Assembly (NCBI GenBank): GCA_035528375.1
Contig: DATKYS010000073.1
Location: 1-64,000 of the forward strand
Length of the DNA stretch: 64,000 nt
Source of the DNA: a bacterium
GTDB lineage: Bacteria > RBG-13-66-14
Direction of reading: 5' to 3'
This document shows, piece by piece, positions 1-64,000 of the stretch. The translations under genes were made by a program, and so were the position numbers. The notes beneath the pieces are model-generated. The model was not told where the DNA came from. It did not search any database and saw only the letters and a list, made by a program, of their open reading frames with translations. Each line of letters begins with the position of its first letter. Positions within the stretch are counted from its first letter, which is position 1.

Positions 1-1
1 G

Positions 2-148
2 GGCGGGATCGAGATGGACGATGCCCTGCCGGTGCTGGACTTCGACCATCCGGGGCACGATTTCGCCGACGCCCTGCGGGCCTGCCCGCAGTCGAGCTTC
101 GTCCGGCGGCTGCCCGCGGCGGCGGCGGAGGTCCCCAAGGCATCCTGA
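2..148 (+). CDS. C-terminal tail of an unidentified protein (5' end outside window)
   Basis: The window opens inside a plus-strand frame that stays open for 48 codons and stops at TGA. The visible tail is acidic with a DFDHPGHDFADAL stretch and then an Ala/Arg-rich end. No family could be recognised from so short a fragment. A terminator-like hairpin follows shortly after the stop, which supports this being the real 3' end of a gene that begins upstream. Confidence 0.4.
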   Translation, partial: GGIEMDDALPVLDFDHPGHDFADALRACPQSSFVRRLPAAAAEVPKAS

Positions 149-170
149 CGTTCATCGGGTCCCCCATTAT

Positions 171-203
171 CCCCTCACCCCTCTGGATGAGGGGTTATTT
201 ATT
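171..203 (+). terminator. probable intrinsic terminator of the partial first gene
   Basis: CCCCTCA pairs with TGAGGGG across a 10-base loop and is followed by TTATTTATT. It lies 23 bases after the stop of the first frame. Confidence 0.55.
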
Positions 204-614
204 AAAAGGGCGGGTGTGGACACCTGCCCCTACGGTACAACCTCGTAGGGGGCGACCGGTAGGACGCGTCCTCCACGGTCGCCCGCGGGCGGACCTAAAG
301 GTCCGCCCCTACGTCAGCGCAAGCATCGAGGCACGGACCTGGGTGAGGGCTGCCTTAGAAAAAAGCGGCGGGGATAGGAACCGAGCGAAGCGAGCTATGC
401 CCCTGGCAAATCCCCGCCCTACGTTCAAGCATCGGGCGGTGGTGAATCACACGGGCGGGTGTGGACACCTGCCCCTACATCCTTATCCCGCGCATCCGCC
501 CCGTAGGGGCGACCGGTAGGACGAGTCCTCCACGGTCGCCCGCGGGCGGACCTAAAGGTCCGCCCCTACGTCAGCGCAATCGCCGAGGCGCGGAGTAGGG
601 TTTCATCACGTCCC
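204..614. repeat. repeat-filled intergenic stretch (families C and B)
   Basis: I see no gene in this gap. It holds two nearly identical composite palindromes (about 245-312 and 503-569), two short GGGCGGGTGTGGACACC hairpins (about 209-233 and 453-478), and one family-B element at 381-411 enclosed by GGCGGGGAT and ATCCCCGCC. Each composite copy opens with GTAGGGG, closes with CCCCTAC and contains two inner hairpins joined by CCGCGG, so the whole unit could fold as a branched structure. Confidence 0.75.
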
Positions 615-1310
615 CTAATCCTCCCCCAAGAGCTCCAGCGCGCGGGCCGCGGCCCTCGCCTCCGCCAGGCGCCTCGAACCGGCCTCCCCCTCGCCGCGCA
701 CCACGCCATCCACTATGACCCGCGCCCGGTAGCACCGCTCGTGGTCCGGCCCGCTCACCTCCCACTCGTAACCCGGCTGGGTGAAATTCCGCCGGTGGCA
801 GAGCTCCTGCAGCTTCCCCTTGGGGTTATCCGTGGTCAAGAGGTCGTCTTCGGTCACGCCCAGAAGTATCCGGCGGATGAAGTCGGCCACAATGGTGTAG
901 CCGTGCTCGAGGAAAATCGCGCCCACGAGCGCCTCGAAGAGGTCCTCGAGGAGACCGCTGCGCTCGGCGCCTCCCGACTGCTCCTCACCCTTGCCCAGCC
1001 GCACGAACTCGCCGAGCCCCAGCTCCCGCCCCATCCGGGCGAGGTTTTCGCCCTTGACGTGGGAGGCCCGCTCCTGGGTGAGGTCCCCCTCGTTGCCCCC
1101 GGGTAGGCTCTCGTACAGCTCCCGGGCCACCACCAGGTCAATCACCGCGTCGCCGAGGAACTCCAGGCGCTGGTAATCGCGCGTGTACTCCGGGTTCTCG
1201 TTGCGCCAGGAGGATTGGGTGAAGGCCTCGGCGAGGAGGTCGGTCCGGCGGAGGTTCAGGCCCGACAACTCGCGCACCCTCCGTCTCAACTCGGTGAATT
1301 CAGGGTCCAT
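615..1310 (-). CDS. rnc: ribonuclease III
   Basis: Endonuclease that cuts double-stranded RNA during rRNA maturation and mRNA processing. The 231-residue product has the usual two-domain layout. The catalytic domain carries the family signature RLEFLGDAVIDL at residues 48-59 and the second acidic helix LEDLFEALVGAIFLEHG from about residue 121. A C-terminal dsRNA-binding domain starts at NPKGKLQE. The start at ATG (MDPEFTELR) gives the normal length; the frame upstream of it reads as a shadow of rnpA. The start lies inside the end of rnpA (11-base overlap), so translation of the two is probably coupled. Having rnc directly behind rpmH-rnpA is not the common arrangement, where yidD/yidC follow. 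Confidence 0.95.
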   Translation of the reverse strand: MDPEFTELRRRVRELSGLNLRRTDLLAEAFTQSSWRNENPEYTRDYQRLEFLGDAVIDLVVARELYESLPGGNEGDLTQERASHVKGENLARMGRELGLGEFVRLGKGEEQSGGAERSGLLEDLFEALVGAIFLEHGYTIVADFIRRILLGVTEDDLLTTDNPKGKLQELCHRRNFTQPGYEWEVSGPDHERCYRARVIVDGVVRGEGEAGSRRLAEARAAARALELLGED

Positions 1311-1662
1311 CTTCACTCCCCAGGAGACCGGCCCGGTCCCACAGATCCAGCGCCAGGCGGCGCAGCTCGTTCCCGGGCAGCTCCCCCGCCCCCGGTCCGG
1401 CCACCAGCGCCAGATGGGCGGGTACGTTAAAAAGGTGCCTATTGACGCGGAACAGCTCGCGCAGGCGGCGGCGGACGCGGTTGCGCACCACGGCATTCCC
1501 CACCTTGCGCCCCGCCACCGTCGTGTAGCGCAGCCCCTCGACCCCCTCGGTCAGCCAGACGAGGCGGAGCGGGCCCGATTGCAGGCGCCTCCCCGACCTG
1601 AACAGCCGACGGAAGTCCCGGGCGGAGGTCAGCCTCGACGAGCGCGGGTGCGGGTGGCGCAT
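1300..1662 (-). CDS. rnpA: ribonuclease P protein component
   Basis: Protein subunit of RNase P, which helps the catalytic RNA remove 5' leaders from tRNA precursors. The basic 120-residue product contains the family's central segment VGNAVVRNRVRRRLRELFR (RNR motif) and the N-terminal LTSARDFRRLFRSGRR. The ATG giving MRHPHPRSSRL was chosen; an in-frame ATG six codons upstream (MSYNRAM) is possible. It follows rpmH by 86 bases and its last codons overlap rnc, consistent with one transcript rpmH-rnpA-rnc. Confidence 0.93.
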   Translation of the reverse strand: MRHPHPRSSRLTSARDFRRLFRSGRRLQSGPLRLVWLTEGVEGLRYTTVAGRKVGNAVVRNRVRRRLRELFRVNRHLFNVPAHLALVAGPGAGELPGNELRRLALDLWDRAGLLGSEDGP

Positions 1663-1748
1663 CGCTCTATTGTAACTCATCCGGGGCGGGTGTGAAAAAG
1701 GCCCCTCGCGGGAACCTCTCTCGGTATACGTTGCATCGGGACGCCGGA

Positions 1749-1883
1749 CTAGTGGGTGAGCCGTTTTCGGCCCCGGGCGCGGCGGCGGGCGATGACCAGG
1801 CGGCCGCCCTTGGTGCGCATACGCTTGCGGAAACCGTGGTCCCGCTTGCGCTTGATTCGGCTGGGCTGGTAGGTGCGTATCAT
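1749..1883 (-). CDS. rpmH: 50S ribosomal protein L34
   Basis: Found by translating the minus strand. The 44-residue, very basic product begins [20 protein letters not shown] and ends in GRKRLTH, matching L34 along its whole length (family size 44-46). It is the first gene of the rpmH-rnpA-rnc unit. In many bacteria rpmH lies next to dnaA and the origin; no dnaA is present here and the upstream space holds a family-C repeat instead. Confidence 0.95.
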
Positions 1884-1962
1884 CCGTGCTCCCCGGTGTT
1901 GTATCCCGCGGGCGCAAAGGTTAACCCAACGCTGGACGGTTTGTCAACCCGTTTGCGATGAT

Positions 1963-2028
1963 GTAGGGGCGGGTCTTTAGACCCGCCCGCGGGCCGACCT
2001 GAACGGCGCGCCGCCGGTCGGCCCCTAC
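1963..2028. repeat. family-C composite palindrome between the barrel protein gene and rpmH
   Basis: Starts GTAGGGG and ends CCCCTAC, with an inner hairpin around GGGTCTTTAGACCC and a second built on GGCCGACC/GGTCGGCC with a GGCGCGCC centre. A single-hairpin relative (GGCGGGGATTCCTAACCCCGCC, split here for length: left arm GGCGGGG, right arm CCCCGCC) follows at about 2049-2075. Confidence 0.7.
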
Positions 2029-2079
2029 GTCCGGCTTTCGTCGGCCGTAGGGCGGGGATTCCTAACCCCGCCGCTTCCA

Positions 2080-4839
2080 TTAATAATTCCAGCCGATGTA
2101 AAACCCGAACTCCGCCTCCCGCTGAACCTCGTAAAAATCGGTGAGCCAGGCGAAATCGAAGCGCAACGCGACGAAGGGCCCGAGCCCCAGGCGCAGCCCC
2201 ACCCCGAAGTCCCCCTCGAGACCGGGAACGTCCTCGCCCGAATCCCAGGCGGTTCCCGCGTCGAAGAAGAGCGCGCCCTCGACGTGGGTGAAGGCGATGG
2301 TGCCCGCCGGCAGCCCCAGGGCCAGGTAGTCCAGCACCGGGAAGCGCCACTCGAGGTTGCCCATGACGAGGCGGGTGCCGTTGAAGTAGCCGAAGGGATA
2401 GCCGCGCATGGAGAGCGAGCCGCCGAAGTAGGTGCGGCGCGCGTCGGGACCGTCGGACAAGCGCCCGACGACCCGGGTGGCCAGGGTCGTGCGCCGGCTC
2501 GTGCGCAGGTAGTAGCGCAGGTCGCCCCAGAAGGAGTCGTAGGCCGCGCTCCCGGTGGAGAGATCGAAAGTCTGGCCCGCCGACAGGTTCACCCGCGCGC
2601 CGTCCACCGGCCCGATCAGGTCCCACAGGGTGTTGTCGAAAACGAAGCCCAGGTAGCCCGAGGCGAGGGGGCGGTTGGTCCAGGTCTCGTCTATGTAGTC
2701 GTAGAGCTCGCTCCCCCGGGCGACGACGCTCGCCTCCAGGCGGACGTAGCGGCTGAATGGATAGTTGAAAAGTCCGACGACCCCGTACCGCCTCTCGTAG
2801 TAGGGGATGAGCGTGGTGTAGTCGGTGTAGTCGTCCACGTAGTGGAAGGCCCCGACGCCCCACCCCAGACGGCGGCTCCGGTTGACGTAGGTCGCGGCGA
2901 CGTTGAGGTAGTCGAAGAAGTTGTCGAAGCTCTCACCCACCGAGTAGAGCTGGAAGATCATCTGCTGGTCGCCGGTGAGGTCGGTCAGCCCGAGGGCCGT
3001 GCCGAAGCCGGTGCCGAACTCGGGGTCGTAGGCGACCTCGGAGCGGACGACGTCCAGGGTGAACTCCGTCTTGTAGGGGTGGACCTCGCCTATCTCCTCC
3101 CGGGTGGCCAGGCTGGGGAGCTCCTCCTCCACGGCGACCGCCGGCTCCTCCACCGCGGCGCACTCCTCGAGCCCGTCGAGGAGGTAGACGCCGAACCGGT
3201 ACCCCTGGAGCCCCTCGCACAGGACGCGTCCGTCGGGGGTGAAGGAGGCGTTCCAGGCCCCGGTGAAGAGGCGTGTCAGGCGCGTGACCGAGCCGTCGGT
3301 CTCCAGGCGGTAGAGGTCGGCGGCCCCCCCGCGGTCCGAGGTGAAGCACAGCCGGCCCCCGGGATCGAAGAAGGGGCCGGAGTCCTTCCAGGGCCCCTCG
3401 GTCAGGGGAACCACCGTTCCCGTATCCGGCTCCAGCCGGAAGAGGTTCCGGTCGCCGGAGATGATAACGCCCCCGGAGTTCGAGGCGAAGACCACCGCCT
3501 CCCCGTCGGGGGTGAAGACGGGGTCCGACTCGTAGGCGAAGTCCCGGGTCAGCCGCTCCACCGAGCCGTTCGACGCGTTCACCACGTAGAGGTCCGAGGC
3601 GCCGCTCGCGTCCAATCCCACGAGGATGATTCTCCCCCCGTCCCAGGAGGGGTCCGAGAGGGCCACGGTGTCCCCCACGGTGTACCGATCCGTCACGCCG
3701 CCGGAGCTCAGGTCGTACACGCAGAGCTCGTCCCGCCCCTGACGGCCGGCGACGAAGGCCACCCGCCCGGCGGGGTCGGCGTCCAGGGAGGTGGCGAACA
3801 TGAGCAGGCTCTCGTAGGCGGGGTCCCGTTCGGCGATGAGGAGGCTCGTGTAGTCGAGGTCCCCCTCGAGCGGCGCCCAGAAGAGACCCTGGTAGCCCAG
3901 GTAGTCGGAGAGGTAGACGAAACCCGGTACGCCGTCCTTCTCGGCATAGGCGGGAGCCAGCGCCATCTCCACCTCGCCGGTGCGGCGCTCCCCCGCCTCG
4001 TCCAGGAACAGCCGGTCGGCGACCTCGGGGTAGTAGCGCCGCTTCAGCCAATTCCGCCAGTCCCGGTCGAGCTCCTCGAGGTCCACCCCCAGCGCGTCCC
4101 GGAGGACCACGCTGAAGTACTCGCTGGTGTAGGACTTGCGGACGAGATCGAAGAGGGCGTCCTCGCCGTAGGTATTCGCGATGTAAGCCACGGCGGACTG
4201 GCCCTCCTTGTACAAGAGAAACACCGGGCCGTAGTACTCCAGTTCGGTGAGCGGGACGACCTTCTCCTCGAGCACCAGGTCCCGCACGTAAATCTCCATC
4301 TCGGTATTGGCGCCCTGGCTGAGGTACTCGGCCAGCCCCTCCTCGAACCAGAGGGAGGGTCGGGCGTAACTGGCGACGCCGCGCCCCTCCACCGAGGAGC
4401 GCAGCAGGGCGTAAACGAAGACATGGACCAGCTCGTGGTGGAGGGTGTGGGCGAAGTCGGCCAGGTCGCCCCCGTTGGGCAGGGCCACCCGCCCCTTCAT
4501 GTACTCGGTGAAGCCGCCCACGGACTCGGGCAGGAACCCGGCGTAGATGCGCGTCTGCCGGAAGCTGGTCCGGTCGGCGTAGACGAAGACGGGGACGCGC
4601 CACGGCACGGTGCAGCCGAACGAGAGCGCCAATTCGTCATAGTACCTCTCGGCCAGCTCCGCGGTTATACCGGCCAGTTCCTCTTCCTCGGGGTAGAAGT
4701 GGACGTCGAAATGCTCGGTAGCCAGGACCTGCCAGTCCAGGTCGCGGTAGGCCACCTTGTTCTGGCCGAAGGTGGAATAGGCCGAGGCGGCGAGGGGGAC
4801 GAGGAGTACCGGCAGGATGTGGCGGAGGGTGAGTCTCAT
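2080..4839 (-). CDS. secreted metalloprotease-like / TolB-propeller / Omp85-barrel chimera
   Basis: A 919-residue exported protein with three parts. Residues 1-20 are a signal peptide. A gluzincin peptidase-like domain follows, with the zinc motif HELVH at residues 135-139 and a downstream FEEGLAEYL (about 165-172) that would supply the third ligand. The middle (about residues 290-600) is a series of TolB/PD40-type beta-propeller blades with recurring motifs such as SDPSWDGGRI, SDPVFTPDGEAVVF and SGPFFDPGGRLCF. The last ~300 residues resemble the bacterial surface antigen (Omp85/BamA) barrel, ending FGFYIGWNY, a C-terminal aromatic pattern read by the BAM machinery. The ATG at MRLTLRHILP is chosen because it starts the signal peptide. 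I infer an outer-membrane protein whose protease and propeller face the periplasm or the surface; the substrate is unknown. Confidence 0.8.
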   Translation of the reverse strand: MRLTLRHILPVLLVPLAASAYSTFGQNKVAYRDLDWQVLATEHFDVHFYPEEEELAGITAELAERYYDELALSFGCTVPWRVPVFVYADRTSFRQTRIYAGFLPESVGGFTEYMKGRVALPNGGDLADFAHTLHHELVHVFVYALLRSSVEGRGVASYARPSLWFEEGLAEYLSQGANTEMEIYVRDLVLEEKVVPLTELEYYGPVFLLYKEGQSAVAYIANTYGEDALFDLVRKSYTSEYFSVVLRDALGVDLEELDRDWRNWLKRRYYPEVADRLFLDEAGERRTGEVEMALAPAYAEKDGVPGFVYLSDYLGYQGLFWAPLEGDLDYTSLLIAERDPAYESLLMFATSLDADPAGRVAFVAGRQGRDELCVYDLSSGGVTDRYTVGDTVALSDPSWDGGRIILVGLDASGASDLYVVNASNGSVERLTRDFAYESDPVFTPDGEAVVFASNSGGVIISGDRNLFRLEPDTGTVVPLTEGPWKDSGPFFDPGGRLCFTSDRGGAADLYRLETDGSVTRLTRLFTGAWNASFTPDGRVLCEGLQGYRFGVYLLDGLEECAAVEEPAVAVEEELPSLATREEIGEVHPYKTEFTLDVVRSEVAYDPEFGTGFGTALGLTDLTGDQQMIFQLYSVGESFDNFFDYLNVAATYVNRSRRLGWGVGAFHYVDDYTDYTTLIPYYERRYGVVGLFNYPFSRYVRLEASVVARGSELYDYIDETWTNRPLASGYLGFVFDNTLWDLIGPVDGARVNLSAGQTFDLSTGSAAYDSFWGDLRYYLRTSRRTTLATRVVGRLSDGPDARRTYFGGSLSMRGYPFGYFNGTRLVMGNLEWRFPVLDYLALGLPAGTIAFTHVEGALFFDAGTAWDSGEDVPGLEGDFGVGLRLGLGPFVALRFDFAWLTDFYEVQREAEFGFYIGWNY

Positions 4840-4880
4840 TGTGCGCCCGGTAGAGCGGAAAATCTCCGCGGCGGCAGGGC

Positions 4881-6152
4881 CTAGGCCTCCAGCTTGCGGA
4901 GCGCCTCGGCGGGCGGTATGCGGCTGGCCCTCCGCGCCGGCAGCCAGGCGGAAACGACCGCCACCAGAAGCGCCAGGAGAACGCCGCTCACGAAAAGCCA
5001 CCAGGGGAGGTAGAAGAAGTTCTTCGGCTTGAAGGTGAACTCGGGCAGGTACTCCACCAGGAGCGCGTTGGCCACCGCGGTGGACCCCCAGCCCAGGAGC
5101 ACGCCGACGACGCCGTTCGCCAGGCCGATTATACCCGCCTCGCCGGCGAAGAGGCCGCGGATGTCCCCCCGCGTGCAGCCCACACAGCGCAGGACGCCTA
5201 TCTCGACGCTGCGCTCGCTGACCAGGAGGCTGAAGTTGTTGAAGATGCTGAAGGCGGCGATCAAGAGGATGATCACGGCGACGATGGCCAGGACGGCGGT
5301 GACGGTGTCAATGGTCAGGCCGGCCTTCTCGACGGCCTCGCGGCTGTTCTCGACGCCGAAGCCCGAGTCCTGGGCGAAGGCCCCCAGCTCGGCGGCGACC
5401 CGGGTGTCGGCGCAGACCACGTAGGCCCGGGTGTAGCCCTCCGGCCCGGTCCGCCCGGTGAGCCGCGCGGCCTTCTCGACCTCCTCCAGGGGAATCGTCA
5501 CCCCGAGCACCACCGCCTTGGGCGAGAAGCCGACCACCACGCCGGTGCGCTCGACGTAGGCCCCGCGCTCGAAGCTGGACCGCCCCAGGAAGATGCCCAG
5601 GCGCGTGCCGAGGGCCTGGTCGGCGGTCAGGCGCCGGAGGCCGTTGGCCGGGGCGAAGCCCTCGTTGTAGAAATCGAGGAGCTGGGGGGAGAGGATGACG
5701 GGTATCTCGCCGGGTGAGAGAGTGACATTGCGGTATTCCGCCGCCGAGACCTCGATCATCCGCGGGTCCCAGCCGTCAACCCCCATGTCGGTGCGGAAGG
5801 TGGGCAGGGAGAAGGGGCCGATGGTCACCCCCCGCAGGGAGCAGGGGAAGACGGCGGTGAGGGCGGGGTAGACGGCGGTGACGCCGGGGCGGCTCCCCAG
5901 GAGCTCGACCGCCGCGTCGTCCAGCGGCGCCGGCTCGCCCAGGAGCCCCGGGCCCTGGGTCACGATGACCTCGTTCAAGGGGAGCTTGGCCAGGATGCCC
6001 TCGATGACCTCCCGGCGCACCCCCTGGCCCAGGCCGACCAAAAACACCAGGGCGGCTATACCCAGGGCTATCCCCATGGAGGACAGGACGCTGCGCCGTC
6101 GGTGGCGGCGGAGGTTGGCCAGAATCAACCGAAGCGAGTTTCCGAGCTTCAC
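4881..6152 (-). CDS. MacB/LolC-type ABC transporter permease
   Basis: Inner-membrane permease of the FtsX/MacB class, 423 residues. The N-terminal cytoplasmic stretch MKLGNSLRLILANLRRHRRR is followed by one membrane helix, a ~230-residue periplasmic domain (MacB_PCD type), then three helices in the FtsX domain (about 285-410) with LVSERSVEIGVLRCVGCTRG between them, a typical FtsX signature. Such proteins normally work with a separate ATPase to extrude or extract lipids, lipoproteins or peptides. No ATP-binding subunit is adjacent, so the partner must be encoded elsewhere. It is 24 bases downstream of rny and 41 upstream of the barrel-protein gene, all on one strand. Confidence 0.88.
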   Translation of the reverse strand: MKLGNSLRLILANLRRHRRRSVLSSMGIALGIAALVFLVGLGQGVRREVIEGILAKLPLNEVIVTQGPGLLGEPAPLDDAAVELLGSRPGVTAVYPALTAVFPCSLRGVTIGPFSLPTFRTDMGVDGWDPRMIEVSAAEYRNVTLSPGEIPVILSPQLLDFYNEGFAPANGLRRLTADQALGTRLGIFLGRSSFERGAYVERTGVVVGFSPKAVVLGVTIPLEEVEKAARLTGRTGPEGYTRAYVVCADTRVAAELGAFAQDSGFGVENSREAVEKAGLTIDTVTAVLAIVAVIILLIAAFSIFNNFSLLVSERSVEIGVLRCVGCTRGDIRGLFAGEAGIIGLANGVVGVLLGWGSTAVANALLVEYLPEFTFKPKNFFYLPWWLFVSGVLLALLVAVVSAWLPARRASRIPPAEALRKLEA

Positions 6153-6176
6153 CCTGGGGGTCCTGGATGGTTCGTC

Positions 6177-7748
6177 TTACGAGGCGTAGTCGGTCGCCCG
6201 GTGCTCCCGGATGACCGTTACCTTGATCTTGCCGGGATACTCCATTTCCTTCTCGACGCGGCGGGCCACCAGGTGGGAAATCTCGTCGGCCTGGAGGTCG
6301 TCCGAATCCGCGGGATTGACGATGATCCGTATCTCCCGCCCGGCCTGGATGGCGTAGGAGCGCTCGACGCCGGGGAAGGAGTCGGCGATCTCCTCGAGCT
6401 TGGTGAGCCGCTTGATGTAGAGGTCGAGGGTCTCTCGGCGGGCGCCGGGCCGGGCGGCCGAGAGGGCGTCGGCGGCCATCACAAGCACCGCCTCGGGCGT
6501 GGCGGCCTCGACGGCGTCGTGGTGCGCCTCGACGGCGTTGATCACGGGCGGCTTTTCGTTGAACCGCCGGGTGAGGTCGGCCCCGATCTGCGCGTGAGTC
6601 CCCTCCACCTCGTGATCCACGGCCTTGCCGATGTCGTGCAGAAGCCCCGCGCGCCGGGCCAGCTTCTCGTCGAGACCCAGCTCAGCCGCCATCATACCGG
6701 CGAGGTATGAGACCTCCAGGGAATGCTGCAGGACGTTCTGACCGAAGCTCGTCCGGTAGCGCAGCCGGCCGAGGAGGTTCACCAGCTCGAGGTGCAGCCC
6801 CTGCACGTGGGTGTCCAGGGCCGCCTGCTCGCCGGACTCGCGGAGGGTGGTCTTCATTTTCGCCGACACCTTGGCGACGATGTCCTCGATGCGCCCCGGG
6901 TGGATGCGGCCGTCCTGGATCAGTTTCTCCATCGTCTGTCGGGCTATCTCGCGCTTCACCGGATCGAAGGCGGACAGGATCACCGCCTCGGGGGTGTCGT
7001 CCACGACCACGTCCACGCCGGTGGCCATCTCGAAGGCGCGGATGTTGCGGCCCTCGCGTCCGATGACCCTCCCCTTCATCTCGTCGGAGGGGAGCTGGAC
7101 CACGCTGACCGTGATTTCGGACACCTGATCGCTGGCGATGCGCTGGACGGCGTTGGTGATGATCTTGCGGGCCTCGTCCTCGGCCCGGGCCTGGGCCTCC
7201 TCGCGCATCTCCTTCAACAGCCTGACCGACTCGTGCTCCACCTCGGCGCGCAGGTTCTCCAACAGCATCGCCTTGGCCTCCTCGGCCGTTATCCCGCTCA
7301 GGTGCTCCAACAGGCGCGTCTGCTCGTCAATGAGCTTGACCAGATGCTCATCCCGGGTGGTCAGGGTGACCTCGAGCTCCTCGAGCTTCTTCCCCCGGGC
7401 CTTCACCTCCTCCAGTCGCTCATCTAACTCCGACTCCCGTTTCTCGAGCTGGCCCTCCTTGGAGGAGAGCCATTTCTCGATGCGCTGGAGCTCGCCCCGA
7501 CGCTCGTCGGCCTGCTTCTCGAACTGGAGCTTGATGGCCGAAGCCTCGTCCCGGGCCTCGAGTTTGGCTTCCCGAACGATGGACTTGGCCTCGTTCCGGG
7601 CGTTCACCAGGAGCTTCTCGGCGGCCTCCTCGGCGGAGGCGAGCCTGCGTTTGGCGAAAATGCGGCGCAGCCAATAGCCCAGCCCCGCACCGAGGACCAG
7701 GACCACGACCAGGGATATGTAAAGGTAGGGGGGGGAGAAGATGCCCAC
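6177..7748 (-). CDS. rny: ribonuclease Y
   Basis: Membrane-anchored endoribonuclease that starts mRNA decay. The 523 residues show the full family layout: a membrane helix (about 8-28), a long Glu/Lys/Arg-rich coiled coil (about 35-210), a KH domain with GRVIGREGRNIRAFE, and an HD domain with GLLHDIGKAVDHE. The start is GTG (first residues M/V-GIFSPPYLYIS) preceded by GGGGTGATCCCCA. It has a ~300-base leader from a good minus-strand promoter, including an 11-bp hairpin just before the ribosome-binding region. Confidence 0.96.
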   Translation of the reverse strand: MGIFSPPYLYISLVVVLVLGAGLGYWLRRIFAKRRLASAEEAAEKLLVNARNEAKSIVREAKLEARDEASAIKLQFEKQADERRGELQRIEKWLSSKEGQLEKRESELDERLEEVKARGKKLEELEVTLTTRDEHLVKLIDEQTRLLEHLSGITAEEAKAMLLENLRAEVEHESVRLLKEMREEAQARAEDEARKIITNAVQRIASDQVSEITVSVVQLPSDEMKGRVIGREGRNIRAFEMATGVDVVVDDTPEAVILSAFDPVKREIARQTMEKLIQDGRIHPGRIEDIVAKVSAKMKTTLRESGEQAALDTHVQGLHLELVNLLGRLRYRTSFGQNVLQHSLEVSYLAGMMAAELGLDEKLARRAGLLHDIGKAVDHEVEGTHAQIGADLTRRFNEKPPVINAVEAHHDAVEAATPEAVLVMAADALSAARPGARRETLDLYIKRLTKLEEIADSFPGVERSYAIQAGREIRIIVNPADSDDLQADEISHLVARRVEKEMEYPGKIKVTVIREHRATDYAS

Positions 7749-7757
7749 TGGGGATCA

Positions 7758-7807
7758 CCCCGTCTCAAACGCCCGAGGCGCTCGTTGGAGGAAAAATTGA
7801 GACGGGG
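7758..7807 (-). promoter_or_regulatory. 11-bp hairpin in the rny 5' leader
   Basis: CCCCGTCTCAA at 7758-7768 is perfectly complementary to TTGAGACGGGG at 7797-7807. In the minus-strand transcript the hairpin ends 9 bases before the GTG start of rny, where it could control ribosome access or be a cleavage site. Nothing else recognisable was found in the ~300-base leader (7749-8046). Confidence 0.6.
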
Positions 7808-8052
7808 CTGGCTGGGCGGGCCGCCGGGGCGGGGTCACCGATTCGTGTCGCGAAACCCGGGGAATGGCTCGAGAACCGTGGGGGTTTTCCGGACCTTTAC
7901 CTTGACGCGTTTTAAGTTTTTCACGGCTCTTCTAGATTTCCCGGTCGGTGACACGAAAAGAAGCGATTAACCCGGCAAAGGGATCGAGGTTCCGAAAGCG
8001 AGATGCCCGTCCGTCAGCCCCGTCGGCTACGGCGAATGTGCAACTCTGGCGG

Positions 8053-8082
8053 AGTATAACAACATCCGGTCCGTGTAGTCAA
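8053..8082 (-). promoter_or_regulatory. sigma70-type promoter for rny
   Basis: On the minus strand TTGACT is followed after 17-18 bases by TTATACT, a close match to the -35/-10 consensus. Transcription would start near 8046 and run leftwards into rny. Confidence 0.65.
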
Positions 8083-8133
8083 CAAGTTATTGTGGATGCG
8101 CCCCTTATCTAAGACGGCCCCCGCTTTGAACGT

Positions 8134-8160
8134 AAAAAAAACCGCCCGCGGTCGGACGGT
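8134..8160 (-). terminator. intrinsic terminator of the upstream minus-strand hypothetical gene
   Basis: On the minus strand CCGTCCG-ACCG-CGGGCGG forms a GC-rich hairpin followed by eight T. It separates the hypothetical gene from the rny promoter. Confidence 0.8.
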
Positions 8161-8179
8161 GCCCCTAGAAAACTCCGGG

Positions 8180-8692
8180 TCAGAAAATCCCCCGCCGACG
8201 GCGGTCCAGGCTGTGCATCAGGCGCCGGACCCTCCGCTTTGCCTCCCGGCCCCGGAGTCGGGCGATCCGCTCGATGACGTCCTTGCGGGGGCGGAAGGTC
8301 TGGAAGACCAGCGGCCTGAGCAGGATGGTCCGCCACCCGGCCACGCGCACCAGGCGGCCGCCGCGGGAGCGCCCGGCATCGGCCCCGGGTCCGCCCAGGT
8401 CGTAAACCCAGAAATGGGGCGAATCCAGCTCGTAGAGCTCCACCAGCCGCTGCCGGCGCACCAGACCGTCCCCGCCGACGTAGGACAGACGGGCCAGAGC
8501 CCGGCTGCGTTTCAGGAAGCCGAGAAGGTACACGAGGTGGGGGGAGATGGTCCCCTCTTCCCGGGTCCGGCCGGCGAGGTAGGCCGCCCGGAACCGCCGA
8601 GCCGCGGCGCGCAGCTCGCGACGCCGGTCCTGGTAGGCGAACCAGCTCCGCAACTGCTCGTCCAGGCCACCGGGGTGCGTTTCCTCGGGCAT
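8180..8692 (-). CDS. hypothetical protein, strongly basic C-terminus
   Basis: A 170-residue frame on the minus strand with normal composition. The middle contains HLVYLLGFLKRSRALARLSY and the C-terminus is very basic (RPRKDVIERIARLRGREAKR and RRLMHSLDRRRRGIF), which suggests contact with nucleic acid or membrane surfaces. I do not recognise the family. The start ATG (MPEETHPGG) lacks a clear Shine-Dalgarno, so the true start may differ. A competing frame over the same bases is Pro/Arg/Gly-rich and was judged a shadow. The gene is bounded by a good terminator and stands alone. Confidence 0.55.
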   Translation of the reverse strand: MPEETHPGGLDEQLRSWFAYQDRRRELRAAARRFRAAYLAGRTREEGTISPHLVYLLGFLKRSRALARLSYVGGDGLVRRQRLVELYELDSPHFWVYDLGGPGADAGRSRGGRLVRVAGWRTILLRPLVFQTFRPRKDVIERIARLRGREAKRRVRRLMHSLDRRRRGIF

Positions 8693-8756
8693 CGGTCACC
8701 GGGGGAGGGGTTCGGGGGGATTATACCAGTTAACCGCCGAAATGGTAAACCCGACA

Positions 8757-8785
8757 TTTACAACGCGGGGGGCAGAACCTATAAT
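8757..8785 (+). promoter_or_regulatory. sigma70-type promoter of the gamma-lyase gene
   Basis: TTTACA, 17 bases, TATAAT. The -35 box lies in a small inverted repeat (GTAAA...TTTAC), which could be an operator. The start codon is 64 bases downstream of the -10 box. Confidence 0.7.
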
Positions 8786-8848
8786 CACCCCGTTCCGGTC
8801 TCAGGCTGCGGTTTCAAACAGGGACCCGCGAGTTACGGGAGGCAACGA

Positions 8849-10027
8849 ATGGCAGACCCCCCCATGCGCCCCGGCAGGGGCACCCGATTCGTCCACGGCG
8901 GCGACGAGCACGACCCCGCCACCGGCGCCGTGAGCACCCCCATCTACCAGGTGTCCACCTTCGCCTTCAAGTCGGCCGAGCACGGCGCCGCCTGCTTCGC
9001 CGGTGAGGAGGACGGCTACATTTACAGCCGGCTGGACAACCCCACCGTCAAGGTCTTCGAGAAAAAGTTGGCCTACCTGGAGGGCGCCGACGAAGGGCTG
9101 GCCTTCGCCTCCGGCATGGCCGCCATCCACAACCTGTTATGTCACGTGGCCCACGGGGGCCACGTCGTTTCGGGGAACGCGGTGTACGGCGGCACCTTCG
9201 CCCTCTTCGAGCACCTGTTGCCGAAGCTTGGCATCGAGGTTAGCTTCGTTGACACCACCGATACGGGGAACATCGAGCGGGCGATGCGTCCGGACACGCG
9301 GCTGGTCTTCGTCGAGACGCCGGCCAACCCCACCCTGGCCGTCACCGACATCGCCGCCGTGGCGGAGCTGGCCCACTCCCGGGACGTCCTCCTCGTGGTG
9401 GACAACACCTTCTCCACCCCGTACCTCCAGCGGCCGCTGGAGTACGGCGCCGACATCGCGCTCCACAGCTGCACCAAATACGTCGGGGGCCACGGGGACG
9501 CGGTGGCCGGGGCGTACTGCGGACCCCGGGAATTCATGGACGAGTCGCGGGACTGGCGCACCGACATCGGCGGGGTCATCGCCCCCTTCCAGTCCTGGCT
9601 CCTTCTGCGCGGGCTGAAGACGCTTCATCTGCGCGTCGAGCGGTCCCAGGCCAATGCCATCGCGCTGGCCCGCTTCCTCGACGGCCACCCCAAGGTGGAG
9701 CGGGTGCGCTACCCCGGCCTGGAATCGCACCCGCAGTACGAGGTCGGCAAAAAGCAGATGCTCGGCCCGGGGGGGATACTGAGCTTCGACGTGGCCGGCG
9801 GCGTGGAGGCGGGCGCCAGGCTCATCAACTCCGTAAAACTGATGACCGTCGCCGTCTCACTGGGCGACTGCGCCACGCTCATCGAGCACCCGGCGAGCAT
9901 GACGCACTCCACCATGAGCCCCGAGGAGCAGGCCCGGTACGGCATCACGCCGGGGCTGGTCCGCATCGCCGCGGGGTTGGAAGACGCCGACGACCTGCTC
10001 GCGGACCTGGAGCAGGCCCTGGCTTGA
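8849..10027 (+). CDS. trans-sulfuration family PLP enzyme (methionine gamma-lyase / cystathionine gamma-lyase type)
   Basis: Cytosolic PLP enzyme of the Cys/Met metabolism family, 392 residues. The PLP lysine is K210 in HSCTKYVGGHGD; D185 in VVDNTFSTPY holds the pyridine nitrogen; Y113 is in AVYGGTF. The C-terminal segment SLGDCATLIEHPASMTHSTM is typical of family members that cleave C-S bonds. Methionine gamma-lyases of Pseudomonas and protozoa carry Cys in the segment that reads YGGTF here, so cystathionine gamma-lyase or O-acetylhomoserine activity cannot be excluded. The ATG at MADPPMRPGR has GGGAGG seven bases upstream; the longer open frame before it is not coding. It stands alone behind its own promoter. 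Confidence 0.9.
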   Translation: MADPPMRPGRGTRFVHGGDEHDPATGAVSTPIYQVSTFAFKSAEHGAACFAGEEDGYIYSRLDNPTVKVFEKKLAYLEGADEGLAFASGMAAIHNLLCHVAHGGHVVSGNAVYGGTFALFEHLLPKLGIEVSFVDTTDTGNIERAMRPDTRLVFVETPANPTLAVTDIAAVAELAHSRDVLLVVDNTFSTPYLQRPLEYGADIALHSCTKYVGGHGDAVAGAYCGPREFMDESRDWRTDIGGVIAPFQSWLLLRGLKTLHLRVERSQANAIALARFLDGHPKVERVRYPGLESHPQYEVGKKQMLGPGGILSFDVAGGVEAGARLINSVKLMTVAVSLGDCATLIEHPASMTHSTMSPEEQARYGITPGLVRIAAGLEDADDLLADLEQALA

Positions 10028-10153
10028 CGCCCGCGTCTGGACTGGACCCCGGCCGTTTGCTATAATGCGCCCTCGCCGCGGGTGGGCGGTCGGGGTGTGC
10101 GGGTGAAAAATGGCTCGATTTGGAAGCCGCCCATCACCCCCAACTGCGATGAT

Positions 10154-10214
10154 GTAGGGGCGACCCGTAGGACGAGTCCTCTGCGGTCGCCCGCGGGCGG
10201 GGCCCCGCCCCTAC
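10154..10214. repeat. family-C composite palindrome
   Basis: GTAGGGG...CCCCTAC unit with inner hairpins GGACGAGTCC and GGGCGGGGCCCCGCCC, downstream of the gamma-lyase stop. Confidence 0.7.
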
Positions 10215-10233
10215 AGCTAAGAAAACTGTAAAA

Positions 10234-10503
10234 GTAAACCGGCGTCGCTCGCGGCTATAAACGCTCGAATAACCAAAGACTCCCGTCGCGGGACAGTGTC
10301 AAGCTTCAAGCTCAATTAAAACCTGTGTACGTAGATCGGCGTCGCTCGCGGCGCTGACATTTCGAACGACAAAAAGCTCCCGTCGCGGCTAAGTGTGGAG
10401 CTTCAAGCTCTGAAACCTAATAAGTAAACCGGCGTCGCTCGCGGCGCTGACATTTCGAACGACAAAAAGCTCCCGTCGCGGGACAGTGTCAAGCTTCAAG
10501 CTT
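10234..10503. repeat. three tandem copies of ~90-bp repeat family A
   Basis: Copies start near 10234, 10331 and 10424. Each reads GGCGTCGCTCGCGG, a variable middle, then CTCCCGTCGCGG, then CAAGCTTCAAGCT or GGAGCTTCAAGCTC. Copies two and three share the block CGCTGACATTTCGAACGAC. A fourth, inverted copy lies at about 38036-38116. The array ends one base before tRNA-Pro. No gene is seen between 10028 and 10504. Confidence 0.85.
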
Positions 10504-10504
10504 G

Positions 10505-10581
<77 letters not shown>

Positions 10582-10736
10582 GGGGGGCCTAGAAGGCCCC
10601 CGCTTTGCAGGAAAGCGGAGGAGCGGGACCGATGGACGTTGACCGCGCCGCCGTTTAATCATAAAATTCCGCCGAAAGGGAAGCTTTTTAAAAATCCCCG
10701 GGAATGCGGGGGGACTCTTTCGAAAGAGGAAGGGAT

Positions 10737-11546
10737 ATGTTCTGTCCGAATTGCGGTGCCGAGATTGCCGAGGGCGCGAACTTCTGTCCCCAATGCGGTC
10801 AACAGGTGGTCCAGGCGCCGACCCCGGCGGATTCCACCGGGCAAGCGCAGCCGACGGCCACGGCGCCCGAACGGTCCGCCGCACAACCGCCACGGACGGA
10901 GGCCGAACCCGCCCCGGCGATCTCGCGGCTGGACGAGGGCGGATGGGCCCGAATCGTGTTTTCACTCGGGTTGCTCGGGTTGCTCTTCATCGCCTTCACA
11001 AACTTCGGCGGACCGGTACAGGCTTTCCTCTCATCGCTGGCGACGCGCGTTTACGGGTACGGAGCGGCGAAGCCCGTACTCGGCATCCTCTTCGGAGGAG
11101 GTATGGTCGCCCTTGGGTTCATCTTCAAGGAGCAGTTGAAGGGCCTCTTGAACGACCTGGAGGTGATGTTGGTAGGCGGCGGGATAGCCCTTGCCGGGAT
11201 ACTGATGCTCATCACCGGCGGCATGGGCGGCTTGGGCTGGTTCATCTTTCAGGTCCTGATCGGGGCCGTTCTCGGCGGCGTCGGGTTCGTGCTGTTGAAG
11301 ATTTCGACGATTTTCACCGATAACAAGCTCGAAGCGATCTCCTCCAAGGTCGTCCCCTTCGCCCTGTTAGTGTTCGCGGCGTTCACGATCGTCTCGGGTG
11401 TCGGAACCCTGCTGAGCCTGGGCTTCCTGGCGTACGACCTGCCCCAGGTGTTCCTCATCATCTCCAGCATCACCGGCCTGTTGGGTGTGCTGGGCTTCGC
11501 CGGCGCCACCGTCCTGCGCCTGCTGGGCATCGAGCCGGGGCGCTGA
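10737..11546 (+). CDS. zinc-ribbon multi-pass membrane protein
   Basis: A 269-residue protein. Residues 3-20 hold a four-cysteine zinc ribbon (CPNCGAEIAEGANFCPQCG). A Pro/Ala/Thr-rich linker follows to about residue 65, and the rest is at least six hydrophobic helices with Gly-rich turns (for example GILFGGGMVALGFIF and GGGIALAGILMLITGGMGG). The layout is common among uncharacterised zinc_ribbon_2 membrane proteins; no catalytic motif was seen. The ATG used has AGAGGAAGGG just upstream; the upstream in-frame ATG lacks one. It sits alone between tRNA-Pro and a strong terminator. Confidence 0.82.
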   Translation: MFCPNCGAEIAEGANFCPQCGQQVVQAPTPADSTGQAQPTATAPERSAAQPPRTEAEPAPAISRLDEGGWARIVFSLGLLGLLFIAFTNFGGPVQAFLSSLATRVYGYGAAKPVLGILFGGGMVALGFIFKEQLKGLLNDLEVMLVGGGIALAGILMLITGGMGGLGWFIFQVLIGAVLGGVGFVLLKISTIFTDNKLEAISSKVVPFALLVFAAFTIVSGVGTLLSLGFLAYDLPQVFLIISSITGLLGVLGFAGATVLRLLGIEPGR

Positions 11547-11564
11547 GCCGCCGCGGTAAAACGA

Positions 11565-11590
11565 AGGGAGCCCCTCGGCTCTCTTTTTTT
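11565..11590 (+). terminator. intrinsic terminator of the zinc-ribbon gene
   Basis: AGGGAGCC, CCTC loop, GGCTCTCT, then a run of T, 18 bases after the stop. Confidence 0.85.
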
Positions 11591-11743
11591 AAATCAACGT
11601 TCGCGGTCGAGCGCGATTAGTATTTAACGACGGCCCGGGGCGGCGTTCCGGAGGACGGTCGGGGGGAAGCGGGAGCGCCGTCCCGCCCCACCCCGGAATG
11701 TTTCACGAGGGGTGAACCCCCCTTTTCTTAAATCGCAGGGGCT

Positions 11744-11768
11744 AAAAAAAATCCCGCTCGAGGCGGGA
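11744..11768 (-). terminator. intrinsic terminator of the HAD phosphatase gene
   Basis: On the minus strand TCCCGC-CTCGA-GCGGGA is followed by eight T. Between this and the preceding plus-strand terminator (11591-11743) I see no gene. Confidence 0.85.
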
Positions 11769-11789
11769 GCGGGGACGCCCGTTCTCCGC

Positions 11790-12452
11790 TCACCCCTCGT
11801 CTTCGTCCCGGGGGTTGCGCCGCCGGCCGAGGCGGAGGCGGAGGTTCCGCAGGTCGCAGATGACGAGGTCGGCCGCCGATAGGTCCTGGTGGAGGGTCAA
11901 ATCATGGGGCAGGGCGATGACCATCATCCCGGCCCTCTTGGCCGCCAGGACGCCGGGGCGGGAATCCTCGAAGACCAGGCAGCCAGCCGGAGGCACCCCG
12001 AGCATCTCGGACGCCCGCAGGTATATTTCCGGGTCGGGCTTGTTGTTGGACACGTCGGCCGACGTGAGGACGACCGTAAAGTAGGGACGGAGCCCGAAGC
12101 GGTCCAGCACGGCGTTCACCGAGTCGGGATGGGCGCTGGAGGCCAGGGCCACCGGCATCTCCCGGCTCAGTCGGCGGACCAGCCCCTCGATGCCGGGGCG
12201 CAGTTTCATCTTCTCGCGGATGAGTCGGAGGTAGAGTTCGTTCTTCGCCTGCCGGATATCTTCGACGGGGGTTTCGATGCCGTACCTTCTGAGGTGCTCC
12301 GGCAGCCTCCCCTGACCGATCCAGTTCTCGATGAAATCCTCGCGGGTGAGGGTATGACCGTAGCCGGCCAGAATCTCGGTGTAGGCCTCGAACTGGAGCG
12401 GTTCGGAGTCCACCAGGACGCCGTCCAGGTCGAAGATGACGGCCTCGATCAT
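11790..12452 (-). CDS. HAD-family phosphatase, beta-phosphoglucomutase-like
   Basis: Cytosolic HAD hydrolase of 220 residues. Motif I is FDLDGVLVDSEP near the N-terminus (nucleophile and acid/base Asp); motif II is ALASSAH; motif III and IV are the Lys of NNKPDPEIYL and VFEDSRPGV. A four-helix cap lies between motifs I and II, as in beta-phosphoglucomutase and phosphoglycolate phosphatase relatives. The substrate cannot be told from sequence. The start MIEAVIFDLDG is the natural family start; the 23 codons before it read as non-coding. Monocistronic, closed by its own terminator. Confidence 0.88.
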   Translation of the reverse strand: MIEAVIFDLDGVLVDSEPLQFEAYTEILAGYGHTLTREDFIENWIGQGRLPEHLRRYGIETPVEDIRQAKNELYLRLIREKMKLRPGIEGLVRRLSREMPVALASSAHPDSVNAVLDRFGLRPYFTVVLTSADVSNNKPDPEIYLRASEMLGVPPAGCLVFEDSRPGVLAAKRAGMMVIALPHDLTLHQDLSAADLVICDLRNLRLRLGRRRNPRDEDEG

Positions 12453-12584
12453 TTTATCCGTATCCCCCCCTACCGCGGTGTGCTCGCCCCTCCCGGTCGC
12501 GTCGCGGAGATGATGGGCCAACTGCCTTAATTAGGAAAGCATTATATCAGAAAACGCATCCCCCCGGAAAAAGTCGGCGCCGCC

Positions 12585-12682
12585 GAGAAGCGAAGCGAGT
12601 TACGCCCCGGTAAAACGCCTTAAAAAAAAGGGCTCCCACGGGGAGCCCCCTCGAAACGAAGCTGAGCGAAGTAATGCCCCGG
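12585..12682. repeat. two family-B elements flanking a terminator
   Basis: GAGAAGCGAAGCGAGTTACG followed by CCCCGGTAAAA at 12585-12615 and a second copy around GAGCGAAGTAATGCCCCGG at 12653-12682. They lie on either side of the terminator of the TPR gene at 12696-14204. No gene is seen between 12453 and 12695. Confidence 0.7.
12622..12648 (-). terminator. intrinsic terminator of the exported TPR gene
   Basis: On the minus strand GGGCTCC and GGAGCCC pair across CCGTG and are followed by eight T, 48 bases after the stop codon. Confidence 0.88.
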
Positions 12683-12695
12683 CGACTCCGGACCG

Positions 12696-14204
12696 TCAGT
12701 TCACTTCCATGGAATAATCCACGAAGCGGTCCCAGTACCTGTTGGTCTCGTCGGCCCAGCTGAAGTAGGCGTCCACGAAAACCTTGAGCGCCGCGTAGTC
12801 CTTCAGGCCGTCGGCCAGGATGGCGCCGTTTATCACGGACACCTGGCTGCGGGGGTTGATCTGAACCGACCGGAGAAAATACTGGAGGGCCTTGGCGTTG
12901 TCCACCTCCCACATGGAGAGCGCCACCTTCTGGTACGCCCGGTCGGATAGGTCGGTGATCGTCAGGATGTGGTTCCAGGTCTCGAGGGCCCGGTCGGTGT
13001 ACGCCTCGGAGAGCGCCGTGAAGTTGCCGACCTCCGTGGGGTCCACCGACCCCTCGGCCCGCCTGGTGTATAGGGTGGAGAGCCGCTCGTTGGTCTCGGC
13101 TACGCTCACCCAGCCGGAGACGAAGCCCGGGTCCACCTCCACGGATTTATTGTAGTACTCCAGGGCCTTGTCGAAGTACTCCTCGACGAGGGCGGGGTCG
13201 GTGGAGTACTTGATGTAATCCTCGGCGCCCAGGGTCCAGCCCTCGGGGGCCTTGTCCGGGTCGTTCAGGTACTCGATGTTCTGGTCTATCTGGCTGGCGG
13301 CGAAGAAGTAGGCGTTGCCGCGGCGGAGCCAGCCGAGCTGCACGCCGGGTTTGAGGGCGGTCGCCTTGTCCAGGAGATCGAAGGCCTCCTCGAAGTTCTT
13401 CTCGAAGTACAGGACCTTGGCGTATTCGACCAGGGTGATGTAGAAGTTGGGGTCAACGGACATCGCCTCGTCGAAGAAGGAGATCATCTTGCCCGAGTGC
13501 CCGGCGGAGATGGCCCTTCCGAGCCACTGGAAGGCATCCAGGTTGTTGGTTATGGGCTCGGCCCAGTAGCTCTCGGTACCCGGACGCTCGTAGAGGGCGA
13601 ACTCATCCATGATGTCGTGGGAGAGATCGCGGCACAGGGTGGGCAGCTCCTCGTAGAGACCGGTGCGCTCGAAGACGGCCACCTCTGCGAAGGGCTCGTC
13701 GGCGTTGAGCACCCGGAGCTTGACGGAAACCTCCTCCACCGATGGCTTGTCGAAGGAACCCACTATCATGTAGTCGGCGTTGAAGGCCCGGTTGAGGTCC
13801 TTGGCGTAGTTGGGGTCGAGGGAGACAAGGTCGAGCTTGGCCTCGCCCTGGGCGCTGTCCGGGTCTAGGCTGTAGCGGATCATGTAGAGGTCCTGGAAGT
13901 TCTTCAAGAGCTCGCTCCGCTCCACCATCCAGATGTTGGAGCACTGCATCAGGTCGTAGTTGATGGCGATGGCGATGCCGGCGCCGATCCACTTGACCAG
14001 CCGCTTGGCGGGGATGCCGTCCGGCCCCGTGTATTCCTCGTAGTTGGAGTGGTAGGCCATGTCGAGGTCGAAGACGAGCCACTTGGTCATCCGGGGGGCG
14101 GCGGCGTCGGTCCCGACGGATATGGCCAGCGGGCCTTCGGTTTCCTGGGCGGATACGGCGATCGTCAGGAGCGCGACCGCGAGGATTACGATCCACTTCC
14201 CCAT
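12696..14204 (-). CDS. exported TPR protein of unknown function
   Basis: A 502-residue protein with signal peptide MGKWIVILAVALLTIAVSA. Residues ~20-220 form a domain resembling the periplasmic CsgG/TolB-N type fold (LVKWIGAGIAIAINYDLMQ, then NADYMIVGSFD), in which a short alpha/beta unit builds regulators or assembly factors; that is only a resemblance. From about residue 230 TPR-like helical pairs follow (FDEAMSVDPNFYITLVEYAK, FDLLDKATALKPGVQLGWLR, ALEYYNKSVEVDPGFVSGWV, ALQYFLRSVQINPRSQVSV). The start has an ideal GAGGAGG seven bases upstream. It lies downstream of another exported repeat protein and rimM on the same strand. Likely an envelope scaffold; partner unknown. Confidence 0.8.
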   Translation of the reverse strand: MGKWIVILAVALLTIAVSAQETEGPLAISVGTDAAAPRMTKWLVFDLDMAYHSNYEEYTGPDGIPAKRLVKWIGAGIAIAINYDLMQCSNIWMVERSELLKNFQDLYMIRYSLDPDSAQGEAKLDLVSLDPNYAKDLNRAFNADYMIVGSFDKPSVEEVSVKLRVLNADEPFAEVAVFERTGLYEELPTLCRDLSHDIMDEFALYERPGTESYWAEPITNNLDAFQWLGRAISAGHSGKMISFFDEAMSVDPNFYITLVEYAKVLYFEKNFEEAFDLLDKATALKPGVQLGWLRRGNAYFFAASQIDQNIEYLNDPDKAPEGWTLGAEDYIKYSTDPALVEEYFDKALEYYNKSVEVDPGFVSGWVSVAETNERLSTLYTRRAEGSVDPTEVGNFTALSEAYTDRALETWNHILTITDLSDRAYQKVALSMWEVDNAKALQYFLRSVQINPRSQVSVINGAILADGLKDYAALKVFVDAYFSWADETNRYWDRFVDYSMEVN

Positions 14205-14271
14205 CAGAACCTCCTCGAAACCGTTCCGGGCTAGGGAGTCGTGCCGGACGGTCGAAAGCATTATTCCGGGC

Positions 14272-14293
14272 GCGTCACCCCCGGGGATGACGC
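14272..14293. promoter_or_regulatory. inverted repeat upstream of the exported TPR gene
   Basis: GCGTCA and TGACGC enclose a self-complementary CCCC/GGGG centre, 68 bases before the start codon. No T run follows in either direction, so an operator is more likely than a terminator. Confidence 0.4.
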
Positions 14294-14412
14294 CCTCCCC
14301 GTCGTCGGGTCACTAACGGCTGCGGGGGCCGCAACGGGAAATTTTCCCCCGACCGTTGGTAAAATACGTCGTTCGGCCGGCTCGGGTTCCCCCGATCCGC
14401 GCCGCCGCGAGG

Positions 14413-14435
14413 GTGAAGGAAGGGAATTCCTTCAC
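14413..14435 (-). terminator. 9-bp hairpin overlapping the stop codon
   Basis: GTGAAGGAA and TTCCTTCAC pair perfectly across a 5-base loop, and the stop codon of the 14432-16300 gene lies in one arm. There is no T run, so it may act as a 3'-end stabiliser or weak terminator. Confidence 0.4.
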
Positions 14436-16300
14436 TTCTTTGGGGTTAGGTCTTTCCCAAAGCGAGCTTGGTGTATCTTATCGGCCCGGACGGGCGTTGT
14501 CAAGGGCGCGCCGGGCAAGGGGGAGACGCCGGCCAGCTCCGCCACGAGGGCGTCTATGCGCTCCACGGTGTCCGTGTCCCCGATCTCCAGGGCGTCCCCG
14601 CGGGCGATGGACCAGACCTTCCGGGCGTTCTCGCGGCTCGTCTCGGCACCCGTGGGGTCGTCGGCGTAGGCCGCCCGGAAGTAGTCGGCGTAAACCCGTC
14701 CTGAGAGGACGCGGACCTCGATCCGCTGGATGTCGTCGGCGATGTTGTAGGCCTCGGCCATGGCCACCACGGCCCGGTTGCGCACGTGCATGAGGTGCTC
14801 GTAGTCCACGGGGTTTTTGGTGTAGAGGCTGAAGGCGTCGGCGGCGGCCAGGAGGAGGGGGAGCCGCTCCGGGCTCGTCATCCGGTGCCCCAGCTCCACC
14901 GCCCGCCAGAGGTAGTCCGCGTTGGACAGCTCGCGACCGAGGTCGCAGAGCACAATCCCGAAGGCCAGGAGGTGGTCCTCCCCGAGCCCCATGTTCAGAA
15001 GGTCTATGGCGTCCCAGACCGCCTCCTCGAGCTCGCCCTTCTGTTTGGCCAGGTTCATCCGGGCCTGGAGGTAGGTCACGAAACGGTCGGAGTTGAGGCC
15101 CGCCCTCCAGGCCAGCTCGTACGCGCGCACGGCGGGCTCGAGCCGATCCGTCCTCTCCAGGGCGGTGCCCACGGCGCCGGCCATGGCCGCCACCCGCGAT
15201 GGGTTGGCCCCGGCCTCCCGGGCCTGCTCCAAGAGCTCCAGACCGAGCTCCACGTCCACCATACGGATGAAGGCCGTCTCGGCGGCGGCGAGGAGGTTGG
15301 GACCGGTTTCGCCGGAGGCGAGGAGCTCGTTGATCCGCCGGCGACCCTCCCGGCTCTCCTCCTCGGAGACGGGCGACCCGCGGTAAACGGCCTCGGCAAT
15401 TTCGCCGCTCTGGATGAGCTGAAGGGCCTCGAGCTGGGCCTCGGCGTAGGGCCTGATCGGCCCCTCGGGGTGGGCGATTTCCAGGGCGCGGTCGTACCAG
15501 GCGCTCGCGTCGGAGTAGCGCCCCCGGATGCGTTCCAGATCGGCCAGCTTCACCGCCGCGTAGGCCCGGCTGATGACACCCTCGCCGCCGTAATCGGGCA
15601 GGGCGTCGCTCTCATAGGCCTCCAGCCAGAGGTCCTTCGCCGGCTCGTAGAGGCCGTAGGGAACAAGAACCTCGGCCAGGTCCGCCACCGCCCTCTCCCG
15701 GGGGGTGACCGGGTCGCCGAAGGGGAAGTTCCCGGAAACGGCGTCGTAGGCGTCGCGGTATTCGTAAACCAGGTCGGGGACGGGGGGGTCTTCGTGGGAC
15801 AGCACCAGGGACAGAGCGGCGTCGTGGTAATCCACCAGACCGTTCCAGGCCGCCTGGAACCTCTCCTGGGGGTAGGGGCTCTCCTCGGCGACCTCGATGA
15901 AGACCGCGGCGGCCTCCGCGGTGCGCCCCAGCATGTGCAGACAGAAGGCCTCGGCCAGGCCGAGCTGGAGGTCGGGCGGGACGGCCGTCTCGGCGGTGAA
16001 GCGTTCCAGGGCGGCGGAGTGGTTCCCGGCGGCGGCCAGGCAGAAGGCCAGGGCGAAGCGCTGGCGCAGGGTGGGGAAACCGTGGTCGAGGATGGCCTGG
16101 AGCTGCGCGGCGGCGTCGGCGAACCGGGAGGCCCGCAGCGCCGATACCAGGGCCTCGTACTCCGACGGGGTGCCCAGGGAGGCGTCGGCGTAGATGAGCT
16201 GGCGGGCCTTCTCGGCGTAGAAATCGGTGGCCGGGTCGGCGAGACCGCTCGCCACCAGCGCGCAGAGGACCAGAAACACCGAACGGCACCGACCGATCAC
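14432..16300 (-). CDS. exported TPR/alpha-helical repeat protein
   Basis: A 622-residue protein beginning at GTG with signal peptide VFLVLCALVASGLADP. The remainder is a chain of helical repeats of TPR type (for example FADAAAQLQAILDHGFPTLR, AALERFTAETAVPPDLQLGL, LEPAVRAYELAWRAGLNSD). No enzymatic motif was seen. The GTG overlaps the rimM stop as GTGA, with GGAGGAGGAAGAGG upstream inside rimM, so it is translated by coupling to rimM. A much longer open frame upstream lies over rimM and is not real. The role is probably structural or in complex assembly in the periplasm; its dependence on rimM translation is unusual. Confidence 0.82.
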   Translation of the reverse strand: MIGRCRSVFLVLCALVASGLADPATDFYAEKARQLIYADASLGTPSEYEALVSALRASRFADAAAQLQAILDHGFPTLRQRFALAFCLAAAGNHSAALERFTAETAVPPDLQLGLAEAFCLHMLGRTAEAAAVFIEVAEESPYPQERFQAAWNGLVDYHDAALSLVLSHEDPPVPDLVYEYRDAYDAVSGNFPFGDPVTPRERAVADLAEVLVPYGLYEPAKDLWLEAYESDALPDYGGEGVISRAYAAVKLADLERIRGRYSDASAWYDRALEIAHPEGPIRPYAEAQLEALQLIQSGEIAEAVYRGSPVSEEESREGRRRINELLASGETGPNLLAAAETAFIRMVDVELGLELLEQAREAGANPSRVAAMAGAVGTALERTDRLEPAVRAYELAWRAGLNSDRFVTYLQARMNLAKQKGELEEAVWDAIDLLNMGLGEDHLLAFGIVLCDLGRELSNADYLWRAVELGHRMTSPERLPLLLAAADAFSLYTKNPVDYEHLMHVRNRAVVAMAEAYNIADDIQRIEVRVLSGRVYADYFRAAYADDPTGAETSRENARKVWSIARGDALEIGDTDTVERIDALVAELAGVSPLPGAPLTTPVRADKIHQARFGKDLTPKK

Positions 16301-16836
16301 GGAACCTCTTCCTCCTCCATGCGCCGGATGACGACCCTCCCTCCGTCGGGGTCCACCGCGAGGACGACCGCACGGACGAAGGGAACCAGGAGCTCCCCGC
16401 CCCCCGGCGTCTCGATGACCAGCACGTCGGCGGCTCCCCCCGCGCCGGGCTCGACGCCCACGATCCGCCCCGCCTCCCCCCCGTCGGCGTAACGCGCGGC
16501 GAGACCCACCAACCGGTATACGTACCAGACGCCCGCGCCGTTCTCCCCGGGGGACCCGTGGACCGGGAGCTCGTCGGGGGAAACGTACACCGAGCGGCCG
16601 GCGAAGACCCCGGCCCCCTCGGGGGTCTCGACACCGGCGAGGCGCAGGTACAGCCTGCCGGAGCCGTCGGTCCTCCAGGATTCCACGGTGAAGGGCTCGC
16701 CACCCAAAAGGACGCGGGTGATTTTTTCGTGAAAGGGCAGGCCGCCGGAATTTTCCGGCCGGAACGCCAGCTCGCCCCGCAGGCCCCACGGACGGCCCAG
16801 GCGACCGAGCAGGATCAGTTCGTCTTCCGGCTCCAA
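16297..16836 (-). CDS. rimM: 16S rRNA processing factor RimM
   Basis: Assembly factor for the 30S head that binds ribosomal protein S19. The product has 179 residues from TTG (LEPEDELILLGRLGRPWGL), the usual family length. The N-terminal half carries LGRLGRPWGLRGELAFRP, the RimM barrel signature; the C-terminal PRC barrel runs from about GVWYVYRLVGLAARYADGGE to the end with DVLVIETPGGGELLVPFV. The TTG start is inferred: it is preceded by GGGGTGGAAGC and matches the family start. It follows rpsP, the classical partner, but trmD and rplS are missing and exported TPR genes take their place. Confidence 0.9.
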   Translation of the reverse strand: MEPEDELILLGRLGRPWGLRGELAFRPENSGGLPFHEKITRVLLGGEPFTVESWRTDGSGRLYLRLAGVETPEGAGVFAGRSVYVSPDELPVHGSPGENGAGVWYVYRLVGLAARYADGGEAGRIVGVEPGAGGAADVLVIETPGGGELLVPFVRAVVLAVDPDGGRVVIRRMEEEEVP

Positions 16837-16956
16837 GCTTCCACCCCGGTGGATATTAAAATAAACGGGGCCTGTTGTGGGCCCCGGAAATCGTCCGATA
16901 AGAGTCCGCGCGGCGACACGGTTGACGGGACGCGCGGTCGGTGTCGGGCGGCGGGT

Positions 16957-17098
16957 CCCCTCTCGCGTCACCGGTTCAAACCGGCGCTGGTCCCGTTAAA
17001 AATCCCCTGTGGATGCGTCCCCCTCGCGTCGCCGGTTAAAATGCCAATGGCGCGGATTGTCGCCACACTCCGCTTGGGCCCCCCTCGCGTCGCCGGCT
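16957..17098. repeat. three spaced copies of an 18-bp motif between rpsP and rimM
   Basis: CCCCTCGCGTCGCCGGTT-like motifs begin near 16957, 17020 and 17081, about 61 bases apart; the sequence between them is not repeated. The last copy runs into the stop codon of rpsP. No gene lies in 16837-17097. Confidence 0.55.
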
Positions 17099-17340
17099 CA
17101 GACTATCCCCAGCTTCTTGAATATGTTGCGCACGGCCCCGGAGGGCAGGGCACCCTTCTCCATCCACCGGCGGGCGGCCTCGGAGTTTACCTCCATCGTG
17201 CTCGGCTCGGTGCGGGGGTTGTAGTGTCCGATCTCCTCGACGACCTTGCCGTCCCGTTTGGCGCTCCGTTCGGCGACGACGACGCGGTACGTGGGTCGGT
17301 TGGTGGCTCCGTAGCGTTTGAGTCGTATCGTTAGGGCCAA
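17098..17340 (-). CDS. rpsP: 30S ribosomal protein S16
   Basis: Small-subunit ribosomal protein of 80 residues, with the family N-terminus ALTIRLKRYGATNRPTYRVV and the conserved EEIGHYNPRTEPS. The start is TTG, preceded by GGAGAAGGAGAACCC; the open frame continues upstream but without similarity. It is the first gene of a unit with rimM, read from a near-consensus promoter about 74 bases upstream. Confidence 0.95.
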   Translation of the reverse strand: MALTIRLKRYGATNRPTYRVVVAERSAKRDGKVVEEIGHYNPRTEPSTMEVNSEAARRWMEKGALPSGAVRNIFKKLGIV

Positions 17341-17413
17341 GGGTTCTCCTTCTCCGGCTCGCGACAGGGCGTTTTCACTCACCGGCGTGGTAGGTGCGCC
17401 GGTCGAGCGGTGT

Positions 17414-17442
17414 ATCATACGATAGAGACGGCCCGGGGTCAA
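17414..17442 (-). promoter_or_regulatory. promoter of rpsP-rimM
   Basis: On the minus strand TTGACC, 17 bases, TATGAT. Confidence 0.75.
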
Positions 17443-17492
17443 GGGAAGGCTCGGAATAACCGGGTCACGGCCCTTTCGGCGGAGCGGTGGAG

Positions 17493-17522
17493 TTGACTTA
17501 TGCGGCCCCGGACCGCTATCAT
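17493..17522 (+). promoter_or_regulatory. promoter of the TPR/transglutaminase gene
   Basis: TTGACT, 18 bases, TATCAT, ending 29 bases before the start codon; divergent from the rpsP promoter. Confidence 0.65.
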
Positions 17523-17551
17523 CACCTGCGTCTTTCAGGGGAATAGGGGTG

Positions 17552-20500
17552 ATGAGAAACCTCGGGCGCGCCCTCTTCGTGGTGGTTCTCGTTCCGACTC
17601 TGGTCGGGGCGAGCGCCGTCGCCCTCGAGGCCGCCAGCGTCTACCCAAGCCTGGACGGCCCGCCGCCCCTCGACGCCTCCCTTTCCGCAGATGAGTACGC
17701 CCTCGCCGCCTGGTGCGACTACCTCGGCGGGACGGACACCCGGGAGCTCCTGGCCCGGCTGGACACCGGCCCGTCCCCCGCCGACGGTCCGGCGGCCTGC
17801 GCCCTCTGTGAGCTCCGGGGCCTGCTCCACCAGGGGCTGGGGGAGTACGCCGAGTCATTCCGCGATCTAGCCCGCCTGATCGAGTTGCAGCCGGACAGGC
17901 CGGAGAGCCTGGTCTACCTCCGGCGGCTCACCGAGACGGCCGGGGAGTTCCCGGGAGGGGATGCGGAGCTGGAGACGCTCTGCCGCTCCCTGGCGGACAT
18001 GGCCTCGGCCGACCCCGCCCTGCGCACCGAGGCGCGGACCATCCTGGTAGACATTCACCGGGCCGCGGGCTGCCCCGACGGGGCGGTGGAGGCGACCCGG
18101 CTGACGCACGACCTGGGCTTCCTCCGCTTCTTCAGCTACCTGGGCCCCTTCGACAACACCGGCGAGGCGGGCTTCGACACCCTCTACGGGCCCGAGGTGG
18201 ACGGGCGGGTGGACCTCACCGCCCGCTACGCCGGGAAGCGGGTCGAGGTGGGCTGGCGCGATTTCCCCCAACCGGCCTTCGCCCTGGCTCTGGACCCGGG
18301 GCTCCCGACGGGCTGGGGGGACGGGGAGTCGTTCCGCCCCTTCTACGGACCGCTCCAGCTCTCCGCGGTCACCCGGCCGAACAACCAGGTCTGCGGCTAT
18401 CTGGCGACCTGGGTCCGGGTCGCGGAGCGCACCGAGGTCATCCTGAGCCTGGGGGCCGTGGGCGCGTTCAGGCTGTGGGTGGACGGGGCCGATGTCCTGT
18501 CCTTCGAGGGCTACCGGAGCTGGGCCCATCCCGACACCGACCGGGTCGGGGTGGTCCTCGAGCCCGGCTGGCACGAGATTTTGATGAAGACCTGCTGCGA
18601 CGCGGGGGGCTGGGAGGTTTACCTGCGGACCACGGACCGCGCCGGTGAGCCGCTCCCACTGGAGCACCGCTCCGCGCCGCCCTCGGGCTGGCGTCGTCCG
18701 GTGCGGGGTCCGGAGACCTTCGCGCCCGCGCCCGACCCCTACGCCAGCCTGCAGGAGCTCAGCGACCACGACAACGTCCTCGCCCTCTACTACCTCGGTC
18801 ACCTGGAGGCCCGGGAGCGCAGGGCCGACCAGGACTCACACCTCCACCGCGAGCTATTCAGCCGGGCTTTTACCCTCTCCCGGTCTTTCCGGAGGGCCGA
18901 CTCATCCGTAAACCTCCCCTGGGCGCCCGTCGCCCATTCCTACGCCCTCTACGAGGAGAACTTCAACCCGGCCAAGCTCGCCTGGCTCGAGGCGCTCGAC
19001 GCGGATGAGCACCACGTCGAGAGCTGCATCGGTCTGGCCGATGCCTACTCCGGGCTCCAGCGTCCCGACGATGGTCTCGCTTACGCCGAGCGGGGGCTCC
19101 TGGAGAACCCCGACTGCCTCCAGCTCCTCCACCTCGAGGCGCTTGGTCTCGGGCTCCGGGAATACCAGCTCGAGCGTAAGCGGACGCTCGACCGAATGGC
19201 CGAGCTCCACCCAGATTACGGCCCCCTGGAGGAGGAACTGGCCGCGTACAGCCAGGGCCGCCTCGGCGTGGACGAGCGCGTCGCGATATTCCAGGGCGGC
19301 CTCGAGCGGAATGCGGCGGACGAATCCACCCTGGGGCGCCTGGCGGACCTCCTCGTGGACGCCGGGCGCACCGTTCGGGCGGAGGCGCTCCTCGAAGGGG
19401 CGAGGCCGCTCGCGCCCTATTCGCTCTGGCTGTACCAAAATGAGGCCCGGCTCCTCGGCGATGGTGGGGACTACGCTCAGGCGGCGCGCGTCCTGGATGA
19501 GGCGCTGGCAATCTGCCCCGAGGAGGCCGAGCTCCTGGCGCAGAAGGCCTGCGCCGATTACGAGAACGGCAACACGCCGGAGGCCGAGGAGGAATGGGCG
19601 AGGGCCCTCGAAATACAGCCAAACCTCACCTGGGTCACCGATTACCGAAGGACCCTGGCCGCGACCGCCCGGTCGGCGGAGCCTGCGGAAAACGACGGCG
19701 AGCCGTTCGACGAGCCCTACGCCTACGACGCTTACTCCCTCGCCGACGCCTTCGAAGCGCGGCTCACGCCCCTGGATCCCGACGCCAACGCCGAGGTTCT
19801 CCTGGACCAGGAAATCGTGAAGGTGAACAGCGACGGCACCGCGAGCCGGGTCGTGCACCGGGTGATAAAGCTCAAGACCGAGGACGCGCTGGAGGATTTC
19901 GGCTGGGCGTACTTCTCGTACGTGCCGAACGAGGAGACCTACGAGGTCCGGCATGTACGGGTCATTCGGCAAGACGGGACGGAGCTGGAGGCGTCGGACT
20001 GGAAGGAGTACTCGGCCTCGGACCCCGAAGCGCGCATGTATTCGGGCTCCGTGACGCGCTATACGCCGCTGCCGGGCATCGAGCCGGGGGCGGTGATTGA
20101 CATCGAGTACCAGATTGACGACGTGGGCGAGAACATCTACCAGGGGCACTTCTCCGACACCTTCGTCTTCGGGAACTACCAGCCGACGCACATCGCCGAG
20201 TACGTGGTCCTCGCCCCGAAGGACCTTTTGCACTACCACGGTTGGAACTCGGCCCCGGCGCCCGATGTGGAGGACTTTCCCCTCCGGCGCGTCTGGCGCT
20301 GGACCCTGACCGACATCCCGCGGATAGTCGAGGAGGCGTCCGCCGTGCCGCTGATCGAGGTCCTCCCCTTTGCCGTCGTTTCGAGCTTCGACGGCTGGCG
20401 CGCCCTGGGCCGCTGGTGGTGGCAGCTTTCCAAGGACACCCTGACCCCCACCCCCAGTATCCGCGAGCTGGCCGACAGTATCGTCAACGAGGCCGGCGCC

Positions 20501-21673
20501 GGGACGACCTTCGAGAAGATCAAAGCCGTCTACGACTACGTGACCCGGAAGCTGCGCTACGTCGCCATCCTGCTGGGCATCGGCGGTTGGAAGCCCATCG
20601 AGCCGGAGAGCACGGTGCACACGGGCTACGGCGACTGCAAGGCCTCGGCGGCGCTCATGGTCAGCCTCTACCGCGCCCTGGGGATAGAGGCGTACCCGGT
20701 GCTCGTCCGCACCCGGGACCGGGGCGCGATAAAGTGGGACCAGGCCGCCCTGGGGCTCTTCAACCACATGATCTGCGCCGTCCCCTTCCAGGAGGGCTTC
20801 GACCTCGCCGACGTGCACACCAAGCTCACCCTTTCCGGGGACGAGTTCGGCTCGCTTTTGTTCCTGGACGGCACGACGGACTTCAACACCTGGTGGGAGC
20901 TGCCGTCCGGCGACCAGGGCGTGGAGGCCTACGTCAGCACCCCCGACGGGGGATACTTCGCTCCTACGCCCTTCTACTCCGCCGACGACAACTTCATCTT
21001 CAGCCGCACCCGCTTCGTCCTTGCGCCCTCGGGTAACGCGGTCGGGCACCGGGAGCTGGACTACGGCGCGAAGCTCAGCCCCGAGCGCCGCGCGGACAAC
21101 CAGCAGACCGAAATGCAGGAGACGGACCTCGAGGTCTACTGGAACCGGCGCTACCCGGGGACCGACGTTTACTCGGTGGACATCTCCGACGTCACCGACA
21201 CCGACGACAACGTTCACTACTCCTACGATCTGCGGGTTCCGGGCCTCGCGCGCCGCGAAGGAGACACCCTCGTCTTCGCCACGCACGTCCACCAGGACCT
21301 CCTGGCCCAGCGCTACGGTTCGCTCACGGAGCGGACGCTGCCGCTGCGTTTCGACTACCGCTGGCTGCAGAACACCCGCACGGTTTACGCGCTTCCGCCG
21401 GGATACCGGCCTGTTTCCCTCCCCGAGAGCCGCAGCGAGACCCTCACCACGGGAGAGGGCGACCCACTGGCGAGCATGTCCGTGACGTACGATTATGTAG
21501 GTAATACCTCGGGCGGCGAGGTGCAACCTACGCTCACCGTCACCGACGAGCTCCGCATAGACGCCGATGAGGTGTCAATCGCCGATTACCCGGCGTTCCG
21601 GTCCTTTTTAGCCGCCTACGACCGTGTCCAGTCGCAGGTCATCGTGTTCGTCAAGGCGGACGACGGGGACTGA
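17552..21673 (+). CDS. exported TPR - DUF3857 - transglutaminase-like protein
   Basis: A 1373-residue protein with a signal peptide (RALFVVVLVPTLVGASA). The first ~700 residues are TPR-like repeats interrupted by a beta-rich insertion (about 190-370, with ILSLGAVGAFRLWVDGADVL, like a PA14 or sandwich module). Then comes DUF3857 (about 755-960, LLDQEIVKVNSDGTASRVVH) and a transglutaminase-core domain with nucleophile C1029 in GYGDCKASAAL, H1072 in FNHMICAV and an Asp in LDGTTDF; the C-terminus is beta-rich. This layout is common in Bacteroidetes and related Gram-negatives but its substrate is unknown; protease, amidase or transferase activity are all possible. GTG at 17549 could also start it; the adjacent ATG was taken. 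It heads a plus-strand group with the next two genes. Confidence 0.88.
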   Translation: MRNLGRALFVVVLVPTLVGASAVALEAASVYPSLDGPPPLDASLSADEYALAAWCDYLGGTDTRELLARLDTGPSPADGPAACALCELRGLLHQGLGEYAESFRDLARLIELQPDRPESLVYLRRLTETAGEFPGGDAELETLCRSLADMASADPALRTEARTILVDIHRAAGCPDGAVEATRLTHDLGFLRFFSYLGPFDNTGEAGFDTLYGPEVDGRVDLTARYAGKRVEVGWRDFPQPAFALALDPGLPTGWGDGESFRPFYGPLQLSAVTRPNNQVCGYLATWVRVAERTEVILSLGAVGAFRLWVDGADVLSFEGYRSWAHPDTDRVGVVLEPGWHEILMKTCCDAGGWEVYLRTTDRAGEPLPLEHRSAPPSGWRRPVRGPETFAPAPDPYASLQELSDHDNVLALYYLGHLEARERRADQDSHLHRELFSRAFTLSRSFRRADSSVNLPWAPVAHSYALYEENFNPAKLAWLEALDADEHHVESCIGLADAYSGLQRPDDGLAYAERGLLENPDCLQLLHLEALGLGLREYQLERKRTLDRMAELHPDYGPLEEELAAYSQGRLGVDERVAIFQGGLERNAADESTLGRLADLLVDAGRTVRAEALLEGARPLAPYSLWLYQNEARLLGDGGDYAQAARVLDEALAICPEEAELLAQKACADYENGNTPEAEEEWARALEIQPNLTWVTDYRRTLAATARSAEPAENDGEPFDEPYAYDAYSLADAFEARLTPLDPDANAEVLLDQEIVKVNSDGTASRVVHRVIKLKTEDALEDFGWAYFSYVPNEETYEVRHVRVIRQDGTELEASDWKEYSASDPEARMYSGSVTRYTPLPGIEPGAVIDIEYQIDDVGENIYQGHFSDTFVFGNYQPTHIAEYVVLAPKDLLHYHGWNSAPAPDVEDFPLRRVWRWTLTDIPRIVEEASAVPLIEVLPFAVVSSFDGWRALGRWWWQLSKDTLTPTPSIRELADSIVNEAGAGTTFEKIKAVYDYVTRKLRYVAILLGIGGWKPIEPESTVHTGYGDCKASAALMVSLYRALGIEAYPVLVRTRDRGAIKWDQAALGLFNHMICAVPFQEGFDLADVHTKLTLSGDEFGSLLFLDGTTDFNTWWELPSGDQGVEAYVSTPDGGYFAPTPFYSADDNFIFSRTRFVLAPSGNAVGHRELDYGAKLSPERRADNQQTEMQETDLEVYWNRRYPGTDVYSVDISDVTDTDDNVHYSYDLRVPGLARREGDTLVFATHVHQDLLAQRYGSLTERTLPLRFDYRWLQNTRTVYALPPGYRPVSLPESRSETLTTGEGDPLASMSVTYDYVGNTSGGEVQPTLTVTDELRIDADEVSIADYPAFRSFLAAYDRVQSQVIVFVKADDGD

Positions 21674-21724
21674 CGTGCGTGCCGCGTTATTCAACCATAC
21701 CCACTGCAGAAGAGGGATGACCTT

Positions 21725-23011
21725 ATGAGATGCGCCCGCCAAGAACGAACGGCTCCCAGGCTAGCCTTTCGGCTGAGCCGTGGGACGCGTTTCGTTCCGA
21801 CCCTGCTCCTCTGCGCGTTCCTTTTATTTCTGGGCTCCGGCTGCGGCCACCACGATGGTGCGTACCTGGGCGTCCTGGGCCCCGAGACCGGCGACCGGTC
21901 GTACTACGGCCTGGAGGGCGTCCACGGCGCGCAGCTCCTGGTGAACGCCTTCGTGAAGTCGCGCTTCACCGACTCCGACGTTCCGCTGGAGATCATCCAC
22001 TACGACACGGGCGGGGACATCGCGCGCTTCGAGCGCCTGTTCCGCCGTCTCGTGGAGACGGACGGTGCGGCGGCCGTCATCGTCACCGACCCCGACCCCG
22101 ACACGGTGCGTCTGGCGGCGCGTCTTTCCGACGAGCTCGGAACCGCCGTCTTCTTCAGCTCCGACTTCATGGGCGCGTCGGCCGACGTAGGATCGTCCTT
22201 CGTGTACAACCTGAGCGTGGAGAGCCGCCTGTTGATACCCGAGGCGGTGACGGTGGCCGTCGAGTGGGCCCGAATGGATACCCTCGCCCTGGTGTCCGGG
22301 GAGGGGAATCTCTTCCGCGTGTACCACGACGACTTCGTGCGGGCGCTGGACGCCGTAAGTCGCACGACGGCGAGCCGTTCCGGGGTGGAGTACCTCGACC
22401 TGGAGCTCTCCCTCTCCGGCTACGACTACGATTCAGCGGCGTACCGGATGCTCGCCGAAGGCGTCTCGGGAGTCATCCTCAACGGTTCCACCGAGGACCT
22501 CCTGGGCCTGTTGAAGTCCTGCGCCGAGCTGACGTACAACCCGCCCTTCGTGGCCCTGGCCACCGCCAAACCGCGGCGTCTCGAGCTGCCCGATTACTAC
22601 GTTTTGGACCAGGGGTACTTCGTGGGCGGCTTCTCCTCGGAATCGCCCAACGCCAAGACGACCGCCTTCGTGGAGACTTTCCGCAACAACATCGGTCACG
22701 TTCCGGGTCCCGTCGCCGCGGCGAGCTACGACGCGGCGCGCATCGTCCTGCGCGCGATAATCGAGGCCGACACCGCCGCAGCCGGCCCCGTGGCGCAGGC
22801 CATCGCCGGTTTCGGCACACACTCGGGCGTGGCCGGCGACTACGAACTGGACACGGCGCCGGAGTGGGTCTTCGTCGAGCGCACGACGCCCGCGGCCACC
22901 GGGGTCAACGTGGAGCTCGCGACAGCTCCGCCGATTCCGCCCCCCGTGGAGGAGGTCGTATCCGAGGCGGTTCAGCCCGCGCAGGCGGTTCAGCCCGTGG
23001 AAACGGAATGA
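21725..23011 (+). CDS. periplasmic-binding-protein type I lipoprotein
   Basis: A 428-residue lipoprotein with signal FVPTLLLCAFLLFLGSGC; the lipidated Cys is in GSGCGHHDG. The body has the leucine/isoleucine/valine-binding (type I) fold: an early GVLGPETGDRSYYGLEGVHGA, the ligand-site region AAVIVTDPDP, and a second lobe with ALVSGEGNLFRVYHDDF and YLDLELSLSGYDYDSAAYRM. A Pro/Val/Gln tail follows. No ABC permease genes are nearby, so it may be a sensor or an orphan binding protein rather than a transporter subunit. Its stop overlaps the start of the pyrK-pyrD fusion as ATGA, an unexpected pairing. Confidence 0.85.
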   Translation: MRCARQERTAPRLAFRLSRGTRFVPTLLLCAFLLFLGSGCGHHDGAYLGVLGPETGDRSYYGLEGVHGAQLLVNAFVKSRFTDSDVPLEIIHYDTGGDIARFERLFRRLVETDGAAAVIVTDPDPDTVRLAARLSDELGTAVFFSSDFMGASADVGSSFVYNLSVESRLLIPEAVTVAVEWARMDTLALVSGEGNLFRVYHDDFVRALDAVSRTTASRSGVEYLDLELSLSGYDYDSAAYRMLAEGVSGVILNGSTEDLLGLLKSCAELTYNPPFVALATAKPRRLELPDYYVLDQGYFVGGFSSESPNAKTTAFVETFRNNIGHVPGPVAAASYDAARIVLRAIIEADTAAAGPVAQAIAGFGTHSGVAGDYELDTAPEWVFVERTTPAATGVNVELATAPPIPPPVEEVVSEAVQPAQAVQPVETE

Positions 23012-24798
23012 AAAAAAAGGAGGCGCGTCCCGCCGGACCGCGCACCCCGCGGATCGTCCGGGCCGAGGTCGTCTCCCGGCGGGTGCTCTCGACCGGGGTG
23101 GCGGAACTGGTGCTCCGGACCGACCCGCCCGTGGACGCCGTGCCCGGCCAGTTCGTCGAGGTGGACTGCCGGCGGGCCGGGGTTCTCCTGCGGCGCCCCT
23201 TCTCCGTGTCCGGGATGGGACCCGACGGATCGCTCTCGCTGGTGGTGCGCACGGTCGGGCCGGGAACGTCCTGGCTGGCGGAGCGCGGGCCCGGGGACTC
23301 CCTCGACCTGCTCGCGCCGTGCGGGAAGGCCCGGCGGCTCGACGCCCGGGGCCGGCGATTGCTTCTCGTCGGGGGAGGCATCGGCACCCCGCCGCTCTAC
23401 CGCTTCGCCGAGGTCTACCGCGCCGAAGCCGCGACCGTCGAGCTCCTGGCGGGCGCCGCCACCGGCAAAGAGGTGCGGGGATACGTGGACGCCGCGCCCG
23501 CGGGTATCACCTGCATTTCCGCCTCGGAGGACGGCGACGAGGGTCTCTGCGGCTTGGTGACCGCCGCCCTCGAAGCGCGGCTAAAGGAAATCCTCTTCGA
23601 AAAAGAAAAGCCACTGGTCGTGGCCTGCGGGCCCGAGGCGATGTTGGAGTGCGTCGCGGAGCTCTGCCGAGCCCACGACGTCGAGTGTTGGGTGCTCCTC
23701 GAGGCGCTCATGGCCTGCGGAACCGGGCTCTGCCGGGGTTGCGCCGTCCCCGCGGCGGGCGGCGGCTACCTTCTGGTCTGCCAGGACGGCCCGCTCTTCG
23801 ACGCCCGCGAGCTGGCCTGGCCGCTCCCGTCCACGCCCCGGCCGATCCGACTGGAAGTCGAATCCACGCCCCCGGCGCCCGAATCTTCCCTGAAAACGCG
23901 GCTCGGCCCACTGACGCTGGCCACGCCGATTCTCGTCGCCTCGGGCACCGCCGGCTACGGCCCCGAGCTCGACCGCCTGGGCGGCCTGGAGGGCGTCGGC
24001 GCCGTAGTCACCAAGACGGTGACCCGGGAACCCCGGGAGGGCAACCCCCCGCCGAGGATCGTCGAGACCCCGGCCGGGATGCTCAACTCCATCGGTCTGG
24101 TCAACGTCGGCCTGGAACGCTTTCTGGCCGAGGTGTTGCCGGAGGTTCTCGGGCTGGGCCTCCCGGTGATGGTCAACGTCGGCGGGTCCACCGAGGAGGA
24201 GTACGTGGAGGTGGCCGGTCGGCTGGCCGCCGTCGAAGGAATCTGCGCGCTGGAGCTCAACGTGAGCTGCCCCAACGTGAGCCGGGGCGGGCTCCAGTTC
24301 GGCACCGAGCCGACCATACTCCGTGATTTGACGAGGAGGGTGAAGGAAGCCGCGGGCGGGCTGCCGCTCTTCGTGAAGCTGACCCCCAACGTGACCGACG
24401 TGACCCTCCCCGCCGGGGCCGCCCTGGAGGGGGGCGCCGACGGATTGACGCTCATCAACACCGTTCTGGGAATGGTCGTGGACGTGGGCCGCTCGAGGCC
24501 GGTGCTGGCCCGCGGGGCGGGCGGGCTCTCCGGGCCGGCCGTCCGCCCCGTCGCGGTACGGATGATCGCCCAGGTGCGCGCCGCCTTCCCCGACGCGCCC
24601 ATCATCGGCACCGGCGGCATCGAGGACTGGCACGACGCCGCGGAACATTTGATCGCCGGGGCGAACGCCGTCAGCCTCGGCACCGTGAATTTTTATAAAC
24701 CTGACGCCGCCCGCGGAATCGCCCAAAACCTGCGCCGCCTCCTCGCCCGGCGCGGGATGGCCCACATCGGCGAGCTGACCGGCTCTATGTTCGCTTAA
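23008..24798 (+). CDS. pyrK-pyrD: fused dihydroorotate dehydrogenase B: electron-transfer (PyrK) plus catalytic (PyrD) subunits
   Basis: Oxidises dihydroorotate to orotate in pyrimidine synthesis, passing electrons to NAD. The 596-residue chain joins two normally separate proteins. Residues 1-280 are PyrK: FAD-binding RPFS at 63-66, NAD-binding LLLVGGGIGTPPL at 118-130, and the [2Fe-2S] cysteines C237, C242, C245 and C258. Residues ~295-596 are PyrD type 1B: catalytic Cys421 in NVSCPNVSRGG, FMN-phosphate site IIGTGGIED, and VNVGGSTEEEY. The linker is about 20 residues (PSTPRPIRLEVESTPPAPES). There is no stop or frameshift at the joint. It starts inside the previous gene's stop (ATGA), with no pyrimidine genes nearby. 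Confidence 0.95.
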   Translation: MKKKEARPAGPRTPRIVRAEVVSRRVLSTGVAELVLRTDPPVDAVPGQFVEVDCRRAGVLLRRPFSVSGMGPDGSLSLVVRTVGPGTSWLAERGPGDSLDLLAPCGKARRLDARGRRLLLVGGGIGTPPLYRFAEVYRAEAATVELLAGAATGKEVRGYVDAAPAGITCISASEDGDEGLCGLVTAALEARLKEILFEKEKPLVVACGPEAMLECVAELCRAHDVECWVLLEALMACGTGLCRGCAVPAAGGGYLLVCQDGPLFDARELAWPLPSTPRPIRLEVESTPPAPESSLKTRLGPLTLATPILVASGTAGYGPELDRLGGLEGVGAVVTKTVTREPREGNPPPRIVETPAGMLNSIGLVNVGLERFLAEVLPEVLGLGLPVMVNVGGSTEEEYVEVAGRLAAVEGICALELNVSCPNVSRGGLQFGTEPTILRDLTRRVKEAAGGLPLFVKLTPNVTDVTLPAGAALEGGADGLTLINTVLGMVVDVGRSRPVLARGAGGLSGPAVRPVAVRMIAQVRAAFPDAPIIGTGGIEDWHDAAEHLIAGANAVSLGTVNFYKPDAARGIAQNLRRLLARRGMAHIGELTGSMFA

Positions 24799-25830
24799 AG
24801 CCAAAAGTTAATATTTCATAAATAAAAATTTATAAAGCACAGTATTTCATTAAAAAGAGGTTGGTTCTTTATTTAGGTATGGTCATCATGGAAATTGCAG
24901 ATTTTATAATAAGTATTATAGGCATAGTTGTTGCTTTAGGCTATGCCTTCTATACAAACAGAAAACATCTTATCGCATCAAAATGGAATACTATGGTTGA
25001 CAATATATATACTTATAGAGGGACATTTTATGGAGATCCGCCGGAGACTTACAGGATCCTGGAGAATAAAGCAACAAGTCAATGGCCACAGGTATTACTC
25101 GCACAAAGTGGTGATAATAACCAGTTTTCGCGAAGCGAGTGTTTATTTTTAAAATTTAATTTAGCAAGACTCGAATTTTGGGGTTTTTATCTAGGAAAAG
25201 AAAACCTCGCAAGAAGTGCAGCACCATTTGCAGGTATGATACCAAAGAAAATGAAAATAATTACAGTATTCCCGAATGATATTAATGTGGGTAAAGCCTA
25301 TGTATTAAGAAAATCCTACTTTTCTAGAATTGTGGATGTATTACGTAACCTATCACAAAGCACCGCCCTTTCAAAATTATCTCTATTGAGGTTATTATTC
25401 TTAGTTTCTATTAATCAGCCAAAATACCTTAGACGGTTTATAAACACTAGATTTGAAGGGCATTATTCAAATATTAGCCTCTCGGCATATGGAATGAGGA
25501 AGCTATGGAATATGGGGATAGAGGATGTTATTTTACAATTAAAGTATTCGCTTATAAAGTGGCCAGATGATTATAAATTAAATTATAAAATGCGTCCTTC
25601 TCTATACAATCTGTTAAATAGATATGGATTTGGTATACGTGATAATTCTTCGGGAGAAATGTTTTATGGATTAATACAGCCTAACACTTTGTGTAAACCT
25701 ATTTACTTGCCCATAATGAGTACGTTACCATTGTATAAGCCATCAATGATGAATCAGAGCAGCAGCCAATAATAAGCTTTTTAAGAAAAATATACTCTGC
25801 TCAGATAATGCGGTGAATTGAAGGTGCGGT
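24799..25830. other. AT-rich island between pyrK-pyrD and nrdR
   Basis: Base composition changes abruptly right after the pyrK-pyrD stop and returns to GC-rich at nrdR. The island carries a single gene. No integrase, transposase or convincing terminal repeats were seen; the 6-mer AGCCAA occurs at both edges but is too short to mean much. Confidence 0.7.
24879..25772 (+). CDS. membrane-anchored orphan protein in AT-rich island
   Basis: A ~297-residue protein with AT-biased codons unlike its neighbours. The N-terminus EIADFIISIIGIVVALGYAF is a membrane anchor with a short outside end, followed by a basic NRKHLIASKWN and a cytoplasmic region rich in Leu, Tyr and Lys. Motifs are not recognisable; the C-terminal region has LPIMSTLPLYKP. 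Possible starts are TTG 24861, ATG 24879 and ATG 24888; AGG boxes precede the ATG codons, and the choice is uncertain. The single-gene, AT-rich, membrane-anchored character resembles anti-phage or abortive-infection orphans, but nothing in the sequence proves it. Confidence 0.7.
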   Translation: MVIMEIADFIISIIGIVVALGYAFYTNRKHLIASKWNTMVDNIYTYRGTFYGDPPETYRILENKATSQWPQVLLAQSGDNNQFSRSECLFLKFNLARLEFWGFYLGKENLARSAAPFAGMIPKKMKIITVFPNDINVGKAYVLRKSYFSRIVDVLRNLSQSTALSKLSLLRLLFLVSINQPKYLRRFINTRFEGHYSNISLSAYGMRKLWNMGIEDVILQLKYSLIKWPDDYKLNYKMRPSLYNLLNRYGFGIRDNSSGEMFYGLIQPNTLCKPIYLPIMSTLPLYKPSMMNQSSSQ

Positions 25831-26334
25831 ATGAGATGCCCCTACTGCGGTGAAGATTCAGACAAGGTGACCGACACCCGCCCCTCCAAGGGTGGCGAGC
25901 TGGTGCGCCGCCGGCGGGAATGCCTGCACTGCGGCCGCCGATTCACCACCTACGAGAAGGTCGAGGAGCCGGAGCTGAAGGTGGTCAAGCGCGACGGGAG
26001 GCGGGAGCGCTTCGATCGGGCGAAGATCATGACCGGCCTGGAGAAGGCCTGCGAAAAGCGACCCATCAGCCACGACCAGCTCGAAACGGTGGTGGCCCGG
26101 GTCGAGACCGAGCTCCGCAACCGCCTGGGCGACGAGGTGGAGTCGAGCGAGATAGGCGAGCTTTTGATACACGAGCTGGCCGATCTGGACGGCGTGGCCT
26201 ACGTTCGCTTCGCCAGCGTTTACCACCAGTTCGCCGACACCGACCAGTTCACCGACGTGCTCCGGCGCCTGCGCGAGGACCGGCGCCGGCGGCGCGCCAA
26301 GAAGAAGGCCGAGGAGGGACAGACCCTCTTCTGA
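25831..26334 (+). CDS. nrdR: transcriptional repressor NrdR
   Basis: ATP/dATP-sensing repressor of ribonucleotide reductase genes. The 167 residues begin with the family zinc ribbon (MRCPYCGEDSDKVTDTRPSK and ECLHCGRRFTTYE) followed by the ATP-cone domain starting KVVKRDGRRERFDRAKI. Length and order fit the family; the C-terminus has a short basic extension (RRLREDRRRRRAKKKAE). ATG preceded by GAAGGTGCGGT. No reductase genes are adjacent. It immediately follows the AT-rich island, so its original upstream region has probably been displaced. Confidence 0.97.
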   Translation: MRCPYCGEDSDKVTDTRPSKGGELVRRRRECLHCGRRFTTYEKVEEPELKVVKRDGRRERFDRAKIMTGLEKACEKRPISHDQLETVVARVETELRNRLGDEVESSEIGELLIHELADLDGVAYVRFASVYHQFADTDQFTDVLRRLREDRRRRRAKKKAEEGQTLF

Positions 26335-26342
26335 CGAGAGGT

Positions 26343-26365
26343 GGGCGCTCCGGGCGCCCCTTTTA
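26343..26365 (+). terminator. probable terminator after nrdR
   Basis: GGGCGC, TCCGG, GCGCCC followed by CTTTT. Confidence 0.5.
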
Positions 26366-26368
26366 CGC

Positions 26369-27790
26369 ATGGTCGAGGGAAGGCTCATCCGCCGCGTGGG
26401 TGTGAACACCGGGTTCGTCCTGGGCTCGGAGGTCGTGCGCAAGCTGCTGGCCTTCGCGCTGCAGCTCGTCGCCGTGCGCGTCTTCGGCGACGCCGGGTAC
26501 GGGCGCTACATCTTCGCCATCGGCTTCGTCACCCTGTGGGCCCTGGGCAACGACCTGGGGCTGGCCGAGCTGACCGTGCGCGACGTGGCGCGGGACCGGG
26601 AGCGCGCGGGGGCCTACCTGGCCGACGTCCTCTCGATGAAGCTCCTGGCGGGCGTGCTGGTCCTCGGGGTCCTGGCCCTGGTCGGCGGGGCGACACAGCC
26701 CGCCGAGCTGCCGATGATTCTCTGGGCGGGGCTCTCCGCCGTAATATTCGCCGGGAGCAGGGAGAGCGCCCTGGGGGTTTTCAAAGGCACCCAGGACTTC
26801 CGCTCCCTTTTCATCGTGAACCTGGCGGGCGACGCGCTGACCCTCGGGCTGGGCTACACGGCGGTGCTCGCGGGCTACGGCCCCCTGGGGCTCATCGTCG
26901 CCACCGCCGCCGCCACGGCGCTCTCCTCCCTGATGAGCCTGCTGTGGGCCCGGAAGCGCTTCGGCGGCGTGCGGCCCGACCCGAGACGCTGGTGGGGCCT
27001 CCTCAAGGCCGGCTTCCCCTTCGCCCTCGCCTCCGTCTTCATCATCGTGTACAAGCTGGTGGACGTCACCATGCTCAAGTACATGCTCGGGTCGGACGAG
27101 GTGGTGGGGTGGTACGGGGCGTCGGTGAAGCTCGTAAACATCCTGCTCTTCGCGCCCCTGGCGCTTTCCGCGGCGCTCTTCCCGGCGCTCGCGGAGATGA
27201 AGGGCGACGACGAGCGGCTGTCCCGCACGGCCTCGGTCACCATCCGGCTGCTGGTGGGTCTGGCGCTCCCGGCCGCGATACTGATTTTCTTCCACGCCGA
27301 GGGGATTTCCGCCATCGCCCTCGGTCCGGGCTACGGCCCCTCGGCGGATTCCCTGAGAGTCCTGGGCCTCTCACTCCCCCTGGTCTTCGCCAGCTACCCC
27401 CTGTCGGTGCTGTTGAAGTCCACGGGCCGTGAGAAGCTCTTCGCCGCGGGGGCCCTGGTCAGCGGTCTGGTGAACGTGGCGGCCAACCTGTACGCCATCC
27501 CCCGGTGGGAGCACGTAGGCGCGGCCTGGACCACTGTGATCTCCGAGGCGCTGGTCCTCGTGCTCTTCGTCGTCTTCGCCCGGCGCTACATCAATCTGTC
27601 CCAACTGGGCCGACCTCTGTTGGGCACCCTGGCCGCCGGGGCGGCGTACGGGGCGGCCTGCGCCTTCTTGTCTCTGTGGTGGTCCCTGGCCCTCCTGCCG
27701 ATTTACGTCCTGCTCCTCTTCGTCACCGGGGCGGTGAAGGGCGAGGACATCCGTGGGATTCGGGAGGCTCTGCGGCGCGGGCGGGGTTGA
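26369..27790 (+). CDS. polysaccharide flippase / O-antigen-type transporter (Wzx-like)
   Basis: Inner-membrane protein of 473 residues with about 12-14 hydrophobic helices, in the MOP/oligosaccharidyl-lipid flippase superfamily. The N-terminus VRKLLAFALQLVAVRVFGDAGYGRYIFAIGFV has the usual first helices and Gly-rich loop; SGREKLFAAGALVSGLVNVAAN is a typical late segment. The substrate is probably a lipid-linked glycan; the next gene makes UDP-ManNAc, supporting an envelope polysaccharide role. The ATG lacks a strong ribosome site; GTG 26396, with GAGGGAAGG upstream, is an alternative start. Confidence 0.88.
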   Translation: MVEGRLIRRVGVNTGFVLGSEVVRKLLAFALQLVAVRVFGDAGYGRYIFAIGFVTLWALGNDLGLAELTVRDVARDRERAGAYLADVLSMKLLAGVLVLGVLALVGGATQPAELPMILWAGLSAVIFAGSRESALGVFKGTQDFRSLFIVNLAGDALTLGLGYTAVLAGYGPLGLIVATAAATALSSLMSLLWARKRFGGVRPDPRRWWGLLKAGFPFALASVFIIVYKLVDVTMLKYMLGSDEVVGWYGASVKLVNILLFAPLALSAALFPALAEMKGDDERLSRTASVTIRLLVGLALPAAILIFFHAEGISAIALGPGYGPSADSLRVLGLSLPLVFASYPLSVLLKSTGREKLFAAGALVSGLVNVAANLYAIPRWEHVGAAWTTVISEALVLVLFVVFARRYINLSQLGRPLLGTLAAGAAYGAACAFLSLWWSLALLPIYVLLLFVTGAVKGEDIRGIREALRRGRG

Positions 27791-27889
27791 GCCGGGGACG
27801 GTCGCCACGACGACGGCGGGGATGGTAAAATCGGGTCGGCATAATCCGCGGCCGGTCGAAAAAAGAAGAACCCCCAAGGAGGGGGTGGG

Positions 27890-28960
27890 ATGCTCGTAGC
27901 CACCGTCGTTGGCGCCCGGCCCCAGTTCATCAAGGCCGCCGTGGTGAGCCGCGCATTCGCCCTCCGGGGGGTCGAGGAGCTTCTCATCCACACCGGCCAG
28001 CACTATGACATCCGCCTCTCCGATGTCTTCTTCTCCGAGCTGGGGCTGCCGGAGCCGTACTACAACCTGGGCATCGGCAGCGCCACGCACGGGCGCCAGA
28101 CGGGGCAGATGCTGGTGGCCATAGAGGACGTGCTGTTGCGGCACTCGCCGGACATGGCGCTGGTCTACGGCGACACGAACTCGACGTTGGCCGGGGCGCT
28201 GGCCGCGGCCAAGCTCCGCATCCCCCTGGCCCACGTGGAGGCCGGGATGCGCTCCGGCGACCGCTCCATGCCCGAGGAAATAAATAGAATCCTGACCGAC
28301 CACGCCAGCGACCTGCTCCTGGCCGCCACCCGGACCGCGGTGGAGAACCTGGCCGCCGAGGGGCTGACCGGGGGCGTAGTCCTCACCGGCGACGTGATGT
28401 ACGACCTGTGGCTGGCCAAGCGACCGATCTTTGAGGGGATGAAGCCCAAGCTGCTGGAGGATTTCGGTCTGCGCGATGGCGGCTTCGTCCTGGCGACTTT
28501 CCACCGCCCGCGGAACAGCGACGACCCGGCGAGGCTCCGGTCCATTCTCGACGCCCTGTTAAAACACTACGAGCCCGTGTTCCTGCCGCTCCACCCCCGG
28601 ACGCGCAAGAACCTGGACGCGGCGGGGCTCCTCGAAAAATACGCGGAAATGCTCCGCGAGCCGGTGGGCTACCTGGAGATGCAGGCGCTCCTGGCGGGTG
28701 CGCGCCTGGCGGTAACGGACTCCGGCGGCCTGCAGAAGGAGGCCTACTTCCACGGCACGCCCTGCCTGACCCTCATGCCGCAGAGCGAGTGGGTGGAGAC
28801 GGTGCGGGCCGGGTGGAACAAGTTAATCGAGCCGGAGGGGCTCCCCGCGGCCCTCAAAAATTTCTCGCCCACAGGAGAGCGGCCACGGGTCTTCGGCGAA
28901 GGCGACGCCGCGGAGCGCGTAACCGGGGCGGTGACCGGCTACCGCCCGCAGGTGCAATAA
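27890..28960 (+). CDS. wecB: UDP-N-acetylglucosamine 2-epimerase (non-hydrolysing)
   Basis: Interconverts UDP-GlcNAc and UDP-ManNAc for cell-surface polysaccharides. The 356-residue protein has the family N-terminus VVGARPQFIKAAVVSRAF, the active-site stretch HVEAGMRSGDRSMPEE, and the C-terminal nucleotide site VTDSGGLQKEAYFHGTPCLT with a Glu after EWVETV. The start has AAGGAGGGGGTGGG immediately upstream, an unusually strong ribosome site. Follows the flippase by 99 bases. Confidence 0.95.
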   Translation: MLVATVVGARPQFIKAAVVSRAFALRGVEELLIHTGQHYDIRLSDVFFSELGLPEPYYNLGIGSATHGRQTGQMLVAIEDVLLRHSPDMALVYGDTNSTLAGALAAAKLRIPLAHVEAGMRSGDRSMPEEINRILTDHASDLLLAATRTAVENLAAEGLTGGVVLTGDVMYDLWLAKRPIFEGMKPKLLEDFGLRDGGFVLATFHRPRNSDDPARLRSILDALLKHYEPVFLPLHPRTRKNLDAAGLLEKYAEMLREPVGYLEMQALLAGARLAVTDSGGLQKEAYFHGTPCLTLMPQSEWVETVRAGWNKLIEPEGLPAALKNFSPTGERPRVFGEGDAAERVTGAVTGYRPQVQ

Positions 28961-28991
28961 TCGTACACCGCACCATCAGGGGAAGGTCAAC

Positions 28992-29942
28992 GTGAGCAAG
29001 GTCCACGAGCTGGCCATCATCGGCGGCGGGCCCGCCGGGTACACCGCGGCCATCTACGCCATCCGCGGCGGGGTGGACTTCATCTTCTTCGCCGATGGCG
29101 TCGCCGGGGGGCAGATAGCCACCACGTCCACTTTGGAAAACTACCCCGGCGTGCCGGGGCCCATCAACGGGATGGAGTTCTCGGCGCGGCTGACCGAGCA
29201 GGCCCAGGGGCTGGGCATCGAGGTGGAGCAGGCCCACATCGAGAAGCTGGAGGACCGGGGGCAGTTCTTCCTTCTGACCGACGACTACGACGAGGAGCAC
29301 CGGGCCCGGGTGGTCATCCTGGCCACGGGGGCGCACTACCGGACGTTCCCGTTGGAGGGGGCGGCGAAGTTCTTCGGCCGCGGCCTCTCCTACTGCGCCA
29401 CCTGCGACGGCAACTTCTTCCGCGACCAGGAGGTAGCCGTGGTCGGCGGCGGGGACACCGCCCTCGAGGAGGCGCTCTACCTCACCCGCATGTGCCGGAC
29501 GGTGCACCTGATCCACCGCCGGACGGAATTCCGCGGCGTCCCGGTGCTCCAGCAGAGGGTGCACGCCGCGAAGAACATCACGCTCCACCTCCCCTTCGTC
29601 CCCGAAAAAATCCTCGGCGCCGACGGCGTGGAGGGGCTGGAAATCAAGAACGTGGAGACCGGCCAGACGGAGGCCCTCGCGGTGACCGGCGTCTTCAGCG
29701 CCCTGGGGATGGTCCCCAACTCGGAGCTGGTCAAGGGGCTGTGCAAGCTGGACCCGGGGGGCTACGTCTTCGTGAACGAGCGGATGTTCACCTCGAACCC
29801 GCGCATCCTGGCCGCCGGCGACGTGACGGTGACCCCCCTGCGCCAGGTGGCGGTGGCCGTGGGGCACGGAGCCATCGCGGCGGAATCCTCCCGCTGCTGG
29901 CTGGACGAGAACTGCGCGCTGCCCTCGGAGGCCGGGGAATGA
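28992..29942 (+). CDS. trxB: thioredoxin reductase
   Basis: NADPH-dependent FAD enzyme that reduces thioredoxin. The 316 residues show FAD-binding IIGGGPAGYTAAIYAIRGG, the redox-active CATC at C135/C138 in SYCATCDGNFF, NADPH-binding VVGGGDTALEEALYL, and the C-terminal FAD site ILAAGDVTVTPLRQ. The NADPH motif continues into HLIHRRTEFRG, the usual NADPH-type signature. Starts at GTG with GGGGAAGGT upstream. The stop overlaps the start of the SpoIID-like gene (ATGA). No thioredoxin gene is adjacent. Confidence 0.96.
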   Translation: MSKVHELAIIGGGPAGYTAAIYAIRGGVDFIFFADGVAGGQIATTSTLENYPGVPGPINGMEFSARLTEQAQGLGIEVEQAHIEKLEDRGQFFLLTDDYDEEHRARVVILATGAHYRTFPLEGAAKFFGRGLSYCATCDGNFFRDQEVAVVGGGDTALEEALYLTRMCRTVHLIHRRTEFRGVPVLQQRVHAAKNITLHLPFVPEKILGADGVEGLEIKNVETGQTEALAVTGVFSALGMVPNSELVKGLCKLDPGGYVFVNERMFTSNPRILAAGDVTVTPLRQVAVAVGHGAIAAESSRCWLDENCALPSEAGE

Positions 29943-31156
29943 GACGCTGCCTCACAGCGGGCCTTATCTTTTGTGCGATATTCATCGCCTGCCGACCCGA
30001 CGGTGAGGTGGGGCACGGCGGCACGCTGAAACCGGCGCCCACCGAGCTCCGGGTCCTGTTGCAGGAGACCGACGGGCTGTTGGTGGTGAACTGCCCCTCG
30101 GGCGCGGTGATAACCGACGACTCCGACGAGCCGCTCTACACCGTTCCCGCGGGCTGGGACCTGGTGTTCAAGCGCAACGAGTACGGCGTGCTGGCCGTCA
30201 ACGGCGAGTGGCAGCGCTGCACGTGGGTGCGGATCGAGCCCCGGGTGGAGGGGGACGGGCCGCCCCGGATCACGGTCAAGGGCTCGCCCTACCGCGGTTC
30301 CCTCACCGTCCGCTCCACCACGACGGGGACGGTGCAGGCGATAAACCGGATAGAGGTGGAGGATTATCTGCGGGGCGTTCTGCCCAAGGAGACCTACGCG
30401 AACTGGCCGCCCGAGGCGCTCAAGTCCCAGGCCGTGGTGAGCCGGAGCTACGCCCTGGCGCGCATGAGCGACGACCCCGACGCCCCATTCCACCTGCGCG
30501 CCGACACCTCGTCCCAGGTCTACGGCGGGTACTACGCCGAGGACCCGCGCACCGACGAGGCGGTGGCCGCCACCACCGGCGAGGTCCTGGCCTACGGCGG
30601 CCGGATCGTGACCACCTTCTTCAGCTCCTGCTGCGGGGGCCACACCGCGGCCATAGACGATATCTGGCCCAACGTCGAGCGGCGGCCGTTCTTCTCCGGG
30701 GTCGAGTGCGAATGGTGCACCGCCTGCCCCAGTCACGACTGGGAGTACACCCTGGATTTCGACCGCCTGGCCCACGCCCTCGCCGCGGCGGGCTACACCA
30801 CCGAAAGCCCGACGGGCCTGCGCCTGCGGACAAACGCCCGCACCGGCCGGGTCCGGTACGTGGTGTTCACCTTGGCCTCGGGGGATGAGCTGGAGCTGCC
30901 GGGCGACGAGTTCCGCCGCCTCGTGGGCTACGGCGAGCTGAAGAGCACGTACTTCGACATCGCCCGCGTCACCGAGGGCGGGCTCATACTCTCGGGCCAC
31001 GGCTACGGCCACGGCGTGGGGCTCTGCCAGTGGGGCAGCCGGGGGATGGCCGAGGCCGGTTTCACCTACAAGGAAATCATCAACCACTACTACCCCGGGG
31101 CCGGAATCGCCCAGTGGGACGCCCTGTGGCCCATGGAGCCCCGGCCGACGAGCTGA
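29939..31156 (+). CDS. SpoIID/LytB-like peptidoglycan lytic transglycosylase, lipoprotein
   Basis: Predicted to cleave glycan strands of peptidoglycan after peptide removal. The 405-residue protein starts with a lipobox signal (LIFCAIFIAC, Cys18). The SpoIID domain begins near residue 120; the catalytic Glu151 is in LRGVLPKETYANWPPEALKS, the zinc-type segment is FFSSCCGGHTAAIDD, and the C-terminal block LSGHGYGHGVGLCQWGSRGM matches the family. The organism shows no sign of sporulation, and relatives in Gram-negatives act in division or cell-wall remodelling. Start overlaps trxB by four bases. Confidence 0.9.
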   Translation: MRRCLTAGLIFCAIFIACRPDGEVGHGGTLKPAPTELRVLLQETDGLLVVNCPSGAVITDDSDEPLYTVPAGWDLVFKRNEYGVLAVNGEWQRCTWVRIEPRVEGDGPPRITVKGSPYRGSLTVRSTTTGTVQAINRIEVEDYLRGVLPKETYANWPPEALKSQAVVSRSYALARMSDDPDAPFHLRADTSSQVYGGYYAEDPRTDEAVAATTGEVLAYGGRIVTTFFSSCCGGHTAAIDDIWPNVERRPFFSGVECEWCTACPSHDWEYTLDFDRLAHALAAAGYTTESPTGLRLRTNARTGRVRYVVFTLASGDELELPGDEFRRLVGYGELKSTYFDIARVTEGGLILSGHGYGHGVGLCQWGSRGMAEAGFTYKEIINHYYPGAGIAQWDALWPMEPRPTS

Positions 31157-31162
31157 CGAGCC

Positions 31163-31576
31163 ATGTTCTTCGAGAAGACCTACGAGGTTCCGACCAGGGG
31201 CGAGGGCGACGTCATAGACCTCACGCCGCTCCTGGAGCGCTTCCTCTCCGAATCGGGGACGAGCGACGGTGTCTGCACCATCGCCGCCACGGGCTCTACC
31301 TACGCCGTCACCACGGTGGAGTACGAGCCGGGGCTGGTGGAGGATTTAAAACGTGTGCTGCAGGCGCTCGTCCCCCGGGGTCCGGTGTACGCCCACGACA
31401 CGCGCTGGGGCGACGGTAACGGCTACGCCCACGTCCGGGCGAGCCTGGCGGGCCCCTCGGTGAGCTTCGCCGTGGTCGGCGGGAAGCCGCGGCTGGGGAC
31501 CTGGCAGCAGCCGGTCCTTCTGGATTTCGACAACCGGCCCCGGACGCGCCGGGTGAGCTTCTGCATCGCCGGTTGA
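31163..31576 (+). CDS. YjbQ/UPF0047 family protein
   Basis: A 137-residue protein of the YjbQ fold, some members of which have secondary thiamine-phosphate synthase activity. The C-terminal block has the diagnostic order DTRWGDGNGYAHVRASLAGP, then SFAVVGGKPRLGTWQQPVLL and DFDNRPRTRRV. Length fits the family. It starts six bases after the SpoIID-like gene, so it belongs to the same transcript. The cellular role is uncertain. Confidence 0.9.
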   Translation: MFFEKTYEVPTRGEGDVIDLTPLLERFLSESGTSDGVCTIAATGSTYAVTTVEYEPGLVEDLKRVLQALVPRGPVYAHDTRWGDGNGYAHVRASLAGPSVSFAVVGGKPRLGTWQQPVLLDFDNRPRTRRVSFCIAG

Positions 31577-31639
31577 GGCCGGCGTCGTGATGAAAAACCG
31601 GTGGGCGGAATGACCCGCCGCATTCCACGGGAGAAACCC

Positions 31640-31798
31640 ATGCCCTTCGACATCGCCTGCTCGCTGACCATCGCCTTCTACGAGAAGCACACCAAACCCG
31701 ACGAGAAACCGGATGACTACATCAAGACCTACAAGTACTTCCTCCAGGAGGTGAATCTTCTCTTCGAGGAGTACGGGTACTTCGGCGACGAGGAGTAG
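31640..31798 (+). CDS. small conserved-looking protein (52 aa)
   Basis: Reads MPFDIACSLTIAFYEKHTKP and then an acidic, aromatic C-terminus ending EYGYFGDEE. Codon use matches the neighbours and GGGAGAAACCC precedes the ATG. The upstream GTG would add 13 residues. Function unknown. It follows the YjbQ gene by 63 bases and ends before a repeat-rich gap. Confidence 0.6.
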   Translation: MPFDIACSLTIAFYEKHTKPDEKPDDYIKTYKYFLQEVNLLFEEYGYFGDEE

Positions 31799-31874
31799 GT
31801 CCCCGGTAAAAATTTCAGGCCGGTCGTCCCCGACCGGATAGCGGGCTTACCGGGATGCGCGGGATCTCCGGTAA

Positions 31875-31940
31875 AACGGAGCGAACCTAGCGTAGCGAGC
31901 TACGCCCCCGGCGAACCGAAGTAATGCCCCCGGCAAAAAA
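31875..31940. repeat. two adjacent family-B elements
   Basis: GGAGCGAACC...GCGTAGCGAGCTACGCCCCC (split) and a second shorter copy CGAAGTAATGCCCCCGGC followed by AAAAAA. A 7-bp GC hairpin (CCGGTCG/CGACCGG) precedes them at 31820-31837. There is no gene in 31799-32142. Confidence 0.7.
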
Positions 31941-31954
31941 TCCCCCTTTCCCGC

Positions 31955-31990
31955 TTGACAGTGGGTCCCGAATAGCCTAGTATCCCTATT
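31955..31990 (+). promoter_or_regulatory. Rrf2 gene promoter with overlapping inverted repeat
   Basis: TTGACA, 17 bases, TAGTAT: a consensus -35 and good -10. The -10 box lies inside the inverted repeat AATAG-N10-CTATT (31971-31990), a likely operator for autoregulation by the Rrf2 protein. Confidence 0.7.
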
Positions 31991-32142
31991 GGAATTTATC
32001 CGTTAGCGCGGGTCTGAATACCCGGTGTGCCGCGAATCGGGCGTCCGCCACCCGGAAGCGGCGCGGTTGAAGCTCCGCTTGCGCCGCCGGGGAGAATCGT
32101 TTTTACGGGCTCGTCTGTAAACATACGAGAAACGGGGAAGGC

Positions 32143-32559
32143 ATGCACGTTTCGACGCGCAGTGAGTACGGTTGTCGGGCCATGCTGGAACTCGCCCGCA
32201 ACCACGGCTGCGGCCGCCTGTCGGCCGACGAGATAAGCACCCGCCAGGAGATACCGGAGCGTTACCTGGAACAGATACTCCTCTCGCTGCGCCGGGCGGG
32301 GTTCATCCACAGCCGCCGCGGTCCGGGGGGCGGCTACACCCTCGTCCGCCAGCCCGATGAAGTGAACGTGGCCGACGTCATCCGGACCCTCGACGGCCAC
32401 CTGGCACCGGTGGCCTGCGCCAGCGAGACGGCGTACCAAGCCTGCGCCCGTGAGGACACCTGCGGCCTGCGCTGGCTCTGGCAGATGGTGCGCCAGGACC
32501 TGGCCAATCGGCTCGAATCCACCACCTTCGCCGACCTGTTAAAGCGCGAGACGGGTTGA
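32143..32559 (+). CDS. Rrf2-family transcriptional regulator (IscR-like cysteines)
   Basis: Winged-helix regulator of 138 residues. The N-terminus MHVSTRSEYGCRAMLELAR and the recognition region EIPERYLEQILLSLRRAGF, RRGPGGGYTL are characteristic. Three cysteines at C92, C101 and C107 (CASETAYQACAREDTC) sit where IscR holds its iron-sulphur cluster (Cys92, 98, 104), with slightly wider spacing, so cluster binding is likely. No isc or suf genes are next to it. The upstream promoter has an inverted repeat, consistent with autoregulation; a terminator follows. Confidence 0.93.
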   Translation: MHVSTRSEYGCRAMLELARNHGCGRLSADEISTRQEIPERYLEQILLSLRRAGFIHSRRGPGGGYTLVRQPDEVNVADVIRTLDGHLAPVACASETAYQACAREDTCGLRWLWQMVRQDLANRLESTTFADLLKRETG

Positions 32560-32621
32560 TCCGGACCGCTCGGGCCTGACCGTTCCCCGCCGAAGGATGC
32601 GCGTAAATCGTCCCGCGTTAA

Positions 32622-32654
32622 GGGGCTGCGACCGAAAATGGTCCGGCCCTTTTT
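32622..32654 (+). terminator. terminator of the Rrf2 gene
   Basis: GGGC plus GACC pair with GGTC plus GCCC around GAAAAT, followed by five T; the stem has a small internal loop. Confidence 0.6.
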
Positions 32655-32701
32655 AGCACCCCGGTCGGACGGCGGTGACAGCCCGGCTCATCCGTCGGAG
32701 T

Positions 32702-32739
32702 CGAAACGGAGCGAAGCGAACTAATACCCCCGGCAAAAA
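32702..32739. repeat. family-B element before the five-gene operon
   Basis: GAAACGGAGCGAAGCGAACT followed by AATACCCCCGGCAAAAAG, ending 13 bases before the -35 box of the operon promoter. Confidence 0.7.
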
Positions 32740-32751
32740 GGGCGCCCTCCC

Positions 32752-32780
32752 TTGACCGCCGCTTGTATTCCATCTACAAT
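32752..32780 (+). promoter_or_regulatory. promoter of the five-gene operon
   Basis: TTGACC, 17 bases, TACAAT, 34 bases before the first start codon. Confidence 0.7.
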
Positions 32781-32814
32781 AATAAAAAACCTCTAAAACT
32801 CGCGGGTGTGAACC

Positions 32815-33180
32815 TTGGCGAACAATAACACCCTCCAGTGGGGCGCCGCCCCCCTCGAGGTCGAAACCAGGGAGCTATTCTCCGACGGGCGGGAGGGCGA
32901 TTTCGAAATCGTCCCCGAAGAACCGGTCCGGCCCCACTGGCGCACGCTGAAACGCTGGCTGAAGACCGTCGGTTTCTCCCCGGTCGAGCGCGCCGAGCGC
33001 TACGACCGCTTCTCGTTGGGAAGTATGACTCTCGCGCTGACCGGGGACGGCCGTTTCATCCTCGAGGGGGTCAAACCCCCGACGGTCCCCACCGCCCTGG
33101 CCCTCGCGCAGCTCTTTCTCTACTGCGACCGGGCGGCCGATCGCCGGCGGCCCGAAGACGCCGAAAAAGAAGGCGGATAA
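32815..33180 (+). CDS. hypothetical protein, first gene of the five-gene operon
   Basis: A 121-residue, probably cytosolic protein starting at TTG; GTG TGA blocks an earlier start and no ATG is available before residue 70. It contains PHWRTLKRWLKTVGFSPVER, then SMTLALTGDGRFILEGVKPP and a predicted amphipathic ALALAQLFLYCD. The C-terminal 20 residues are charged and probably disordered. No family recognised. The stop is followed at once by the DUF4388 gene. Confidence 0.6.
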   Translation: MANNNTLQWGAAPLEVETRELFSDGREGDFEIVPEEPVRPHWRTLKRWLKTVGFSPVERAERYDRFSLGSMTLALTGDGRFILEGVKPPTVPTALALAQLFLYCDRAADRRRPEDAEKEGG

Positions 33181-33181
33181 G

Positions 33182-34039
33182 ATGGCTCTACAAGGCACCC
33201 TGGCGGAGCTCCCCCTCCTCGACCTCCTGGAGATATTCAGCCGCTACTACCGCTCCGGCTGGCTGAGCGTGGAGAGCACCAAGGGGCGCACGGAGATATA
33301 CATAGACGCGGGGCGGATCATCTACGCCGAAAGCGTGGCCGACCGGGAGCCGCTGGGGAAGATGCTCCTCGGGCGCGGCTTCTTGACCCAGGAGCGGCTC
33401 GACGAAGCCCTCCACAGCCAGAAACGAAGCGAAGCGAGTAATGTCCCGGCAAAAAGCCAGGGCGGGGGGCGTCGGATGCTCGGCGAACTCCTCCTGGAAC
33501 TGGGGATCGTCACCCAGGCCGACATCGAGGAAGCCCTGGCCGATCAGCTCGCGGAAACGGTCTACCGCACATCCCTGGAATCCGACGGAACCTTCGTCTA
33601 CAAGGTCGCCGGCTACGAGCCGCCCGGCTCGAAGGTGGTGGTCAAGTTGCGCATAGACGAGGTCGTACTGCGCGGCATGGCCCGGGTCGAGGACATGTCC
33701 CACCTGGGAATCGGCCTGTTTAGCTTCCGGCAGGTCCCCCTCCTCGCCGACGGCGTCGTGAACCTGAAGGAGCTCGACCTGCCGCCGGAGGAGTGGAAGG
33801 TGCTCTCCCTCATAGACGGGCGGCGGAACCTGGACGAGATTACCATGGCCGGCAACCTCACCCGCTTCAGCACCGCCCGGGCCCTCTTCAACCTCCTGGG
33901 GAAGCGGTTGGTGGAGATAGGCATCGGCGCCTCGCCCCCGCCCGTGCAGCGCACCGCCGCCATCCAGGCCGCCAGCCCCGACACCGAGACCCTGGAGAAT
34001 TTAAAGCGCACCCTCGAGGGGGAGGAGAATGCCGGGTAA
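33182..34039 (+). CDS. DUF4388 protein with internal repeat-derived insert
   Basis: A 285-residue cytosolic protein. The N-terminus MALQGTLAELPLLDLLEIFS and YIDAGRIIYAES are the DUF4388 (PatA N-terminal-like) signature, found in proteins linked to gliding, heterocyst or GTPase signalling. After it come two helical segments like the MshEN/GspE N-terminal module, TQERLDEALHSQ and MLGELLLELGIVTQADIEEA. Between them residues ~81-92 (KRSEASNVPAKS) are encoded by a family-B repeat in frame. The last third resembles a winged-helix (DEITMAGNLTRFSTARALF). The end overlaps the next gene by 11 bases. Confidence 0.82.
   Translation: MALQGTLAELPLLDLLEIFSRYYRSGWLSVESTKGRTEIYIDAGRIIYAESVADREPLGKMLLGRGFLTQERLDEALHSQKRSEASNVPAKSQGGGRRMLGELLLELGIVTQADIEEALADQLAETVYRTSLESDGTFVYKVAGYEPPGSKVVVKLRIDEVVLRGMARVEDMSHLGIGLFSFRQVPLLADGVVNLKELDLPPEEWKVLSLIDGRRNLDEITMAGNLTRFSTARALFNLLGKRLVEIGIGASPPPVQRTAAIQAASPDTETLENLKRTLEGEENAG
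33421..33456 (+). repeat. family-B repeat inside a coding sequence
   Basis: GAAACGAAGCGAAGCGAGTA followed by ATGTCCCGGCAAAAAG, a near match to the intergenic copy at 32702-32739. It is 36 bases, exactly 12 codons, and leaves the DUF4388 frame open. Confidence 0.85.
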
Positions 34040-34523
34040 ACCGGTAACGGTACTGGTGCTGGCCGACAAGCCGGAACTGGCCCTCACGCTCCTGGAGTCC
34101 TTCCGACCGACCCAGGGCCAGATTTCCGAGCTGACGACCATCTACGGCTTTCTGGGCCGCTACTACCGCGTGGCGGGCGGGGAGCTGGAGCTGGTCGCCG
34201 CGCCGAGCAACTCCGACCTGCCCTCCCTGTTCGATCTTCTGGCCGAGGGGCTGGCCGGGTACATCGTGGCGGTGGACTGCCTCGACCACAACCGTTTTCC
34301 CAGCATCCGGGCCGGCCTCGATTTCTGGGAGCTCATCAGCGCCGCCCCCCGCATACTCGCCCTGACCAACTACGACGAGCCCAACGCCGTGGACCGTCTC
34401 ACCGTGCGCCAACTCCTCCGCCTGAGCGTGGACGACCAGGTGGTGCCCCTGCCCGAGGGGCAGCTGCGCCCGGCGATAATTTCCCTGTTGAAGATGATTC
34501 TGAGCCGCCCCCGGGAGGTCTAG
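34029..34523 (+). CDS. small GTPase-like protein lacking the P-loop
   Basis: A 164-residue protein whose order of strands and helices resembles Ras/MglA-type G domains. LALTNYDEPNAVDRLTVRQL looks like the G4 (T/NKxD) region with TNYD, and GYIVAVDCLDHNRFPS like the strand before it. The N-terminus VTVLVLADKPELALTLLESF occupies the P-loop position but has no GxxxxGK[ST]; DxxG is also absent. It therefore probably cannot bind GTP normally and may be a pseudo-GTPase partner of the DUF4388 protein it overlaps. Shine-Dalgarno GGAGGAG lies inside the upstream gene. Family assignment is inference from pattern. Confidence 0.6.
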   Translation: MPGKPVTVLVLADKPELALTLLESFRPTQGQISELTTIYGFLGRYYRVAGGELELVAAPSNSDLPSLFDLLAEGLAGYIVAVDCLDHNRFPSIRAGLDFWELISAAPRILALTNYDEPNAVDRLTVRQLLRLSVDDQVVPLPEGQLRPAIISLLKMILSRPREV

Positions 34524-34628
34524 ACCCCCTGCTGGAGGGACGCGGAGAGTCTGCCGCCCGGCGTTTGACACGGGGCCGATTGACGGTGGGAGTGAGACCG
34601 AAACCGGCTGGACCGGCGGGAGGAAACC

Positions 34629-34961
34629 TTGCCTCACTTTTGCGACGAATGGGGTCCCGACGCCTGCGAGATAGAAATAGACTCCCAGAAGCTCGACGTG
34701 CTGGGGGATTTTTTCGTCGTCCGGGGGCGGGTGGTCAACCGGCTGGCCTGCACACTGCCCCACCTGCAACTGCGGATGGTCATGCACTACAAGGATCACG
34801 ACCATCCCCCGATGCGCCAGGGCATCTACCACATCACCGACCGCGCCCTGGAGCCCGGAGAATCCTGCCCCTTCAAGATCGAGGGGGAGTACGACGACGG
34901 GATGCACCACGTGGAGATTGACGTCTGGCCCTCGGATCCCACGGGAGGTCTCCACCCATGA
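34629..34961 (+). CDS. small beta-sandwich protein, FxLYD-like
   Basis: A 110-residue protein from TTG with GGAGGAAACC upstream. The core VRGRVVNRLACTLPHLQLRM, then LEPGESCPFKIEGEYDDG, follows the pattern of FxLYD-type domains (conserved N after the first strand, a PGE turn before the last strands). No signal peptide is present. It has four His/Met residues in MVMHYKDHDHPPMRQ, which could bind metal, but this is speculative. The end overlaps the next start as ATGA. Confidence 0.6.
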   Translation: MPHFCDEWGPDACEIEIDSQKLDVLGDFFVVRGRVVNRLACTLPHLQLRMVMHYKDHDHPPMRQGIYHITDRALEPGESCPFKIEGEYDDGMHHVEIDVWPSDPTGGLHP

Positions 34962-35662
34962 GGATGGCCCCCCTGCCCGAGACGCCCGCCCTTTCGGAAC
35001 TGGACGAGTGGCGGGAGATACTCTTTCTGGGCCCGCTCAAGTGGGCGGAGGTCCACCGCGGCGACGTGGTCCTGGTGACCGACGAGAACGTGGACGACAT
35101 CGCCGAGGTGATGGGCGCCGTCGTGACCCTGGTCACCCATTCGTTCTACTACCACGCCCTCGTTTACGACCACGCCTGGCGATTCATCCACGCCTACGCC
35201 ACCCAGGTCTTTGCCGACAACATCTGGGACTTCTACCTCAAAAAGACCAACGTCACCCTGACCTGGCTGCGACCGCGGCATGCCGACCCGGAGCGGATAA
35301 TCGGGCGGGAGGAGACCGCCGCCGTGGTCGAGTTCGCCCGGAAGCAGATCGGCAAGCCCTACGACCTCTGGGCCAACCTCGCCTTTCTCTTCCGCGCCGA
35401 CGGCGTGAGCCGCGTCCCCGACTGGCTCCGCACCCTCTTCCAGAATCGCAACTGGCTCGACGACCACGGGAAGTGGCATTGCTCGGAGCTGGTCGGCGCC
35501 GCCTGGTGGCGGGCGTGTAAAGTCCGCTTCACCGACGATATGAAGAGCAAGACCTTCCTCTCACCGGCGGACATCAGCGACTCCATCTACGGGGACGTGG
35601 TCTGCTCGCTGAAGATAAGGAACGGCGAGTACCAGCTACTCACCAAGCAGAAGGACGTCTAG
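34958..35662 (+). CDS. permuted papain-fold (YiiX/NlpC-P60 class) enzyme
   Basis: A 234-residue protein of the circularly permuted papain-like group (YiiX/YaeF type), which hydrolyse amide or thioester bonds. The order is His first, Cys late: H66 in TLVTHSFYYHALVYDHAWRF and C175 in GKWHCSELVGAAW, with VEFARKQIGKPYDLWANLAF between, a typical family stretch. RGDVVLVTDEN at residues 34-44 is the usual entry strand. No signal peptide. It is the last gene of the operon, translationally coupled to the preceding one and followed by a strong terminator. Confidence 0.75.
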   Translation: MRMAPLPETPALSELDEWREILFLGPLKWAEVHRGDVVLVTDENVDDIAEVMGAVVTLVTHSFYYHALVYDHAWRFIHAYATQVFADNIWDFYLKKTNVTLTWLRPRHADPERIIGREETAAVVEFARKQIGKPYDLWANLAFLFRADGVSRVPDWLRTLFQNRNWLDDHGKWHCSELVGAAWWRACKVRFTDDMKSKTFLSPADISDSIYGDVVCSLKIRNGEYQLLTKQKDV

Positions 35663-35692
35663 GGATTTCCGAAAATTCAGGCGGTGACGTAG

Positions 35693-35717
35693 GGCGGACG
35701 GTCGGTCCGCCTTTTTT
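35693..35717 (+). terminator. terminator of the five-gene operon
   Basis: GGCGGAC-GGTCG-GTCCGCC followed by six T, 31 bases after the last stop. Confidence 0.88.
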
Positions 35718-35862
35718 CCTCCCCCCCGGCGTTACCCGCGGTTCGTGAGACGAGAATTTTTTTGAACCGGAGGGTGAACCCGCCCCCTTTAAACTGAAAC
35801 GACATGTGATAATCGTTTGATAGCCCGTATTTTATATATTCCCGACTAACTATACCGTTTTA

Positions 35863-35891
35863 TTGCATTATTGTTTTTTTCAGCCTATAAT
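35863..35891 (+). promoter_or_regulatory. promoter of the TauE/SafE gene
   Basis: TTGCAT, 17 bases, TATAAT in a locally AT-rich stretch, giving a leader of about 155 bases. I saw no recognisable riboswitch in the leader. Confidence 0.7.
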
Positions 35892-36052
35892 CCATCTAAC
35901 CCATGGAGTTACTCGGGTAATTCACCCCATTAACAGAAGGTTTTACCGGGTATCTTTCCACTCCGGCCGTAGCGGGCCGCTTCCCCCCGACACAGGGAGA
36001 CCGCCCGTAAGCCGCGGAATAAGCAACCCCTTCCCCGATCCGAGGTGGCGCC

Positions 36053-36850
36053 ATGCTGGAACTGCCCATCTGGGAACAGATTCTGGTTTTCGCCGGTGTC
36101 GGCATCATCGCCCAACTGATAGACGGCAGCCTGGGGATGGCCTACGGCGTCAGCTCCAACAGCCTGTTGATGGCCCTGGGGTTGCAGCCCAAGATCGCCA
36201 CCAGCTGCGTGAAGTACGCCGAGACCGGGACGACCCTGGTCTCGGGCATCTCGCACCTGGCCTTCAAGAACGTTGACAAGCGCCTGTTTCTGGGGTTGGT
36301 CTTCACCGGGGCGGCCAGCGGGGTGGTCGGCGCCTACCTGTTGACCGAATTCCCCGGGGATTACGTCAAGCCGGTGGTCAGCGTGTACCTCTTGGTGATG
36401 GCGGTGCGCATCCTCTTGAAGGCGCGCAACGGGCGCCGTGAGGCGGAAACGGAGAAGGAGGCCAAGCACTTCTCGAACCCCGTCCTGGCCGTCCTGGGGG
36501 CCGTCGGCGGCTTCTTCGACGCCATCGGGGGCGGCGGCTGGGGGCCCATCGTCACCACCACCCTCGTCAGCGGCGGCCACGAGCCGCGATACGCCATCGG
36601 CTCCGTCAACACCGCCGAGTTCTTCGTCACCGTCTCCCAGGCGGTGACCTTTCTGTCCATAGTCGGTTTCACCGAGTTCTGGCCCGTCATCGTCGGACTC
36701 CTGGGCGGCGGGGTGATAGCCGCCCCCTTCGCCGCCTGGGTCTGCAAAAAGATCCCCCCAAAGGTGATGCTGATTCTGGTCGGCTGCCTGATCTTCATCA
36801 CCAGCAGCTACAACCTGTGGAAGGGTCTGGATAAGCTGTTCGCCGGCTAG
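36053..36850 (+). CDS. TauE/SafE family anion (sulfite/sulfonate) permease
   Basis: Inner-membrane exporter/importer of 265 residues with about seven or eight helices. The N-terminus IAQLIDGSLGMAYGVSSNSL and the internal repeat FFDAIGGGGWGPIVTTTLVS carry the duplicated TauE/SafE motif (a conserved Gly-rich loop in each half). A hydrophilic loop (KARNGRREAETEKEAKHF) separates the halves. Substrate not predictable; family members move sulfite, sulfoacetate or other organosulfur anions. ATG preceded by GAGGTGGCGCC. It stands alone. Confidence 0.92.
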   Translation: MLELPIWEQILVFAGVGIIAQLIDGSLGMAYGVSSNSLLMALGLQPKIATSCVKYAETGTTLVSGISHLAFKNVDKRLFLGLVFTGAASGVVGAYLLTEFPGDYVKPVVSVYLLVMAVRILLKARNGRREAETEKEAKHFSNPVLAVLGAVGGFFDAIGGGGWGPIVTTTLVSGGHEPRYAIGSVNTAEFFVTVSQAVTFLSIVGFTEFWPVIVGLLGGGVIAAPFAAWVCKKIPPKVMLILVGCLIFITSSYNLWKGLDKLFAG

Positions 36851-37202
36851 CCGGTCAACCCGCCCCTGCGCCTGAACGACGCACGACCTACCCGTAGTGG
36901 CGACCGTCCACGGTCGCCCGCGGGCCGACCTGAACGGCGCGCCGTCGGTCGGCCCCTACTTCACCGCAATTCGCGGCGGCCCGCGGGGGATGCATCCCAC
37001 GGGGCCGCCCTACGTCATCGCAACATCACAGGCCGGGGTGAGCGGTGAAGCGGCCTCCCTCTCCCCGTGGGAGGCCTGCGAAGCGCGGGACTGAGGGTGA
37101 GGGCTGCCTTAGAAAAAGCGGCGGGGACTAATATCCCCCCCTACATTTAGGCACCCGGCGGTGGATAAATAATCACGGGCGGGTGTGGACACCCGCCCCT
37201 AC
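36851..37202. repeat. intergenic stretch with family-C repeats
   Basis: A composite palindrome (36894-36959, GTAGTGG...CCCCTAC) and a single GGGCGGGTGTGGACACCC hairpin (37177-37202) lie here; between them, about 37085-37145, part of the same text as 340-420 recurs (GGGTGAGGGCTGCCTTAGAA). No gene is seen. Confidence 0.7.
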
Positions 37203-37205
37203 GGT

Positions 37206-37230
37206 AAAAAAAAGGCCCGCAGCGGGGCCG
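37206..37230 (-). terminator. terminator of the amidase gene
   Basis: On the minus strand GGCCCC...GGGCC is followed by eight T, five bases after the stop. Confidence 0.75.
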
Positions 37231-37234
37231 CTTT

Positions 37235-38029
37235 TCACTTGCACAGCTTCCCGTACAATTCCCGCCGTCGCCCGGCGAAGAGGTCGTTCCCCCGCACGAT
37301 CTTGTCCTCGGCCAGGGCGGTGTCCATCTCCACGCTGAAGAACCTTTCCCCGTCCTCATCGGCCCGCCCCAGTACCTCCCCCGCCGGGGTGACCACCTGA
37401 CTCCGACCGATGAACCGCATCGGTTCGCCCCGCCACTCCTCCACGCCCACCCGGTCGGCCGTCACGGCGTAAACCCGGTTCTCCAGGCAGCGGGTGACCA
37501 TGGCGTCGGGGCAGTGGGGCAGCACGAGGTTCGCCGGGTGGCAGAGGACCGTCGCCCCACGCAGGGTGAGAATCCGCGCCGTTTCAGGGTAAATCCAGTC
37601 GAAGCAGATCATCAGGCCGATTTTGGTTCCCAAGAGTTCGACCGGCTCGGGCTCCCCGTCCCCCGGGGTGAAAATCTCCGGCTCGAAGCCGAAGAGGTGC
37701 AGCTTCCGGTAGCCGGCCTTGGGACCGTCGGGCCCGACGAGAAGGGCGCTGTTGAAGAGCCTTCCGCCGTCCAGCTCGGGCAGCCCGACGACGTAATGGG
37801 CGCCGGTCCGGCGGGCCAGTTCGCGGAGAACCCCGGCGGTCGGCCCGTCCAGCGGCTCGGCCGCGGCCCGCATCGCCGCCGCCTCCAGGCAGTAACCCGA
37901 GGTGGCCAGCTCCGGCAGGACGACGAGGTCGGCCCGGTGGGGGGTGAGGAGCTCGACCATCCGCCGCCGGTTGAGCTCCGGGTCACCGGGGCGGGGTTCG
38001 AACTGGAGATAGCCGACGGTCAGCTTCAT
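37235..38029 (-). CDS. nitrilase-superfamily carbon-nitrogen hydrolase
   Basis: Cytosolic amidase of 264 residues with the Glu-Lys-Cys triad E40 (VVLPELATSGY), K109 (GYRKLHLFGF) and C142 (LMICFDWIYPE). Other family landmarks are the PANLVLPHC region and the late DEDGERFFSVEMD strand. Members include omega-amidase, N-carbamoylputrescine amidase and deaminated-glutathione amidase; the substrate here is not evident. The ATG (MKLTVGYLQF) is the family start; it has no Shine-Dalgarno, because a family-A repeat copy begins only six bases upstream. Confidence 0.9.
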   Translation of the reverse strand: MKLTVGYLQFEPRPGDPELNRRRMVELLTPHRADLVVLPELATSGYCLEAAAMRAAAEPLDGPTAGVLRELARRTGAHYVVGLPELDGGRLFNSALLVGPDGPKAGYRKLHLFGFEPEIFTPGDGEPEPVELLGTKIGLMICFDWIYPETARILTLRGATVLCHPANLVLPHCPDAMVTRCLENRVYAVTADRVGVEEWRGEPMRFIGRSQVVTPAGEVLGRADEDGERFFSVEMDTALAEDKIVRGNDLFAGRRRELYGKLCK

Positions 38030-38035
38030 CGTAAA

Positions 38036-38116
38036 GGGAGCTTGAAGCTCCACACTGTTCCGCGACGAGAGTCTTTGGTTATTCGAACGATTACCGCCGC
38101 GAGCGACGCCTGGTTA
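38036..38116 (-). repeat. inverted fourth copy of repeat family A
   Basis: Reverse-complement match to the tandem block at 10234-10503, closest to its first copy (shared TTCGAATAACCAAAGACTC). It lies directly against the amidase start codon and fills most of the space between two minus-strand genes. Confidence 0.85.
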
Positions 38117-38160
38117 CTCATCCAGGTTGGGGTGAGTAGCCCGGCGGGGAATCGTGCCGC

Positions 38161-40101
38161 TCACTGCAGGTAGCCGACGGCGCGCAGGTTCTCGAGCTGG
38201 GCCGCCGTTTCCTCGTGGCTCAGACCGGCCGCCCCCGGGTTGTACGTGTCGCGCAGCTCGGCCTGCTCCGCGTCGTACTCCTCGATCAGCCCCAGGAGAC
38301 GGTCGCGGCTCTCGGGGTGCTCATCCCCCGCTTCGTCCCGCTGGGTCGTATCCTCGTGCGTGAAGTAGAAGACGTCGCCGGTGTCGCGGTCCAGGATGAG
38401 CGATCCCTCCGGCGCGTGGACGGTTATCTGGTGGGAGGGCCGTTTTATCTGCACGAGATTCTTCTCGTCGCTATGTTCGGCGAAGACCACCCGCTCGGGA
38501 TCGGGGGGGAGGAGCAGCGAGCACCCGACGAGGGGCCCTTTGTCGTACTCCACGCCGAGCGCGTCCAGGACGGTGGGGAAGATGTCGGCGATGCTCACCC
38601 GGTCGTCGCGGACCACCCCCTCGGGGAAGACCCCGGGCCAACGGACGATGAGCGGCACCCGCACCACCTCTTCGTACATGGTCCGACCGTGACCCCAGCC
38701 GCCGTGGTCCCAGAGCTCCTCGCCGTGGTCAGCCGCGAAGAAGATCGCGGTGTTCGCGAGCGCCCCGCCCTCCCCCAGGGCGTCCAGCATCCGGCCGATT
38801 ATCTCGTCCTCGTAGCGCACCTCGCCCCGGTAGAGCTCGATAATCCTCCGGCGGTCGTCGCCCTGGATGACGTCGGGACCCTGTTCCCTTATCACGCCGG
38901 CGAAATCGTTGCCGAGAAACCTCCCCATCGGTCCCTCGTAAACCCAGTCGGGCACGAAGCGGTCCGGCGGGACGTAGGGCACGTGGGGGTCGAAGAGATG
39001 GACGTAGGCGAAGGTCCCGCCTCCGGGCGTGAGCCTGGAACTGAGCTCCACCGCCAACTCCGGGGTGACGACCTTCGTTTGCTGCATGTCGCATCGCAGG
39101 ATGAGCTGGCCCAGATTGTAGGAGAGCCAGGCGTAGAGGGGGCCGGTGGAGGAGGACAGGATGCCCAGCATCGGGGTGCGGAAGATGTCGTAGTTGACGT
39201 AGCCGTCGAAGCCCGCGTAGAGGTTGGTGCAGGGGAGGACGGCCGTGTTGCAAAACAGAGCCCAGCAGCGATACCCCTCGCGGGACAAGAGACCCTGCAG
39301 GTTCGGAAGGGCGTTGGGGAGCGGACGGAAACCGTTCACGCCGTGGACGACGTGGGAGGTCCCGGTGTAGATCGAGGCGACGGCGGGGAGGGTCCAGTTG
39401 GAGGTCGAGTAGCACCGGTCGAAGCGTACACCCGCCGCGGCCAGGCGGTCGAGGTTGGGCGTGGGCACTTCGCCGCCGAAGGTGGAGGCGATGTCGGCCC
39501 GGTGGGCGTCGGAGATGATGACGAGGATGTTGGGCCCCGGCGAGGTCGCGGGCTCTTCGCCGTAGGTGAAGTTCCCGAGGTCGAAGAGGTAGAAGACGAC
39601 GAAGAGGAGGATCGCGGCGCCCAGGAGCCACCCGGCGGCGCGCCTGATCCAGTGCTCGATCCTGGACCATTTTATCGCCACCAGGACCAGGGCCGCGCCT
39701 ACGACCAGGCCCACCACGAAACCGAGAAGGGTGCGGAGATGGGTGAAGAGCGTCCCCACCTCCACGGGCAACCCCAGCACGCCGGTCGTCACCGCCGCCG
39801 CGGCGATGAGGCCGATGCGCTCCCGCCAGGCATCGGACAGCGGCCTGACGTTCTCGGTCACGAGGGTGGCGATGAGCGCGACGACCAGGGACGCCGCGGC
39901 GCCGATGACGGGGAAGTAAAAGAGAGCCCCGATGATGAAGAGCAGCGTCTGGTGGAAGCCGTCACCGATGAGGCCCCAGACGACGTTCCCGCCGCCCAGG
40001 ATGAGCTGGGCGAGGAAGTAGTAAGCCGTGTAGGCGTAACTTACCAAAACGCCGAAGAGGGTCAGGCGCCAGATTTTTGCCAAAGTCGTCCGGAAGTCCA
40101 C
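38161..40101 (-). CDS. membrane-bound sulfatase-like enzyme (alkaline phosphatase superfamily)
   Basis: A 646-residue protein starting at GTG. Residues 1-175 hold about five membrane helices; the rest is an extracytoplasmic sulfatase/phosphatase-fold domain. Metal-site landmarks are NILVIISDAHRAD (D198) and FFAADHGEELWDHGGWGHGR. At the nucleophile position the usual C/S-x-P-S-R is replaced by T237-L-P-A-V in NWTLPAVASIYTG. Without Cys or Ser there can be no formylglycine, so the enzyme is more likely a phosphotransferase or phosphatase-type member, comparable in layout to LTA-synthase or phosphoethanolamine transferases, than a true sulfatase. It is divergent from rqcH. Confidence 0.85.
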   Translation of the reverse strand: MDFRTTLAKIWRLTLFGVLVSYAYTAYYFLAQLILGGGNVVWGLIGDGFHQTLLFIIGALFYFPVIGAAASLVVALIATLVTENVRPLSDAWRERIGLIAAAAVTTGVLGLPVEVGTLFTHLRTLLGFVVGLVVGAALVLVAIKWSRIEHWIRRAAGWLLGAAILLFVVFYLFDLGNFTYGEEPATSPGPNILVIISDAHRADIASTFGGEVPTPNLDRLAAAGVRFDRCYSTSNWTLPAVASIYTGTSHVVHGVNGFRPLPNALPNLQGLLSREGYRCWALFCNTAVLPCTNLYAGFDGYVNYDIFRTPMLGILSSSTGPLYAWLSYNLGQLILRCDMQQTKVVTPELAVELSSRLTPGGGTFAYVHLFDPHVPYVPPDRFVPDWVYEGPMGRFLGNDFAGVIREQGPDVIQGDDRRRIIELYRGEVRYEDEIIGRMLDALGEGGALANTAIFFAADHGEELWDHGGWGHGRTMYEEVVRVPLIVRWPGVFPEGVVRDDRVSIADIFPTVLDALGVEYDKGPLVGCSLLLPPDPERVVFAEHSDEKNLVQIKRPSHQITVHAPEGSLILDRDTGDVFYFTHEDTTQRDEAGDEHPESRDRLLGLIEEYDAEQAELRDTYNPGAAGLSHEETAAQLENLRAVGYLQ

Positions 40102-40140
40102 TTCTCACGGTCCTTGGATAGGCGTTGCCATCGCGCCCGA

Positions 40141-40149
40141 ATTATAGCA
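40141..40149 (-). promoter_or_regulatory. extended -10 element upstream of the sulfatase-like gene
   Basis: TGCTATAAT on the minus strand, 40 bases before the GTG start; no clear -35 box, as is usual for extended -10 promoters. Confidence 0.5.
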
Positions 40150-40226
40150 GATGTAATTCCCGATGACGGGTCCGGCGAGATCCTATAAATGGCGCCGCTC
40201 CCGCGGCTGTGCTAAAATTCCACCCA

Positions 40227-41918
40227 ATGTACGACGGCCTCACCCTTTCCTCCTACCTCTCCCGCTGGCGGCCCCTCCTCGAGGGGGCGAAGGTGATAGA
40301 CGCCCTCATCCTGGACGCCGCCGACCGCTCGACCAACGCGGAGCTGGAGGACGAACTGCGCGCCGGTGCGGCGGTGGTGTTCGTCCTGGGCGGGGGCGGG
40401 GAGGAGCGGGAGCTGGTCTTCGTCAACCCCGGGGCCCGGTCCGGCGTGTTCCTCTGGAAAAAGGCGGGGCTGCGGTGGGCCAAGCCCAGGAGTGTGCGTC
40501 GGAAACAGGAGGCCGGTTTTCTGCGCCGCCGCCTGGCAGGGGCGGTGGTCAGCGCGGCGCAGCAGCACGGGCGGGATCGCCTGTTCCGCCTGTATCTCCG
40601 GGGGAGCGACGAGCTGGGCGACCCCGCCTCCCTGGCGCTCCATTTCAGCCTCACCGGACGCCGGGCGAACCTCGTCCTCGAAGCGGAGCAGAGGGTCATC
40701 TACGCCTTGCGGTCCGGTCCCCGCTACGGGGAGCCGTTCCAACCGGTTTCGGGAGGGGTCGGGACGGTGGGGGAGTACGTTGCGGGGCGGCGCAGCGGGG
40801 AAATTACTCCCCGGCGCAAGCGGAGCCTGGCCGGGGAGCTTGTCGTCGGCGTGGACGGCGTCTCCTCCACGGCGGTCACCGAGCTCTTCCGGCGGCTCTC
40901 CCTGGCGCCCGACGTGGTTTTCGACCAGCTCAACGCGGAGGCACTCGACCTCCTGGCCGCGGAGGGGGACCGGCTCATCGCCTCGGCGGACGAGGTGCGG
41001 TTCTACCCCGCCTCGGGGGTCGTCTCCTCCCTGTCGCTCCTCGGCCTGGGCGAGTCGCGCCCGGCGACGGAGGAGGACGAGACGTTCCTGGTCGCCCGTT
41101 TCGAGCGGGAGCACCGCCGCGCGACCCTCGCCGCCCGGCTCCGGGGTGAGTTGGACCGCATCTCCGGTCGTCGGCGGAAGGCCGCCCGGGACAAGGCGGA
41201 CGCCCTGGACAAGGCGGCCGGCGCCGACGATCTCATGCACGCCGGTCAACAGCTCCTGGCCTCCAGTGACGTCCGTGGGGCCGCCCCCGCCGACCTCACC
41301 CTGCCCGAGGGCCGCACCGTCCCCCTGGATCCGGAGGCCAGCCGCCTGGTCAACGCCCAGCGGCTTTTCGAACGGGCGAAGCGGAACCGGCGCGCCCGGG
41401 AACACGCCGGCATGCTGGACGACCTGATCGCGTCCCTCGACGCCGAGTACGGCGAGCTCGCGGCGGCGTTGGCCCCCGACGCCCCCCTCGGGGCCCTCGC
41501 GGACCTCTACGCGCGGTACGTCGAGTCGGAGAGACCTACGGAGAAAGGCGGACGCGCCCTCCCGGCCAAAGTAGGCCGTCGGGAGCTGCCCGGGGGATTC
41601 ACCCTCTACTGGGGACGCGACGGGCACGCGAACCAGTTCGTGACCTTCCAGTTGGCCCGCCCGGGCGACGTCTGGTTCCACGTCCAGCAGGGCTCCGGCG
41701 CCCACGTGGTCGTGCGCCGACCGGACCGCGAGGCCCCCCTCCCCCCCGACGTCATCGAGGAGGCGGCCGGGCTGGCACTTAAAAACTCCGCCATGCGCAC
41801 CGCCGCCCACGTGCCCGTCGTTTACACCGAGCGGAGGTACGTCCGCCACCGCCGGGGGGCCCCCGGGTCGGTGTTCTACGAGCGGGAGAAGGTCATTTAC
41901 ATGGACGGCGGCACTTAG
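40227..41918 (+). CDS. rqcH: ribosome quality-control factor RqcH (NFACT family)
   Basis: Binds 50S-peptidyl-tRNA complexes from stalled ribosomes and adds alanine tails. The 563-residue protein has NFACT-N (MYDGLTLSSYL..., with the conserved DR in GRDRLFRLYL), a central coiled/helical part with FERAKRNRRAREHAGMLDDL, and the NFACT-R domain near the end (FTLYWGRDGHANQFVTFQ, PGDVWFHVQQGSGAHVVV). Domains and length fit RqcH/Rqc2. The ATG at MYDGLTLS fits the family start; a GTG six codons upstream is possible. It stands alone between the divergent sulfatase gene and a repeat-rich region. Confidence 0.92.
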   Translation: MYDGLTLSSYLSRWRPLLEGAKVIDALILDAADRSTNAELEDELRAGAAVVFVLGGGGEERELVFVNPGARSGVFLWKKAGLRWAKPRSVRRKQEAGFLRRRLAGAVVSAAQQHGRDRLFRLYLRGSDELGDPASLALHFSLTGRRANLVLEAEQRVIYALRSGPRYGEPFQPVSGGVGTVGEYVAGRRSGEITPRRKRSLAGELVVGVDGVSSTAVTELFRRLSLAPDVVFDQLNAEALDLLAAEGDRLIASADEVRFYPASGVVSSLSLLGLGESRPATEEDETFLVARFEREHRRATLAARLRGELDRISGRRRKAARDKADALDKAAGADDLMHAGQQLLASSDVRGAAPADLTLPEGRTVPLDPEASRLVNAQRLFERAKRNRRAREHAGMLDDLIASLDAEYGELAAALAPDAPLGALADLYARYVESERPTEKGGRALPAKVGRRELPGGFTLYWGRDGHANQFVTFQLARPGDVWFHVQQGSGAHVVVRRPDREAPLPPDVIEEAAGLALKNSAMRTAAHVPVVYTERRYVRHRRGAPGSVFYEREKVIYMDGGT

Positions 41919-41993
41919 GGCCCGCGGGTTCGGGTGGAGCGATTATCCCCATCGGTGCAGCTTAGAGTAGACTAAATGCCTGGCTCCCGCTTC

Positions 41994-42027
41994 CGCGTTG
42001 GAATATTTCTTCCAACGCGTATATAAT
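41994..42027 (+). promoter_or_regulatory. promoter with embedded 10-bp palindrome
   Basis: CGCGTTGGAA and TTCCAACGCG form a perfect inverted repeat around TATTTC (41994-42019). TTGGAA at 41998 and TATAAT at 42022 are 18 bases apart, so the palindrome covers the -35 box and most of the spacer. It is 148 bases before the start of the next small gene; the same palindrome could also form an RNA hairpin. Confidence 0.6.
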
Positions 42028-42174
42028 ATTTATGGGCAGATAGAAAGCAGATTCTGCTCCAATCCTTTTTATTTTGCGGAAGGGGTGGCGTTACAAGGAC
42101 TTAGCTCGTCGCACACAGCCTCGAGTCCATTAACAAATTTACTCGTGGCGGCGATCGCTTATACGGAGGGGAGT

Positions 42175-42378
42175 ATGAACGAGAGTCGAGCGACGTTTCA
42201 GGGTGAGGTCGTCCACTGCAGGAAGACGTCCAAGAACGAATTCACGCTAATCGTGCCGAGAATCATGGTCGAGCGGGACCTCAAGCCAGATCAGTTCACC
42301 ATCAACAATCAGAAGCCGAAGAAGCTGATCTGGGAAAACACCGGCCCGGCGGGCACCCGGATCAGGGCGATAGTGTGA
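42175..42378 (+). CDS. small basic protein (67 aa)
   Basis: Starts at ATG with ACGGAGGGGAGT upstream and reads MNESRATFQGEVVHCRKTSK, then VPRIMVERDLKPDQFTINNQ and ends GTRIRAIV. The frame continues upstream to 41998, but the ribosome site decides this start. The G+C is somewhat lower than in neighbouring genes. It may be a small regulator or DNA/RNA-binding protein; no family was recognised. It is the only gene downstream of the palindromic promoter. Confidence 0.6.
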   Translation: MNESRATFQGEVVHCRKTSKNEFTLIVPRIMVERDLKPDQFTINNQKPKKLIWENTGPAGTRIRAIV

Positions 42379-42741
42379 CGAAGCGGTAGAGCCCTCACCC
42401 CGTCCCGTACCTAGCCGCTCTGATGTAGGGCGGCCCCGTAGGACGAGTCCTCTGCGGGCCGCCGTTTCACTCACCCCGGCCCGTGCTTCGCTGCGATGAC
42501 GTAGGGGCGGGCCTTCAGGCCCACCCTCGGGCGACCGTGGACGGTCGCCCCTACGGGTGGGTCGCGCGTCGTTCAGGCGTAGGGGCGGGTGTCCACACCC
42601 GCCCGGGATTATTTATCCACCGCCATGCACCTAAATGTAGGGCGGGGACTTTAGTCCCCGCCGTTTTTTCTAAACAGCCCTCATCCTCGTCCGCGCCCTG
42701 CAGTCCTCACGGCGGGAAAGGTAAACCGCGCAGGACGGCCG
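42379..42741. repeat. family-C repeat cluster between the small gene and leuD
   Basis: At least four units: about 42425-42465, 42501-42554, 42580-42608 and 42638-42669. The last, GGCGGGGACT-TT-AGTCCCCGCC with six T after it, would also end plus-strand transcripts. No gene seen. Confidence 0.75.
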
Positions 42742-43239
42742 TTACGGCTGCTCCGTTTTTATGTACTCCAACAGGCCGCCCGCCCGGCTGATCTCCGCCT
42801 CCACGTCGGAGAGCGGCACGCCCGTCACACCCTTCCCGGTGACCAGGTCGGTTACCTCGCCCGAGTCCGTGTCCACCTCGATCTCGTCCCCCTCGGTCAC
42901 GGCGGAGACTATCCCGGGGCACTCGAGGACCGGGTAACCCAGGTTCACCGCGTTGCGGTAAAAAATCCGCGAGAAGCTCTCGGCGACGATGCAGGCCACG
43001 CCGGCGTGCTTGAGGCAGAGGACGGCGTGCTCCCGGGAGCTGCCGCAGCCGAAGTTCTTTCCCGTGACGAGGATGTCTCCGTCCTCGACCTGGGCGACGA
43101 AGCCCTCCTTGCCGGGGACGAACTCCAGGGCGTGGGCGGCCATTTCGGAAGGATCGGTCAGCGGCAGGTACTGACCGTGGTAGATCTGGTCGGTGTCAAT
43201 GTCGTCGCCGACGACCCAGACCTTGCCCCTGAATTTCAT
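42742..43239 (-). CDS. leuD: 3-isopropylmalate dehydratase small subunit (LeuD / homoaconitase-type)
   Basis: Small swivelling subunit that completes the aconitase-type active site with LeuC. The 165 residues begin MKFRGKVWVVGDDIDTDQIY, and contain FGCGSSREHAVLCLKHAG, the conserved substrate-loop signature. The length is the short, archaeal-type form also found in many bacteria and shared with homoaconitase small subunits, so leucine and related pathways (methylthioalkylmalate, homoaconitate) cannot be told apart from sequence alone. It starts 15 bases after the leuC stop. Confidence 0.92.
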   Translation of the reverse strand: MKFRGKVWVVGDDIDTDQIYHGQYLPLTDPSEMAAHALEFVPGKEGFVAQVEDGDILVTGKNFGCGSSREHAVLCLKHAGVACIVAESFSRIFYRNAVNLGYPVLECPGIVSAVTEGDEIEVDTDSGEVTDLVTGKGVTGVPLSDVEAEISRAGGLLEYIKTEQP

Positions 43240-43254
43240 CGGGTCTCCCGGTTT

Positions 43255-44523
43255 TTAAAGGATCGAGGGATCGGTGATGACGCCGCGGGCGGCGCTGGCC
43301 GCCGCCGTGGCCGGGCTCGCCAGGTAAATTTCCGCCCCCCGCCCCAGCTTGCCCTCGAAGTTGCGGTTCGAGGTGGAAACGAGCACGTCCCCCGGGGCCA
43401 GCACCCCGTGGTGGCCGATGGTGCACAACGAGCAGCCGGGGTTGGTCACCATGGCCCCGGCGCGCATGTAAGTGTCGTAGAGCCCCTCCTCCAGCATCGC
43501 CAGGGCCACCTCGGCCGTGGAGGGGACCACGGTGAGCATCACGTCGGGGTGGACCTTCCCGCCGGCGCGGGTGAGCGCCTCGGCTCCGGCGCGGAAGTCC
43601 TCGATCCGCCCGTTGGTGCAGCTTCCGATGAAGGCGCTCGTGATGCGCTTCCCGGCCACACCGGCGGCTCCCGCCGGCAGCGCGTTGGTCGGGTAGTGGG
43701 GGAGGGCCACCAGGGGACGAAGCCCGTCCACCGAGTAGCCCAGCCTGGCCCGGTAACCGGCGTCGGGGTCCGGCGCCAGCGGCTCCACCTTGCGCCCCAG
43801 CCGCCCCTCCAGCCAGGCGTCCACCCGCGGCGACGGCGGGAAGAAGGCTATCTTGGCGTTTATCTCGGTCATCAGGCTGGCCAGGGTCAGCCGGCCGGCG
43901 AGGTCCAGCTCGTCTATGGCCTCGCCGGAGAACTCGACGGCCCGGTAGTTGGGAAGGTCCGTGCCGAGCTTGTTGATGAGAAAGAGGGTGAGGTCCTTGG
44001 CGCCGGTGGGGTAGGAGTATTTGCCGGTGACGACGACCTTGAGGGTGGGGGGGCACTTGAACCACAGGCGGCCGGTCTTCCAGGCGGCGACCACGTCCGT
44101 CGTCCCGCACCCCGTGGCGAAGCAGTTCACCGCGCCCAAAAGGTTCATGTGGCTGTCGGTGCCGATGACCACCTGGCCGGGGTAGATGCGGCCGTCCTCC
44201 AGGAGCACGTGCTGGCCGATACCGCGGTTGACGTCGTAGAGCGACTCGATACCGTGCTTCTTGGCGAATTTCCGGCAGATGCCCTGGTTCTCGGCGACCT
44301 TGGTGACCTTGGCCGGGGCCTGGTAGTCGAAGGTCATGGCGATGCGGGAGGGGTCCGCCGGTGGCGTGTCGCCGAAGTGCTCCTCGTACTCGAGGACGAC
44401 GTTGGGGCCGCCGAAGTCGCGCACCACCGCCAGGTCCACGTCCACCCAGACGCGGTCCAGCGGCTCCACGTCCCGCCCCGCCGCCCGCGAGAGAATCTTC
44501 TCGATTACGGTCTTCCCCGCCAT
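43255..44523 (-). CDS. leuC: 3-isopropylmalate dehydratase large subunit (LeuC type)
   Basis: [4Fe-4S] hydro-lyase subunit of 422 residues. Cluster cysteines lie in FIGSCTNGRIEDF and TNPGCSLC; the N-terminus MAGKTVIEKILSRAAGRDVE, substrate region GIGQHVLLEDGRIYPGQVVI and DSHMNLLGAVNCFATG match the family. The ATG at MAGKTV was chosen; a GTG two codons upstream is possible. Its ribosome site (TTAGGTGTTA) is made of the terminal repeat of the AT-rich element that ends only one base upstream, so the element lies where the native promoter should be. No leuA or leuB is nearby. Confidence 0.94.
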   Translation of the reverse strand: MAGKTVIEKILSRAAGRDVEPLDRVWVDVDLAVVRDFGGPNVVLEYEEHFGDTPPADPSRIAMTFDYQAPAKVTKVAENQGICRKFAKKHGIESLYDVNRGIGQHVLLEDGRIYPGQVVIGTDSHMNLLGAVNCFATGCGTTDVVAAWKTGRLWFKCPPTLKVVVTGKYSYPTGAKDLTLFLINKLGTDLPNYRAVEFSGEAIDELDLAGRLTLASLMTEINAKIAFFPPSPRVDAWLEGRLGRKVEPLAPDPDAGYRARLGYSVDGLRPLVALPHYPTNALPAGAAGVAGKRITSAFIGSCTNGRIEDFRAGAEALTRAGGKVHPDVMLTVVPSTAEVALAMLEEGLYDTYMRAGAMVTNPGCSLCTIGHHGVLAPGDVLVSTSNRNFEGKLGRGAEIYLASPATAAASAARGVITDPSIL

Positions 44524-47291
44524 TAACACCTAACTTTCTTTAGTCAAAGTACTTAAATTCTTCAGTAAGCAAACGATAAATTTCTTGTAACACTGTCTTT
44601 TTCTTTTCGTTTATTTCTTTAATTTGTTTATCTATATCATCCGCACGATTTACCTCTGCATATTTTTTAATTTGAACTATGCCTGAAAAAGGCGTAATGA
44701 AGTCTGGGTAATTGAAGTACTTGAAATAAGGCTCATCATCTAAACCAACAGATGGAACAAAGCTATTTACACAGTACTTAGTTTTCCATACTTCGTACAA
44801 TTTTCTAATTGAATCCACTAATTCCCTCGCCATAATCGGTCTTTTCACCACCTGGTTGTCTAGTGTCTTGGACCAAAAAGAATCAGGATTTGTAGGACAG
44901 AGTGGGTTGTCAACAAATACTTCTGGTGCACCATTAATCGGATTATCTGCCTCAAACTTCGTAACGACACAGCTGCTTTCAGCCAAACCGAAAGTAAAAC
45001 ACAATGAATAGAAGTACTTATTAAATTTCTCTGTAATGTTGGGCATCCAGATGTCGTACTGGTTCGCCCAAAGTGGATACCCATGAACAATTAGTGCCTT
45101 TGTCATAGCAAACCATGTAAATAATTTCTTAGATGAATCTAAATCATAGGCACAGTAACCCCTATTATCTGGAGGACCATTAAGTAATCTAGTTCTATTC
45201 ATACCCTTAAAATCACTATCTAGTCTGAACCAAACGTGTTCTTCGTGATTTTGTGTAAAACGGCCATCGTCTTTTGGCTTGATACGAACCGGAGTCTCAT
45301 CATCCATAAAACCTATGTATTGAGAGCTTGTAATCCCGTAGGTTTTTTTATTCTTTCTTCTCGGATCTTCAAGGGGCAAGCCACCCACCACATCAAGTTG
45401 TTGCTCTGCTTTAGTTCTACTTCTTTTAAAATCATACATCTTCTGACCACACCACTCTTTAATAGAGAGTCTGTCCTGAGTTAATTTAATCGTCTTACTA
45501 CCTCGCACAACCTTTTGTAAAGCCAAGTTTATCTCGTTTAACGAGCCCTGCCAGTTAATACATAAAGCATCCTTTTTCATTTTCGTATAGTCTTTCAACT
45601 TTACCACATTATTATTGCCATTATTTTTATAATTGTAGCTCCATATTGTAAAGGTAATTGGCCATTTACCGCCTATCTTGAAGAATTCTCTACTTGTCAC
45701 CATAAAACCCTTTTCAAACTTGAAATGCTTGTCAAACTCTCTTCGGAATGGTATGTAAGTTGGCCGAGGGATGAGCCAAGAAGTAGGCGTAAAAATCATC
45801 AATAGTGGTTTTATGTCTGGCCTTTCAGCGACCTGTAACTTGCAGATGTTAAGTATTTGTCCAAGGAAGGCGAGGTATCTCTCATTCCCCGCGTCCTTGC
45901 CCGTTAGCTCTAGAATGGATTCGTCAATTACATAATCTGCGCCGGTAGTCTTGCGGTATCTTTCATTTTCATCCGTGCTCTTGTAAGGCGGATTTAGTAG
46001 AAATGCAATTGGTTTATCAAGCTTTAAGTTATTCTCATTCAATTCATTTTTAATATAAGTCAAATAATCAAAAGCTGTTTTATCAAGGAAGTTTAGTCCT
46101 TCCCCTAGTGCAGTTTTAGGGACGATAGTGAAGCCAATTTTTATTTGATCTTCGTCCGCCTTCATCCTTCGCTCAATAATTCTTAATAAATCAGGATTTA
46201 TCTCTGAAACTATTTTGTGTTTTAGATGATTACGCCAGCTTGTTACAAGATTACCAGAGCCACCCGCTGGGTCAAGCACTATATACTTCTCGCTCAACTT
46301 CTTTTCAAAGTAATGATGTTCAAACCAAAGCGCGAATCTGCTTAGGTTATGATCGGTGAAGAACACGCCATGTTGCTTCGTGTATTCGGGTTCTAATCTG
46401 GTTATGACTTCATCAAAACGACTGAAGTAATAATCAACAGTCAACCCTGAACCCTCGTTAGTAAAGATGTAATATTTCTCGACAAACTTGCGGAATTCAT
46501 CATGATGTCTAGGATTTACAAAGAACTCTTCACTCCGCCTCCTGCCACTTTGAATATTGAGGTAAGCCAGTTTATTAGGTGCAGGGTCTGCGACAATTGA
46601 GGTGACGTCCCAGAATTTGACTATCGTGTAGAAGCAATGAATCGCCTTTAAAGGATCATCAAAGTAAGCCTTTAAAAGTTCAATTATTTGAATGAAGTTT
46701 TGAGGATTTATTTGGAGCCGCACCGAATCTAAGTGCTTTAGTGAATCGGCAAACTCAGCAATTCGGATGTTTACATCACCGCTAAATAATCCTTCGAAGT
46801 CCTCCTTTCTAAGACAAATAGCGGCTGAACTAATAATTTCCACAATTTGACCCTTACTTGTCTTTCTCGCGTTACTTCTACCTACTTCATTAGCCGCTTT
46901 ATGAGCGCTGGCTTTATCAGCTAAATCAAGTGCAAATTGCGGGATTGAGGACAGCTTCCATAAACCTATAAACTTATGTGCAATTACACAAACGGCTGAG
47001 AAATTCATACCCTTTTTACGGTAATGAAGCACTTGATAAAAACCGGGAAGCCAATCGTCATATTCAGTTTTCAACTCAATACCTAATCGCGATTCGATAT
47101 AAATATCTAAATTTTCTGCATCTGATTCTTTACGAATAGTACGGAAAATACTTGTAAATAAAGGATATACAAGATGATTTGTCGCATCCTCGGTTTTATC
47201 ACTTAATAGATATTTTTTAAGGTCTTCTAACTGCTTTTTCATACTACACCCCTAGCTACTTAAAAGTAGTTTTAAAAACAAGTAGGTGTTA
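44524..47291. mobile_element. AT-rich element carrying a single restriction-modification gene, edged by 9-bp inverted repeats
   Basis: TAACACCTA at 44524-44532 and TAGGTGTTA at 47283-47291 mark the exact borders where composition changes from GC-rich to AT-rich. One gene fills the interval. There is no transposase, and I could not see a target-site duplication. Insertion separates leuC from the HD gene. Confidence 0.6.
44540..47242 (-). CDS. single-chain restriction-modification enzyme (type IIG-like): PD-(D/E)XK nuclease plus N6-adenine methyltransferase
   Basis: A 900-residue, AT-rich gene. Residues 1-100 fit a RecB-type nuclease: D46, E56-L-K58 in GIELKTEYDD and Q70-VLH-Y74 (QxxxY). The methyltransferase follows: motif X-like HGVFFTDHNLSRF at 291-303, SAM-binding LDPAGGSGN at 323-331, and catalytic NPPY at 417-420. 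The C-terminal ~350 residues presumably recognise the DNA target. The order nuclease-methylase-recognition matches type IIG/IIL enzymes (MmeI-like). Recognition sequence not predictable. Whether the enzyme is an active defence or a transferred orphan is open; all core motifs are intact. Confidence 0.85.
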   Translation of the reverse strand: MKKQLEDLKKYLLSDKTEDATNHLVYPLFTSIFRTIRKESDAENLDIYIESRLGIELKTEYDDWLPGFYQVLHYRKKGMNFSAVCVIAHKFIGLWKLSSIPQFALDLADKASAHKAANEVGRSNARKTSKGQIVEIISSAAICLRKEDFEGLFSGDVNIRIAEFADSLKHLDSVRLQINPQNFIQIIELLKAYFDDPLKAIHCFYTIVKFWDVTSIVADPAPNKLAYLNIQSGRRRSEEFFVNPRHHDEFRKFVEKYYIFTNEGSGLTVDYYFSRFDEVITRLEPEYTKQHGVFFTDHNLSRFALWFEHHYFEKKLSEKYIVLDPAGGSGNLVTSWRNHLKHKIVSEINPDLLRIIERRMKADEDQIKIGFTIVPKTALGEGLNFLDKTAFDYLTYIKNELNENNLKLDKPIAFLLNPPYKSTDENERYRKTTGADYVIDESILELTGKDAGNERYLAFLGQILNICKLQVAERPDIKPLLMIFTPTSWLIPRPTYIPFRREFDKHFKFEKGFMVTSREFFKIGGKWPITFTIWSYNYKNNGNNNVVKLKDYTKMKKDALCINWQGSLNEINLALQKVVRGSKTIKLTQDRLSIKEWCGQKMYDFKRSRTKAEQQLDVVGGLPLEDPRRKNKKTYGITSSQYIGFMDDETPVRIKPKDDGRFTQNHEEHVWFRLDSDFKGMNRTRLLNGPPDNRGYCAYDLDSSKKLFTWFAMTKALIVHGYPLWANQYDIWMPNITEKFNKYFYSLCFTFGLAESSCVVTKFEADNPINGAPEVFVDNPLCPTNPDSFWSKTLDNQVVKRPIMARELVDSIRKLYEVWKTKYCVNSFVPSVGLDDEPYFKYFNYPDFITPFSGIVQIKKYAEVNRADDIDKQIKEINEKKKTVLQEIYRLLTEEFKYFD

Positions 47292-47298
47292 TCTTGCC

Positions 47299-47838
47299 CT
47301 ACTTGAACTCTTTCTTCAGCGCGTTGAACCAGGTGAAGTCGGCCTGGTGGATGATTATCGCCTCGGCGGTGCGGGGGGTCCTGTCCCCCTCGAAGGCGTG
47401 GGAGCCTATCATGTGGGCGATTTTCACCGGCAGCCCAACCGTCATCGCCAGCCAGACCCCGGTGATGGGGTGTCGCAGGTAGCGGCCGATGCGGCTCTTA
47501 ACGAACCCCCCGTCGCCCTTGCCGAACTCCAGGAGCTTCCCCACGTCGTGCAGGAGCGCCCCGGCGATGACGTACTGGTGGTTCACCTTGAGGTCGTCCT
47601 GGTCCAACTGGTTGATGACCCCGGCCATGGCGTCGGCCAGAAGCGTCACCCCCCGGGTGTGCTCGACGAGGGTCACCTGCGTCTCGATCTGGAGGGTGAA
47701 GGGTATTTCCAGGGCCTCCTCGAAGGTCCACTCACCCAGGTCAATCCCGCGCAGCCAGCACTCGATGCACATCTCACGCAGGCCTATGTCCTCGATGAGC
47801 TTGAACTCGGGGATCGCCTCTAAAAGCTTCTCGACCAT
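47299..47838 (-). CDS. HD-domain phosphohydrolase
   Basis: A 179-residue protein with metal-binding H60 (VTLVEHTRGV), H97-D98 (GALLHDVGKLLEF) and a late GSHAFEGDRTPRTAEAIIIH, forming a compact HD site. It resembles YfbR/PA-phosphohydrolase-like small HD proteins; substrate unknown, nucleotides being most likely. ATG with AAAAGGAG upstream. The AT-rich element begins eight bases after its stop. Confidence 0.85.
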   Translation of the reverse strand: MVEKLLEAIPEFKLIEDIGLREMCIECWLRGIDLGEWTFEEALEIPFTLQIETQVTLVEHTRGVTLLADAMAGVINQLDQDDLKVNHQYVIAGALLHDVGKLLEFGKGDGGFVKSRIGRYLRHPITGVWLAMTVGLPVKIAHMIGSHAFEGDRTPRTAEAIIIHQADFTWFNALKKEFK

Positions 47839-47907
47839 GTCGCTCCTTTTGGGGGGGCCCGATACGTGAGGATGGTATCACCTCCGGGGCCTGAGTGGAA
47901 CCCCCCG

Positions 47908-47932
47908 AAAAAAACCGCCCCCGGGGGACGGT
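47908..47932 (-). terminator. terminator of the citryl-CoA lyase unit
   Basis: On the minus strand ACCGTCCCC and GGGGGCGGT pair and are followed by seven T. Confidence 0.88.
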
Positions 47933-47958
47933 TTGAGAATCGGATCGAGGTTGACGAT

Positions 47959-48735
47959 CTACCCTCCATCGGAGCGGAGGGTCTTGCCGGCCTGGCCGCC
48001 GTACTCGCAATCCTCGACGACTATCTTGCGCATGGGCTTGAAGGCGGTGCGCTCCTCGTGGACGTGGGCGATGAGGCCGGGGAACCGGGCCAGGGCGAAG
48101 ACGAGGTTTCCGACCTCGGGCGGGAAGCCCAGCTCGCAGAGAACGGCGGCGATGGCGCCGTCCACGTTCAGGGGCATCTTGTGCCCCACGTCCTCGGAGA
48201 GCGCGTCGGCCAGGGCGAGGGCGTAGGCGCAGTAGCGGCCGTGGAATCCGTGCTCCCGGGCCAGGGACAAAATGCGCTGTGTGCGCGGGTCTTTGTTGTG
48301 GTAGCGGTGGCCGAAGCCGAAGAGGACGCGCTTGGAGTCGCGGGCCGCCTTCACCGCCGCCTTGGCCGCCTCCACGATTTCCCCCGCGTCCTCGGGTATG
48401 CCGGAGAAGGCGCGCATGGCGTTCTCGATGGCGCCGCCGTGGTAGTCGGAGATGGTGGCGATCCCGCCCGCCGCCGCCTGCACCAGCGGGACGCCGGTGG
48501 AGGCCATGGTGCGGGCCACCTGGGTCGAGGGCGGCGTGACGCCGTGGTCCACCGAGCTGGCCAGTACGGCGTCGAAGAGCCGGGCCTCCGCCTCGACGGG
48601 CAGCCGGCCCATCACGGCCAGGAAGGCCACCGAGGTGAAGGGGACCGCCCCGATGAGCTCGTCGAGGGCGTACCCCCTCAGCGTCAAGCGGTTCGGCTCC
48701 ACCCGGGTGATTTTGGTGATCCACTTCTCACCCAC
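47959..48735 (-). CDS. citryl-CoA lyase (short citrate-synthase fold)
   Basis: A 258-residue protein of the citrate-synthase superfamily that is much shorter than true citrate synthase (~430) and matches citryl-CoA lyase or the C-terminal third of ATP-citrate lyase. Active-site residues appear as H64 (SSVDHGVTPPS), H99 (ISDYHGGAIENAM), H143 in GFGHRYHNKDPRT and D192 in PLNVDGAIAAVL. It could cleave citryl-CoA to acetyl-CoA and oxaloacetate, or work on malyl/citramalyl-CoA. GTG start with GGAGGTCGC upstream. Its partner is the SCS-alpha-like gene 30 bases upstream. Confidence 0.88.
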   Translation of the reverse strand: MGEKWITKITRVEPNRLTLRGYALDELIGAVPFTSVAFLAVMGRLPVEAEARLFDAVLASSVDHGVTPPSTQVARTMASTGVPLVQAAAGGIATISDYHGGAIENAMRAFSGIPEDAGEIVEAAKAAVKAARDSKRVLFGFGHRYHNKDPRTQRILSLAREHGFHGRYCAYALALADALSEDVGHKMPLNVDGAIAAVLCELGFPPEVGNLVFALARFPGLIAHVHEERTAFKPMRKIVVEDCEYGGQAGKTLRSDGG

Positions 48736-48765
48736 GCGACCTCCGATCGGTGTTGACGGAACACT

Positions 48766-49680
48766 TTAGCCGCCGACGCGGCCGCCCTCGATGACGTGGG
48801 GCTCGTTGGCGGGCTCGATGCCGAGCTCGGAGAGAATACGCGGGATGTCGGCGAAGGTTTTGGCGATGCGGGCCCCGGCGCCCTCGAGAGCCTCAAGTTT
48901 GCTATCGGCCGTGCCCATGCGCCCCTCGACGATGGCTCCGGCGTGGCCCATGCGTTTTCCGGGCGGGGCGAAGACGCCGCCGATCATGGCCACCACCGGC
49001 TTCTTCATCGCCCGGACGGCCGGGGCGGCCAGCTCCTCGTAAATCCCGCCTATCTCACCGGTGATGACCACGGCGTCGGTCCCGTCGTCGGCGTCGAAGA
49101 GCGGCAGGAGGTCGTTGTAAGTCGAGCCCAGAACCGGATCGCCGCCCATCCCCACGCAGGTTGATTCGCCGTAGCCCGACCGGGTCAGCGTGTCGGCGAT
49201 GTAGTAGGTGATGGAGCCGGAGCGGGAAAGTGTGCCGACGCGGCCCCGCTCGAAGGCCAGCGGAGGGATGATGCCCACGTTGCAGCGGCCCGGGGAGATG
49301 ACCCCCGCCGTGTTGCCCCCGAGGACCCGGGTGCCGCTCTTCTCGCTCTCCTCGCGCAGGCGGAGCATGTCGTGGACCGGGATGTGCTCGGGGACGACGA
49401 CGACCAGTCTCATGCCGGCGCGGCAGGCCTCCACGGCGGAATCCAAAACGTAGCGGGCCGGGAGGAACAGGACGCTCACGTCGGCCCCGGTGGCCTCCAC
49501 CGCATCGGCCACGGTGTCGAAGACCGGTACCCCTTCGACCTCCTGGCCGCCCTTGCCGGGGGAGGTGCCGGCGACGACGCGGGTGCCGTAGGAGAGCATC
49601 CGGGAGGCGTGGAAGCGGCCGGTCTTGCCGGTGATGCCCTGGACCAGGACGCGGGAGTTCTCGTCTATGAGGATGGCCAC
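48766..49680 (-). CDS. succinyl-CoA-synthetase alpha-like subunit
   Basis: A 304-residue protein with the CoA-ligase alpha fold: ILIDENSRVLVQGITGKTGR at the N-terminus, CoA-binding GTSPGKGGQEVEGVPVFDT, and the phosphohistidine H246 in GKRMGHAGAIVEG (the same number as in E. coli SucD). It could be SucD, citryl-CoA synthetase small subunit or the N-terminal part of ATP-citrate lyase A. The adjoining citryl-CoA lyase makes a citrate or malate-CoA role more likely than the ordinary TCA step. No beta subunit is present. GTG start with GGGGAGCCCC. Confidence 0.88.
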   Translation of the reverse strand: MAILIDENSRVLVQGITGKTGRFHASRMLSYGTRVVAGTSPGKGGQEVEGVPVFDTVADAVEATGADVSVLFLPARYVLDSAVEACRAGMRLVVVVPEHIPVHDMLRLREESEKSGTRVLGGNTAGVISPGRCNVGIIPPLAFERGRVGTLSRSGSITYYIADTLTRSGYGESTCVGMGGDPVLGSTYNDLLPLFDADDGTDAVVITGEIGGIYEELAAPAVRAMKKPVVAMIGGVFAPPGKRMGHAGAIVEGRMGTADSKLEALEGAGARIAKTFADIPRILSELGIEPANEPHVIEGGRVGG

Positions 49681-50058
49681 GGGGCTCCCCCTGGTTGAAA
49701 TTGACGGCGGTGAAGGTAGCAGAGGCGGGCTTTCAAGTCAACCGGCCCGGTCCCACCCGAGGAGCCCATGACACGTGTGGCAGCCGGGTCTTGCAGGTCA
49801 TCGTCGTTCAACGGCCGTCAGCGGGGTCTCCAAACCCTCCCGTGCATCAAAAAACGATGCTGTTAAAAAAGACGCCCCCTCCGACGTCTCCGCAGTGAGT
49901 TATCCTTGCAAGCCCTCCCTCACCCCTGCACCGGGGGGACCGGTGGGCATTAAAAAAACGCCCGACCGGACGTGCCTGGAATATCGCAGCGGATGCGATC
50001 CGCAATACCGCAGGCAACATTAAAAGACGCCCGACCAGACGCGCCCGGCGACCGGCCG
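49681..50058. other. intergenic region with minus-strand terminators
   Basis: No gene seen. On the minus strand two similar hairpins built on CGTCCGGTCGGGCG-like and CGTCTGGTCGGGCG-like sequence (49952-49973 with seven T, and about 50021-50042 with four T) would end transcription of the lipoprotein gene at 50059. Confidence 0.6.
49952..49973 (-). terminator. downstream terminator of the lipoprotein gene
   Basis: ACGTCCG/CGGGCGT hairpin (one G-T pair) followed by seven T on the minus strand. Confidence 0.65.
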
Positions 50059-50640
50059 CTACTCCTCCGGCTCCTCGGGGACCTGGATGGGCAGGGTCAC
50101 CTCGGCCATGAGGCTATCGGGCAGGCCCTCGGTGCCCCAGTTCAGGAAGTAGTCGCAGGCGGTGCCGGTAATCTCGAAGCCGGCCTTCTCGGCCCAGGCG
50201 GCGAGCTCCTCGTGCTCCCAGGCGCGTGTTTCGGACCAGGGGCCGCTGGTTTCCAGGTAGGCCACCAGCCGCTCGGGGAGATTCTGGGTCGAGAGGTCCC
50301 CCCAGGGGTTGACCTCGGACGACACGCACACCCCGACCTGGTACCGGGCGCGGCCGTCGTCCCCCTTCCCGAGGTAGCGGATGAAGGGAGGGCCGGCCGG
50401 GGCGACCCCGTGGGCGGCGAGCTCCGTGTCCAGCCCGGCGAGGGCGTCCATGCCGTCGGTGTACTCCCCCGTCCGCTCCCGGAGGAGGGCGGAGGCCGAC
50501 TGGAGGTACATGGTGCTGAACTCGAGGACCGGTTCGACCGTGTCCGTCGTCCGCTCCGTCTCCGGCTCCTCCGACTCGCACGCGCAGAGTGCCGCCAGAA
50601 GCACCGACGCCGCGACCACTATGGACCAACGTGAGCGCAA
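50059..50640 (-). CDS. lipoprotein with GyrI-like effector-binding domain
   Basis: A 193-residue protein from TTG, with GGATAAGGAGGACCC upstream. The signal SIVVAASVLLAALCAC gives a lipidated Cys. The C-terminal half (RARYQVGVCVSSEVNPWGDL to SLMAEVTLPIQ) resembles GyrI/effector-binding (SOUL-like) domains, which bind small molecules. No DNA-binding part is attached, so it probably senses or sequesters a ligand in the periplasm. Function unknown. Alone, followed by terminators. Confidence 0.72.
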   Translation of the reverse strand: MRSRWSIVVAASVLLAALCACESEEPETERTTDTVEPVLEFSTMYLQSASALLRERTGEYTDGMDALAGLDTELAAHGVAPAGPPFIRYLGKGDDGRARYQVGVCVSSEVNPWGDLSTQNLPERLVAYLETSGPWSETRAWEHEELAAWAEKAGFEITGTACDYFLNWGTEGLPDSLMAEVTLPIQVPEEPEE

Positions 50641-50699
50641 GGGTCCTCCTTATCCGCAGAGGGTATGGTAGCGGGACCGGTGCCGGCTGTCAAGAGCCC

Positions 50700-50726
50700 A
50701 AAAGGGCGACCCGGTGGACCGCCTTA
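50700..50726 (-). terminator. second terminator copy in a duplicated hairpin pair
   Basis: On the minus strand GGCGGTCC-ACC-GGGTCGCC followed by CTTTT; near-duplicate of the hairpin at 50763-50788. Confidence 0.65.
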
Positions 50727-50762
50727 AAAAGGCGTCGAATGCGACTGCGGTTTTTTTCGCGG

Positions 50763-50788
50763 AAAAAGGCGGCCCGGTGGACCGCCTT
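50763..50788 (-). terminator. terminator of the beta-helix gene
   Basis: On the minus strand GGCGGTCC-ACC-GGGCCGCC followed by five T, 20 bases after the stop of the beta-helix gene. Confidence 0.75.
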
Positions 50789-50808
50789 AAACATCCTTAA
50801 AGCGCGGA

Positions 50809-51669
50809 TCAGTAATCCTCGTAGGCGGACTTGATGAGGCCCCAGGTCTGCCAGGCCACGCCGCCGCCGTCCCCCGCGGGCTCGGTCAGGAAGGGGACGA
50901 AATCCACCTCGCCCAGGACGCTGCGGTCGTGGTAGTCGAAGATATTCTGGGCAATCTCCATCTCGTCCACGGAATCCCACCAGTTCTCGGTGGCGTCAAT
51001 GTTGTAGATGGAATCGTTCACCAGGTTGTAGGGGTAGTTGTCGAAGAGGTTGTTCTGGTTGATGGTGGCCGCGCAGTCCATGAGGTTGATCCCGCCCTGG
51101 TAGGGCAGCCCGGAGCCGTTGCCCACGATGGTGCAGCCGAAGATGTCCGGCGGGGTGCCGCCCACGATGCCGATGCCGTGGACCGAGCAGTTGGTTATCT
51201 CGAGCCCGGTTATGGACGACGACATGGAGGAGCTGACGGTCATATTCCACAGAAGGAGGCCCTCTTTGGCGTATTCGAGGCGGCAGTTCTCTAAAATCAC
51301 CGGGTTGTCGCCCTCGACCACGATGGCGCCCCAGTCACCGGGGAACGGTATCTGTTCGTTTGAGGTGAAGACGATGGGCCAGCCGGGGGTTCCCTCGGCG
51401 ATCAGAGAGCCGTGGATGACGATGATCTCGGCGCCGTCCCAGCGGCCGCCGTCGTGGCTCACCTTGTCGAAGCGCACGGTGACGCCGTCCTCGATGCGCA
51501 GCGTGGCCCCGTTGGTGACGTACAGGTTGCCGTAGACCACGTACGGGGAACCGGAGATGTCCCAGACGGTATCCTCGGTGATATCCTCCTGGAGGATGGC
51601 CGTGAACCCGGCCGACGTCGCCCCGGCGAGGGCGAGCCCGAAGAGAACGGTCCAAAACGCTTTGGGCAT
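50809..51669 (-). CDS. exported right-handed beta-helix protein
   Basis: A 286-residue secreted protein with signal peptide MPKAFWTVLFGLALAGATSA. The body has beta-helix turns: DISGSPYVVYGNLYVTNGAT, VILENCRLEYAKEGLLLWNM, ITGLEITNCSVHGIGIVGG, INLMDCAATINQNNLFDNYP, a pattern of pectate-lyase-like or parallel-beta-helix repeats. No catalytic residues recognised. The ATG was preferred over a GTG four codons upstream (GAAGGGTG precedes the latter). Probably a surface or periplasmic adhesin-like or structural protein. Confidence 0.82.
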   Translation of the reverse strand: MPKAFWTVLFGLALAGATSAGFTAILQEDITEDTVWDISGSPYVVYGNLYVTNGATLRIEDGVTVRFDKVSHDGGRWDGAEIIVIHGSLIAEGTPGWPIVFTSNEQIPFPGDWGAIVVEGDNPVILENCRLEYAKEGLLLWNMTVSSSMSSSITGLEITNCSVHGIGIVGGTPPDIFGCTIVGNGSGLPYQGGINLMDCAATINQNNLFDNYPYNLVNDSIYNIDATENWWDSVDEMEIAQNIFDYHDRSVLGEVDFVPFLTEPAGDGGGVAWQTWGLIKSAYEDY

Positions 51670-51746
51670 GACTAACACCACCCTTCACCCCCATCGGGGG
51701 CGAGCAGGTTGTGGAAAGCCCGTTCAATGTAGCACTTCCCGAGCTC

Positions 51747-52370
51747 TCAGTCAAGCCCCCCGTGGCGCCGGAGCATCTCGAGGACCGCCGACCACAGCTC
51801 CTGGCGCCCTGCGCCGGTAACCGCCGAGAAGGGGATGGGCATCTCCCCGAGCGCGCGGCGGTGTTCGGCCAGGGCTTGCCGGAGGCGGTTGCGGGAAAGC
51901 TTGTCGGCCTTGGTCGCCGCCACGACGGCGGGAACCCCCAGGGCTCCCAGCCACTCCCGGGCGGCGACGTCGCTCTCCAGACCGGGGTGGCGGGCGTCAA
52001 CGATCTGCACCGCGCCGGCGCGTGACGGCCGGGAGGCGGCCAGAATGGCGCACGCCAGCTCGTCGAAGCGCTCCTCTTCGGACTTCGGCGCCCGAGCGTA
52101 GCCGTAGCCCGGCGTATCCACCAGGCGCAGGTCGGTAAAGCCCCGCCCCGTGCGCAACTGGACCTGGTAGAAATTCAAAAGCCGGGTCTTGCCCGGCGTG
52201 GAGCTGGTGTAGGCCAGACGCTTCCGGCCCACGAGGTTGTTGATGAGGCTGGACTTGCCCACGTTGGAGCGACCGAGGAGCGCTATTTCCGGCACCACGG
52301 GTTCCGGGAGGCCGTCCGGCGAGGCCGCGCTCGTGACGAACTCGGCCCGGAGCACGCGGTATTCAGCCAT
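51747..52370 (-). CDS. engB: ribosome-biogenesis GTPase EngB (YsxC/YihA)
   Basis: GTPase needed for 50S maturation, 207 residues. G1 is LLGRSNVGKSSLINNL, G2/G3 TSSTPGKTRLLNFY and DTPGYGYA, G4 ATKADKLS, G5 FSAVTGAG. Length and spacing fit the family. It lies 96 bases downstream of rpoC on the same strand, and could share its transcript; no terminator was seen in that gap. Confidence 0.95.
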   Translation of the reverse strand: MAEYRVLRAEFVTSAASPDGLPEPVVPEIALLGRSNVGKSSLINNLVGRKRLAYTSSTPGKTRLLNFYQVQLRTGRGFTDLRLVDTPGYGYARAPKSEEERFDELACAILAASRPSRAGAVQIVDARHPGLESDVAAREWLGALGVPAVVAATKADKLSRNRLRQALAEHRRALGEMPIPFSAVTGAGRQELWSAVLEMLRRHGGLD

Positions 52371-52466
52371 CCCGTCCCCCGGCCCGCGGTCGGCTAATCC
52401 CAGGCCACCTTTTCGGTGGAGAAAAAGTCAAATCAGACGCCCATCCAATCCCCGGGCCCGCGCAAT

Positions 52467-56699
<4,233 letters not shown>

Positions 56700-56780
56700 C
56701 AATCCCTCTTCTGGCTCGTCAGGCGATTAAAAACATTTTCGTCAGGTTGAGTACCACGTCAACTTTGCGGTTTGGAACCG

Positions 56781-59700
56781 TCACTCCTCCAGCTGCATGT
56801 CCAGGCAGAGCCCCATCAATTCGCGCCGCAGCACGTTGAAGCTCTCGGGTATGCCGGGCTCCGGCGTGTTCTCGCCCTTGACGATGGCCTCGTACATCTT
56901 CGACCGGCCCGGCACGTCGTCGGACTTGACGGTGAGAAGCTCCCGCAGGGTGTGGGCGGCGCCGTAGGCCTCGATGGCCCAGACCTCCATCTCGCCGAAC
57001 CGCTGCCCGCCCATCTGCGCCCGGCCGCCCAGCGGCTGCTGGGTGACGAGGGAGTACGGGCCGATGGACCGCGCGTGGATTTTCTCCTCGGCCAGGTGGG
57101 AGAGCTTCATCATGTACATGTAGCCCACGGTGACGGGGGAATCGAAGGGCTCCCCGGTCTTGCCGTCGTAGAGGACGCTCTTGCCGTCCTCGGGCAGCCC
57201 GGCCTCCCGGAGCAACTCCTTCACCTCTTCCTCGGTGGCCCCCTCGAAGACGGGCGTGGCCACGTAGCGCTCGAGCTCGCGCGACGCCCAGCCGAGGTGG
57301 GTCTCCATAATCTGTCCCACGTTCATCCGGCTCGGCACGCCCAGGGGGTTCAGCACCATCTGAATGGGCGTCCCGTCGGGCATGTAGGGCATGTCCTCCT
57401 GGGGCACGACGATGGAGACGACGCCCTTGTTTCCGTGGCGCCCGGCCATCTTGTCGCCCACCGAGAGGCGGCTCTTGCGGGCCACGTACACCTTGACGAT
57501 GGAGTAGATGCCAGGGGGAAGCTCGTCGCCGCGCTCGATGCGGTCAATCTTTATCTTGGTTTGCAGGTCCACCCTGGCCTTCATCTCCTCGTATCGGTCC
57601 AGGGTGTCCACGATGCGCTCGGCGAAGTCAACGTCCACCTCGATGAGCTCGTCCACGATGTCCTGGGCCTTGGCGCGGGCCTCGGTGGCCTTTATCTTGG
57701 GCCACTTCTCGACGAGAAGCCGCTTGAGGGCGTACCCCTCTTCCTTCTCCAGGCGCGCCAGCTCCTCCTCCTTGTACCGCTTGTAGTCCTCGATGGAGTC
57801 GAGCTCGCTCTCGGTGAGGTGGTCCGAGCGCTCTTTGGATTTTCGGGAGAAGGTCTTGACGCCGATTATCTTGCCCTCGAGTCCGGGAGGTGCCTTGAGG
57901 GAGGCGTCGCGAACGTCCTTGGCCTTCTCGCCGAAGATGGCCCGCAACAGGCTCTCCTCGGGGGTCAGCTCGGTCTCGCCCTTGGGAGCGACCTTGCCGA
58001 CGAGGATGTCGCCCGGCTTTACGCTGGCGCCGACGCGGATTATCCCCGCCTCGTCCAGGTTGCGCAGGCTGTCGGCCGAGACGTTGGGGATGTCCGCGGT
58101 AATCTCCTCGCGGCCGAGGTTGGTCTCCCGGCACTCTATCTCGTACTCCTCGATGTGGATGGAGGTGAAGTTGTCGTCCTGTACCAGCTCCGCGGAGATG
58201 ATGATGGCGTCCTCGTAGTTGTAACCGTACCAGGGGATGAAGGCGACCAGGACGTTGCACCCCAGGGCCAGCTCACCGCCGGCCGTGGCCTGGCCGTCGG
58301 CCAGCACGTCCCCCACCTTCACCTTCTGACCCGTGGAAACGATGGGCTTCTGGTTGATGCAGGTGTCCTGGTTCGAGCGCACGTAGCGCTTCAGTTCGTA
58401 GACATCGCGCTCGAAGAGGCCGGTGTACTCGTCCACGTCCTTGGTCTCGACCTCGATCCGGGTGGCGGAGACGTAAAATACGGTGCCGGGCCGCCGGGCG
58501 ATGATCAGGACCCCCGAGTCCCGGGCGGCAATCTCCTCCACGCCGGTGCCCACCAGGGGAGACTCGGTGGTCATGAGGGGCACCGCCTGGCGCTGCATGT
58601 TGGAGCCCATCAGGGCCCGGTTGGCGTCGTCGTGCTCCAGGAAGGGGATGAGGGAGGTGGATATGCTGATCACCTGCTTCGGGCTCACGTCCATGTAGGT
58701 GACTTCGGTGGGCTTGACGCGGATGAACTCGCTCTGGAAACGGGCGAGGACCAGGTTGTCCGTGATCCGCCCCTCGTCGTCCACCTCCACGTTGGCCTGG
58801 GCGACGATCAGGTTCTCCTCCTCGTCCGCCGAGAGGTACTCTATCTCATCGCCTACATTCCCGTTCACCACTCGTCGGTAGGGGGTCTCGATGAGGCCGA
58901 AGGAGTTGATGCGGGCGTAGGTGGAAAGGGAGCTGATCAGGCCGATGTTCGGCCCCTCCGGGGTCTCGATGGGGCATAGCCGCCCGTAGTGGGTGTAGTG
59001 GACGTCACGCACCTCGAAGGTGGCGCGGTCGCGCGAGAGACCACCGGGGCCCAGTGCCGAAACGCGCCTCTTGTGGGTCAGCTCGGAGAGCGGGTTGACC
59101 TGGTCCATGAACTGCGACAGGGCCGAGGAGCCGAAGAACTCCTTTATGGCCCCGGTGAGCGGCTTGGAGTTGATGAGATCCGAGGGCATGCACCGGCCCG
59201 GTTCCTGGACGGCCATGCGGTCGCGGGCGACGCGCTCCAGGCGGGCGATGCCCACGTGGCACACGTCCTCCAAGAGCTCGCCCACGCTGAGCACTATACG
59301 GTTCCCCAGGTGGTCAATGTCGTCCGTGGAGGCGCCCGGGTCGCCTCCCCGCAGCTTCAACAGGTAGCGGCAGGTCTCGATGATGTCGTCCCGGTCCAGG
59401 CGGTGCTCCTCCAGGGGCAGGCTCATCTTCAGCTTGTCGTTGAGCTTCTTGCGACCCACGTTGCCCAGATCGTAGCGGCGCACGTTGAAGAAGAGAGTGT
59501 TGAAGAACTTCACCGCCGCCTCGGTGTTGGGCGGCTCCCCGGGACGCAGCAGGGTGTAGACACGCAGGGCCGACTCCACCTTGGAGGGCATGGAGTCCTT
59601 CTCCAGGGTGTTGCGGATGACGGAGAACCAGATGGTGTCGGGCTCGGGGATGACCCTTACCGCCTCGATGCCCGCCTCGGCGAGCTGTGTGAATATCTCC

Positions 59701-60803
59701 GGGGTGATCTCCCGGTCGGCCTCGACCAGAAGCTCGCCGGAGCTCATGTCTATGACGTCCTCGAGGGAGATGGCGCCCAGGAGCCGCGCGCTGTCGGTGA
59801 TCGGCACCAGATCGGGCAGCAGCCGGACGTGGCGGATTCCCACCTCGACCAGGGTCTGGTAGACCTCTTCGTCTATCCGTGTCCCGTACTCGAACAGGAC
59901 GTCGTCGGGGTTCTTGGATTGGGGGTCGAAAATTTTGGTGGCCAGGGCGCCGCCGACGATCCGCTTCTTATCCCCGACGGGGATGGGGTTGCCCGAGGCG
60001 AAAATCGCCAATATCTCCGCGTTCGACGCATACCCCAGCGCCCGCAGGAACGTGGTGATGAGCATCTTGCGCTTGCGGTCAATGGAGAGGTACATCACGT
60101 CGTTGGCGTCTATGGAAAAGTCCAGCCACGAGCCGCGGACGGGGATGATCCGGGAAGAGTAGAGCTTGCGGCCTCCGGGCTGCTGGTCCTCCTTGAAGAA
60201 GACTCCGGGCGAGCGGTGGAGCTGGCTGACCACGACCCGCTCCGCGCCGTTGATGATGAACGTACCCGAGTCGGTCATCATCGGCAACTCGCCCAGGTAC
60301 AGCGTCTCCTCCCGCTTGTCTATGAGCTGGCGGTCCTCCTTGTGCTTGCGGTCAACCGAGTACACGTCGAGGCGGAAGGTGACCTTCAAAGGAGCCCCGT
60401 AGGTCATGTCCCGGTCTTTGCACTCCTCGACCTCGTACTTGGGCAGGTCGAGCTTGTAGCGCACGAATTCGAGGCGGAAAACGCCCGAGGGGTCCTCGAT
60501 GGGGAACACCCGCTCGAAGGCGTACTGCAGGCCCTGACGGAGGCGTTTGGACGCCGGGACGCCCTGCTGCAGGAAGTTGTTGAAGCTGTCACGCTGCACC
60601 TGCAACAGGTTGGGGAGCTCCATGGCGATGGGGAGCTTGGCGTAGGAGGTGCGGTGGGTCCGTGGGTACTTCCCATTTTTACCGTAGAAAGCTTTTCCCT
60701 TCGGGCGCAGATACCCTGCGGACGTGGACATTTCTGCGGACGCGGATTTACCTTCGGCCGCAGATTTACCTTCGGTCGCAGGGGCCGGGGTTTTCTCGGG
60801 CAT
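56781..60803 (-). CDS. rpoB: RNA polymerase beta subunit
   Basis: About 1340 residues. The rifampicin region [20 protein letters not shown], the active-site region [21 protein letters not shown] and the C-terminal [20 protein letters not shown] are intact. The N-terminus carries a non-conserved charged/Ala extension with repeated EGKSA units ([18 protein letters not shown]) before the normal start of the family alignment around [19 protein letters not shown]. The ATG at MPEKTPAP has GGGAGAGCCC upstream. A separate promoter lies ~370 bases upstream, between rplL and rpoB. Confidence 0.97.
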
Positions 60804-61036
60804 GGGCTCTCCCAAGTCGTTTGTAACCACTGGTGGGGCACGCGTGAGGGTCGCGAACTGAATGGACTTGTAGGAAGGCGCGCGGAAGGCGGGCGCAAAC
60901 CCAGAGCCCCGGATGCGGCGTAAGTCGCACTTCCCGGGGCCTGGCAGGATTTATTTAGCCCGATGGATTCTACCCAAAGCGGTGGTATGGCTCGTCGGCC
61001 ATCCCCCGTTACGCATAAAACCTCAATCGCCCCGCT

Positions 61037-61089
61037 TTTACCTTCGGTCGCAGGGGCCCCATCGGCCGATGTTTTCCCTTCGGGCGCAG
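61037..61089 (-). repeat. upstream partial duplicate of the rpoB N-terminal coding repeat
   Basis: A 22-base stretch at 61037-61058 is identical to 60765-60786 inside the rpoB start region (centre CTTCGGTCGCAGGGG), and an 18-base stretch (TTTTCCCTTCGGGCGCAG) at 61072-61089 is identical to 60693-60710. On the minus strand the upstream copy also reads in part as APATEGKS, the peptide repeated in RpoB. Confidence 0.7.
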
Positions 61090-61172
61090 TCATACCATCA
61101 GCCGTATTTGCGCCGGGGTGTCACCGGAGTCTCGCGGGCCGCGCCGGAGTTCCCCTTCCGCACAAGCGGTGT

Positions 61173-61205
61173 ATTATACACAAATCTGGTCCGTTTGACC
61201 AGATT
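61173..61205 (-). promoter_or_regulatory. rpoB promoter with overlapping 9-bp inverted repeat
   Basis: On the minus strand TGGTCA, 17 bases, TATAAT (61173-61201). AATCTGGTC-CGTTT-GACCAGATT at 61183-61205 covers the -35 region and spacer. Read on the plus strand the same hairpin is followed by T residues, but no plus-strand gene precedes it. Confidence 0.55.
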
Positions 61206-61289
61206 TTTTGCATTATCTGTGCCTGAAATGATAAGTGAAGTTTTTACAAACTGTTGCGCTGAAAAATAAGGCATACAACGGCCATGAGG

Positions 61290-61316
61290 CGCGCCCGGAG
61301 AACCGGACGCGCCCGA
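61290..61316 (-). promoter_or_regulatory. hairpin after rplL
   Basis: On the minus strand GGCGCGTCCGG-TTCT-CCGGGCGCGCC, an 11-bp stem with one G-T pair and no T run, 10-37 bases after the rplL stop; possibly a processing or attenuation site between the ribosomal and polymerase parts. Confidence 0.5.
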
Positions 61317-61326
61317 CCTCCGACCG

Positions 61327-61704
61327 TTACTTGATCTCGACGATGCCCCCGGCGCCCTCGATCTGCTCCTTTATCTTGGCGGCCTCTTCCTTCTCGATAC
61401 CCTCCTTGACGGTCGAGGGTGCGCTCTCCACGAGCTCCTTGGCCGCCTGGAGACCGAGGCCGGTTATCGCCCGAACCTCCTTGATGACCTGGATCTTTTT
61501 ATCGCCGTAGCTGGAGAGGATGACGTTGAACTCGGTCTTCTCCTCCTCTTCGGCGGCCGCGCCGGCCGCGGCGCCCGAAGCGGCTGCCACGGCGACGGGA
61601 GCGGCGGCGGTGACGCCCCACTCCTCCTCGAGCTCCTTTACCATTTCGGCGAGCTCGACGACGGTCATTTTACCCAGGGCCTCTTTGATTTCCTCTTTGC
61701 TCAT
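61327..61704 (-). CDS. rplL: 50S ribosomal protein L7/L12
   Basis: Stalk protein of 125 residues: N-terminal dimerisation helix [20 protein letters not shown], Ala-rich hinge (about 45-65), and the C-terminal domain [20 protein letters not shown] with [20 protein letters not shown] that binds translation factors. ATG at the family start; the longer open frame upstream is not similar to anything. 71 bases after rplJ. Confidence 0.97.
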
Positions 61705-61775
61705 CTTTCGCTCCTTAGCAAAACAAAAGATTCTTTCACCGTCCGGCACTTGATAGCCGGGGCGTAACTTCTTCT

Positions 61776-62294
61776 CTAGGGCCCTTCCTGGGCGGCCTTT
61801 GCCGCGAGCACGCGCACGAACGAAGCGGGAACCTGGTTCAAAAGGCTCAAGAAGCTCGCCATGGGCGCCAAGAACAGCCCCAAGGTTTTGGCGCGCATCT
61901 CGGGCAGGGGCGGGCACTTCGACAACTCCACGACACTCTGAAAATCGAGTATCTTGTCGAAAAGCCAGCCGCCCCGGATTTCCAGCTTGTCCTCGTATTC
62001 CTTGTTGAAACCGACCAGCACCCGGGAAAGCTCGACGGGGTGCGTCGTCGTGGCCAAGGCCGTGGGCCCGTCCAAAAGGGGCAGGGCCGCCTCGCGCCCG
62101 AGCGAGCCCAGGGCTAACTTGGTCAGCGTGTTCTTGACCTGTCGCAAACGGGAGTCGCTGCCGCGCACGCGCCGCCGGAGCTCCGTCGTCTCGGCCACGG
62201 TCTGGCCGATCATGTTGACGAAGAGGGCGCAGTCGGCCGCCGAGAGGGTCTCGGTCAGCTCGGCAACGACGGTTCTCTTCTCCTCGCGGGTCAC
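61776..62294 (-). CDS. rplJ: 50S ribosomal protein L10
   Basis: Stalk base protein of about 172 residues: [20 protein letters not shown], the [13 protein letters not shown] segment and the C-terminal helix region that holds L7/L12. The GTG with AAGGAG five bases upstream is preferred; a GTG two codons earlier directly abuts AAGGA. Only 13 bases separate it from rplA, so the L10 leader RNA common in other phyla is not in its usual place. Confidence 0.94.
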
Positions 62295-62307
62295 CTGCAC
62301 TCCTTGC

Positions 62308-63009
62308 TCAAACGTGGATATCCTCCACGCTGATTTTCGGATCGACCTTGACGCTGGGCCCCATGGTGCTCGAGACGTGGATGCTCTTGATGTACCGGCC
62401 CTTGACCGAGGCCGGCCGCAGGCGGACGAGCGTGTCCAACAGGCTCATCGCATTGCGGGCGAGTGCGTCCACGTCGAAGGAGACCTTGCCGACTTGGGCG
62501 TGCACTATGCCGGCCTTGTCCACGCGGAAGTTGATCTGACCGGTTTTTAAAAGAGCGATGGCCTTGTCTATCTCGAAGGTCACCGTACCGTCTTTGGGTG
62601 AAGGCATCAGCTTCTTCGGACCGAGGATCCGCCCCAGCTTGGCCAGGGATTTCATCTGATCCGGCGTGGCCACCACCTTGTCGAACTCGATCCAGCCGTT
62701 CTGGATTTTCTCGATGATTTCATCGTCGCCGATGATGTCGGCGCCGGCGTCCCTGGCCTCCTGCAGCTTCTCGCCGCCGACGAAGGCCAGCACCGTGACC
62801 TTGCGTCCCAACCCGGCCGGGGCCGGGCAGGAGCCGCGGATGTTCTCCTCGGCTTTGCGCGGGTCAACGCCCAGTCGGATCGCGATGTCACAGGTGGCGT
62901 CGAATTTCTCGACCGCCATCTCCTTGACCAGCACCAGGGCGTCCCTGAGCAGAACAGGTTCCCGGGGAACCCTCTGGCTCATCTCCCGCATCCTCTTGCC
63001 GGTGGGCAT
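62308..63009 (-). CDS. rplA: 50S ribosomal protein L1
   Basis: L1-stalk protein of 233 residues with KFDATCDIAIRLGVDPRKAE, GRILGPKKLMPSPKDGTV and the C-terminal SSTMGPSVKVDP, all signature stretches. The ATG (MPTGKRMREMSQR) has CTAGGAGATGGA upstream. Follows rplK by 93 bases. Confidence 0.97.
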   Translation of the reverse strand: MPTGKRMREMSQRVPREPVLLRDALVLVKEMAVEKFDATCDIAIRLGVDPRKAEENIRGSCPAPAGLGRKVTVLAFVGGEKLQEARDAGADIIGDDEIIEKIQNGWIEFDKVVATPDQMKSLAKLGRILGPKKLMPSPKDGTVTFEIDKAIALLKTGQINFRVDKAGIVHAQVGKVSFDVDALARNAMSLLDTLVRLRPASVKGRYIKSIHVSSTMGPSVKVDPKISVEDIHV

Positions 63010-63102
63010 TCCATCTCCTAGAGCGGACTCCGAAGGGTCGGGTCCGCGGAATCGTCGTTGTCGGCCCGGGCGGCGTACGCGCTATCTGCGGCCGTAGATC
63101 AA

Positions 63103-63531
63103 TCACCCCTCGATCTCGACCCCCATGGACCGCGCCGTGCCCGCCACCATCTCCATGCAGGCCTCGATGGTGTGGCAGTTGGAGTCGGGCATCTTGATCT
63201 CGGCGATCCTGCGCAGCTGGGCCTGGGTGAGCGCGCCGACCTTCTCGCGGTTCGGCTCGCCCGAACCCTTGGCCAGCTTCACGTACTTTTTGATCAAGAC
63301 GGCCGCGGGGGGGGTCTTGAGCTCGAAGGTGAAGCTCCGGTCGGCGTAAATGGTGATCAACGCGGGGATCACCAGGCCGGCCTGATCGGCGGTCTGGGAG
63401 TTGAAGGCCTTGCAGAACTCGCCGATGTTGATGCCGTACTGGCCCAACGCCGGTCCGACCGGCGGCGCCGGAGTGGCCGCGCCGGCGGGACACTGGAGCT
63501 TGATTACCGCCAGAACCTTTTTCTTAGCCAT
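63103..63531 (-). CDS. rplK: 50S ribosomal protein L11
   Basis: GTPase-centre protein of 142 residues; [34 protein letters not shown] and the C-terminal [20 protein letters not shown] signature are complete. Part of the order nusG-rplK-rplA-rplJ-rplL. Confidence 0.97.
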
Positions 63532-63694
63532 GCCTTTTCACTTGAGGTTTCGGCCCGACCCCGGGGCGTCCCCCGCGGTCCGAGCCCGTTTGCCCCGGCG
63601 GCGGCGCGAGAGACACCGTCCCGGAGACCCGTCGGGGATGTCCCCGGCGGCCGGGGGATGCCAGACACACCCCCCGTGAATTTCAACGGCCCGT

Positions 63695-64000
63695 CTACGT
63701 CTTTACGAGATGGCCGATATCTATTTCGATCTGGGTCGCCCGGCCGAAAACCGTGACGGCGACGTGGACCTTGTGGCGGTCCGCCATGACCTCCTCGACG
63801 ATTCCGTCGAAGTTGGCGAAGGGCCCGTCGGTGATCCGCACCTGGTCGCCGTGGGAGAATGGGACATCCTTGATCCGCTCGGTCTTCGACTCCTCGGTGT
63901 GGAGGACGCGCGCCACCTCTTCCGAATCCAGGGGGGCGGGGTCGCGTCGTCCGCCCACGAAGCCACGCACGCCCGGCGTGCTGATGACCAGGTTGGTCAC
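63695..64000 (-). CDS. nusG: transcription antitermination protein NusG, C-terminal part
   Basis: The window ends inside the gene; the last 101 residues are visible. [16 protein letters not shown] closes the NGN domain, and the KOW domain follows with [20 protein letters not shown] and [19 protein letters not shown]. NusG binds RNA polymerase and Rho or S10. Reads into rplK after 163 bases in which no gene was seen. Confidence 0.96.

Follow-up and report, generated by a model that had tools for sequence, protein, structure and literature searches.

Genes for MglA sometimes adjoin genes for PATAN proteins, as has been described for Groups 1 and 5 (Wuichet and Sogaard-Andersen 2014, PMC4316618). 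In cyanobacteria, PATAN domains bind the pilus motor PilB (PMC10519157), and in Myxococcus MglA acts through SgmX, bringing PilB to the pole (PMC11580455). Pilus and T2SS ATPases contain a c-di-GMP receptor, the MshEN domain, whose motif RLGxx(L/V/I)(L/V/I)xxG...Q is present in two 24-residue copies, with the first Arg of the motif stacking on guanine (PMC5013675). Pseudo-GTPases are known in eukaryotes (PMC5593906), and our search of the literature has returned no description of a conserved bacterial pseudo-GTPase from a PATAN-linked MglA-type switch.

We have analysed a window of 64,000 nucleotides, part of contig C73 in a genome assembly of 2.63 Mb and 144 contigs. It contains a locus that is like the PATAN/DUF4388-MglA pairs (PMC4316618) in that a DUF4388 gene (gene 2) is directly followed by a gene of Ras-like GTPase fold (gene 3); a roadblock-MglA-DUF4388 locus with intact P-loop is also kept elsewhere in genomes of the family. 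Unlike in those pairs, gene 3 has lost G1, G3 and G4, and a conserved gene for a 121-aa protein (gene 1) has been added upstream. Compared with eukaryotic pseudo-GTPases such as the p190RhoGAP domains, gene 3 likewise keeps the GTPase-like domain with a degenerate nucleotide site, while it is bacterial, single-domain, apparently derived from a PATAN-linked GTPase, and known here from sequence.

Organization of the locus

The locus consists of five co-directional genes on the forward strand. A sigma-70-like promoter, TTGACC-N17-TACAAT, stands at 32752–32780 (10/12 consensus), and its box is the same in two congeners (G002 and G003) though the surrounding DNA has diverged. A hairpin typical of an intrinsic terminator lies at 35691–35713 and is kept in a third congener (G001), on the 3' side of what remains of gene 5. 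The near-consensus promoter and the strong terminator of a preliminary description of this DNA are thus both borne out. In between are gene 1 (32815–33180, TTG start), gene 2 (33182–34039), gene 3 (34029–34523, 164 aa), gene 4 (34629–34961, 110 aa) and gene 5 (34958–35662). Genes 1 and 2 are 1 bp apart, genes 2 and 3 overlap by 11 bp, and genes 4 and 5 by 4 bp. The five tightly packed genes described earlier are therefore right as to direction and both overlaps, but genes 3 and 4 stand 105 bp apart, and the packing is not uniform. An Rfam search gave no match.

Genes 1–3 and genes 4–5 are two units

For comparison we have used seven genomes from four genera of one Candidatus Coatesbacteria family. 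The window's genus has four of them (G000, which is the window's own genome, and G001 to G003). The relatives are draft assemblies, mostly MAGs, in any single one of which a frameshift could be an assembly error. Gene 3 is present in 7/7. Genes 1-2-3 adjoin in G000, G002, G003, G004 and G006, and genes 2-3 adjoin in G005 and G001, where both contigs stop. The arrangement of an Rrf2 regulator, the triad and a TSUP permease is common to the three genera with long enough flanks, and in the fourth genes 2 and 3 are adjacent. Wherever the full sequence is present, genes 1–3 are undamaged. A wider search for the triad among 85k named genomes gave only four close relatives, three labelled Coatesbacteria and one labelled 'bacterium'. 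That genes 1–3 are a vertically inherited signalling triad of this family is part of what we regard as the best explanation.

Genes 4–5 behave differently. Between gene 3 and the TSUP gene they occur only in the window's genus, and even there they are intact in only two of four genomes (the window and G002). In G001 both are gone, leaving ~70 bp of the gene 5 3' end and the terminator; this scar has a local alignment score of 48, whereas the highest score among 500 shuffles was 24. G003 has a frameshift in gene 4, and its gene 5 lacks residues 121–175, Cys175 included. Outside the genus, the two genes are paired on a different contig, following a gene for CTP synthase (G006), form a single 393-aa ORF at a locus other than the triad (G005), or were looked for and not found in the case of gene 5 (G004, 99% complete). 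Assembly error would hardly account for two independent losses, one of which has left a scar.

The supposed five-gene operon is two units, genes 1–3 and genes 4–5. As a single conserved unit the five genes are ruled out by the synteny, deletion and pseudogene evidence: in relatives, genes 1–3 stay together, but they are rarely neighbours of genes 4–5. Since genes 4–5 are elsewhere or absent outside the genus, and lost or broken within it, their shared transcript with genes 1–3 is probably incidental. That is, they share a transcript with the triad in two genomes, and probably do not share its function. The earlier proposal of a self-contained signalling unit ending in a modifying enzyme is left without comparative support.

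Gene 1 has orthologs in four other genomes, with 36–81% identity for three of them. It has no match in Pfam, NCBIfam or PDB, and its AF2 model (pLDDT 83) gives no significant fold match.

Gene 3 is a predicted pseudo-GTPase

No Pfam or NCBIfam model matched gene 3. Its sequence matches a P-loop GTPase from another family of the phylum (E=3.9e-9), and alignment to such GTPases shows 20–28% identity. At the G1 site (34062–34088), ADKPELALT replaces GDVGSGKTE: the P-loop GxxxxGK[ST] is absent in 6/6 family members covering the region, and the window has LADKPELAL there, with a gap. G3 (DxxG or TPGQ) is also absent in the window, which has APSNSD, with SNSD standing at TPGQ, and so is G4 (NKxD), with TNYD at NKQD in the window and NYKE, NHNA or NHDT in relatives. 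On the other hand, Thr36 and Gly43-Arg44 of switch I are common to gene 3 and true GTPases. The GTPase-like protein lacking a P-loop, noticed in the preliminary description, is thus confirmed.

A profile of gene 3 with GTPases matches structures of Arf, Sar, Rab and MglA. In addition, a Foldseek search with the AF2 model gives only small GTPases among its 50 best matches (lowest E 6e-6), and the order of strands and helices fits a G domain. As the model is poor (pLDDT 70, TM 0.38 to the best match), the assignment of the fold rests mainly on sequence homology. Overall, gene 3 is, judging from its sequence, a pseudo-GTPase homologous to the P-loop GTPases downstream of DUF4388 genes, and it would have lost GTP binding.

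In a wider search of 386 genomes, orthologs of gene 3 are confined to the family, and the hits in other genomes are P-loop GTPases. The relatives outside the family keep GxxxxGK[ST] in 11/11 cases, most of them carry G1, G3 and G4, and 8/11 have a DUF4388 gene directly upstream, in line with the earlier statement that DUF4388 proteins are known beside small GTPases (PMC4316618). The simplest ancestral state is therefore a DUF4388 gene paired with a GTPase whose site was intact. In the tree, gene 3 forms one long-branched clade, whose sister group the tree does not resolve.

Within the genus, dN/dS of gene 3 is 0.03–0.04, the most constrained of the locus, while the other four genes show 0.14–0.46. 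The proportion of invariant residues reaches 71% in switch I, 70% in switch II and 73% in alpha 3, and is 30% in residues 109–164. This pattern is what would be expected from selection for protein contact without nucleotide binding, an argument that falls short of proof.

A cluster in a more distant genome (L032, G012:C1:719000-737000) encodes two roadblock-like ORFs, two P-loop GTPases, a large PAS-type sensor and two DUF4388 proteins with MshEN motifs, the roadblock and PAS assignments having been made by eye. It is likely a functional version of the ancestral system.

Gene 2 carries two altered MshEN motifs

As previously described, gene 2 is a DUF4388 protein: it matches PF14332, which we take to be the same domain as PATAN, in two stretches (E=6.3e-24, 84.8 bits against a gathering score of 25). 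The helical segment between the stretches carries two MshEN motifs, with NF053729 reaching 41.9 bits in the window (cutoff 38) and passing the cutoff in G004 too. By this model, alignment and the published motif definition, motif I (PLGKMLLGRGFLTQERLDEALHSQ) lies at 33350–33421 and motif II (MLGELLLELGIVTQADIEEALADQ) at 33476–33547.

Like the MshEN receptor domain (PMC5013675), gene 2 thus has two 24-residue RLGxx-type motifs; unlike it, the first Arg is gone from both (to Pro in motif I and Met in motif II), the spacer is longer than 5 residues, and the motifs lie inside a PATAN-type domain. The first Arg of motif I is Pro in 6/6 family members covering the motif, that of motif II is lost in all family members but G004, and G004, G005 and G006 have lost the Gln that ends motif I. 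By contrast, RIG is retained in motif II of those DUF4388 proteins that accompany true GTPases in G012. Since the guanine-stacking Arg has largely been lost, the c-di-GMP site of gene 2 might be weakened together with the GTP site. This reading is tentative, as the first Arg of motif I is also missing in another genome (G013) and in one G012 paralogue.

Genes 4 and 5

Gene 5 has the His-first, Cys-late order of a permuted papain fold, with His66 (35153–35155) early and Cys175 (35480–35482) late, as the preliminary description had recognized. H66, IGKPYD and C175-S176 are invariant with phage C92-like relatives. Similar to enzymes of the YiiX/C92 kind, gene 5 has this residue order, IGKPYD and WxCSEL, and by eye no obvious secretion signal, as in the likely cytoplasmic BcPPNE. 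It differs in its longer His-Cys insertions, its pairing or fusion with gene 4, and its score below the Pfam cutoff: in Pfam there is no PF05708 match, and PRK10030 is reached at E=0.004, below the curated cutoff. As a single sequence, gene 5 finds four weak phage relatives, one of which passes PF05708 at 5e-8, and only via a profile with phage relatives does it reach YiiX (2if6, E=1e-4). The gene 5 profile found nothing in viral contigs. Phage contigs in IMG/VR (L020–L023) code for short permuted papain proteins of the C92/YiiX-like kind that are related to gene 5.

The earlier label of gene 4 as FxLYD-like finds no profile support: the FxLYD profile matches neither the window's gene 4 nor its orthologs in G006 and G005, and no family was found. 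All four orthologs compared have Cys5, Cys41, His45 and His68, and these invariant residues may form a metal site. The fusion of genes 4 and 5 in G005 supports their working together. Enzymes of this permuted papain type have been proposed as amidases for lipid-linked amino acids (Xu et al., PMC3142127). Genes 4–5 are an independent unit. Judging by these similarities, it would be a probably cytoplasmic YiiX/C92-like amidase or acyl hydrolase with an accessory domain, and gene 5 is probably unrelated to the triad signalling.

A dispersed repeat in and around the locus

We have also observed a genus-specific dispersed 30-bp repeat with the consensus CCGAGCGAAGCGAGCTATGCCCC[TC]GGCAAA. Copies with no more than three mismatches number 38 in G000, 109 in G002, 217 in G001 and 9 in G003; the three other genera of the family have none, and neither does the reversed control. 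In the window, copies are at 33423–33452 (in frame, inside gene 2), about 32706–32735, 384–410 and 12589. Some copies are head-to-tail pairs at 30-bp spacing, and some are inside long ORFs (EPSEASYAPGK, TERSELCPRQ). Compared with G002, the copy in gene 2 is a clean insertion of 30 bp that keeps the frame. The repeat thus seems to have moved recently, and sometimes without disturbing the reading frame; it is like the Rickettsia palindromic elements in effect only.

In G002 (L072, about 2995–3025 and 3400–3590), further copies lie between the promoter and gene 1 and fill the spacer between genes 1 and 2, which is 1 bp in the window. There are, then, several lineage-specific insertion sites within one 3-kb operon. 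Many intergenic G000 copies (e.g., L054, L056, L060 and L068) lie between complementary arms that vary in sequence, GGCGGGGAT...ATCCCCGCC and CAAGGGGTTT...AAACCCCTTG, as if the repeat were the loop of variable hairpins.

Proposed mechanism and alternatives

On balance we lean towards a PATAN/MglA-type pair whose switch has become a nucleotide-free adaptor, acting in a fixed state or as a competitor in an MglA/PATAN circuit. It would originate from a widespread gene pair in which a small GTPase of the MglA/Arf type comes after a DUF4388/PATAN protein. In the Coatesbacteria family that GTPase would have turned into a pseudo-GTPase which keeps, under very strong selection, its fold and the surfaces that face effectors (switch I, switch II and alpha 3). 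As GTP binding appears to be lost, gene 3 could not cycle. The pseudo-GTPase would bind the PATAN protein constitutively and independently of nucleotide, that is, it may contact the gene 2 protein and either hold it in one state or compete with true MglA for PATAN/roadblock partners. The output may feed type IV pilus or secretion-motor control, a link borrowed by analogy from PATAN proteins elsewhere; we saw no pilus gene in the neighbourhood of the triad. The window's genome encodes GGDEF proteins and three PilB/GspE-type (T2SS/T4P-type) ATPases. Together with the family's roadblock-MglA-DUF4388 locus and the literature on PATAN-PilB and MglA, this favours the adaptor or competitor reading.

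Tentatively, the change may have gone further and turned the whole pair nucleotide-free: the switch would have lost GTP binding and its PATAN/MshEN partner c-di-GMP binding, the two being retained in several genera solely for fixed contacts between proteins, in the role of an antagonist or scaffold dedicated to the canonical MglA system. Another reading, in which the triad is an adaptor responding to c-di-GMP, with gene 2 as the sensor through its MshEN motifs and gene 3 as a fixed partner for output, seems unlikely to us. NF053729 does exceed its cutoff in the window and G004, the genome has GGDEF proteins, and MshEN domains are receptors in pilus/T2SS ATPases (PMC5013675), but the Arg that would stack on guanine has become Pro in motif I, only G004 in the family still has it in motif II, and three genomes have no final Gln in motif I.

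We also doubt, rather more strongly, that gene 3 still works as a nucleotide-binding GTPase, unusual in using a non-canonical site. Some pseudo-GTPases still bind nucleotide in altered ways, and both the retained switch I residues and the very low dN/dS would fit such an enzyme, yet gene 3 is without the P-loop Lys/Ser, TPGQ and NKxD, while the P-loop is present in 11/11 outside relatives and all motifs in most. Least probable of all is one five-gene functional module, in which the PATAN/pseudo-GTPase pair regulates a permuted papain enzyme modifying lipid or protein. One promoter and one terminator do surround all five co-directional genes in the window and G002, and gene 4 begins just 105 bp past gene 3; against this, genes 4–5 are at another locus or not found outside the genus and have been deleted or broken in G001 and G003, while genes 1–3 stay undamaged and gene 3 strongly selected.

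Overall, the reading of five genes as one system is corrected here to two separable units. Since distant genomes have relatives of gene 3 that look functional and share its DUF4388 neighbour, the pair offers a natural before/after comparison, which could show what the partner needs from the GTPase: its nucleotide cycle, or just its surface.
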